A DNA stretch of 30,665 bases from a virus: positions 1 through 30,665 of the IMG/VR virus record IMGVR_UViG_3300038856_000129; one strand, given 5' to 3'. Under the pieces are notes generated by a model. The model had not been told where the DNA came from and made no database searches. It was given only the letters and a program-made list of their open reading frames with translations. Below are positions 1-30,665 of the stretch, piece after piece. The stretch's first letter is position 1; each line of letters starts with the position of its first letter. The position numbers were made by a program, and so were the translations under genes.

Positions 1-83
1 GAATTGGGGAGGGGGGGTATCGGCGGCGCGATGTGGCGGCGCGGGTTTGGTGCAGAGGTGGTCGAGCGAGAGGAACTTTCGAT

Positions 84-596
84 ATGGCCAGCAAGGGACG
101 CAAACCGGCCAGCCCGAAGGTCAGGGACCTGGCGGCGGGCGGCCTGCATATCGTCGGCGGCGGCAGCGGCAAACCGCCGGCGCCGCCGCCGGCCGATCCG
201 GCGCCGGCGTGGATCGAGGATCCGGTGGCGCGCAAGCTGTGGGGCGAGTTGCAGCCGGAACTGCGGCGGCGCAAGCTGTACATCTCGCTGTTCGAATGCG
301 AGCTCGGGCGCTACTGCGTCGCCTTCGGCCAGTATGTCGCGGCGCTCAAGGCCATGGGCAAGGACGGCCCGGTCACGCTGTCGTCGAAGAAAGTGCCGAT
401 GCTGTCGATGCACCAGGTGGTGGCCAACCGGGCGCATGCGATCATGCAGTCGCTGGCCGGCGACCTCGGCCTGAACCCGGTCGCTCATGTCCGGCTCGAC
501 GGGGTGCAGCTGGACATGTTCGATCAGCCGCGCCCGACCGGCACCAACGGGCCGGAGACCGGGGGCACGGGTTTCGGGACCCTGCGCCGACAGTGA
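84..596 (+). CDS. terS: Phage terminase small subunit, P27 family
   Basis: Predicted small terminase subunit, which recognises phage DNA at the packaging start and recruits the large subunit. The 170-residue product has a basic N-terminus (MASKGRKP), a Pro/Ala-rich linker, and then a helical core (around WIEDPVARKLWGEL to GRYCVAFGQYVAAL) with the layout of P27-type small terminases. The start at 84 is chosen because it has a GAGAGGA ribosome site about 10 nt upstream; an in-frame ATG at 33 would add 17 low-complexity residues without such a site. The stop is followed one base later by the large terminase start, so the two are almost certainly co-translated. The family call rests on the pattern and on the neighbour; no profile search was possible. 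Confidence 0.85.
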   Translation: MASKGRKPASPKVRDLAAGGLHIVGGGSGKPPAPPPADPAPAWIEDPVARKLWGELQPELRRRKLYISLFECELGRYCVAFGQYVAALKAMGKDGPVTLSSKKVPMLSMHQVVANRAHAIMQSLAGDLGLNPVAHVRLDGVQLDMFDQPRPTGTNGPETGGTGFGTLRRQ

Positions 597-597
597 C

Positions 598-2289
598 ATG
601 GCCAGGGACTATGTCGACCGGGCAACCGACTACTGCAAGGGGGTGGCAGCGGGGCTGATCCCGGCCTGCAAGCTGACGATCGGGGCCTGCCGGCGCCAGC
701 TCGACGACCTCGAGCGCAGCGCCGCCGGCGACGCGGATTTCCCCTATGTGTTCGACCGCGCGAGCGGCAACCGTATCTGCGCCTGGATCGAGATGTTCCC
801 GCATGTCAAGGGGGCCTGGGCGCGGTCGCGCAACGCGATCGACCGCCTGATCCGGATCGAGGACTGGCAATGCTTCATCGGCACGACGGCGTTCGGCTGG
901 CTGCACCGCGACACCGGTCACCGGCGGTTCCGCGCGGTCTATATCGAGGTGCCGCGCAAGAACGCCAAGACCACGTTGTCGGCGCCGATCGCGCTGTACA
1001 TGCTGACCGCCGACGGCGAGCCCGGCGCCGAGATCGTGGCGGCGGCGACCAAGAAGGACCAGGCCTCGATCGTCTTCGGTATCGCCCAGTCGATGGTCAG
1101 GAAGACCGCCGATTTCCGCACCGAGTTCGGGGTCCAGGCGCGCGCCCATTCGATCCTGTGCCTGGAGACCGACGCGACCTTCAAGGCGATCGACAGCCGC
1201 GGCTCGACCCAGGACGGGGCGAACCTGCATTTCAGCCTGAACGACGAACTGCACGCCTGGAAGGGCCGGGATCTGTACGCGGTGCTGGAGACCGCGATGG
1301 GGTCGCGCGAACAGCCGATGATGTGGAACATCACCACGGCCGGGTCGGACTCGAGCGGCATCTGCTACGAGCAGCGCGGCTACCTGGTCAAGGTGCTGAC
1401 CCGGGTGCAGGACGACGAAACGCTGTTCGGGGTGATCTATTCGATCGACGAGGGCGACGACATCTACGCCGAGGCGACCTGGCGCAAGGCCAACCCGAAT
1501 TACGGCGTCAGCGTGCTGCCGGCCGACATGACCGCGCAGGCGCATAAGGCGAAGCAGAATCCGAAAAGCCGCGCCGACTTCCGCATGAAGCGGCTGAACC
1601 AGTGGATCAGCGCGGCGTCGGCCTATTTCGACCTCGACGAGTGGGACCGCGGCGCCCGGCCTGAACTGCGCGACACGGATTTCGCCGACGCGGAATGCAT
1701 CGTCGGCCTCGACCTCGCCAGCAAGCGCGACATCAACGCCGCGATCCGCTGGTTCGAGCGCGACGGCACGGTGACGCTGTTCTGCGATTTCTGGCTGCCG
1801 CAGGCGGCAATCGACAGCGGGGTGAACGCGGCCTACAAGGGCTGGGTCGAGGAAGGCTGGCTGCGGGTCACGCCGGGCAACGTGGTCGATTACGACGCGA
1901 TCCGCGACCGCATCGCCGACGATTACGCGCGGCTGCATGTGCTGAAGGAAGTAGCGTTCGACCCGCACCAGGCGCAGCACATGATCAACAACATGATGGC
2001 CGACGGCATTCCCTGCGTCGAGATGCGGCCGCTGGTGCTGACATTCTCGCCGGCGATGAAGCAGCTCGACGCGCTGATCGCCGACGGGCGGCTGACCCAT
2101 GACGGCAACCCGGTGATGCGCTGGATGATGGGCAATGTCGTCGCGGTCACCGACCACAAGGACAACGTCTATCCGCGCAAGGAACAGCCCGAGGCCAAGA
2201 TCGACGGCCCGGTCGCCGCGATCATGGCCTCGGCGCGCACGGTGGTGGTCAGCGAGCCGTCGCCTGTGCCGCAGCTGTTCGTGATTTGA
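598..2289 (+). CDS. terL: Phage terminase large subunit (ATPase/nuclease)
   Basis: This 563-residue protein is the DNA-packaging motor. The N-terminal ATPase half shows a Walker A motif PRKNAKTT (residues 119-126) and a Walker B/catalytic motif in SLNDELHAW (D216, E217). The C-terminal RNase H-like nuclease has acidic positions in GLDLASKRD (D372), AFDPHQAQ (D455) and KIDGPVAA (D536). This order is that of the Terminase_1 family (HK97, phiE125 type). The ATG at 598, one base after the small-subunit stop, is preferred over an in-frame ATG at 487 that would overlap the small subunit by 110 nt. It would act at the portal vertex together with the small subunit. Confidence 0.95.
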   Translation: MARDYVDRATDYCKGVAAGLIPACKLTIGACRRQLDDLERSAAGDADFPYVFDRASGNRICAWIEMFPHVKGAWARSRNAIDRLIRIEDWQCFIGTTAFGWLHRDTGHRRFRAVYIEVPRKNAKTTLSAPIALYMLTADGEPGAEIVAAATKKDQASIVFGIAQSMVRKTADFRTEFGVQARAHSILCLETDATFKAIDSRGSTQDGANLHFSLNDELHAWKGRDLYAVLETAMGSREQPMMWNITTAGSDSSGICYEQRGYLVKVLTRVQDDETLFGVIYSIDEGDDIYAEATWRKANPNYGVSVLPADMTAQAHKAKQNPKSRADFRMKRLNQWISAASAYFDLDEWDRGARPELRDTDFADAECIVGLDLASKRDINAAIRWFERDGTVTLFCDFWLPQAAIDSGVNAAYKGWVEEGWLRVTPGNVVDYDAIRDRIADDYARLHVLKEVAFDPHQAQHMINNMMADGIPCVEMRPLVLTFSPAMKQLDALIADGRLTHDGNPVMRWMMGNVVAVTDHKDNVYPRKEQPEAKIDGPVAAIMASARTVVVSEPSPVPQLFVI

Positions 2290-2302
2290 AGGATACCGTT
2301 TC

Positions 2303-3622
2303 ATGGCCAACCGCCTGATCAGCACGGCGCAGGGTGTCGTCGACCGGCTGTGGAACCTGCGCCGCGCGCCGCCCGAGCGGGTGCCGGGCGCAACCCGCTA
2401 TATCTGGGTGCCGCAATTCGCCGGCGTCAGGGTGACGGCGGAGTCGGCGCTGCAGATTTCCGCCGTGTTCGCCTGCATGTCGGTGATCTCCAAGGCGCTG
2501 GCATCGTCGGTGTGGGACGTATTCGAGCAAGCCGCCGACGGCGCCCGGGTGCCGGCCCGCGACAGCAAGCTGTTCGCCCTGCTCAACATATCGCCGAACC
2601 CGGAGATGACCGCATTCGAGTTTCGCGAGGCGTTGCTGATCGCGGCGCTCGGCTGGCATGGCGGCTATGCCGAGATCGAGCGCGACCCGGTCGGCCGGCC
2701 GCTCAATCTGTGGCCGCTGCATCCCGACCGGGTGCGCGCCGACCGTGACGCCGCCGGCGATCTGGTCTACCGGGTCCACAACGAGACCAGCGCCGAGAGT
2801 GTCATCGCCGGCCGCGACATGTTCCGTATCCACGGCCCCGGTCTCGACGGGCTGATCGGTTTCGAGATGTCGCAGATCGCCCAGGCGGCGTTCGCCCATT
2901 CGGTCGCGACCGAGCGGTTCGGCGCTGCGTTCTTCGGCAACGGCGCGCAGATGGGCGCGGTACTGGAAAGCGACCAGAACATCACGCCGGAGCAGAAAAA
3001 GGAATTGCAGGAAGGCCTGGACGCGCAGCACAAGGGCCCGGCGATGGCGCACAAGACTCTGGTGCTGGGCGGCGGCCTGAAATGGAAACAGCAGGCGATC
3101 GAGCCGGAGAAGGCGCAGTTCGTCGAGACCCGGCAGTTGCTGATCGAGGAGGTGTGCCGGTTCTTCGGCGTGCCGCCGCACAAGATCGCGCATCTGCTGC
3201 GCTCGACCAACAACAACATCGAACACCAGGGCATCGAGTTCGTCCGCGACGGCCTGACACCCTGGGCCGAACGGTTGCGCCAGGAGGCCGACCGCAAGCT
3301 GCGCCCGGTCAACAAGCGCGGCATGCGCACCCGTCTCGACCTCGAATGGCTGGCCGAGGGCGATGCCAGGACCAAGGCCGAATCGGACGCGATGCTGGTC
3401 AACGCCGGGATCATGAACCGCAACGAGGTGCGCCGCCGCCGCGGTCTCGACGGCATCCCGGACGGCGACAAGTTCACCGTGCCGCTGAACATGACGACGC
3501 TGGAAAAACTCGGCGAGGACCCGCCGCCGGCGCCGCCGCCGCCCGACGACGGCAACGAGGACGAAGAACCGGCCGGCCCCGACGAGGAAGCCGCCGCCCG
3601 GGCGCTGCGCCTGGTCGAATAA
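2303..3622 (+). CDS. Phage portal protein, HK97 family
   Basis: Portal subunit forming the dodecameric ring through which DNA enters and to which the tail attaches. The 439-residue length is normal for HK97-type portals. Family-typical segments include FACMSVISKALASSVW near the N-terminus, the central LNISPNPEMTAFEFREAL, EVCRFFGVPPHKIAHLL, and a C-terminal RNEVRRRRGLDGIPDGD motif. A Pro-rich, acidic tail (about residues 405-435) follows and is probably disordered. It lies 13 nt after the large terminase and 13 nt before the protease, the standard gene order. Confidence 0.95.
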   Translation: MANRLISTAQGVVDRLWNLRRAPPERVPGATRYIWVPQFAGVRVTAESALQISAVFACMSVISKALASSVWDVFEQAADGARVPARDSKLFALLNISPNPEMTAFEFREALLIAALGWHGGYAEIERDPVGRPLNLWPLHPDRVRADRDAAGDLVYRVHNETSAESVIAGRDMFRIHGPGLDGLIGFEMSQIAQAAFAHSVATERFGAAFFGNGAQMGAVLESDQNITPEQKKELQEGLDAQHKGPAMAHKTLVLGGGLKWKQQAIEPEKAQFVETRQLLIEEVCRFFGVPPHKIAHLLRSTNNNIEHQGIEFVRDGLTPWAERLRQEADRKLRPVNKRGMRTRLDLEWLAEGDARTKAESDAMLVNAGIMNRNEVRRRRGLDGIPDGDKFTVPLNMTTLEKLGEDPPPAPPPPDDGNEDEEPAGPDEEAAARALRLVE

Positions 3623-3635
3623 CCGAGGACAAACC

Positions 3636-4469
3636 ATGACCCGCAAATCCCCGATTCTCAATATGCCGCGCCCGGCGCCGGTGCTGTTCGGCAAGTCGAA
3701 GCCCGGCAAGGCGGCCGGCTATTCGATCGATGCCGCCGCCGACGGCAAAAGCGCCGAAATCTTCATCTACGACGTCATCGGCGATCCGTGGGAGGGCACC
3801 ACCGGCAAGCAGTTCAAGGATGACCTGAAGGCGCTCGGCGCGGTCTCGACGCTGAACATCTTCATCAACTCGCCGGGCGGCTCGGTATTCGACGGCGTCG
3901 CCATCTTCAACCAGCTCGACCGGCACAAGGCGCGCAAGGTGGTGCATATCGACGCGCTCGCCGCTTCGATCGCCAGCGTCATCGCCATGGCCGGCGACGA
4001 GATCGTGATCGCCGCCAACGGCATGATGATGATCCATGACCCGTGGACCCTGGCCTTCGGCTCGGCGCCGGAACTGCGCAAGACCGCCGACATGCTGGAC
4101 CGGGTGCGCGACACGCTGCTGACCACCTATGTTGCCCGCACCGGCGGTGACGCGGACAGGATCGAGGCGATGATGGCCGAGGAGACCTGGTTCGGCGCCG
4201 AGGAAGCGGTGGATATGGGCTTCGCCGATTCGATCGGCAACGAGGTGCAGATCGCCGCCAAGCTGCGCGGCATGGATCTGTCCGGCTTCAAACACGCGCC
4301 GCCGGATCTGATCGAGGCAATCCCGGCGGCCGAGGCCAGCGATTCGACCGACGACCCGGCCGGCGGTGCCGCCGGGGTGGTGCTGCGCGATCCGCGTTTC
4401 GCGCAGATGAAGGCGCGATTGAGGCGCCGCAACATCGAGCCGGCGGCAGCGCCGGATGACGCCGCCTGA
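3636..4469 (+). CDS. Head maturation protease, ClpP-like (prohead protease)
   Basis: ClpP/S49-type serine protease that would trim the capsid protein delta domain during head maturation. Visible motifs are the oxyanion-loop segment FINSPGGSVFDGVAIFNQL, the nucleophile region DALAASIASVIAMAGDEI with Ser111 as likely nucleophile, and MMMIHDPW with His134 as likely catalytic histidine. At 277 residues it fits the phage ClpP family. The C-terminal 40 residues are polar and basic and may be a scaffold or tether. It sits between portal and major capsid protein as in HK97-like phages. A terminator-like hairpin overlaps its stop codon. Confidence 0.93.
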   Translation: MTRKSPILNMPRPAPVLFGKSKPGKAAGYSIDAAADGKSAEIFIYDVIGDPWEGTTGKQFKDDLKALGAVSTLNIFINSPGGSVFDGVAIFNQLDRHKARKVVHIDALAASIASVIAMAGDEIVIAANGMMMIHDPWTLAFGSAPELRKTADMLDRVRDTLLTTYVARTGGDADRIEAMMAEETWFGAEEAVDMGFADSIGNEVQIAAKLRGMDLSGFKHAPPDLIEAIPAAEASDSTDDPAGGAAGVVLRDPRFAQMKARLRRRNIEPAAAPDDAA

Positions 4470-4483
4470 CCGGGCGGCTTTTT
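4461..4483 (+). terminator. Terminator-like hairpin between protease and capsid genes
   Basis: GCCGCC at 4461-4466 can pair with GGCGGC at 4473-4478 and is followed at once by five T residues (4479-4483). The left arm includes the last codons of the protease gene. This has the form of a short intrinsic terminator or 3'-end stabilising hairpin. Because the capsid gene follows 20 nt later, complete termination would be harmful unless capsid has another promoter or the late transcript is antiterminated. A partial terminator or RNA-processing stabiliser is more likely. Confidence 0.55.
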
Positions 4484-4502
4484 CACAACAGGAGACCACG
4501 AC

Positions 4503-5936
4503 ATGCGTATGCAAACCGCAACTTCGATGGTGGCGCTGCAGGGCTATCTCGCGATGCTCGGCCCGGCGGCGTTCGCCATCCGCAACGAGACGGCGAAGAC
4601 GATTGAGGATCTGCAGGCCCGCCTGCTCGACCTCAACGAGGACGCCGAGGCGATCCAGGCGAAGGCGCTGGCGGAGAACCGCGACCTGACCGACGACGAG
4701 AAGGCCGATGTCAAGCGCATCTTCGCCGAGTTCGACGCCGCCGAGGCCGATCTCGACCGCCGGGAGGGTATCGCGGCGCGCACCGCGCGGCTGACCAAAT
4801 CGATGGGCCGGCAGAGCGAGCCCGCGCCTTCGCCGGACGCCGACGTCACCCAGCCCGTTGCCCGCACGCGGGTGGCCCCGCAGCCGGTCAACCGCCGCGA
4901 GGAAGGCCGGTGGGGCTGGCCCAGCATGGGCAGCTTCGCGGCCGCGGTTCGCGCCGCCAGCCGTAACGGCGGTTCCGTCGACCCGCGGCTGATCCAGAAC
5001 GCGCCGACCACCTTCGGCACCGAGGGTGTCGGCGAGGATGGCGGCTTCGCGGTGCCGCCGGAGTTCCGCATGGCAATCACCCAGCTGGTCTTCGGCGAGG
5101 AAAGCCTGGTCGCGCGCACCGACCTGCTGCAATCCGGCTCGAATACCTGGACCGCGCCCAAGGACGAGACCACGCCGTGGCAGTCGTCCGGCGGAATCCA
5201 GGCGTTCTGGGAAAGCGAAGCGGCGCAGATGGCCCAGTCGAAACCGGCACTCGAGCCGATGAGCGTGCGGTTGAACAAGCTGACGGCGCTGGTGGGGGTG
5301 ACCTCGGAACTGCTCGACGACGCCCCGGCGCTGGATTCCTACCTGCGCCGCAAGGCGCCGGAGAAGATGGACTTCAAGGTCACCGATGCCCTGATCAGCG
5401 GCTCGGGCGCCGGACAGCCGCTCGGTATCCTGAACGCCCCGGCCCTGGTCACGGTCGCCAAGGAAGGCAGCCAGGTGGCCGATACCGTGGTGTTCGAGAA
5501 TATCAACAAGATGTATTCCCGGATGTACGCGCGGTGGCGGTCGTCGGCTGTGTGGCTGATCAACCAGGATATCGAGCCGCAGCTCAACAGCCTGAACCAT
5601 CCCGGCGATTCCTCGCCGATGTTCATGCCGCCCGGCGGCATGAGCCAGGCCCCGTTCGGCACCATCCTGGGCCGGCCGGTGATCCCGACCGAGGCCTGCT
5701 CGACGCTGGGCGACGTCGGCGACATCATCTTCGCCTCCATGGGCCAGTATCTGGCGCTCCAGAAGGTCGGCGGCATCCGCGCCGAAACCTCGCTGCATCT
5801 GTGGTTTGATTACGACATCATGGCGTTCCGCTTCATCCTGCGGCTGGGCGGCCAGCCCTGGTTGTCGGCGCCGGTCGCCCGCTTCAAGGGCGGCAACACG
5901 CTGTCGTCCTTCGTCACCCTGGCCGAGCGCGCCTGA
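4503..5936 (+). CDS. Major capsid protein, HK97 fold
   Basis: The main head shell protein, 477 residues. Residues about 30-105 are a charged, helical delta/scaffolding region (TAKTIEDLQARLLDLNEDAEAIQ and following), probably removed by the upstream protease. The remainder carries HK97-family features: GGFAVPPEFRM, the E-loop region around EESLVARTDLLQSGSNTW, LNKLTALVGVTSELLDDA, and GSGAGQPLGILNAP. The start at 4503 has AGGAG at 4490-4494. It is bracketed by hairpins before (4461-4483) and after (5960-5991), suggesting its transcript is stabilised or segmented for high dosage. Confidence 0.96.
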   Translation: MRMQTATSMVALQGYLAMLGPAAFAIRNETAKTIEDLQARLLDLNEDAEAIQAKALAENRDLTDDEKADVKRIFAEFDAAEADLDRREGIAARTARLTKSMGRQSEPAPSPDADVTQPVARTRVAPQPVNRREEGRWGWPSMGSFAAAVRAASRNGGSVDPRLIQNAPTTFGTEGVGEDGGFAVPPEFRMAITQLVFGEESLVARTDLLQSGSNTWTAPKDETTPWQSSGGIQAFWESEAAQMAQSKPALEPMSVRLNKLTALVGVTSELLDDAPALDSYLRRKAPEKMDFKVTDALISGSGAGQPLGILNAPALVTVAKEGSQVADTVVFENINKMYSRMYARWRSSAVWLINQDIEPQLNSLNHPGDSSPMFMPPGGMSQAPFGTILGRPVIPTEACSTLGDVGDIIFASMGQYLALQKVGGIRAETSLHLWFDYDIMAFRFILRLGGQPWLSAPVARFKGGNTLSSFVTLAERA

Positions 5937-5959
5937 GCCGTCCGTCCTGACACCACCCT

Positions 5960-5991
5960 GACGGCGGGGCCGGCGTGGCCCCGTCGCTTTT
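5960..5991 (+). terminator. Terminator-like hairpin after the capsid gene
   Basis: GGGGCC (5966-5971) pairs with GGCCCC (5977-5982) around a five-base loop, with flanking GAC/GTC bases able to extend the stem through a small bulge. A four-T run follows (5988-5991). It lies between the capsid stop at 5936 and the next start at 6010. The T-run is short, so it may work as a partial terminator that lowers expression of the downstream accessory structural genes relative to capsid. Confidence 0.5.
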
Positions 5992-6009
5992 ACGAGAGGA
6001 TTCAAGATC

Positions 6010-6468
6010 ATGAGTATGCAGAATGTGCTCGGCAGCGAAGCGGCTGCCATTGTCGCCGTCGTCGATCCCGACGCTTACGCCGCCGGGACAGTCACGTCGG
6101 CCTGGGTCGATATGGGCCTGTTCGACCAGATATTGGCGGCCGTCGCGGCCGGCGATCTGACTGCCGCCTCGACACTGGACGCCAAGCTGGAGCAGGCGCA
6201 GGACTCGACCGGCACCGGGGCCAAGGATATCGCGGGTAAGGCAATCACCCAACTGACCCAAGCCGGCGGCGATTCCAACAAGCAGGCGCTGATCAACTGC
6301 CGGTCCGAGGAGTTGGACGTCAACGGCGGTTTTTCCTTCGCGCGGCTGTCCGTGACGGCAACCGGCGGCACGGGCGGAGATGCCGCCGGCATGGTGCTCG
6401 GCCTCGGCCCGCGTTATGGCCCGGCCAGCAAGAACGATCTCGCCAGCGTCGCCGAGATCGTCAACTGA
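6010..6468 (+). CDS. Putative capsid-associated (decoration-like) protein
   Basis: A 152-residue protein of a type often found directly after the capsid gene in siphoviruses of proteobacteria. It contains VDMGLFDQILAAVAAGDLT, a helical segment AKLEQAQDSTGTGAKDI, and a C-terminal part DVNGGFSFARLSVTATGG that looks like beta structure. There is no signal peptide or enzyme motif. GAGAGG precedes the start by about 10 nt. Position and composition suggest a virion protein that decorates or stabilises the head. This is inference from context; the specific function is not known to me. Confidence 0.6.
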   Translation: MSMQNVLGSEAAAIVAVVDPDAYAAGTVTSAWVDMGLFDQILAAVAAGDLTAASTLDAKLEQAQDSTGTGAKDIAGKAITQLTQAGGDSNKQALINCRSEELDVNGGFSFARLSVTATGGTGGDAAGMVLGLGPRYGPASKNDLASVAEIVN

Positions 6469-6502
6469 TCCGCCGGCGCGGCAATACCGTCAGCTGAACA
6501 CC

Positions 6503-6525
6503 GGCCCGGCGCCCGGCGCCGGGCC
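6503..6525 (+). other. GC-rich perfect hairpin in intergenic gap
   Basis: GGCCCGGCGC (6503-6512) and GCGCCGGGCC (6516-6525) are perfect inverted repeats with a three-base loop, 24 nt before the next start codon. There is no T-run, so this is not a classical intrinsic terminator. It may be an mRNA processing or stability element, or a pause site. Confidence 0.5.
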
Positions 6526-6548
6526 GCACATCGCGAGGAATCCAAATT

Positions 6549-6983
6549 ATGAGCAAGATCAAGATCAAGTTCATCGAGCCGCGCCAGGTCAGGGACCATA
6601 ACGGCGCCGTCATCGAAAACTACAAGGTTGGGCAGGTGGTGGAGTTTACCGAGGCCTCGGCCCGGCACTGGCTGACCCGCCATGTCGCCACCGAGGTCGT
6701 CGCCGGCGGCCGCCGCGGCAAGCCCGAAGCGTCGCCCAGCCTGGCCCCGGTCAAACCGTCGGGTGACGAGCTGATCGCCGATATCGCCGGCGCCATCGAC
6801 ACCCTCGACGAGGATGCCGACTTCACCGCCGCGGGCGATCCGAATGTCGCGTCGCTGGAGAAGGCGCTCGGCTACAACATCACGGCCACCGAGCGCGACG
6901 CCGGCTTTACCGCCTGGTGCGCCGCCAACCCCGAGGAACCCGCCGCCGTCGACCCCGCCGCCCAGGGCGATCTGGGGACCTGA
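6549..6983 (+). CDS. Putative structural protein, FluMu gp35-like
   Basis: A 144-residue soluble protein. The N-terminal part (KIKFIEPRQVRDHNGAVIENYKVGQVVEFTEASARHWL) resembles the small beta domain of Mu-like gp35/HI1506-type phage proteins. The C-terminal part has a motif seen in many phage proteins, FTAAGDPNVASLEKALGYNITATERDAGF (an 'aG-P-v-xLE-aLG-xIta-ERD' pattern). GAGGAA lies about 9 nt before the start. It sits among accessory head genes. A virion or assembly role is inferred; the exact role is unknown. Confidence 0.6.
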   Translation: MSKIKIKFIEPRQVRDHNGAVIENYKVGQVVEFTEASARHWLTRHVATEVVAGGRRGKPEASPSLAPVKPSGDELIADIAGAIDTLDEDADFTAAGDPNVASLEKALGYNITATERDAGFTAWCAANPEEPAAVDPAAQGDLGT

Positions 6984-6984
6984 T

Positions 6985-7005
6985 CCGGCGAACGCCGTTC
7001 GCCGG
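6985..7005. repeat. 21-nt palindrome, copy 1 (intergenic)
   Basis: CCGGCGAACG and CGTTCGCCGG are perfect 10-base inverted repeats around a single central C. The same core, GGCGAACG-N-CGTTCGCC, recurs near-perfectly at 18247-18262 inside a gene and perfectly at 30627-30643 inside another gene. No T-run follows, so this is not an obvious terminator. It could be a dispersed host-type repeat or a protein-binding site. Confidence 0.6.
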
Positions 7006-7052
7006 TCCAACCCGCGGTCCCGCGCCGCGCCGCTATCCAGGAGGGCATGACC

Positions 7053-8084
7053 ATGCCACGCAAACTCGACACCGCGACGCTGGACGGCGCCGCGCAATAC
7101 CATGCCGGGCTGTGGATGCTCGACGCCGGCAAGCGCGACCGCGCCTTCGTGCGCGGCCAGTTCTACGATTTCTGGTTCAGGGATGAATTCGACTACCTGG
7201 CGAAGGCGACCGCCGACGCCCTGGGGCGCGCGCCGGCCGCCGACTTCAAGGCCATGGTCGACAAGCTGAGCGCCGACGACCCGCGCAGCGACGAAACCTT
7301 CGCCCGGCTGCTGGACGAACATCTGGCGATCACGCCGGATGGCGACCATATCACCGGCCATATCGGCAAGACCCAGATCGATTCGCGCCTGATCGGGCGC
7401 CACAGCATCGAAGTCGAATCGCCGGACAGCATCCGGTTCCGGCGCCGGCACGGCATCCCGAAATGGGCGCCCGGCGCCGATGGCAAGCCGGTGCTGCAGC
7501 GCCGGGAAACCATGCTCAAGGCCGTGAAACATCAATGGCCGATCTATGCCGGCGAGGGCCACGAACGCGCCCTGCCGGGCGGCGGCGTCGCCGATCCGCT
7601 GCCGCCGGGCACGCCGGGCCTGTCGGTCGGCGCGCTGGTGTTCAATATGTCCGCCGGGATGGCGATCCTGGCGCTGGATGCGCTGGTGGACGGGCTCGAC
7701 GCCGGCACCAGCAACGCCACAATCCAGTCGCGCAGCGGCGCCCAGCCGGCCGATCCGGACGCGGCCACCACCGGCACCCTGGCGGCCAGCAATGCGATGT
7801 CCGCGACGGCGTTCGGCGCCGCCGCCGACCAGGCCGACGGCACCGTGCAGGCGTCGGCCGCCGCGATTTCCGACGATACCAGCGCCGACGCCACGGTCAC
7901 GGTCGGATACAACCGGGTCAGCAGCACCAATGACGGGATCACGCCGATCGACGATCTGATCGACGGCAGCGCCGGCGTCGGCACCTTCGATTTCAACTGG
8001 AACACGGTGTCCTTCGTGGCCGGCGCCACGGTGACCATCAGCGCCTATACGATGACACTGGATCAGGGCGCTACCGCGACCTGA
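7053..8084 (+). CDS. Putative phage appendage/structural protein
   Basis: A 343-residue protein in two parts. Residues 1 to about 165 are mixed and charged (LDGAAQYHAGLWMLDAGKRDRAF, FWFRDEFDYLAKATADALGR) with no motif I recognise. From about 190 onwards there is a beta-rich domain (MAILALDALVDGLDAG, IQSRSGAQPADPDAATTG, DDTSADATVTVGYNRVSSTNDG, VSFVAGATVTISAYTMT) of the kind carried by many phage structural proteins. The ATG at 7053 is preferred to the ATG at 7047 because AGGAGG ends at 7044, giving 8 nt rather than 2 nt spacing. A virion role is inferred from composition and neighbours. Confidence 0.62.
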   Translation: MPRKLDTATLDGAAQYHAGLWMLDAGKRDRAFVRGQFYDFWFRDEFDYLAKATADALGRAPAADFKAMVDKLSADDPRSDETFARLLDEHLAITPDGDHITGHIGKTQIDSRLIGRHSIEVESPDSIRFRRRHGIPKWAPGADGKPVLQRRETMLKAVKHQWPIYAGEGHERALPGGGVADPLPPGTPGLSVGALVFNMSAGMAILALDALVDGLDAGTSNATIQSRSGAQPADPDAATTGTLAASNAMSATAFGAAADQADGTVQASAAAISDDTSADATVTVGYNRVSSTNDGITPIDDLIDGSAGVGTFDFNWNTVSFVAGATVTISAYTMTLDQGATAT

Positions 8085-8120
8085 CGCGCGGCTAATAACC
8101 CGATCACAGGAGGTACAGAA

Positions 8121-8654
8121 ATGCGCGCGTTCATCCCGGCGGCGCTGGCCGCCATCGCCTTCGTCACCCTGCCAATGGCCGCCGCCTTCGTCAACCCGGC
8201 GGCGGCGGCGCTGGACACCAACGCGGTGGCGGCGTTCTATGCCAACGGCACCTACCGGATGGTGACCTGGGACGAAATCGACAAGCTGAACCGGCGCGAC
8301 CGGCGCTATGTGTCCGTCGCGATTTTCCACGTCCAGTCGCCCGGCGATTACCCGAATGCGGTGGTGTTCAACGGCGCCGACGAGATCGCCTTGAAGCGCG
8401 AGGAAAACGCGCTGATCGTGCGGGAAATCTTCCTGTCGCCGTCGTCGCGCAAGACGACACAGTTTTACGAGGATACTTTCGATCAGGAGATAAAGCAGGA
8501 CTGGTCCGGCGTCGCCGCGTCGGTTTTCGTCAATGTCCGGGTCCACATGCTGTCGCGGGCTTTCGGCGGGCCCTATGACGACCTGACGAGCCGGGCGGCG
8601 GCGGCGGTCACCGGCCTGCGCTTCGATCCGGTGCCAAGCGAGGGCGAATATTAA
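8121..8654 (+). CDS. Predicted secreted protein of unknown function
   Basis: A 177-residue protein whose N-terminus looks like a Sec signal peptide: Arg at position 2, a hydrophobic Ala/Val/Leu stretch to about residue 28, then AAA before LDTNAV. The rest is polar, with segments such as TYRMVTWDEIDKLNRRDRRYVSVAIFHV and AVVFNGADEIALKREENALIVREIFL, and I cannot assign a family. AGGAGG stands 7 nt before the start. Its stop codon is immediately followed by the GTG start of the large repeat protein. An exported protein inside a head-gene block is unusual; it may be a cargo or moron gene rather than a virion part. Confidence 0.6.
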   Translation: MRAFIPAALAAIAFVTLPMAAAFVNPAAAALDTNAVAAFYANGTYRMVTWDEIDKLNRRDRRYVSVAIFHVQSPGDYPNAVVFNGADEIALKREENALIVREIFLSPSSRKTTQFYEDTFDQEIKQDWSGVAASVFVNVRVHMLSRAFGGPYDDLTSRAAAAVTGLRFDPVPSEGEY

Positions 8655-10802
8655 GTGCGGACGCTCGTCCAATGGTCGCTTGACCGCCCGGCGGACTGGG
8701 CCGAATTCGATGCGGCGGACTGGGCCAATTCTCCCAAGCGGCCGGTCCCGCTCGGCCCATCCGAAATCAACGCGCAGCCCGGCCTGGTTTGCGGGCTTAA
8801 CATTCAAGGCGTCTCCTTCGACGGCGACCATTACGCTGTCGAGGCGCTGCCGGGCGGCCTGATCCGCGCGACGGTGTGGAACGACGACCCGGAGGATTAT
8901 CCGCCCGGCTGGCGCTCGGCGCGGGTGCGGACTTTCGCGCCGCTGGCCCCCGATCCGCTGTTCGGCGGCGCGATCAACACCAGGCAAACCAGCCTCGTCT
9001 ATGTCGAGGATGCGATCCGCCGGGAATACGAACGGGCCGGCTGGAATCCGGCGGAGCTGCGGCCATGGTCCGAATTCGTCGCCCCGCCTGAACATCTGAC
9101 CCGCCACGGCGCGTGGCTTCCCGACGCGCTCTATGAGCGGCATTGGACCAAACGATCCTTGCGCGGCTGGCGGGAATGGATCGACGGCGTGCCGCCGGAC
9201 ATGGTGCGCGACGGCAAGGTCATCGACCAGCGCAGCGTCGGGCGCTACAACGTCCCGAAATTCACCAAGACCTATTACCACAGCGACCCGGCGGTCTCGA
9301 TCGGGGCGGTGACGGCGGAATTCGAGCAGGAACTGTCGCTTTCGACCTCGACCGTCGCGACCCAGGAATCCGCCAGTCTGGCCGGTGGCGCATCGAGTCT
9401 GGTATGGGCGGCGGCAACGCCATCTGGCGAGCCCAACGACGCGGCCTGGCCGTCCGGCATTAGTAACTACCGGCATCAGATCGACTGCTCGGCGGTCGGT
9501 GGCGACATCACCTTCGGTGTCGGAACCGCCGGCAGCGCCGTGGGCCGATTCTTGCGGCTGAACTCCACGCTTGCGACCCCCCTGGACACAAGGGCGCAGT
9601 CGCAGGCGTTGTTTTCCGGCACCGGATTGCATCTTGCGACGGCGACGGGCGCGGATTGGGGAACCGGCAGCGCGTCCGACCGCTTCGGCATCGCCATCGC
9701 GGCCACCCGCGCCGCCAACCACGGCAACCAGACAATCGCGGTCGATGTCAACGAGGCCGACGATTTCGCCGACGGGCCTTGGACGACAGCGGCGCCTACG
9801 GCGACCGCCGGACAGACCATGCCCACGCCCGGTCAGGCGGCGACCGGCGCGGAAACATTCACCGGCGCCGCCGATCAGACGGCGCCAACACCCGGCCAGG
9901 CCGCGACCGGCACCGAATCCATCCCCGGCGCGGCGGCGCAGACCGCTTCGCCGCCGGCGCAGGCCGCCACGGGGTTCATACATCCGGACGGCGCCGCGGC
10001 GCAGGACGCGCCGGTTCCGGCACAGGCCGCGACCGGCGCGGAGACTATCCCCGGCGCCGCCGCACAAACCGCGCCGCCGCCGAGTCAGGCCGCGACCGCA
10101 TTCATGCATCCGGACGGCGCCGCGGTGCAGGCCTTGCCGACGCCGAGTCAGGCCGCCACCGGCGTGCATGGCGCCACGCATACCGGCGTCGCCGCGCAGC
10201 AGGCGCCGGTCCCGTCGCAGTCCGCGACGGGCGAGGAAACGATCGGCGCGGCGGCGGCGCAGGCCGCGCCGACACCGACGCAAGCGGCAACCGGCGCGCA
10301 TGAATCGCTGGGCAGCGCGGCACAGACCGCGCCGATCCCGAGCCAGGCGGCGGCCGGCGCCCACGCCATCATAGCGACGGGCAGCGCCGCGCAGGCCGCG
10401 CCGACGCCGGCACAGGATGCAACCGGCGCGCATGAATCGATCGGCATCGCGGCGCAGACCGTGCCGTCGCCGGTTCAGGCGGCCACCGGGGCGCATACGC
10501 AGCAGACCCACAGTGGTAGCGCCGCGCAGACTATGCCGACGCCGGCCCATGCGGCAACCGGCGCCGAAATACTGGGCGGCATCGCGGCGCAGCTGATGCC
10601 CGGCCTGATCCAGCAGGGCCTCGGCATCCTGCTGCCGGACGGTGTCGCCGCGCAACTGGCGCCGACGCCGGTGCAGGCGGCGACCGGGGTCATCCCGACC
10701 GTGGGGCTGCCGGGACCGGGAAGCGTGGCCGGATCCATCGCCGGCGCCGGCGCCGCCGGAACCATCGCCGGCGCCGGCGCCGCCGGGACCATCGCACCGT
10801 GA
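8655..10802 (+). CDS. Large fibre-like protein with Pro/Gln-Ala repeats
   Basis: A 715-residue protein beginning with GTG directly after the preceding stop. Residues 1 to about 230 hold a globular, aromatic-rich region (SLDRPADWAEFDAADWAN, WKRSLRGWREW-like segments). Residues about 240-380 look like a beta-domain found in phage fibres (WGTGSASDRFGIAIAATRA, GNQTIAVDVNEADDFADGPW). Residues 386 to about 690 are about 14 degenerate repeats of AAQ-x-xP-x-P-x-QAATG plus a short variable linker. The end is GAGAAGTIAG repeats. No enzyme motif is seen. A stalk or fibre projecting from the virion is the simplest reading; its position before the connectors rather than after the tail tip makes a head fibre possible. 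Confidence 0.65.
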   Translation: MRTLVQWSLDRPADWAEFDAADWANSPKRPVPLGPSEINAQPGLVCGLNIQGVSFDGDHYAVEALPGGLIRATVWNDDPEDYPPGWRSARVRTFAPLAPDPLFGGAINTRQTSLVYVEDAIRREYERAGWNPAELRPWSEFVAPPEHLTRHGAWLPDALYERHWTKRSLRGWREWIDGVPPDMVRDGKVIDQRSVGRYNVPKFTKTYYHSDPAVSIGAVTAEFEQELSLSTSTVATQESASLAGGASSLVWAAATPSGEPNDAAWPSGISNYRHQIDCSAVGGDITFGVGTAGSAVGRFLRLNSTLATPLDTRAQSQALFSGTGLHLATATGADWGTGSASDRFGIAIAATRAANHGNQTIAVDVNEADDFADGPWTTAAPTATAGQTMPTPGQAATGAETFTGAADQTAPTPGQAATGTESIPGAAAQTASPPAQAATGFIHPDGAAAQDAPVPAQAATGAETIPGAAAQTAPPPSQAATAFMHPDGAAVQALPTPSQAATGVHGATHTGVAAQQAPVPSQSATGEETIGAAAAQAAPTPTQAATGAHESLGSAAQTAPIPSQAAAGAHAIIATGSAAQAAPTPAQDATGAHESIGIAAQTVPSPVQAATGAHTQQTHSGSAAQTMPTPAHAATGAEILGGIAAQLMPGLIQQGLGILLPDGVAAQLAPTPVQAATGVIPTVGLPGPGSVAGSIAGAGAAGTIAGAGAAGTIAP
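9810..10718 (+). repeat. In-frame degenerate tandem repeats (about 14 units)
   Basis: The coding sequence carries about 14 units of 20-25 codons, each centred on a core like AAQTAPTPSQAATG followed by a variable 6-9 residue linker such as AETIPG, FIHPDG, AHESLG or AHTQQTHSG. Two linker types alternate in the first third (AETxxG-type and xHPDG-type), which suggests growth by duplication of pairs of units. Unit 13 is the most decayed. The DNA copies are not identical, so the array has diverged under protein-level constraint. Confidence 0.85.
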
Positions 10803-10812
10803 GGGGCAGGAT

Positions 10813-11103
10813 ATGACTACAGCGGCCTATAACATCGGCGCGAAGAAGACCCTGACCGGGAGCTTCACCGATATCAACGGCACCCCGGTCGACCCGTCCG
10901 CGATCACCCTGGCGATCCGCGAGCCGGACGGGGTGCTGGTGACCAAGGCGATCGGCGACCTGACGAGCACCGCGACCGGGGTGTGGACGTATGAGTACGC
11001 GATCGCCAAATACGGCCGCCATATCCTGAACTGGGCGGGGACGGCCGGCACCTTCGCGGCGTTCGAGCACGAATTCTGGGCCCGGCGCAAGGGGGCTGTG
11101 TGA
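10813..11103 (+). CDS. Small Ig-like phage structural protein
   Basis: A 96-residue all-beta protein: LTGSFTDINGTPVDPSAITLAIREPDGVLV, TGVWTYEYAIAKYGRHILNWAGTAG. The pattern 'tftd-nGtpvDPs-ITl-ir-PdG ... tGvw-y' occurs in many small phage proteins that carry a single Ig-like or BppU-like sandwich. The start at 10813 is preceded by a GAGGGGCAGG stretch. The stop overlaps the next start by one base (TGATG). A role as connector accessory or virion surface protein is inferred from position. Confidence 0.65.
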   Translation: MTTAAYNIGAKKTLTGSFTDINGTPVDPSAITLAIREPDGVLVTKAIGDLTSTATGVWTYEYAIAKYGRHILNWAGTAGTFAAFEHEFWARRKGAV

Positions 11104-11687
11104 TGGGCCGCAATCTGATCACCGCGCCGGCGGTCGAGCCGCTGACGCTCCAGGAGGCGAAAGACTGGATGCGGATCGACGCCGCGACCGAGGACGCGCT
11201 GATCGAGGTGCTGATCCCGGCGGCGCGGCGCTGGGCCGAGGGCTATGCGCGGCGCGCCCTGATCACCCAGACCTGGGACCTGGTGCTCGATTGCTTCCCG
11301 GTCAACCCGGTCGAAATCCTGCTGCCGATGCCGACGCTGCAGTCGGTGACCAGCATCAACTATATCGACACGGCGGGCGCAAGCCAGCTGCTTGATCCCG
11401 CCGCCTACCAGGTCGATACCGTCGGCGAGCCGGGGCGGATCGCGCCGGCGTTCGGCACGGTCTGGCCGCAAACCCGCGAGCAGCTGAACGCGGTCACCAT
11501 CCGTTTTGTCGCCGGATACGGGGTGGCCGCCCAGGACGTGCCCGAGGGTATCCGCAACGGCATGCTGATGCTGATCGCGCATATGTTCGAGCGGCGCGAA
11601 TCGACCGTCGTCGGCGCGACCGCGACCAAGGTGCCGATGTCGGCGGAATGGCTGGTCGACCCCTACCGCGTGCTGCGGTTCGGTTGA
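11103..11687 (+). CDS. Head-tail connector protein, phiE125 gp8/HK97 gp6-like
   Basis: A 194-residue connector that would form the ring beneath the portal. The N-terminal segment EPLTLQEAKDWMRIDAATEDALIEVLIPAARRWAEGYARRALITQTW is characteristic of the phiE125 gp8/gp6-like connector family: an 'EAK-hLRiD...ED-lI--lI-AAR-wvE-y--RaLitQtW' pattern. The C-terminal segment (VPEGIRNGMLMLIAHMFERRE) is also family-typical. The start at 11103 uses the TGATG overlap with the preceding stop. It is followed by other connector genes in canonical order. Confidence 0.88.
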   Translation: MGRNLITAPAVEPLTLQEAKDWMRIDAATEDALIEVLIPAARRWAEGYARRALITQTWDLVLDCFPVNPVEILLPMPTLQSVTSINYIDTAGASQLLDPAAYQVDTVGEPGRIAPAFGTVWPQTREQLNAVTIRFVAGYGVAAQDVPEGIRNGMLMLIAHMFERRESTVVGATATKVPMSAEWLVDPYRVLRFG

Positions 11688-11691
11688 GGCG

Positions 11692-12027
11692 ATGGCCCGC
11701 GCCGGAGAGTTCGACCGCCGGGTGGTGATCGAGGTCAATAATTACACCCGGGATGGCGCCGGGGCGGTGGTCGACAACTGGGTCACATTCGCCACCGTCT
11801 GGGCGCGGCGCAGCGATGCCCGCGGCCGCGAGTTCTTCGGCGTCGACCAGGTGGTGGGCGAGGCGCGCACGGTCTGGCAGATCCGCTGGCTGGACGGGGT
11901 CAAGGCGGCGATGCGGCTGGTCGACGGCGTGGATGTCTGGGACCTCGGCGTGCCGCAGATCCTCGGCGGGCGCCGCGACCGGCTGGAGATTTCGGCGGTC
12001 AAGCTGGATAAGCGGGATTCCGTGTGA
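11692..12027 (+). CDS. Phage head-tail adaptor protein (SPP1 gp16/HK97 family)
   Basis: A 111-residue head-tail joining protein. It begins MARAGEFDRRVVIEV, then DGAGAVVDNWVTFATVWARRSDARGREFF, matching the well-known 'G-ldrri-i---t---d--G----W--vatvWA-i----g-E' pattern of head-tail adaptors. The C-terminal half (VWQIRWLDGVKAAMRLVDG, WDLGVPQILGGRRDRLEISAV) continues the same beta-barrel family. It starts 5 nt after the gp6-like gene. Confidence 0.85.
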   Translation: MARAGEFDRRVVIEVNNYTRDGAGAVVDNWVTFATVWARRSDARGREFFGVDQVVGEARTVWQIRWLDGVKAAMRLVDGVDVWDLGVPQILGGRRDRLEISAVKLDKRDSV

Positions 12028-12042
12028 TGCCGGGGGTGAGAC

Positions 12043-12528
12043 ATGGCGCTTGAACGCTCGACCATCCGCGGCGCGAAAGAACTGGACGCGGTGCTGAAGA
12101 AACTGCCGCCGGCGATCGCGAAGAAGGTCCTGCCCGGCGCGGTGATGACCGGGGCGCAGGTGGTGCGGCGGGCGGCCAAGGCGCGGGCGCCGGACAGCGG
12201 CGCGCCGGCGAAGCTGCGCAAGCGCAAGGCGACGGCGAAGAACTACGGCAAGCTGAAGGACAACATCATTGCCCGTCGCGACCGGCGGGATATGTCGGCC
12301 AGCGTCACCGTCCGGGTCGGCATCGGCCGGGCGTTCTGGGGCATCTTCTCGGAATTCGGCACCTCGAAACAGTCGGCCCGGCCGTGGTTCCGACCGGCCT
12401 GGGAAGAGTCGAAACGCCGGGCGCTGGACGCCATCGGCAAGTCGCTCGGCCGCCGGCTCGAGAAGGCGGCGGTGCGGCTGGCCGGGCCGTTCGCCAAAAG
12501 CGGGCTGGCCCGCCGGCGGCGGCGCTGA
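12043..12528 (+). CDS. HK97 gp10-like tail completion protein
   Basis: A 161-residue basic protein. Family features are IRGAKELDAVLKKLPPAIAKKVL near the N-terminus, a basic middle, and VRVGIGRAFWGIFSEFGTSKQSARPWFRPAWEESKR, the 'fEfGT---pa-PFlrPA' signature of HK97 gp10-type proteins. These proteins complete the head-proximal end of the tail. The Arg-rich C-terminus overlaps the next gene by one base (TGATG). Confidence 0.88.
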   Translation: MALERSTIRGAKELDAVLKKLPPAIAKKVLPGAVMTGAQVVRRAAKARAPDSGAPAKLRKRKATAKNYGKLKDNIIARRDRRDMSASVTVRVGIGRAFWGIFSEFGTSKQSARPWFRPAWEESKRRALDAIGKSLGRRLEKAAVRLAGPFAKSGLARRRRR

Positions 12529-12914
12529 TGGCGATCGAGGAACTGATCTTCGCGCGGCTGGACGGCTTCGCCGGGCTGACGGCGCTGGTCGCCGACCGGG
12601 TCTATGTCGGGATCCTGCCGCAGGACGTCGCCCTGCCGGCGGTATCCTGGCGGCGGGTCACCGGGGACCGGCTGCGCGCCATGGTCGCCGATCCGGGGCT
12701 GGTGCGGGCGCGGTTCCAGTTCGACGCCTGGGCCGAGACCTATCTTGCGGCGCGCGATGTGCGCGAGCAGCTGCGGCTGGCGCTGGAACGCTGGTCCGAT
12801 GCCGGCCCGCCGGCGGTGCAGGCGACGTTCTTCCTCAGCGAGATCGATCTCTACGAGGACGACACCGAACTGCACCACCTGTCCTGCGATTACGAAATCA
12901 ATTACGAGGAATAG
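12528..12914 (+). CDS. Tail terminator-like protein, DUF3168 family
   Basis: A 128-residue protein. IEELIFARLDGFAGLTALVADRVYVGILPQDVALPAVSWRRV is the DUF3168 pattern (first helix, 'RVy-g--pq---lPaV-y--v'), followed by ARFQFDAWAETYLAARDVREQLRLAL. DUF3168 proteins resemble lambda gpU, which caps the tail tube. The start is at 12528 in the TGATG overlap with gp10; a longer in-frame reading from 12384 lies inside the gp10 gene and is unlikely. Confidence 0.85.
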   Translation: MAIEELIFARLDGFAGLTALVADRVYVGILPQDVALPAVSWRRVTGDRLRAMVADPGLVRARFQFDAWAETYLAARDVREQLRLALERWSDAGPPAVQATFFLSEIDLYEDDTELHHLSCDYEINYEE

Positions 12915-12920
12915 GGCGCC

Positions 12921-13649
12921 ATGGCGGAACAACTCCTGAGCCCGCAGAAACTGTGGCTAGGCGGCTACGATCTGAGCACGCGGCTGAACGCGCTGGCGAT
13001 CGAGAACGCCGCCGAGGCGGTCGACGTGACCGCGTTCGGGGATGTCAGCCGCGCGTTCGCCGGCGGGCTGAAATCGGTTTCCGCCAGCCATGCCGGCTTC
13101 TGGGACGCGGCCGGCGGCGTCGACGCCGAGCTGTTCGACCGCCTGACCCTGGCCGACGCGCCGATGTCGCTGGCGGTCACCGACGGCGCCGAGGGCGACA
13201 CCGCGTTCACCTTCCGCGCGCTGCACGCGGAATATTCGCCCGGCGCGTCGATCGGCGAGGCCTTCACCTTCTCGATCGCGGCGCAGTCGGGCGCCGGCGA
13301 CGGGCTGGTGCGCGGCACGCTGATGCATAACGGCGCCGAGACCGCGACGGTCAACGGCGCCGGCCGCCAGCTCGGCGCCGTGGCTGCCGGCCAGAAGCTG
13401 TTCGGCGCGCTGCATGTCACCGCCGCCTCGGGCACCGCGCCGACCCTCGATATCACGGTCGAATCCGACGACAACGCCGGTTTCACCACGGCCGTGACCC
13501 GCATGACGTTTTCCCAGCAGACCGGCATCGGTTTCGAATGGCCGGCGCCGGTGGCGGGGCCGATTACCGACGACTGGTGGCGCCTGGTCATCACCATCGG
13601 CGGCACCACGCCGTCGTTCGAGTTCGCCGCAATCCTCGCAATCCAGTAA
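12921..13649 (+). CDS. Tail tube-like protein (copy 1, longer)
   Basis: A 242-residue protein with the tail-tube motif LWLGGYDLSTRLNALAIENAAEAVDVTAFGDVSRAFAGGLKS. This matches the second gene downstream (AVDVTAFGDVSRAFAGGLKS here, TVDITAMGDTSREMLGGLKS there). It is about 107 residues longer than copy 2; the extra C-terminal domain (about residues 135-242; LHVTAASGTAPTLDITVES, WWRLVITIGGTTPSFEFAA) is beta-rich. It could be the main tube subunit with a surface-exposed domain, or a minor tube protein. No strong ribosome site is visible, unlike copy 2, which hints at lower expression. Confidence 0.75.
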   Translation: MAEQLLSPQKLWLGGYDLSTRLNALAIENAAEAVDVTAFGDVSRAFAGGLKSVSASHAGFWDAAGGVDAELFDRLTLADAPMSLAVTDGAEGDTAFTFRALHAEYSPGASIGEAFTFSIAAQSGAGDGLVRGTLMHNGAETATVNGAGRQLGAVAAGQKLFGALHVTAASGTAPTLDITVESDDNAGFTTAVTRMTFSQQTGIGFEWPAPVAGPITDDWWRLVITIGGTTPSFEFAAILAIQ

Positions 13650-13661
13650 CAGGAGGTCTCC

Positions 13662-14069
13662 ATGGCCGAATCGGTCGCCAGTAATTTTTTCCTCTCGGTC
13701 GGCGGTGTCGACCTGTCGGACCATGTGCGGTCGCTGACCCTGAGCCATGAGGGCGAGACGGTCGATATCACCGCGATGGGCGATACCAGCCGCGAAATGC
13801 TCGGTGGGCTGAAAAGCTGGTCGATGGAGGTCGAGTTCAACCAGGACTTCGCCGCGGCCAAGGTGGACGCGACCCTGTTCCCGCTGCTGGCGACCACGGT
13901 GGCGCTGGTGTTCCGGCCCGATACCGGCGCGGTCTCGGCGACCAACCCGGAATTCACCGGCAACGCGATCCTGACCTCGTACCCGCCGCTGGCCGGCAGC
14001 GTCGGCGATGCCCATGTCACCAGCGTGAGTTTCACCGGCAGCGGCGACCTCGCCCGCGCCACGGCCTGA
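13662..14069 (+). CDS. Tail tube protein (copy 2, probably major)
   Basis: A 135-residue protein: FFLSVGGVDLSDHVRSLTLSHEGETVDITAMGDTSREMLGGLKSWSMEVEFNQDF, followed by VALVFRPDTGAVSATNPEFTG and the C-terminal strand VTSVSFTGSGDLARATA. This is the compact tail-tube fold pattern found in phages with short tube proteins. It has a strong AGGAGG site 6 nt before the start, consistent with high expression, and directly precedes the chaperone genes as major tail proteins do. Confidence 0.8.
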   Translation: MAESVASNFFLSVGGVDLSDHVRSLTLSHEGETVDITAMGDTSREMLGGLKSWSMEVEFNQDFAAAKVDATLFPLLATTVALVFRPDTGAVSATNPEFTGNAILTSYPPLAGSVGDAHVTSVSFTGSGDLARATA

Positions 14070-14074
14070 CCGCC

Positions 14075-14467
14075 ATGAGCACGACGAAAAAGAAAGCGCC
14101 GCCGGCGCTGCTGGACCGCGACGCGATCCTGGCCGCCGACGATCTGCCGGTGCGCGTCGTCGATGTCCCGGAATGGGGCGGCGCGGTGCGGCTGCGGTCG
14201 CTGACCGGCCAGCAGCGCGACGCCTTCGATACCGAGACCTATAAAGAAGCGATGGCGGCGGACAAGCCCGGCGCCGGCCCGCGCATCGTGCGCGCGGCCC
14301 TGGTCCGGTGGTGCGCCATCGGCGCGGACGGTGAATTGCTGTTCGCGCCGGACGACCTCGCGGCGCTGGCGGGCAAGAACGGGGCCGTCCTGGACCGGTT
14401 GTGGGCGGCGGCGCAGGAACATAACGGCTTTACCGACAGGGACCTCGAGGAACTGGCGGGAAACTGA
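14075..14467 (+). CDS. Tail assembly chaperone, G-like
   Basis: A 130-residue protein with AVRLRSLTGQQRDAFDTETYKEAMAADK, IVRAALVRWCAIGADGELLFAPDDLAAL, and LDRLWAAAQEHNGFTDRDLEELAGN. This is the layout of small tail-assembly chaperones ('v-vRgLtg-qrd-fe--v', 'lv--sl-De-G-plF---di--L'), functional counterparts of lambda gpG. It lies directly before the -1 frame T-like reading and before the tape measure. Its last two sense codons, GGA AAC, form a slippery heptamer with the preceding G, so a fraction of ribosomes should make a longer GT fusion. Confidence 0.85.
   Translation: MSTTKKKAPPALLDRDAILAADDLPVRVVDVPEWGGAVRLRSLTGQQRDAFDTETYKEAMAADKPGAGPRIVRAALVRWCAIGADGELLFAPDDLAALAGKNGAVLDRLWAAAQEHNGFTDRDLEELAGN
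14458..14464 (+). promoter_or_regulatory. Programmed -1 frameshift slippery site GGGAAAC
   Basis: The heptamer G GGA AAC fits X XXY YYZ in the G-gene frame and ends at the base before the TGA stop. After a one-base backward slip the ribosome reads GGG AAA CTG and continues for 84 codons to a stop at 14716-14718. The lambda G/T site is GGGAAAG, one base different. A small hairpin (GCGC-TTC-GCGC, 14484-14494) lies about 20 nt downstream and might stimulate slippage. Confidence 0.8.
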
Positions 14468-14718
14468 TCGCCCGGCCGTGGCGGCGCTTCGCGCTGGCGC
14501 TGTCGCTGCGGCTGGGCATTCCGGTCGGTGAGATGCTGCGCCGCATGACATCGCGCGAGATCGCGGAATACCGGGCGCTGTTTCTGCTCGAGGCGCGCGA
14601 GGATGAAACCCCGACGGCACCGGCGCCGGCGACCACGCCGGAAGACGACGTGCAGGCGTCACTGGAGCGCCTGGCGCTGGAGAACCTGGATAAGGTCAAC
14701 GCGCCGCGTCGGCGCTGA
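14464..14718 (+). CDS. T-like domain of tail chaperone, made by -1 frameshift
   Basis: An 84-codon reading in the -1 frame of the G-like gene, beginning right after the slippery site: LIARPWRRFALALSLRLGIP, then VGEMLRRMTSREIAEYRALFLLEARED. The segment 'RF---La--LG-pv-eml-rmtsrEiaEy-a---le' is the pattern of T-domain tail chaperones, the domain that binds tube protein and tape measure. It has no good start of its own (an internal ATG at 14533 would drop half the domain), so it is most likely made only as a 214-residue GT fusion. Its end overlaps the opposite-strand immunity gene by 23 nt. Confidence 0.78.
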   Translation: MIARPWRRFALALSLRLGIPVGEMLRRMTSREIAEYRALFLLEAREDETPTAPAPATTPEDDVQASLERLALENLDKVNAPRRR

Positions 14719-15031
14719 TATCTGCCTCGAAGTCATGCTGACAGAAGCGGCATATCCGGGCCGCCGCCCTTACGGTCTCGGCGCAGTCCGGGCAGATCTT
14801 GGTCGCGACATCGGCCGCCGCGAGGGTTCCGGTTTCATCATAAACCGACGGGGGCGCCGCTGCCGTCGCCGTGACCGACCAGACGAAAGCGGCGACCCAG
14901 CCGAGCAGGGTCCAGCCGAGCAGGAAATCGAGGAAGAATATCGCCGTGCCCTGATGATGCCGCCGGATGACGGCGACGATGGCAGGCAGAAAATAGACGG
15001 CGACGAGGATAACCGCGAGCATCAGTTCCAT
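14696..15031 (-). CDS. Superinfection immunity membrane protein with zinc ribbon
   Basis: A 111-residue membrane protein on the strand opposite the tail genes. The N-terminal part matches the Imm_superinfect family (phage T4 Imm-like): LAVILVAVYFLPAIVAVIRRHHQGTAIFFLDFLLGWTLLGWVAAFVW, giving two membrane segments with the LGWTLLGW hallmark. The C-terminal part has a zinc-ribbon CPDC-x10-CRFC. T4 Imm blocks DNA entry by related phages; a similar exclusion role in the inner membrane is inferred. The ATG at 15031 has GGAG 8 nt upstream; an upstream TTG would add 7 residues. It lies between chaperone and tape measure genes, which are normally adjacent, so it is an inserted moron gene. Confidence 0.85.
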   Translation of the reverse strand: MELMLAVILVAVYFLPAIVAVIRRHHQGTAIFFLDFLLGWTLLGWVAAFVWSVTATAAAPPSVYDETGTLAAADVATKICPDCAETVRAAARICRFCQHDFEADISADAAR

Positions 15032-15051
15032 ATCGAGGACTCCGTTAAGCA

Positions 15052-15081
15052 ACTATAACCCGGCCGGCGCGGTCCTGTCGA
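15052..15081 (-). promoter_or_regulatory. Candidate sigma-70 promoter for the immunity gene
   Basis: On the minus strand, TCGACA (15081-15076) and TATAGT (15057-15052) are separated by 18 bases, each one mismatch from the TTGACA and TATAAT consensus. The -10 box is about 20 nt upstream of the immunity gene start at 15031, leaving room for its GGAG site. The fit and position suggest independent expression of this moron in lysogeny. No experimental support is available. Confidence 0.5.
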
Positions 15082-15099
15082 GAATGGGAGTTATAATCC

Positions 15100-16806
15100 A
15101 TGGCAACCACGGTAGGCGCCCTCTCGGTCGATCTGCGCGCCAATTCGGCGGCGTTTGCCGCCGATATGGGCAAGGCGCGCCGCGCCGTCGATTCCAGTGC
15201 GACCCGGATGAATCGCGGGCTGGCGGCGCTCGACCGCGGGTTTGCCGGGCTGACCAGACGTATCAGCGCCTTCGCTGTCGGCATTGCCGCCGGTGTCGGT
15301 GTCGGCGGCCTGGCGTTGCTCACCAAGCGGTCGATCGAATCGGCCGACGCGATCGGCAAGGCGGCCGACAAGGTCGGGCTGGGCGTGGAGGCGCTGCAGG
15401 AATACCGCTTCGCCGCCGAGCAGACCGGGGTGGCGCAGAAGACCCTCGACATGGCGATGCAGCGGTTCAGCCGCCGGGTCGGTGAGGCGGCGCGCGGCCA
15501 GGGCGAGTTGCGCGATACGCTGAAGGCCTACAATATCGACGTGGTCGACGCCCAGGGCAAGGCGCGGGCGCTTGAGGACGTGCTCGACGATTACGCCGAC
15601 GCGGTCGCCAATGCGTCATCGCAGCAGGAACAGCTGCGTCTGTCGTTCAAGGCCTTCGATTCGGAAGGCGCGGCGCTGGTCAACCTGATGCGCAGGGGAT
15701 CGGCCGGGGTAGCTGAACTGCGCCAGGAGGCGCGCAATCTCGGCATCGTGCTGGACGAGTCCATGGTGCGCCAGGCCGAGGCCGCGAACGATCAGCTGGA
15801 GCGTATGAAGCGCATCGTCGGCGTCGCGTTCCAGCGCGTGTTCCTGCAACTGGCGCCGTCGATCGAACAGCTCGGCCTCGCCTTTGCCCGCGCCGCCCCG
15901 AAAATATCGGCCTTTGTCGACCGCATCATCAAGGCGGTCATCGGGGTCGATGCGCTCGGGCTGCAGGGGTTGCAGCGCGAATTGAAGTCGCTCGACGCGA
16001 CCCTGGTCGGCATGATGATGTCGCGCGAGGACCTGAAGACCCTGACCGACGAAGAACTGGCACAGCGCAAGGAAGAACTGCTGGCGCTGCGCGATCAGCG
16101 CGACGAACTGGAACGGTTGATCGCGACCCGCGAGAAGGAGGCGGCGGCGCGCGCCGCGCTGTTCAAGGCGCCGGTCGCCCAAACCTCGACCGGGGCCGCC
16201 GGCGACACCGCGGAGGTTCGGTCCGCCCGGCGCCTGGCGGAAGCGACCGACGATACGACGGATGCGGCGAAGCGCAACAAGGCGGCATTCGACGAGGCCG
16301 GCAGCGCCGCCGCCCGCGCCTTCGGGGAGGCTGTCCTGGAGGGCGAGAAGCTGCGCGACGTGGTGCGGAACCTGGCCAACGACCTGCTGCGGCTGCTGAC
16401 CCGGCAATTCGTCACCAACCCGCTGGGCGATTTCCTGAGCGCGGCGGCGGGCAGTTTCTTCACCGGCGGCGCCGGGCCGGTGCCGGACGCGGCGGCGGCG
16501 GGGATCCCCGGCGGCGGCTTCGCCCATGGCGGCCAGTTCACGGTTCAAGGGCGCGGCGGCACCGATGCCAACCGGGTGTCGATGGACCTGACCCGGGGCG
16601 AGCGGGTGACGGTCGAGACGGCGGCGCAGCAGCGGCGCGGCGCGGGTTCGGGCGGCGGCACGGTCAATAATTTCGTGGTCGACATGCGCGGCGCCAGCGT
16701 CGAGGCGGTGGCCCGGCTGGAGCGCATGGTGGACCGGATCAACGGCTCGATCGAGCAGCGCGCGGTCGACGCGGTGGTCGATGTGCAGCGCCGCGGCCTC
16801 GCCTGA
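15100..16806 (+). CDS. Tail tape measure protein
   Basis: A 568-residue protein that sets tail length and travels with the DNA. The N-terminus (VGALSVDLRANSAAFAADMGKARRAVDSSATRMNR) has the TP901/lambda-type tape measure pattern. A hydrophobic segment (AFAVGIAAGVGVGGLALLT, about residues 58-76) follows, then long helical stretches (ADKVGLGVEALQEYRFAAEQTG, QQEQLRLSFKAFDSEGAALV, ELAQRKEELLALRDQRDELERLIATREKEAAAR). The C-terminus is Gly-rich, with GGQFTVQGRGGTDANRVSMDLTRGERVTV, common in lambda-like tape measures. GGGAG lies 9 nt before the start. At about 0.15 nm per residue the expected tail is roughly 85 nm. Confidence 0.92.
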   Translation: MATTVGALSVDLRANSAAFAADMGKARRAVDSSATRMNRGLAALDRGFAGLTRRISAFAVGIAAGVGVGGLALLTKRSIESADAIGKAADKVGLGVEALQEYRFAAEQTGVAQKTLDMAMQRFSRRVGEAARGQGELRDTLKAYNIDVVDAQGKARALEDVLDDYADAVANASSQQEQLRLSFKAFDSEGAALVNLMRRGSAGVAELRQEARNLGIVLDESMVRQAEAANDQLERMKRIVGVAFQRVFLQLAPSIEQLGLAFARAAPKISAFVDRIIKAVIGVDALGLQGLQRELKSLDATLVGMMMSREDLKTLTDEELAQRKEELLALRDQRDELERLIATREKEAAARAALFKAPVAQTSTGAAGDTAEVRSARRLAEATDDTTDAAKRNKAAFDEAGSAAARAFGEAVLEGEKLRDVVRNLANDLLRLLTRQFVTNPLGDFLSAAAGSFFTGGAGPVPDAAAAGIPGGGFAHGGQFTVQGRGGTDANRVSMDLTRGERVTVETAAQQRRGAGSGGGTVNNFVVDMRGASVEAVARLERMVDRINGSIEQRAVDAVVDVQRRGLA

Positions 16807-17426
16807 TGACCATTGTCTATCCCCTGACCCCGCCGGCGGCGCCGGGGTTCCGCGCGGTGAAAATCACCAGGAATTCGGTGGTCGCGGCGACCGCCTCCCC
16901 GTTCACCGGGGCGCAGACGATCCAGACGCATCCGGGCGAAATCTGGACCGCGGCGTTGACCCTGCCGAAGATGAAACGCGCCGCCGCCGGGCCGTGGCGC
17001 GGCTTCCTGCTGGCCCTGAACGGCATGCAGGGCACGTTCCTGCTCGGCGATCCGACCGAGGCGGCGCCGCTCGGCTCCGCCGCCGGCACGCCGGTGGTCG
17101 ACGGCGCCGGGCAGACCGGCAAGGTGCTGGCGACGCGGGGCTGGACCGCGTCGCAGAGCGGGGTGCTGCTGGCCGGCGACCGGATCCAGATCGGCAGCGG
17201 CCTGACCGCGCGGCTCTACGAGATCGCGGCCGACGCCAGCGCCGACGGCGCCGGGCTGGCCAGCCTCGACATCTGGCCGCGGCTGCGCGAATCGCCGGCC
17301 GACGGGGCGGGGGTCGTTACCGCCAATGCGCAGGGGCTGTTCCGGCTGACCGGCAATGACGACGGCTGGGACAAGAACGAGGCGCTGTTCTACGGCATCT
17401 CGCTGGCGGCGGTGGAGGCGATTTGA
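16806..17426 (+). CDS. Minor tail protein (distal-tail-like)
   Basis: A 206-residue protein, start overlapping the tape measure stop by one base (TGATG). It has a beta-rich N-terminus (RAVKITRNSVVAATASPFTGAQTIQTHPGEIWTAALTLPKMKR) and a C-terminus LDIWPRLRESPADGAGV, LYGISLAAVEAI-like. The same organisation ('spfTgaqq-q-hpGe-W-a--tlPpm', 'G-fllGdp') is found in minor tail proteins just after the tape measure in many siphoviruses, at the place of the distal tail protein. A hub or adaptor role at the tail tip is inferred. A 12-bp perfect hairpin covers its stop codon. Confidence 0.75.
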   Translation: MTIVYPLTPPAAPGFRAVKITRNSVVAATASPFTGAQTIQTHPGEIWTAALTLPKMKRAAAGPWRGFLLALNGMQGTFLLGDPTEAAPLGSAAGTPVVDGAGQTGKVLATRGWTASQSGVLLAGDRIQIGSGLTARLYEIAADASADGAGLASLDIWPRLRESPADGAGVVTANAQGLFRLTGNDDGWDKNEALFYGISLAAVEAI

Positions 17427-17443
17427 ACGCAGTTCAAATCGCC
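17417..17443 (+). other. 12-bp perfect hairpin across a stop codon
   Basis: GGCGATTTGAAC (17417-17428) and GTTCAAATCGCC (17432-17443) form a perfect 12-bp inverted repeat with a three-base loop, spanning the TGA stop at 17424-17426. There is no T-run. It may protect the upstream transcript from 3' exonucleases or mark the insertion edge of the neighbouring repeat element. Confidence 0.65.
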
Positions 17444-17531
17444 AGATGCCAGAGGCCAGGCATCAGGGATCAGAAGATATCCCGTCGCCCTGACTCCGAT
17501 GCCTGATGCCTGATCTCTGATACCTGAAGTG
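17444..17531. repeat. Intergenic heptad-repeat hairpin element, copy 1
   Basis: The gap before the next tail gene is made of degenerate 7-base repeats. From 17490 the right arm reads in 7-base phase CTGACTC, CGATGCC, TGATGCC, TGATCTC, TGATACC, TGAAGTG. The left arm carries the complementary type (GCCAGAG, GCCAGGC, ATCAGGG). CAGGCATCAGG (17457-17467) pairs perfectly with CCTGATGCCTG (17502-17512). A related element lies at 18105-18180, so the same tail gene has one on each side. Confidence 0.7.
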
Positions 17532-17541
17532 GAGCGAGGCG

Positions 17542-18096
17542 ATGAGCCGAAGCGTAACGGCGGCGATGCAGGCGGCGGCCGAGGCGCGCGACCAGAAACC
17601 GCTGCTGCTGATCGAGGCGCTGTTCGACTCAGGCACCCTGCGGCTGTGGAGCGGGCTGGGCGACCTCGCCTGGAACGGCGAGGTCTGGACCGGGTCGGGA
17701 TCGCTGCTGCGCATCGAGCCGGGCGGCGAGACCCAGGTCGTGGCGGCGCCGGGGGCGAATTTCGTGCTCAGCGGCATCGACTCGGCGCTGGTGGCGCTGG
17801 CGCTCGACGAGGATTACCAGGGCCGGCCGGTGACCATGTGGCTGGGGCTGTTCGATGCCGCCGACGCGGTGATCGCCGACCCCATCCCGGTGTTCTCGGG
17901 TCGGCTCGACGTGATGGAGATCGACGAGGGGGGCGAGACCGCGACCATCCGGGTCTCGGCCGAATCGCGGCTGGCCGACCTCGAACGCCCGCCCGGCGGG
18001 GTCTGGACCGACGCCGACCAGAAATCCCGCTACCCGACCGACCGCGGCCTGGAATTCGTCGCCGGCCTGCAGGACAGGGAAGTGATCTGGAGATGA
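17542..18096 (+). CDS. Minor tail protein (tail-tip region)
   Basis: A 184-residue protein: RDQKPLLLIEALFDSGTLRLWSGLGDLAWNGEVWTGSGSLL, then LVALALDEDYQGRPVTMWLGLFD, IPVFSGRLDVMEIDEGGETATIRVSAES, and a C-terminus VWTDADQKSRYPTDRGLEFVAGLQDREVIW. The 'l-l-fdsG-lrlwtG-Gdl-w-G--y-G-G-ll' opening and 'ytdadQ---yPtDrGlefv--lqd--i-W' ending are common to minor tail proteins found before the NlpC/P60 peptidase, in the position of lambda gpL. GGAG lies 7 nt upstream of the ATG. It is bracketed by heptad-repeat elements, unlike its neighbours, which are tightly packed. Confidence 0.78.
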   Translation: MSRSVTAAMQAAAEARDQKPLLLIEALFDSGTLRLWSGLGDLAWNGEVWTGSGSLLRIEPGGETQVVAAPGANFVLSGIDSALVALALDEDYQGRPVTMWLGLFDAADAVIADPIPVFSGRLDVMEIDEGGETATIRVSAESRLADLERPPGGVWTDADQKSRYPTDRGLEFVAGLQDREVIWR

Positions 18097-18104
18097 CCAG
18101 AGGA

Positions 18105-18180
18105 CAGATGCCAGGCATCAGGGATCAGGGGCGGTCGCGAGCGTTTACTGATGCCTGGCATCCGGCATCTGGCATCCGGA
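18105..18180. repeat. Intergenic heptad-repeat hairpin element, copy 2
   Basis: GATGCCAGGCATCAG (18107-18121) is perfectly complementary to CTGATGCCTGGCATC (18148-18162), and the right arm continues in 7-base steps TGATGCC, TGGCATC, CGGCATC, TGGCATC. It shares the string GCCAGGCATCAGGGATCAG with copy 1 at 17456-17473. The element fills the gap between two tail genes and ends just before the ribosome site of the next. Confidence 0.75.
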
Positions 18181-18190
18181 GCGCAACGCA

Positions 18191-18634
18191 GTGAAGCGCC
18201 TGGAGGACTGGCCGGCGCGGCTGACGGCGTTCGTCGCCGCCCGGCAGCGAACGGCGTTCGCCTGGGGCAGCAATGACTGCTGCCTGTTCGCGGCCGACGC
18301 AGTCGAGGCGATCACCGGCGTCGATGCGGGCAAGCCGTGGCGCGGGTACAAAACCGCGCGCGGGGCGCTGGGCCGGGTGCGGCGAGGCGGCGGGGTGGCC
18401 GGGCTGATGGAGAGCGCGGCGCGGCGCCATGGCTGGGCGGAAACAATCGGGAATTATGCGCAACGCGGCGATGTCGTGCTGGCGCAGACCCCGGACGGGC
18501 CTGCCCTGTCGGTGCGCTACGGTCACGGCATCGTCCTGCCGGGGCGCGAGGGGCTGCGGTTCCTGCCGATGTCGCCGGTGGCCCGCGCCTGGAAGATCGG
18601 CTCGTCCGCCATAGCCTTGGCGAAGGCGGGCTGA
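18191..18634 (+). CDS. NlpC/P60-like tail peptidase, DUF6950 family
   Basis: A 147-residue protein with FAWGSNDCCLFAADAVEAITGVDAGKPWRGY near the N-terminus and YGHGIVLPGREGLRFLP later, the pattern of DUF6950, a phage branch of the NlpC/P60 cysteine peptidase group. Cys30 (in NDC) and His112 (in YGHG) are the likely catalytic pair. Such proteins sit at the tail tip and may cut peptidoglycan peptides during DNA entry, or help tip assembly as lambda gpK does. GTG start, with GGAG about 9 nt upstream. A palindrome seen elsewhere in the window lies inside its 5' coding region (18247-18262). Confidence 0.82.
   Translation: MKRLEDWPARLTAFVAARQRTAFAWGSNDCCLFAADAVEAITGVDAGKPWRGYKTARGALGRVRRGGGVAGLMESAARRHGWAETIGNYAQRGDVVLAQTPDGPALSVRYGHGIVLPGREGLRFLPMSPVARAWKIGSSAIALAKAG
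18247..18262. repeat. Palindrome copy 2, inside the DUF6950 gene
   Basis: GCGAACG-G-CGTTCGC (with a final C) is the same core as the perfect palindromes at 6985-7005 and 30627-30643, lacking the outer G of the left arm. It encodes part of RTAFAW, just before the catalytic NDC motif, so here the sequence is constrained by protein function and could be coincidental. Confidence 0.4.
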
Positions 18635-21600
18635 ATGCCGGCGGCGGGGGCGATCATCGCGGCGGCGGCGATCAACGCCGCCGGCGCGTTCTTCGTCGGC
18701 GGGCTGGCGCTGGCGGCCAAGGTGTTCTTCGTCTCCCTGGTGCTGGGCGCGCTGTCGAGCGCGCTGGCCGGGCGGGTCGATCCGGCGAAGCTGGGCACCG
18801 GCCCGCGCACGCTCACCGTGCGCGACGCGGCGGCGGCGCGGCGGATCGTGCTCGGCGAGACCCGGCTCGGCGGGGTCATCGCCTATATGACCACGACCGA
18901 CAACGACACGCGGCTGCATCTGGTGGTGCTGCTGTGCGACGCCCATGACGCGCCCATCGAGGCGATCCCGACGGTGTGGCTCGACGACGAGCCGGTGCTG
19001 GCACATCAGATCGACAGCGAAGGCTGGGTGGCGCAGGGCCGCTTCGCCGGCAAGCTGCGGATCCGCAAACATCCCGGCGGCGCGCCGCAGGCCGCCGACG
19101 CCGACCTGGTGGCCGAGGTCGCGGAATGGACCGCCGACCACCGCCTCGACGGCATCGCGTATCTGTATCTGACGCTGCTGCGCGACGATGCGGCCTATCC
19201 GGCCGGGATTCCGAACGTCTCGGCCGAGATGCGCGGGCTGGCGGTGGTGGACCCGCGCGACGCCGGCACGCGCTGGACCCGCAACATGGTGCTGCTGCAG
19301 CACTGGTGGCTGCAATCGGCGGACTGGGGGCTGGGTGCGCCGGACGCCGAGATCCATGCAGCATCCGCGGTGGCGGCGGCGAACCTGGCCGAGGAAGCGG
19401 TGCCGGTCGCGACCCTCGACGCCGACGGCAATCCGATCGAGGACGCATTCACCGCCAAATTCGCCGCCGACTGGTTCGAGCGGGCGACGATCACCGCCCC
19501 GCTGGGCCACAAGACCGACGGCGCGGCCTTCAGCGGCAGCGGCAAGGGCCGGGTGACCTTGTCGACCACCGGGGTGCTGCCGGCGCCGCTGGTCGCGGGG
19601 CGGGTCTACTATGCGATCGCCGAGGGGGCACGCCGCGAGGTGTTCCGGCTGGCGGCCTCGGCCGAGGACGCGCGCAAGGGAATCGGTATCGCCATCACCG
19701 ATGCGGGCAGCGGCGTGCACACGCTGAGCGTGACGATTACCCGCAACCGCAAGGACGACACGCCGCTGGTCACCGTCCATACCGACGACTTCACCGCCAC
19801 CGCGACGCCGGGGCGGCTGGTCCGGCCCGATGCGGCGACGACCCCGCGCCGCATCGGCTGGCGCCGGGGGGATGTGGTCCAGGTGGCGAGCGACGGGACA
19901 CTGCCGGCCGGGCTGGCTCTGGCGACCGACTATTACGTCATGCCGGATTCCGGCGGCGGTTTCCGCCTCGCCGCGAGTTATGCCGACGCGCTTGCCGATA
20001 CCGCGGTCGCGGTCACCGATGCCGGGACCGGCGTCCACACGGTCACCCGGACCGCCGAGGCGCGCTATGCCGGCGGTGCGGTGCTGGAGGCCAGCGTGGC
20101 GCGCAAGGCGGCGTTCGAGGCGCTGCTGTCGGGCAGCGGCGGGCGCGCGGTATGGACCGGGGGCGCGTGGCGGCTGGGCGGGGCCGAGGCGCGCGTCGCC
20201 ACCCTGACCCTCGACGAGGGCGATCTGCGCGGCCCGATCAAGCTGCGCACGCGGCTGGCGCGGCGCGACCGGTTCAACGCGGTCGAGGGGCAATACGCAT
20301 CCCCCGATGCCGGCGGCCAGGCGGTCAGCTTCCCGACGGTGAGCAGCGCCGCCTTCGCGGCGCTGGACGGCGAGACCGTGACCCGCCGGGTGGATTTCCC
20401 GGCCACCGATTCGGCGGCGACCTGCCAGCGGCTGGCGCGCATCCTGCTGCTGCGCATGCGCCAGGAGATCACGGCGGAGCTGACCGTCAGCCTCAAGTCG
20501 CTGGCGCTGACCGCCGGCGACTGGGTGGCGCTGGACAATACCCGCTTCGGCTGGGCCGGCAAGGTCTTCGATGTCGAGACATGGCAGTTCGCGGTCGAGG
20601 ACGGCGACGGCGGCCCGGCGCTGCTGTGCCGGCTCGGCCTGCGCGAGACGGATGCGAGCAGCTACGACTGGACCACCAGCCTGGAGACCACGGTCGATCC
20701 GGCGCCCAACACCCTGCTGCCGTCGCCCTGGGACATCGAGGCGCCGTCCGGGCTGGGCCTGGCGGAGACCCTGTTCGTCACCCGCGACGGCGCCGGGGTC
20801 AAGGCGCGGGCGACGCTGAGCTGGATGGCGGTCGATAACGGCTTCGTCGCCGCCGGCGGGCGTTATGCGGCGGAATACCGCTCGACCGCCGCGACCGACT
20901 GGATCGCCCTGCCGCGCACGGTCGAGACCTTCGTTACGATCGACGACATCGCGCCGGATGTCTACGAATTCCGGGTCCAGGCGGTCGGCCGCACCGGGGC
21001 GACCAGCCAATGGTCGGATATCCTCGAGCAGGAGACCCTGGGCCTGCTGGCGCCGCCGGCCGACATCCAGAATTTGCGCCTCGGGGCGATCAGCGCGCTG
21101 GCGGTGCTGAGCTGGGAACGGCCGGCCGACCTCGACGTCCGCATCGGCGGCCGCATCCGCATTCGCCACAGCCCGCTGACCGCCGGGGCAACCTGGGCGA
21201 ATGCGTCGGAGATCAGCGACCCGCTGCCGGGCGATTCGACGCAAGTCGTGCTGCCGCTGATCGCCGGCAGTTATCTGCTACGCGCCTACGATTCCAGCTT
21301 CGTGCCGTCGGACAACGCGGTCAGCGTGACGACCGCCGGGGCGCAGGTCCTGGCCTTCGCCGATGTCGCCTCGATCGACGAGCACGCGGCGTTTGCCGGC
21401 ACCCACAGCGGCACCGCGGCGCCGGACGGGGTGCTGAAGCTGGACGGGGCCGGGCTGTTCGACGACATCGCCGATTTCGACGCGCTCGACAGCCTCGATA
21501 CCTTCGGCGGCATCACCACCGGCGGGACCTACATCTTCGCCGCCGGCATCGATCTCGGCGCGGTCGAGCGGGTGCGGCTGCGCGCCCATATCGAGGCGCT

Positions 21601-21880
21601 GAGCTCCAACATCCTCGACCTGATCGACTCCCGCACAGACGACATCGACGACTGGGAGGATTTCGACGGCGCGACGGCGGCCGAGGCCGACGTGAGGATG
21701 TTCACCCGGGTCACCGACGACGACCCCGCCGGCAGCCCGGTCTGGGGGCCGTGGCAGCGCCTGGTGGCGGCGGAGTTCGAACACCGCGCCTTCCAGTTCA
21801 AGGTCGACCTCGCGACCAGCGATCCGGCCTACACCGTGCTGGTGACCGAACTGGGGGTAAGGGCGGAACAAAGTATCTGA
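18635..21880 (+). CDS. Tail tip / host specificity protein, J-like
   Basis: A 1081-residue protein starting directly after the peptidase stop. It has a hydrophobic N-terminus (IIAAAAINAAGAFFVGGLALAAKVFFVSLVLGALSSALAG), then a region like lambda gpJ and related tip proteins (RRIVLGETRLGGVIAY, WLDDEPVLAHQIDSEGWV, GIAYLYLTLLRDDAAYPAGIPNVSAEMRG). A fibronectin type III-like domain follows at about residues 710-805 (ARATLSWMAVDNGFVAAGGRYAAEYRS, DIAPDVYEFRVQAVGRTGATSQWS). A C-terminal beta region holds LPLIAGSYLLRAYDSSFVPSDNA and a final VTELGVRAEQSI. Within residues about 280-480 there is an internal duplication (GVHTLSVTITRN / GVHTVTRTAEAR). It forms the tip hub and may contact the receptor. Confidence 0.9.
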   Translation: MPAAGAIIAAAAINAAGAFFVGGLALAAKVFFVSLVLGALSSALAGRVDPAKLGTGPRTLTVRDAAAARRIVLGETRLGGVIAYMTTTDNDTRLHLVVLLCDAHDAPIEAIPTVWLDDEPVLAHQIDSEGWVAQGRFAGKLRIRKHPGGAPQAADADLVAEVAEWTADHRLDGIAYLYLTLLRDDAAYPAGIPNVSAEMRGLAVVDPRDAGTRWTRNMVLLQHWWLQSADWGLGAPDAEIHAASAVAAANLAEEAVPVATLDADGNPIEDAFTAKFAADWFERATITAPLGHKTDGAAFSGSGKGRVTLSTTGVLPAPLVAGRVYYAIAEGARREVFRLAASAEDARKGIGIAITDAGSGVHTLSVTITRNRKDDTPLVTVHTDDFTATATPGRLVRPDAATTPRRIGWRRGDVVQVASDGTLPAGLALATDYYVMPDSGGGFRLAASYADALADTAVAVTDAGTGVHTVTRTAEARYAGGAVLEASVARKAAFEALLSGSGGRAVWTGGAWRLGGAEARVATLTLDEGDLRGPIKLRTRLARRDRFNAVEGQYASPDAGGQAVSFPTVSSAAFAALDGETVTRRVDFPATDSAATCQRLARILLLRMRQEITAELTVSLKSLALTAGDWVALDNTRFGWAGKVFDVETWQFAVEDGDGGPALLCRLGLRETDASSYDWTTSLETTVDPAPNTLLPSPWDIEAPSGLGLAETLFVTRDGAGVKARATLSWMAVDNGFVAAGGRYAAEYRSTAATDWIALPRTVETFVTIDDIAPDVYEFRVQAVGRTGATSQWSDILEQETLGLLAPPADIQNLRLGAISALAVLSWERPADLDVRIGGRIRIRHSPLTAGATWANASEISDPLPGDSTQVVLPLIAGSYLLRAYDSSFVPSDNAVSVTTAGAQVLAFADVASIDEHAAFAGTHSGTAAPDGVLKLDGAGLFDDIADFDALDSLDTFGGITTGGTYIFAAGIDLGAVERVRLRAHIEALSSNILDLIDSRTDDIDDWEDFDGATAAEADVRMFTRVTDDDPAGSPVWGPWQRLVAAEFEHRAFQFKVDLATSDPAYTVLVTELGVRAEQSI

Positions 21881-21889
21881 CCACTCGAC

Positions 21890-21959
21890 GCCGCCCGGCG
21901 GGATGGCCCCGGGAGAGCGGCACCGGATTTCATATCCGGTGACCCCGGCGCCGGGCGGC
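21890..21959 (+). other. Long imperfect RNA hairpin after the tail-tip gene
   Basis: GCCGCCCGGCG (21890-21900) pairs perfectly with CGCCGGGCGGC (21949-21959). Inside it CCGGG (21909-21913) can pair with CCCGG (21944-21948), and CACCGGAT (21921-21928) pairs with ATCCGGTG (21934-21941) around a five-base loop. Together they make about 24 bp of stem. It resembles a dispersed intergenic palindromic repeat or a 3'-end stabiliser and is followed 12 nt later by a strong terminator. Confidence 0.6.
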
Positions 21960-21971
21960 CCCCTCACCCTG

Positions 21972-22002
21972 CCCTCTCCCGCCAGGGGAGAGGGTTTTTT
22001 TT
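21972..22002 (+). terminator. Strong intrinsic terminator after the tail-tip gene
   Basis: CCCTCTCCC (21972-21980) pairs with GGGAGAGGG (21986-21994) around a five-base loop and is followed by eight T residues (21995-22002). This is a textbook Rho-independent terminator. It separates the tail-tip gene from the fibre/receptor genes, whose first ribosome site (AAGGAG) begins right after the T-run, so those genes need read-through or their own promoter. Confidence 0.85.
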
Positions 22003-22014
22003 CAAGGAGCGATC

Positions 22015-22356
22015 ATGGCGAAGAAACCGAAGAAACATCCGCCGGTAACCCTGGCGCTGCTCGACGATGGCGGGCTGCTGACGGGCTACGAGACCGGGCC
22101 GGCGGCGAGCGCGACCGACCGGCGCATCGTGGTGCCCGAGGGCTGCGACCTGGCGCCGGGCAAGTATCGCTGGGACGGCGAGGCGTTCCTGCCGCTGCGC
22201 CCGGCGCAGCCGTCGAGCGAGGCGGAGCCGGACGCGCTGCGGGCGATGGCGCTGTTCGTCATGGCGGCGGCGAACGGCAAGCCGGCGCCGGCCGAAGCGG
22301 TCGCCTGGGCCGAGTGGTATCTGAAATCGATCGATGCGCGAAAGGCAGGACAATGA
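22015..22356 (+). CDS. Small phage protein upstream of fibre genes
   Basis: A 113-residue protein with a Lys-rich N-terminus (MAKKPKKHPP), a middle VVPEGCDLAPGKYRWDGEAFLPLRP that resembles short phage tail-fibre-associated proteins, and a C-terminal helix AMALFVMAAANGKPAPAEAVAWAEWYLKSID. AAGGAG precedes the ATG with good spacing. It overlaps the next gene by 4 nt (ATGA). The middle and C-terminal pattern is typical of small proteins encoded beside tail fibres, perhaps assembly factors; the function is not known. Confidence 0.6.
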   Translation: MAKKPKKHPPVTLALLDDGGLLTGYETGPAASATDRRIVVPEGCDLAPGKYRWDGEAFLPLRPAQPSSEAEPDALRAMALFVMAAANGKPAPAEAVAWAEWYLKSIDARKAGQ

Positions 22357-23003
22357 GCCAGGACGACCAATCCATCGCCAATGCCGGCGGCGCCACGGTG
22401 CGCGCCGATATCAACAGCAACCTGCAGGCGCTGGCCACGCTGAGTTCGGGCGCCGCCGCGCCGTCGCCGACCTGGCCGAACCAGTGGTGGATGGACACCA
22501 CCGCCAACATCCTCAAGCAGCGCGACAACGCCAACACCGCCTGGATCAATGTGGCGAGCAAGGTGGGGTCGGTCTGGGTCCCGTATCGCGACGGCACGCT
22601 GCTGGGCACGGCGGCGGTCGAGACGATCGGTATGACGGGCGCGGTGGTGCCGAAGCTGGATGGCGCGAACAGGTGGAGCGCGGCGCAGCGCGGCGATGTC
22701 GTCACCCTGACCGACGCGGCGAACATCGCGACGGATATGTCTCTCGGCAACAACTTCACCGTCACGCTGGCCGGCAACCGGACGCTCGACAACCCGACGA
22801 ATCAGGTCGCGGGGCAGGGCGGGATTGTCGTTATCAAACAGGATGCGACGGGCACGCGGACGCTGGCCTATGGCGCGAACTGGAAATTCGAGGGCGGATT
22901 CACGCCGACCCTTTCCACCGCTGCAAGCGCCATTGACGTTTTGGCCTATTTTGTCGAATCCAGCGGCGTCGTGCTGGCCAGCCTAACCAAAGGGTGGGCT
23001 TGA
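22353..23003 (+). CDS. Putative tail fibre protein
   Basis: A 216-residue protein beginning in the ATGA overlap with the preceding gene. The N-terminal 80 residues (NAGGATVRADINSNLQALATLSSGAAAPSPTWPNQWWMDTTANILKQRDNANTAWINV) have a pattern common at the attachment end of phage tail fibres: 'ng-g-avrad-N-aL-Al-t-nsG---P--t-a-q-WvDTta--lk-rn-anta-w--v'. The rest is a beta-rich region ending in LAYFVESSGVVLASLTKGWA. It probably attaches to the tail tip and carries or joins the next protein, which starts at its stop codon. Confidence 0.75.
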   Translation: MSQDDQSIANAGGATVRADINSNLQALATLSSGAAAPSPTWPNQWWMDTTANILKQRDNANTAWINVASKVGSVWVPYRDGTLLGTAAVETIGMTGAVVPKLDGANRWSAAQRGDVVTLTDAANIATDMSLGNNFTVTLAGNRTLDNPTNQVAGQGGIVVIKQDATGTRTLAYGANWKFEGGFTPTLSTAASAIDVLAYFVESSGVVLASLTKGWA

Positions 23004-23761
23004 TGAGCGTTCTGCATTCGCCGTTTGGGTTACGTTCCGGACTGCTACGCGGTGCGCTTTCCAACGTGTATTCGTCAAACTTCAAGTCCTTCCTCGATCC
23101 GGGCGATGCAGCTTGTTATCCGTCTCACCCGACGCAAACAATCGTCGATCTGGCACCCGCCGCCGCTGATAATTGGTGGCTTGGGCCGGACGGCACCACG
23201 ACCCGCGATCCGTCGTTTTCCGGCACGGCGGGCGCGCAAACGGATGAGCATTGGGTTGTTCAGAATACAAATCAGGAAATCAAGGCAAAAACCGCAATCC
23301 CGGTCTATCGCGATTTCGTTAAAACCGGATCGACCTCTAGCTTCGCCCTTATGGCGAAATTCGATAATTTTGGCGCCACCGACAATTTTTTTTCAACGGT
23401 CAGTTCGCTTCTGGACACTGACGGTTTTTATCTCTACCCAAGCTCGGCAGACAGCTTTATCCATTTTGTTCATAATGGGAACGGCGTTACATCAAGTAAC
23501 ACGGTAAGCACCGCAGCATGGATATTTATTGGCGTCACCTATGACCAGCCGGGCGGCGCGAACGCCAGTTTTCTGAACGTCAACGGGACAGTCACCACGT
23601 TTACGGCCAGCACGAACACAACCAACCCCACGTCTAACGCGCGTTTTTTTATAACGCGGACCGGCACGAACAGGGTTGGCCCCAGCGCCGCATGGGATAC
23701 TGCGTTGTCGCAGGGGGAAATGGAATATGTGCGGGAGCAGATGACGCGGAGATATGTGTAA
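23003..23761 (+). CDS. Probable receptor-binding protein, lectin-like fold
   Basis: A 252-residue protein starting in a TGATG overlap with the fibre gene. Segments such as SSFALMAKFDNFGATDNFFSTVSSLLDTDGFYLY, AAWIFIGVTYDQPGGANASFLNVNG and AAWDTALSQGEMEYVREQMTRRYV have the strand pattern and closing 'ais--E---l---l' of LamG/concanavalin-like domains used in phage receptor binding. It is rich in Ser, Thr, Asn and Phe, and the DNA is clearly less GC-rich than the rest of the late genes, suggesting recent acquisition. It ends facing the outer-membrane gene on the other strand. Confidence 0.65.
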   Translation: MSVLHSPFGLRSGLLRGALSNVYSSNFKSFLDPGDAACYPSHPTQTIVDLAPAAADNWWLGPDGTTTRDPSFSGTAGAQTDEHWVVQNTNQEIKAKTAIPVYRDFVKTGSTSSFALMAKFDNFGATDNFFSTVSSLLDTDGFYLYPSSADSFIHFVHNGNGVTSSNTVSTAAWIFIGVTYDQPGGANASFLNVNGTVTTFTASTNTTNPTSNARFFITRTGTNRVGPSAAWDTALSQGEMEYVREQMTRRYV

Positions 23762-23765
23762 TAAA

Positions 23766-23793
23766 GGCGGGGCAGCCAAACCGCCGCCCCGCC
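23766..23793. terminator. Probable bidirectional terminator
   Basis: GGCGGGGC (23766-23773) pairs with GCCCCGCC (23786-23793), with AAA before and TT after. It lies in the 39-nt gap between the convergent receptor-binding gene and outer membrane gene, where a two-way terminator is expected. The T-runs are short on both sides, so strength is uncertain. Confidence 0.55.
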
Positions 23794-23800
23794 CTTGATT

Positions 23801-24445
23801 TCAGAAATTGAAGCGCAGCCCGGCAAGCACGCTATGATTGGTCATATTGACAGAGCCGTTTCCGAGGGACACATCCTCGGTCACGAACAGGTTGTATCCC
23901 GCCGTAATTGTCACGTCCGGCGAAGCCTCATAGAACGCGCCGGCCATGCCTTGAAAGGCAAAGTTTGTGTCCGATCTGTCGAGGCCGTTGAACGTGGTAT
24001 CGACGAATGCAACGCCCGCGCCCATGCCGACATAGACGCCAAGCGGCCCGCCCCTGATCGGCGTGTCAACGTAGCCATTGAGCATAAGTGCGTCGATATC
24101 GGCGGACCCGCTGATCGTGCCGGTAAACGGAATGAACGCGGGCGGCGGCGCGGGATTGGCAATGGTCCCGGTCACGTCGCCAACGTCCACGCTCCGGTGG
24201 CTGTACTCGATTTCCGCGCGCAGCGGACCGGCAAAGTCACGCCCGACAGCAATAGCACCCGTCCATCCGGTGTCAAACGAGACAGTCGCGCCATTGATTT
24301 CTTCGTTCGCATCTGGCGAGGATACCGACACATCGGTTGCCGTCCACAATCCGCCCGCCCGGATTTCGACGTAGGTTTGCGCCAGCGCGATTTGCGGGAG
24401 GGCCAGAAGCCCGGCGAGGATGAAGGTTCCGATTGTCCGTTTCAT
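23801..24445 (-). CDS. Outer membrane beta-barrel protein (Lom-like moron)
   Basis: A 214-residue protein with a clear signal peptide (MKRTIGTFILAGLLALPQIALA, cut before Q23), then about 190 residues of alternating amphipathic strands (YVEIRAGGLWTATDV, FDTGWTGAIAVGRDF, RAEIEYSHRSVDVG, DALMLNGYVDTPI, GVYVGMGAGVAFVD, DVTITAGYNLFVTEDV), ending in LAGLRFNF with the terminal Phe used by the Bam machinery. This fits an eight-stranded barrel of the OmpA/OMP_b-brl type. AAGGAG precedes the chosen ATG. It is on the strand opposite the fibre genes, like lambda lom near J, and is expected to change the lysogen surface. Confidence 0.82.
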   Translation of the reverse strand: MKRTIGTFILAGLLALPQIALAQTYVEIRAGGLWTATDVSVSSPDANEEINGATVSFDTGWTGAIAVGRDFAGPLRAEIEYSHRSVDVGDVTGTIANPAPPPAFIPFTGTISGSADIDALMLNGYVDTPIRGGPLGVYVGMGAGVAFVDTTFNGLDRSDTNFAFQGMAGAFYEASPDVTITAGYNLFVTEDVSLGNGSVNMTNHSVLAGLRFNF

Positions 24446-24603
24446 TCTTCTTTCTCCTTGGTTGATTGGCGGCGCCGCAGCCATTCGCTGACGATTCTAT
24501 CGAGCAGGTTGGAAACGGCCCTGCCGTCTTCCCTGGCCGCGTTCTCGATGGCTTCCTTTGTCTCGGCGTCGACGCGGAAGGTGATTGATTCAGTCTTTGG
24601 CAT
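24442..24603 (-). CDS. Small ribbon-helix-helix DNA-binding protein
   Basis: A 53-residue protein: the strand SITFRVDAETKEAI is followed by helices KEAIENAAREDG and AVSNLLDRIVSEWLRRR, the Arc/CopG ribbon-helix-helix layout, and a charged tail KEKEE. Its stop overlaps the start of the outer membrane gene in ATGA, so the two are translated from one message. RHH proteins usually bind operators in their own promoter, so it is a likely autoregulator of the pair. An inverted repeat, TGTCT-N9-AGACA, lies 33 nt upstream of its start. No strong ribosome site is seen; the message may be nearly leaderless. Confidence 0.8.
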   Translation of the reverse strand: MPKTESITFRVDAETKEAIENAAREDGRAVSNLLDRIVSEWLRRRQSTKEKEE

Positions 24604-24635
24604 AACAGGCCCAGCCGTTATCGTTTATCATAGGG

Positions 24636-24654
24636 TGTCTTACATATAGAGACA
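24636..24654. promoter_or_regulatory. Candidate operator in the divergent intergenic region
   Basis: TGTCT (24636-24640) and AGACA (24650-24654) are perfect inverted repeats separated by nine AT-rich bases. On the minus strand a TATGAT-like -10 box (24632-24627) adjoins it, although no good -35 box is seen. The site lies between the leftward RHH gene and the rightward lysis genes, a place where one protein could control both. Confidence 0.35.
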
Positions 24655-24751
24655 TTCGAGGACCGCCACAACCCTGAAAATGAGCAGCGCCCCGACCGGC
24701 AGATGGCACTACCGGCCGAGGCTGACCACAACCAACCTCCGGAGGCTGGCC

Positions 24752-24802
24752 ATGGCTATTGCAACCATAGATAAATCCCCCTGCCCGAGTCGAGTCCGAT
24801 GA
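24752..24802 (+). CDS. Possible leader peptide coupled to the holin
   Basis: A 16-codon reading (MAIATIDKSPCPSRVR) with GGAGG ending 6 nt before its ATG, the best ribosome site in this region. Its TGA overlaps the holin ATG (ATGA), while the holin itself lacks a clear site of its own, so translation could be coupled. The frame is open back to an ATG at 24680, giving 40 residues, but that start has no ribosome site. It could be a leader that controls holin synthesis, or simply a strong site with no peptide function. Confidence 0.35.
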   Translation: MAIATIDKSPCPSRVR

Positions 24803-25125
24803 GCGGGCTGCCGGCCTGGCTGCGCGATGCCGGCGAGACCGCCGGCGCCGTGCTGGCGGCGACCTCGACCGCGCGGCTGGTGTTCCATGCCTACAAGGTG
24901 CATGCCGGGCAGCGCGCCGCGTTCGGCATGATGCTGCTGCTCGAATGCGGCGTCGCGGTGCTGATGGCGATGGTGGCGATCGGGGCGGCGGAATATCTCG
25001 GCCTGACCACCGGCACGGCGATGGCGCTGGCGGCGGTGCTCGGCTGGCTCGGGCCCAAGGGCATCGAGGCGCTGGTGCTCCTGCGCCTGACCGGGCGCGG
25101 CGGCAAGGACGGGGGCGCGTCATGA
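24799..25125 (+). CDS. Probable holin, LydA/phage_holin_3_3-like
   Basis: A 108-residue membrane protein. An amphipathic N-terminus (LPAWLRDAGETAGAVLAATSTARLVFHAYKVHAGQR) is followed by two hydrophobic segments, AAFGMMLLLECGVAVLMAMVAIGAAEYLG and GTAMALAAVLGWLGPKGIEALVLL, and a charged Lys/Arg tail. The 'Gw-G-kGIeal--l' end and the E-C-G in the first membrane segment fit LydA-type holins, which time lysis by forming inner membrane pores. It opens a chain of genes joined by ATGA/GTGA overlaps that leads to the endolysin, supporting the role. Confidence 0.75.
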   Translation: MSGLPAWLRDAGETAGAVLAATSTARLVFHAYKVHAGQRAAFGMMLLLECGVAVLMAMVAIGAAEYLGLTTGTAMALAAVLGWLGPKGIEALVLLRLTGRGGKDGGAS

Positions 25126-25138
25126 TGCGCCCTTTTGG

Positions 25139-25438
25139 TTGAGCCTCGCGGTCGCGGCGCTGCTGGCGGCCTTCGCCTGGGCTTCGCCGCTGCATGCGGA
25201 AATCAACCGGTCCGGCTGCGGCCCGCGTGACGAGATCGCGGCGCTGCTGGAAAAGAATTACGGCGAGCGGCCGGTCAATCGCGGCCTGAAGATGGACGGC
25301 GTGCTGCTGGAAATCTTCGCGTCCGGCGTCACCGGCACCTGGACCCGGGTGTGGACCTGGCCGAACGACCAGAGCTGCGTGATGGGCGCGGGCGACGGCT
25401 GGCAGGCCGTCCCGGTGAAGCCGGGGGGTTCGCTGTGA
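25139..25438 (+). CDS. Small exported protein with two conserved cysteines
   Basis: In this frame the only start is TTG at 25139, giving 99 residues: LAVAALLAAFAWASPLHA (signal peptide), then CGPRDEIAALLEKNYGERPVNRGL, LLEIFASGVTGTWTRVWTWPNDQSCVMGAGDGW. The body matches a widespread family of small periplasmic proteins ('C--r--ll--L---Y-E-p---Gl---G-l-Evf-s--GtWT---t-PdG-sC----G--W') of unknown function. The ATG expected from the local ATGA pattern, at 25122, is in another frame and reaches a stop at 25140; a one-base slip at CCCTTTT (25130-25136) would join them as MMRPFWLSLAVAALLAAFAW, a full signal peptide. Start and frame are therefore uncertain. Confidence 0.65.
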   Translation: MSLAVAALLAAFAWASPLHAEINRSGCGPRDEIAALLEKNYGERPVNRGLKMDGVLLEIFASGVTGTWTRVWTWPNDQSCVMGAGDGWQAVPVKPGGSL

Positions 25439-25689
25439 CCCCCGACGAGATCGTCCTGCGGGCGCAGCTGACCGGGCAGGAGCGCGCGGTGTTCCTGTTT
25501 CTCGCCCGCCACAAGATGGCCACGATCGACGAGATTGTGGACCATCTGTACGGCAACCGCGCCGATGGCGGCCCCCTGACGGCCCATACCGCCGCGCGGG
25601 TCATTCTCCACCGCATGCGCAAACGGGTCGCGGCTTACGTGCGCATCGAGCCGGAGAAGTTCTACACCTACCAGCCGTTGCCGCGATGA
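25435..25689 (+). CDS. Small winged-helix DNA-binding protein
   Basis: An 84-residue protein with a GTG start in a GTGA overlap. LTGQERAVFLFLARHKMATIDEIVDHLYG followed by TAARVILHRMRKRVAAYVRIEPEKFYTYQPL matches the C-terminal winged helix of response regulators (Trans_reg_C): 'Lt--E--iL--L------s--eL---ly-', then the recognition helix 'v--hi-rlRkkl'. No receiver domain is attached. Its place in the lysis cassette suggests a phage regulator of late or lysis genes; that role is inference. Confidence 0.7.
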   Translation: MTPDEIVLRAQLTGQERAVFLFLARHKMATIDEIVDHLYGNRADGGPLTAHTAARVILHRMRKRVAAYVRIEPEKFYTYQPLPR

Positions 25690-25970
25690 AGGCGCTGCGG
25701 GCGGCGGCCGGCGGCTATCTGTGGAATCTCGGGGTGGCGACCAGCATCTGGCTCAACGCCGCGTTCTGGCCCGGGTCGCTGCGCGGCGAGACGGTCTGCG
25801 CCCATTGCGACCGCGCCGGCTGCCGCTTCTGCGCGTTGCTGGGGCGCGTCGCCAATTTGCTCGAGCCCGACCACTGCCGGCGCAGCCGCGAGGCCTGCCG
25901 CGCCCGCCACGAACGCCTGCGCGCCGGCCTGGCGCATCTGCTGGAAACCGACGGCCGGGAGGATACGTGA
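25686..25970 (+). CDS. Small Cys-rich membrane-associated phage protein
   Basis: A 94-residue protein with an N-terminal hydrophobic helix (GGYLWNLGVATSIWLNAAFWPG), then a Cys-rich part CAHCDRAGCRFCALLGRVANLLEPDHCRRSREACRARHERL. The layout 'N-l--G---Et-S------R--------ld-lf-pdHC' resembles a family of short proteins found in the lysis modules of many phages, function unknown to me. Four to six Cys and two His could bind metal. It starts in an ATGA overlap and ends overlapping the endolysin start by one base. Confidence 0.6.
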   Translation: MKALRAAAGGYLWNLGVATSIWLNAAFWPGSLRGETVCAHCDRAGCRFCALLGRVANLLEPDHCRRSREACRARHERLRAGLAHLLETDGREDT

Positions 25971-26557
25971 TGGCGCGCGAGCGGATTGCCGCGATGATCG
26001 ATGCGATCATCGAGCGCGAGGGCGGCGCCAAATTCACCGACCACGCCGCCGATCGCGGCGGGCCGACGAAATTCGGCATCACCCAGGGCGCGCTGGCGGC
26101 CTGGCGCGGCCGGCCGGTGACCCGCGACGACGTGGCGGCGCTCGAGCGCGCGGAGGCCTGGCAGATCTACTGGCGCAAATATGTCGCGGCGCCCGGCTTC
26201 GCCGATATCCACGACGATCTGCTGGCCGAACAGGTGATCGACGCCGGGGTCAATCACGGCCCGGTCCGCGCCGCGCGCTGGCTGCAGACGCTGGCCGGGG
26301 TCGCGGTCGACGGCGATGTCGGGCCGATCACCCTGCGCGCGGTCAACGGCGCCGACGGGCGCGCGCTCAACATCCGCTTCGCGTCATACCGGATCCGCTT
26401 CTACGGCCGGCTGATCGCCGGCAACGCCCGCGCCCGGCGCGACGGCCGCCTGCCGCAAAGCCGCGACCAGGCGCTGTTCGCCTCGGGCTGGATGAACCGG
26501 GCGACCGAATTCCTCGACCGGCTGGCGGCGCGGTTCGGACCCGCCGCGCGACCGTAA
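25970..26557 (+). CDS. Endolysin, glycosyl hydrolase 108 with PG-binding domain
   Basis: A 195-residue lysozyme-like enzyme that would cut the glycan strands of peptidoglycan at lysis. IIEREGGAKFTDHAADRGGPTKFGIT contains the GH108 Glu-Gly-Gly catalytic motif (E17) and the 'pgG-TkyGIt' segment. AWQIYWRKYVAAPGFADIHDDLLAEQVIDAGVNHG completes the catalytic domain, and residues about 95-180 (AARWLQTLAGVAVDGDVGPITLRAVN, RFYGRLIAGN) fit the C-terminal peptidoglycan-binding domain PG_binding_3. There is no signal peptide, so it needs the holin. The ATG at 25970 follows GGGAGG. Confidence 0.92.
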   Translation: MARERIAAMIDAIIEREGGAKFTDHAADRGGPTKFGITQGALAAWRGRPVTRDDVAALERAEAWQIYWRKYVAAPGFADIHDDLLAEQVIDAGVNHGPVRAARWLQTLAGVAVDGDVGPITLRAVNGADGRALNIRFASYRIRFYGRLIAGNARARRDGRLPQSRDQALFASGWMNRATEFLDRLAARFGPAARP

Positions 26558-26603
26558 AACCCCGCCCCGCACGCTGCGGGCATTTCCACGAAAGGACTTA
26601 ACC

Positions 26604-27008
26604 ATGCGTAACCGACTCCTCGCGGCGGTCAGCATCGGGCTGACCGCGTTCTGCGCGCTTGCCTTCGGCCTGCTGGCGGCGTTTCCGGCCTGGGCGGCCG
26701 AGCACGCCGCCGGGGGCGATCTGGTCACGGTGCTGACCGGCCTGCTGGCGGCGGTCGCCATGCCGGCGGTCGCGGTGCTGGTGCCGATCGCCGTCGCCGG
26801 CCTGAAATCGCTGCTGCCGCGCATTCCGAAATGGGCGATCCCGCTGATCGCCGCCCTGCTGGCCGGGCCGCTGATCGACCAGATCGTCGCCGCCCTGGCC
26901 GGCATCGAGGCGCATGGCTGGGCGGCGGTGCTGCTGGGCGCGCTCGGCGTGTTCATCCGCGAGGTCGTCGACCAGTTCCGCCGGCTGATCGGCCCGCCGC
27001 CCGGCTGA
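26604..27008 (+). CDS. Membrane protein of the lysis module
   Basis: A 134-residue hydrophobic protein. An N-terminal segment (LAAVSIGLTAFCALAFGLLAAFPAWA) looks like a signal peptide or first membrane helix. Two further helices follow (LVTVLTGLLAAVAMPAVAVLVPIAVAG and WAIPLIAALLAGPLIDQIVAALAG), then WAAVLLGALGVFIREVVDQFRRLI. No family recognised with certainty; size and topology would allow a second holin or antiholin. AAAGGA lies about 8 nt before the start. Confidence 0.6.
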   Translation: MRNRLLAAVSIGLTAFCALAFGLLAAFPAWAAEHAAGGDLVTVLTGLLAAVAMPAVAVLVPIAVAGLKSLLPRIPKWAIPLIAALLAGPLIDQIVAALAGIEAHGWAAVLLGALGVFIREVVDQFRRLIGPPPG

Positions 27009-27048
27009 CCGGCGGCACTATCCATCGCAACAACACCGGAGAAAATCC

Positions 27049-27426
27049 ATGCGTAAATTCGCAACCCTGGCCGTGGTCCTGATCGTGACGGCCTGCGGCT
27101 CGCTCGGCCTGACCGACGCCGAAAAGGCCCAACTGACCCCGGCGCAGCGTGTGTTCGCGCTCAAGGGCGAATTCTCGATCCTGCTCGACGCCGTGGTTGC
27201 CTATGCCGAGCAGCCGCGCTGCGGCCCGACGGTGGCCGCCGCCTGTTCCGACCAGGCGGTGGTCGACAAGGCCGCCGATTTGGCGACCCGCGCCGGCGAT
27301 TCCCTCGACCTGGCGCAGGCCGCGGTGCAGGCCGGCGACGCCAGCGCGGCCGGCAGGGCGGCGACGGCGCGGCTGCTGATGGCCGAGCTGTCCAACTATC
27401 TGATATCCAGGAGTATCACGCCATGA
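27049..27426 (+). CDS. Phage lipoprotein
   Basis: A 125-residue protein with a lipoprotein signal peptide: MRKFATLAVVLIVTAC, lipobox VTAC with Cys16 as the lipid-modified residue. The mature part is largely helical (TPAQRVFALKGEFSILLDAVVAYAEQPRC, AVVDKAADLATRAGDSLDLAQAAVQAGD) with two more cysteines that could form a disulphide. Such lipoproteins occur beside lysis genes in related phages. An outer-membrane spanin role is possible, but the protein lacks the usual Pro-rich short form and no partner inner-membrane spanin is evident. It overlaps the next gene by 4 nt. Confidence 0.7.
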   Translation: MRKFATLAVVLIVTACGSLGLTDAEKAQLTPAQRVFALKGEFSILLDAVVAYAEQPRCGPTVAAACSDQAVVDKAADLATRAGDSLDLAQAAVQAGDASAAGRAATARLLMAELSNYLISRSITP

Positions 27427-27656
27427 ACGGCAACCTGATCCTGCTCGCCCGGGTGATCGACGCGATCCTGCTCGGCGTCACCATGCTGCCGGAAGCGCGC
27501 CAGGCGCTCGACCTGCTGGCCGCCCGGCTGCGCCTGTTCATCGCCGAGGGCCGCGACCCGACGCCCGAGGAGTGGGCGGCGCTGAATGCCGAGATCGAGG
27601 GCAAGCTGGCCCGGCTGATCACGGCCCGCGACGCCGGTCGCGTCCCGCCCATGTAG
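27423..27656 (+). CDS. Small late protein of unknown function
   Basis: A 77-residue helical protein starting in an ATGA overlap with the lipoprotein gene. ILLARVIDAILLGVTMLPEARQALDLLAARLRLFIAEGRDPTPEEWAALNAEIEGKLARL matches a pattern of short phage proteins with a 'G-dPT-eEW-aLna-ie' motif seen near lysis genes. No membrane helix or enzyme motif is clear. It is the last gene of the rightward late unit, followed by a strong terminator. Confidence 0.6.
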   Translation: MNGNLILLARVIDAILLGVTMLPEARQALDLLAARLRLFIAEGRDPTPEEWAALNAEIEGKLARLITARDAGRVPPM

Positions 27657-27677
27657 TCGCGCGCCCCACCTGTTCCT

Positions 27678-27715
27678 GCCCGCGCCGGCGTTCAAGCCGG
27701 CGCGGGCCTTTTTTT
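27678..27715 (+). terminator. Strong intrinsic terminator of the late operon
   Basis: A perfect 12-bp stem (GCCCGCGCCGGC at 27678-27689 with GCCGGCGCGGGC at 27696-27707) around a six-base loop is followed by C and seven T residues (27709-27715). It stands 21 nt after the last late gene and marks the end of rightward transcription. Confidence 0.93.
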
Positions 27716-28089
27716 GTGTGGATGGCGGAAGGGGCCATCCCGAAGAATGACCCCTCCCTTCTGATACGGCCCCGTAGCGCGACGGCTCACCTGTTTTACG
27801 ATACCGAGGGGGATTGCCCGTCGCAACGTCCCCAGGCATGGCTCGCTACTGGATGGGGCCTCTGTGCATGGATGTGGACCGTTTCCGGCCCGTGTTCATC
27901 GTCGCCTCCATCGCTGGAGTTGGCACCCAACTGTAAATCTCAGTCCCTCCTTATACCACTTCCTGCCCCGGCGCTCAATTTGAACCGGAAACCCCTGTCC
28001 ATATTTTTCGGAAACCGGCGGTTTTGCTGGGCTGCGCGGCGGGCGGTGAACCTGCCACCCCTGCCGCGGTGCGGATTTTCGGCCGATTC

Positions 28090-28103
28090 GGTTCATTTGA
28101 ACC
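28090..28103. promoter_or_regulatory. Palindrome GGTTCATTTGAACC, left of att core
   Basis: GGTTCA and TGAACC are perfect inverted repeats around TT. An identical copy lies at 28287-28300, and both are preceded by the same bases (ATTC), so they are also direct repeats of 18 nt. They flank the tRNA-derived core at 41 and 92 nt. A weaker relative (AATTTGAACC) is at 27977-27986. Arm-type integrase or excisionase binding sites are a reasonable inference. Confidence 0.55.
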
Positions 28104-28144
28104 AAAGGGAACTGTCCGTTATTACCGTAAGTTATTGAAAAGAT

Positions 28145-28194
28145 TGGTGGGCGCGGAGAGAATTGAACTCTCGACCCCTGCCGTGTGAAGGCAG
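28145..28194 (-). other. attP core: 3' part of a tRNA-Val(CAC) gene
   Basis: Read on the minus strand, this is a tRNA from the anticodon stem to CCA: CTGCC, loop TTCACAC (anticodon CAC, valine), GGCAG, a 5-base variable region, T arm GAGAG-TTCAATT-CTCTC, then CGCGCCC, discriminator A and CCA. No D arm or 5' acceptor strand (expected GGGCGCG) lies upstream, so it is not a complete tRNA gene. Phages that integrate into tRNA genes carry this 3' part so that the gene is restored. The integrase ends about 100 nt away. Confidence 0.85.
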
Positions 28195-28205
28195 GGAGCT
28201 CGGGC

Positions 28206-28218
28206 CAAGTCATTGATA
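28206..28218 (-). promoter_or_regulatory. Consensus IHF binding site in attP
   Basis: TATCAATGACTTG on the minus strand fits the IHF consensus WATCAANNNNTTR at every position. It lies 11 nt from the tRNA-derived core, between it and the right-hand palindrome, where a DNA bend is needed to let an integrase bridge core and arm sites as in lambda. Binding is not shown. Confidence 0.6.
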
Positions 28219-28286
28219 AATGGTTGTTTTTGTTTGCGGTTTTGGCCCGTTTGACCCTGAACAAACCATGAAACACAGGTTCATTC

Positions 28287-28300
28287 GGTTCATTTGAACC
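28287..28300. promoter_or_regulatory. Palindrome GGTTCATTTGAACC, right of att core
   Basis: Second perfect copy of the 14-base palindrome, touching the integrase stop codon. A further half copy, GGTTCATT, lies just before it (28278-28285), giving a short tandem of the half-site. Candidate arm-type site for integrase or excisionase. Confidence 0.55.
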
Positions 28301-29244
28301 TAAGAGCACTGCCTGTCCAGCGCGTTCGCGGCGCGGCGCAGGTAGTCGGGCGAGAACCGGGCGTAGATCCGCTCGGTGATGCGCGAGTCCGAATGGCCGA
28401 GGAACTGCGCGATCTCCGCCATGGAAATCCCGCCCTCGGCCATCCAGGACGCAGCCGTATGGCGCAGCACATGCGGCGTCACCCCCTCCAGCCCTGCCCG
28501 GTCGCAGGCGGCGGCGAACCCCTTCTTGACCGACCCGACCGGCCGGCCGGCATATTCGATGACGAACCGCGTCGACCGCATCCGGAACGCCAGGGCCAGC
28601 ACGCGCCGGGCGTTGCGCGCCATCGGCACGGTCGCCCGGCCCTTGCCCTTTCCCCCGCCGTAGAGATAGATCAGGCCGCGGCCGAAATCGACGCGGTCCC
28701 AGGTCAGATCCAGCAGCGCCTGGCGCCGGCCGGCGGTCGACAATCCCAGCACGATGAACAGATAGATGTGGAAGACCGGCTTCGCCGCCAGCCGCAGCCG
28801 CCGGTATTCGGCCCTGGTCAGGCGCCGGTCGCGCGCCGGCGGCCGCGGCGGCAGCTCGACCCGCGCCGCGGTGCCGCGCAGGGCCGCGCGCAGGCAGCCG
28901 AGTTCCTTGGCGATGGTGCCGTCCGACCGGCCGATCAGCCGGCGCTCGGCCGCATAGGCGCGGCACCGGGCGGCATCGACCTGGTCGGGGCGCAACGCCC
29001 CGAAGGTCCGGCCCAGCGCCTTCCAGGCGTATGCGGCGCGCGCCGTCGGCTTGTTGCGGGCGGCCAGGTCCTCGATATAGGCTGTATGGAAATCGGCGAC
29101 GGTCTCGCCGGCTGGGCATCGGATCAGGTCCGCGAGGCGTTGTTCGGCAAGGCCACGATCCTTGGTGCGGAGCGCCGCGCGCCGGGTGCCGGCGTCGTCG
29201 GCCCAGACGGCGTACCAGCTTCCGCGGTAGAGTTTGAGCCGCAT
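28300..29244 (-). CDS. int: Tyrosine site-specific integrase
   Basis: A 314-residue phage integrase. The N-terminal SAM-like core-binding domain (about residues 45-130, ETVADFHTAYIEDLAARNKPTARAAYAWKAL) is followed by the catalytic domain with Arg173 (STAGRRQALLDL), Lys in GGGKGKGRATVP, H258-x-x-R261 (HVLRH), His284 (FLGHSD) and the nucleophile Tyr294 (ERIYARF). It would recombine the adjacent attP with the host tRNA-Val gene. Its 5' 121 nt overlap the 3' part of the excisionase-like gene, suggesting one leftward transcript. The ATG at 29244 gives a normal but short N-terminus (MRLKLYRGSWYAVW). Confidence 0.94.
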   Translation of the reverse strand: MRLKLYRGSWYAVWADDAGTRRAALRTKDRGLAEQRLADLIRCPAGETVADFHTAYIEDLAARNKPTARAAYAWKALGRTFGALRPDQVDAARCRAYAAERRLIGRSDGTIAKELGCLRAALRGTAARVELPPRPPARDRRLTRAEYRRLRLAAKPVFHIYLFIVLGLSTAGRRQALLDLTWDRVDFGRGLIYLYGGGKGKGRATVPMARNARRVLALAFRMRSTRFVIEYAGRPVGSVKKGFAAACDRAGLEGVTPHVLRHTAASWMAEGGISMAEIAQFLGHSDSRITERIYARFSPDYLRRAANALDRQCS

Positions 29245-29405
29245 TCGATCCGCTCCACTTCGCCAGGCGCTATCCTAATCAGCTTGCCGACGCGGAAGCA
29301 ACCGAGTTCCTTGCGGTGGATCATGTCGCGGATATGCTGGTCGGAACAATCCCAGCGCGCGGCCAGGGCGGCGACGGTGTAGGGGCGCGGGTCGGGGGCG
29401 GTCAT
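29124..29405 (-). CDS. Excisionase-like helix-turn-helix protein
   Basis: A 93-residue protein. YTVAALAARWDCSDQHIRDMIHRKELGCFRVGKLIRIAPGEVERIE is the MerR/AlpA-like helix-turn-helix and wing of the 'helix-turn-helix domain' (HTH_17) group used by excisionases. The last 40 residues are Pro/Ala/Arg-rich and probably disordered, and are encoded in the part that overlaps integrase. The ATG at 29405 has GGAG 9 nt upstream and starts one base after the previous stop; an ATG at 29420 has no ribosome site. Directing excision at attP is inferred from position. Confidence 0.78.
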   Translation of the reverse strand: MTAPDPRPYTVAALAARWDCSDQHIRDMIHRKELGCFRVGKLIRIAPGEVERIECGSNSTAEAGTPSGPTTPAPGARRSAPRIVALPNNASRT

Positions 29406-29406
29406 G

Positions 29407-29667
29407 TCAATGCACTCCATTCAGCCGCAAATTCCGGGCGCGCTGGTCGCGGCCGGCCTGGGCGGCCGCGTTGAACTCGCAAACCGCCACGATCCGGGGC
29501 CGGGCGGCGTGCAGCCGGGCGACCGCCATGTCGTAATCCAGGCCCCGGTCGGCGGCGCACCCGCCCTCGCCCATCCGGCCGTCGTCGCAGCCCAAGCCGC
29601 AGGCCAGCGGATCGTGACACGCCACATAGAGCGGGCAGAATCGCGGGTTACGGTGCGGGCAGGTCAT
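29407..29667 (-). CDS. Cys/His-rich small protein
   Basis: An 86-residue protein with an N-terminal Cys/His-rich stretch, MTCPHRNPRFCPLYVACHDP, then CGLGCDDGRMGEGGC (Cys at 3, 11, 17, 23, 27, 37; His at 5 and 18), which could bind one or two zinc ions. The second half is helical (DYDMAVARLHAARPRIVAVCEFNAAAQAGRDQRARNLRL). Similar small proteins occur in early regions of alphaproteobacterial prophages; the function is unknown. It starts in an ATGA overlap with the ASCH gene. Confidence 0.65.
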   Translation of the reverse strand: MTCPHRNPRFCPLYVACHDPLACGLGCDDGRMGEGGCAADRGLDYDMAVARLHAARPRIVAVCEFNAAAQAGRDQRARNLRLNGVH

Positions 29668-30047
29668 TTCGTCACCTCCAGCGCGATCGGCTCGATATCG
29701 GGCCGGAAGAATCCGAGGCGGCCCTTGCACGGCACGAATTGCAGCGGCACCGGGTTGCGTAGTACGAAGCCGTAGCGGCCGAAAAACCATTCGCTGTCGC
29801 TGTCGGCGACACAATCGACGATCTCGACCAGGCCGACGATGCCGCCGCGCCGCATGTCCGGCGTCACGCTCTCGCGGTCGTCGGCGTCGACCGCCTTGCC
29901 GGCATGGATCAGGACCGGCCCGCGAAACCGCGTTGCCCAGGACCGGTTCTCGATATCCTTGCCCTCGAACAGTATGCGGTGCGCCCAGGGCTGGCGGATC
30001 GACAGGGCGACCATCTTGCCGCACAGGACGTCGAGCGGCGCAGTCAC
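29664..30047 (-). CDS. ASCH-domain protein
   Basis: A 127-residue protein. MVALSIRQPWAHRILFEGKDIENRSWATRFRGPVLIHAGKAVD contains the ASCH/PUA-like hallmarks 'lSI-qPwa-lil-G-KdiEnR-w-t--rG-vliHagk'. It is followed by GIVGLVEIVDCV and GRYGFVLRNPVPLQFVPCKGRLGFFRP. ASCH domains bind RNA or modified nucleosides; some act as deaminases or amidohydrolases. The GTG start at 30047 is favoured by a GTGA overlap with the preceding gene; an ATG at 30014, right at the domain, is an alternative. Its role in the phage is not known. Confidence 0.82.
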   Translation of the reverse strand: MTAPLDVLCGKMVALSIRQPWAHRILFEGKDIENRSWATRFRGPVLIHAGKAVDADDRESVTPDMRRGGIVGLVEIVDCVADSDSEWFFGRYGFVLRNPVPLQFVPCKGRLGFFRPDIEPIALEVTK

Positions 30048-30250
30048 TGGATCAACTCGTCGATCAGTCGCTTCGCCTCATCGAAGCTGTCAACGGTCTC
30101 GGCGCCATGTCCTGCCCGCGCGACGATCAAAAACCACTGGTCGTCCTTCATGGCGCCGGTGGTCAGGACAGAATTGTAGGGCAATCCGAGATATGAATGC
30201 GCGTAGCTGTTCAGCAGCGGGCCGGCGATCGCGGCTTGTTCGTAGGTCAT
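30044..30250 (-). CDS. Small early protein of unknown function
   Basis: A 68-residue protein: MTYEQAAIAGPLLNSYAHSYLGLP, DDQWFLIVARAGHGAETVDSFDEAKRLIDELI. It has GGAG 8 nt before the ATG and begins in an ATGA overlap with the preceding gene, so it is part of the leftward operon. The second half, a strand then 'f--eA---i-el', resembles small single-domain phage proteins, but I cannot name a family. Confidence 0.6.
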   Translation of the reverse strand: MTYEQAAIAGPLLNSYAHSYLGLPYNSVLTTGAMKDDQWFLIVARAGHGAETVDSFDEAKRLIDELIQ

Positions 30251-30417
30251 TCCCTTTGCTCCAGTGTCCGGCGTATATGGCCGCGCATGAACTGCCGAAC
30301 ATGAATTGCCCATATCGTCTTGGTATCGCTGTCCGGCATGATGTCGAGTGACCAGCCGATCATCTTCTCGGCGATGAGAAACCTTATCTGGCGGATCAGC
30401 GAGGTCTTGTCAGCCAT
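30247..30417 (-). CDS. Small early protein of unknown function
   Basis: A 56-residue protein (MADKTSLIRQIRFLIAEKMIGWSLDIMPDS, then IWAIHVRQFMRGHIRRTLEQRE). GAGGAG lies 7 nt before this ATG; an in-frame ATG at 30435 lies inside the previous gene. The opening, with an amphipathic helix then 'a-ki--wsl-imP------', matches small conserved proteins in alphaproteobacterial phages. Function unknown. Overlaps its neighbours on both sides. Confidence 0.6.
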   Translation of the reverse strand: MADKTSLIRQIRFLIAEKMIGWSLDIMPDSDTKTIWAIHVRQFMRGHIRRTLEQRE

Positions 30418-30665
30418 CGCCGGACTCCTCGTCATATGTCGCCTTGACCAGGTCGGCCCGGATGTAGCCGGTGCGGCGGGTGTCGCGGTCGGCGTCCGCC
30501 ACGACCAGCAACTTGACCGGCCAGCGGGAGCCGTCGCGGTAGAAGGCCCCGTCGACGAATATCCGGACCGCCGGGATGCGGGCCTCGTCGTCGTCCTCGT
30601 CGTTTTCGGCGGCGCCGCCGGCGGGTGGCGAACGGCGTTCGCCGGTGGGCGCCCCCTCCCCGACC
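30410..30665 (-). CDS. Partial early protein, cut by the window edge
   Basis: The frame is open from the right edge of the window to a stop at 30412-30410, giving 84 C-terminal residues. A low-complexity acidic stretch (ENDEDDDEA) is followed by RIPAVRIFVDGAFYRDGSRWPVKLLVVADAD and RRTGYIRADLVKATYDEES. The start and N-terminus lie outside. It overlaps the next gene by 8 nt, as expected for this operon. No family recognised. A palindrome found elsewhere in the window lies in frame and encodes GERRSP. Confidence 0.6.
   Translation of the reverse strand, partial: VGEGAPTGERRSPPAGGAAENDEDDDEARIPAVRIFVDGAFYRDGSRWPVKLLVVADADRDTRRTGYIRADLVKATYDEESGDG
30627..30643. repeat. Palindrome copy 3, inside the partial early gene
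   Basis: GGCGAACG-G-CGTTCGCC is a perfect 8-base inverted repeat around one base, the same core as the intergenic copy at 6985-7005 (which has C at the centre on this strand). It lies in a low-complexity, probably disordered part of the encoded protein, which would tolerate an inserted element. Confidence 0.6.

Follow-up and report, generated by a model that had tools for sequence, protein, structure and literature searches.

The window, that is the complete stretch of 30,665 nucleotides of viral DNA analysed here, carries a tail gene cluster in which the tail tube gene, G, T and the tape measure gene follow one another, with overlapping G and T readings and with tail-completion genes also located upstream. 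The major tail (tube) protein is encoded just 5' of G (13662-14069, plus strand; PHROG_4574, E 4.6e-31), and the tape measure protein is encoded 3' of T (15100-16806, plus strand; PHROG_9483, E 1.2e-46, as well as other tape-measure families). G itself (14075-14467, plus strand) specifies a tail assembly chaperone of 130 aa as judged from its match to PHROG_344 (E 4.4e-22), and terminates with TGA at 14465-14467. The T extension (14464-14718, plus strand) comprises 84 codons and a stop codon in the -1 frame, and is recognised through PHROG_337, a family HMM and the lambda T profile.

Two further features of this region are recorded here. The tube gene is the second of two tail-tube-like genes in tandem, the first of which (12921-13649, PHROG_9522) has an extra C-terminal part with a weak match to PHROG_427. 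On the minus strand, a gene for a 118-aa protein (14696-15052) is located between T and the tape measure gene and shares 23 bases with the 3' end of T. Its product pairs a zinc ribbon (UPF0547, E 2e-9) with a membrane portion that falls into the superinfection-immunity family (PF14373, E 2e-16). Relative L108 possesses a counterpart of this gene (2077-2346, minus strand; 37% identity, E 3e-16), which occupies the same stretch downstream of G and is likewise encoded on the reverse strand.

The slippery heptamer and the -1 reading frame

G ends with the codons GCG GGA AAC TGA, in which the slippery heptamer GGGAAAC (14458-14464, plus strand) is read as G_GGA_AAC and the stop is the codon right after it. 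A preceding sequence-only reading of this DNA had placed the heptamer in the correct phase immediately before the G stop, and both its coordinates and its phase proved right. The same is true for the lengths given there for the -1 reading and for the fusion protein: the -1 frame contains no stop codon between 14425 and 14715 and is closed by one at 14716-14718; counted from CTG at 14464 it holds 84 codons (LIARPWRRFALALSLRLGIPVGEMLRRMTSREIAEYRALFLLEAREDETPTAPAPATTPEDDVQASLERLALENLDKVNAPRRR), giving a predicted fusion of 130+84 = 214 aa. The T-domain motif described in that reading is present as well, albeit with the spacing RF-x3-L-x3-LG (RFALALSLRLG) rather than with x4 in the second gap.

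In-phase strings of the XXXYYYZ type are rare in this phage. Nine occur in the ~7200 codons of the main plus-strand genes, and YYY is AAA or TTT in only four of them. Synonymous resampling of the last 16 codons of G, which drew on the window's own codon usage, produced any in-phase heptamer of the AAA/TTT type in 2.0% of the trials and GGGAAAC at the exact site in 1.6%. Because in-phase heptamers are scarce both in the genes of the window and in the resampled ends of G, the site is not attributable to chance. A point against the site in the window is that heptamers with a terminal AAC slip less readily in E. coli than heptamers with a terminal AAG. Scans of the window for Rfam families and tRNAs yielded no match.

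The composition of the -1 frame closely resembles that of G, with GC contents at the three codon positions of 0.76/0.51/0.86 as compared to 0.75/0.49/0.88, and its mean log codon usage is +0.66, whereas the two remaining frames score -0.35 and -0.25. That is, the codon signature of the -1 frame is that of a genuine gene of this phage, unlike that of the other two frames. The earliest ATG, GTG or TTG in the -1 frame is the ATG at 14533 and falls halfway through the conserved T motif; this bears out the earlier claim that T has no good start of its own. This observation also touches on the possibility that ribosomes re-initiate behind the G stop and so make T separately, either from the CTG at 14464, which overlaps the TGA, or from the ATG at 14533. 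The layout is compatible with such coupling, as G ends right where the T domain begins. However, the window offers no ATG, GTG or TTG before 14533, and initiation at this ATG would drop RPWRRFALALSLRLGIPVGE, which is half of the conserved motif.

T family membership and the conserved change of frame

Searching Pfam and NCBIfam directly with the G and T proteins of the window gave no match, and PHROGs and family profiles were therefore needed. The G proteins of 28/28 aligned relatives match PHROG_344 and 10/28 match the Pfam family Phage_TAC_1, while comparison of the window-family G with lambda G by hhalign returned a probability of 2.7% and an E of 0.017, the two being too divergent for reliable alignment. 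T of the window matches PHROG_337 (tail protein) weakly (E 6e-5), and a T-family HMM built without the window recovers it at an iE of 2.1e-16 (leave-one-out). The T family profile in turn matches lambda T with an E of 3.7e-7 over 61 columns (hhalign), and 19/28 of the relatives' T sequences independently match Pfam Phage_tail_T (PF06223). The window T thus joins the lambda T family via the family HMM and not via a direct Pfam match, and by these profile similarities the -1 reading is a member of this family.

T of the window keeps the N-terminal motif of ~38 residues and lacks the C-terminal half of its long relatives. Such shortness could indicate that T is a decayed remnant, in which case the frame break would reflect a mutation or sequencing error and G would be the sole product. 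However, the break recurs at the identical place and in the same direction across divergent relatives, several of which (L007, L032, L042, L047 and L052) have an equally short T, and coding composition is retained in the -1 frame. Decay is accordingly an exceedingly improbable explanation.

Relatives were compared in two sets. The first set, gathered by means of the G protein, comprises 66 viral and 4 genomic loci with 31-60% identity (best segment). In every locus of this set in which T was found, its frame differs from that of G, the shift being -1 in nearly all cases, and a usable T start is absent in nearly all loci. The held-out set consists of 122 loci obtained with other queries, which yielded 57 non-redundant T domains including those of three named phages. 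Here, T is in the -1 frame in 57/57 and an in-phase heptamer is present in 49/57, counts which represent non-independent trials as the loci are mutually related; the expectation that related phages conserve heptamer and phase is borne out by these numbers. The heptamers comprise 24 AAAAAAC, 18 GGGAAAC, 5 GGGTTTC, 1 AAAAAAA and 1 GGGAAAA, and the remaining eight relatives have CTAAAAG, a T_TTC-like string or GGGGGAA right before the stop.

The sequence-only reading had named relatives with an intact T and no slippery site as evidence against a frameshift. A canonical heptamer is missing from a minority of relatives. Most of these carry another shift-prone string in the corresponding position, i.e. 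CTAAAAG, ATTTC, GGGGGAA ahead of the stop, or AAAAGC combined with a +1 T, but two groups of the first set (L055/L056 and L060-L062) have an intact T in the -1 frame with neither a shift-prone string nor a start codon evident at the junction. GGGGGAA, a documented slippery motif of joined genes in actinobacteriophages (PRFect paper, PMC10885494), immediately precedes the stop codon of G, which is TGA or TAA, and takes the place of a canonical heptamer in L038, L077, L081, L083, L107 and L133.

Most of the GGGGGAA loci also have a coupling-compatible ATGA, and this overlap in the few relatives with GGGGGAATGA (L038, L081, L083, L107 and L133) speaks for re-initiation. In L077, however, the GGGGGAA site precedes TAA and no start is present, and only 6/57 of the held-out relatives have a start codon of any kind close to where T begins. 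Taken together with the missing start in the window, this renders re-initiation very improbable, although somewhat less so than decay of T.

Slippage of RNA polymerase during transcription, rather than of the ribosome, represents another way to change the frame, and in several relatives the site contains 6 to 9 consecutive A, which could permit it. However, GGGAAAC is frequent in the family, as seen in 18/57 of the held-out relatives, and the phase relative to the codons is kept. The site in the window is just GGG then AAA, which is too short for efficient polymerase slippage, and we consider a transcriptional origin of the shift to be as remote as decay. Ribosomal frameshifting hence remains our preferred reading.

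As a separate observation, L017 and L021-L025 all share ACSAAAAGCACTGAAG near the G stop, and their T follows it in the +1 frame; here, AAA-A followed by GC would let tRNA-Lys slip forward by one. The PHROG_344 chaperone family seems, as judged from these sequences, to use both directions of shift.

Relation to known frameshift sites

The Streptomyces phages Dubu (gp13/gp14, NC_070828) and phiSASD1 (gp35/gp35.1, NC_014229) have a homologous G (34% identity) and T in the same gene order. As in the window, GGGAAAC directly precedes TGA and T is in the -1 frame, beginning with LTARPERLFYF or LIARP, but their T is longer, with about 116-118 codons versus 84. Rhodococcus phage Jflix2 (gp18/gp19, OQ938594) has a homologous G (40%) and T as well, whereas its site differs, being GGGTTTC located 40 nt before the G stop. 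Regarding annotation, it had been anticipated that routine gene calling would report only the short G protein and lose the T domain. This holds in part: T is a separate gene in Madraxi, whereas the annotations of Dubu and phiSASD1 already list both a short protein and one joined from two pieces, and that of Jflix2 a joined gene.

Phage lambda shares with the window the gene order of its G/G-T module, the kind and phase of the heptamer and a homologous T. The lambda site is indeed GGGAAAG, as the sequence-only reading had stated for this junction, so that its second codon is AAG rather than AAC, and it begins 22 nt before the G stop as compared to 7 nt in the window. Haloviruses HCTV-1 and HCTV-2 have G_GGA_AAC and A_AAA_AAC at their G-T junctions (review PMC5009743). 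Because of these precedents in Dubu/phiSASD1, Jflix2, lambda and the haloviruses, the kind of frameshift, the heptamer and its place are all already known.

A candidate stimulatory hairpin and the proposed mechanism

A hairpin is predicted in the mRNA at 14466-14521 (plus strand; MFE -46.8 kcal/mol, 81 nt), and its 17-bp main stem begins at position 14470, i.e. five bases 3' of the heptamer, which is the usual spacing for frameshift stimulators. The 60 nt 3' of the heptamer fold with -39.6 kcal/mol, which is among the lowest 0.3% of window positions; Dubu and phiSASD1 have no comparable hairpin (-20.3 and -14.6 kcal/mol, respectively). Relative to permutations preserving both the T protein and the set of codons used for it, the hairpin has a z of ~-3.7 and 0/1000 permutations were as low, as compared to a z of only -2.0 against plain dinucleotide shuffles, owing to the high GC content of this stretch. 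For the first 28 sequences, which include the window, mean z was -1.35 to -1.41 just past the heptamer and -0.30 at control positions (p 2e-5). The same protein-preserving test gave a weak replication in 49 held-out relatives (mean z -0.70, p 0.013). A post hoc split by the distance of the stop from the heptamer gave -1.09 for the 22 relatives in which it is at most 6 nt and -0.39 for the others.

Based on these predicted folds, the hairpin is a plausible, lineage-limited candidate stimulator. That a strong hairpin ~5 bases downstream has been selected for this purpose in the present phage and in a subset of relatives with the stop directly after the heptamer is a tentative suggestion that we regard as rather doubtful. 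Stimulators do not seem to take part in the shift in certain tailed phages, for which lambda is one of the cited cases (PMC5009743). A Shine-Dalgarno-like stimulator 5' of the heptamer (GAGG/GGAGG, as in dnaX) was also considered and rejected: a nominal signal in the first 28 sequences (p 8e-4) was followed by p 0.14 in the 49 held-out relatives, and z is -0.29 in the window.

Taken together, a frameshift is strongly supported because gene order, both protein families, the phase of the heptamer, the missing T start and the family-wide pairing of shifted T and slippery site at a constant place all agree. From these sequence comparisons we infer that the phage very probably makes G and G-T fusion tail chaperones by -1 ribosomal slippage at GGGAAAC. 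Most ribosomes would end G at the TGA and release the 130-aa chaperone, whereas a minority would slip back by one base while GGA is paired with tRNA-Gly and AAC with tRNA-Asn. The tRNAs would re-pair on GGG and AAA and reading would resume with CTG ATC GCC, thereby yielding the 214-aa fusion with the junction ...ELAGN-LIARPWRRF... The stable hairpin past the site may raise the rate of slipping. The roles of gpG and gpGT of lambda and their ratio of 30:1 have been described (review PMC5009743). By analogy, G would form a coat on the tape measure protein, and the few G-T molecules would use their T part to recruit tail-tube subunits.

The locus adds a clear and well-conserved example of a tail-chaperone frameshift from the sequence of an unclassified phage that had not been catalogued before. 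Members of the PHROG_344 family reach the T part almost exclusively through a change of frame, and annotation of such phages should join the G and T readings. If the hairpin acts as a stimulator, this junction would provide a simple system for testing whether mRNA structure tunes the ratio of G to G-T at tail-chaperone sites of GC-rich phages.
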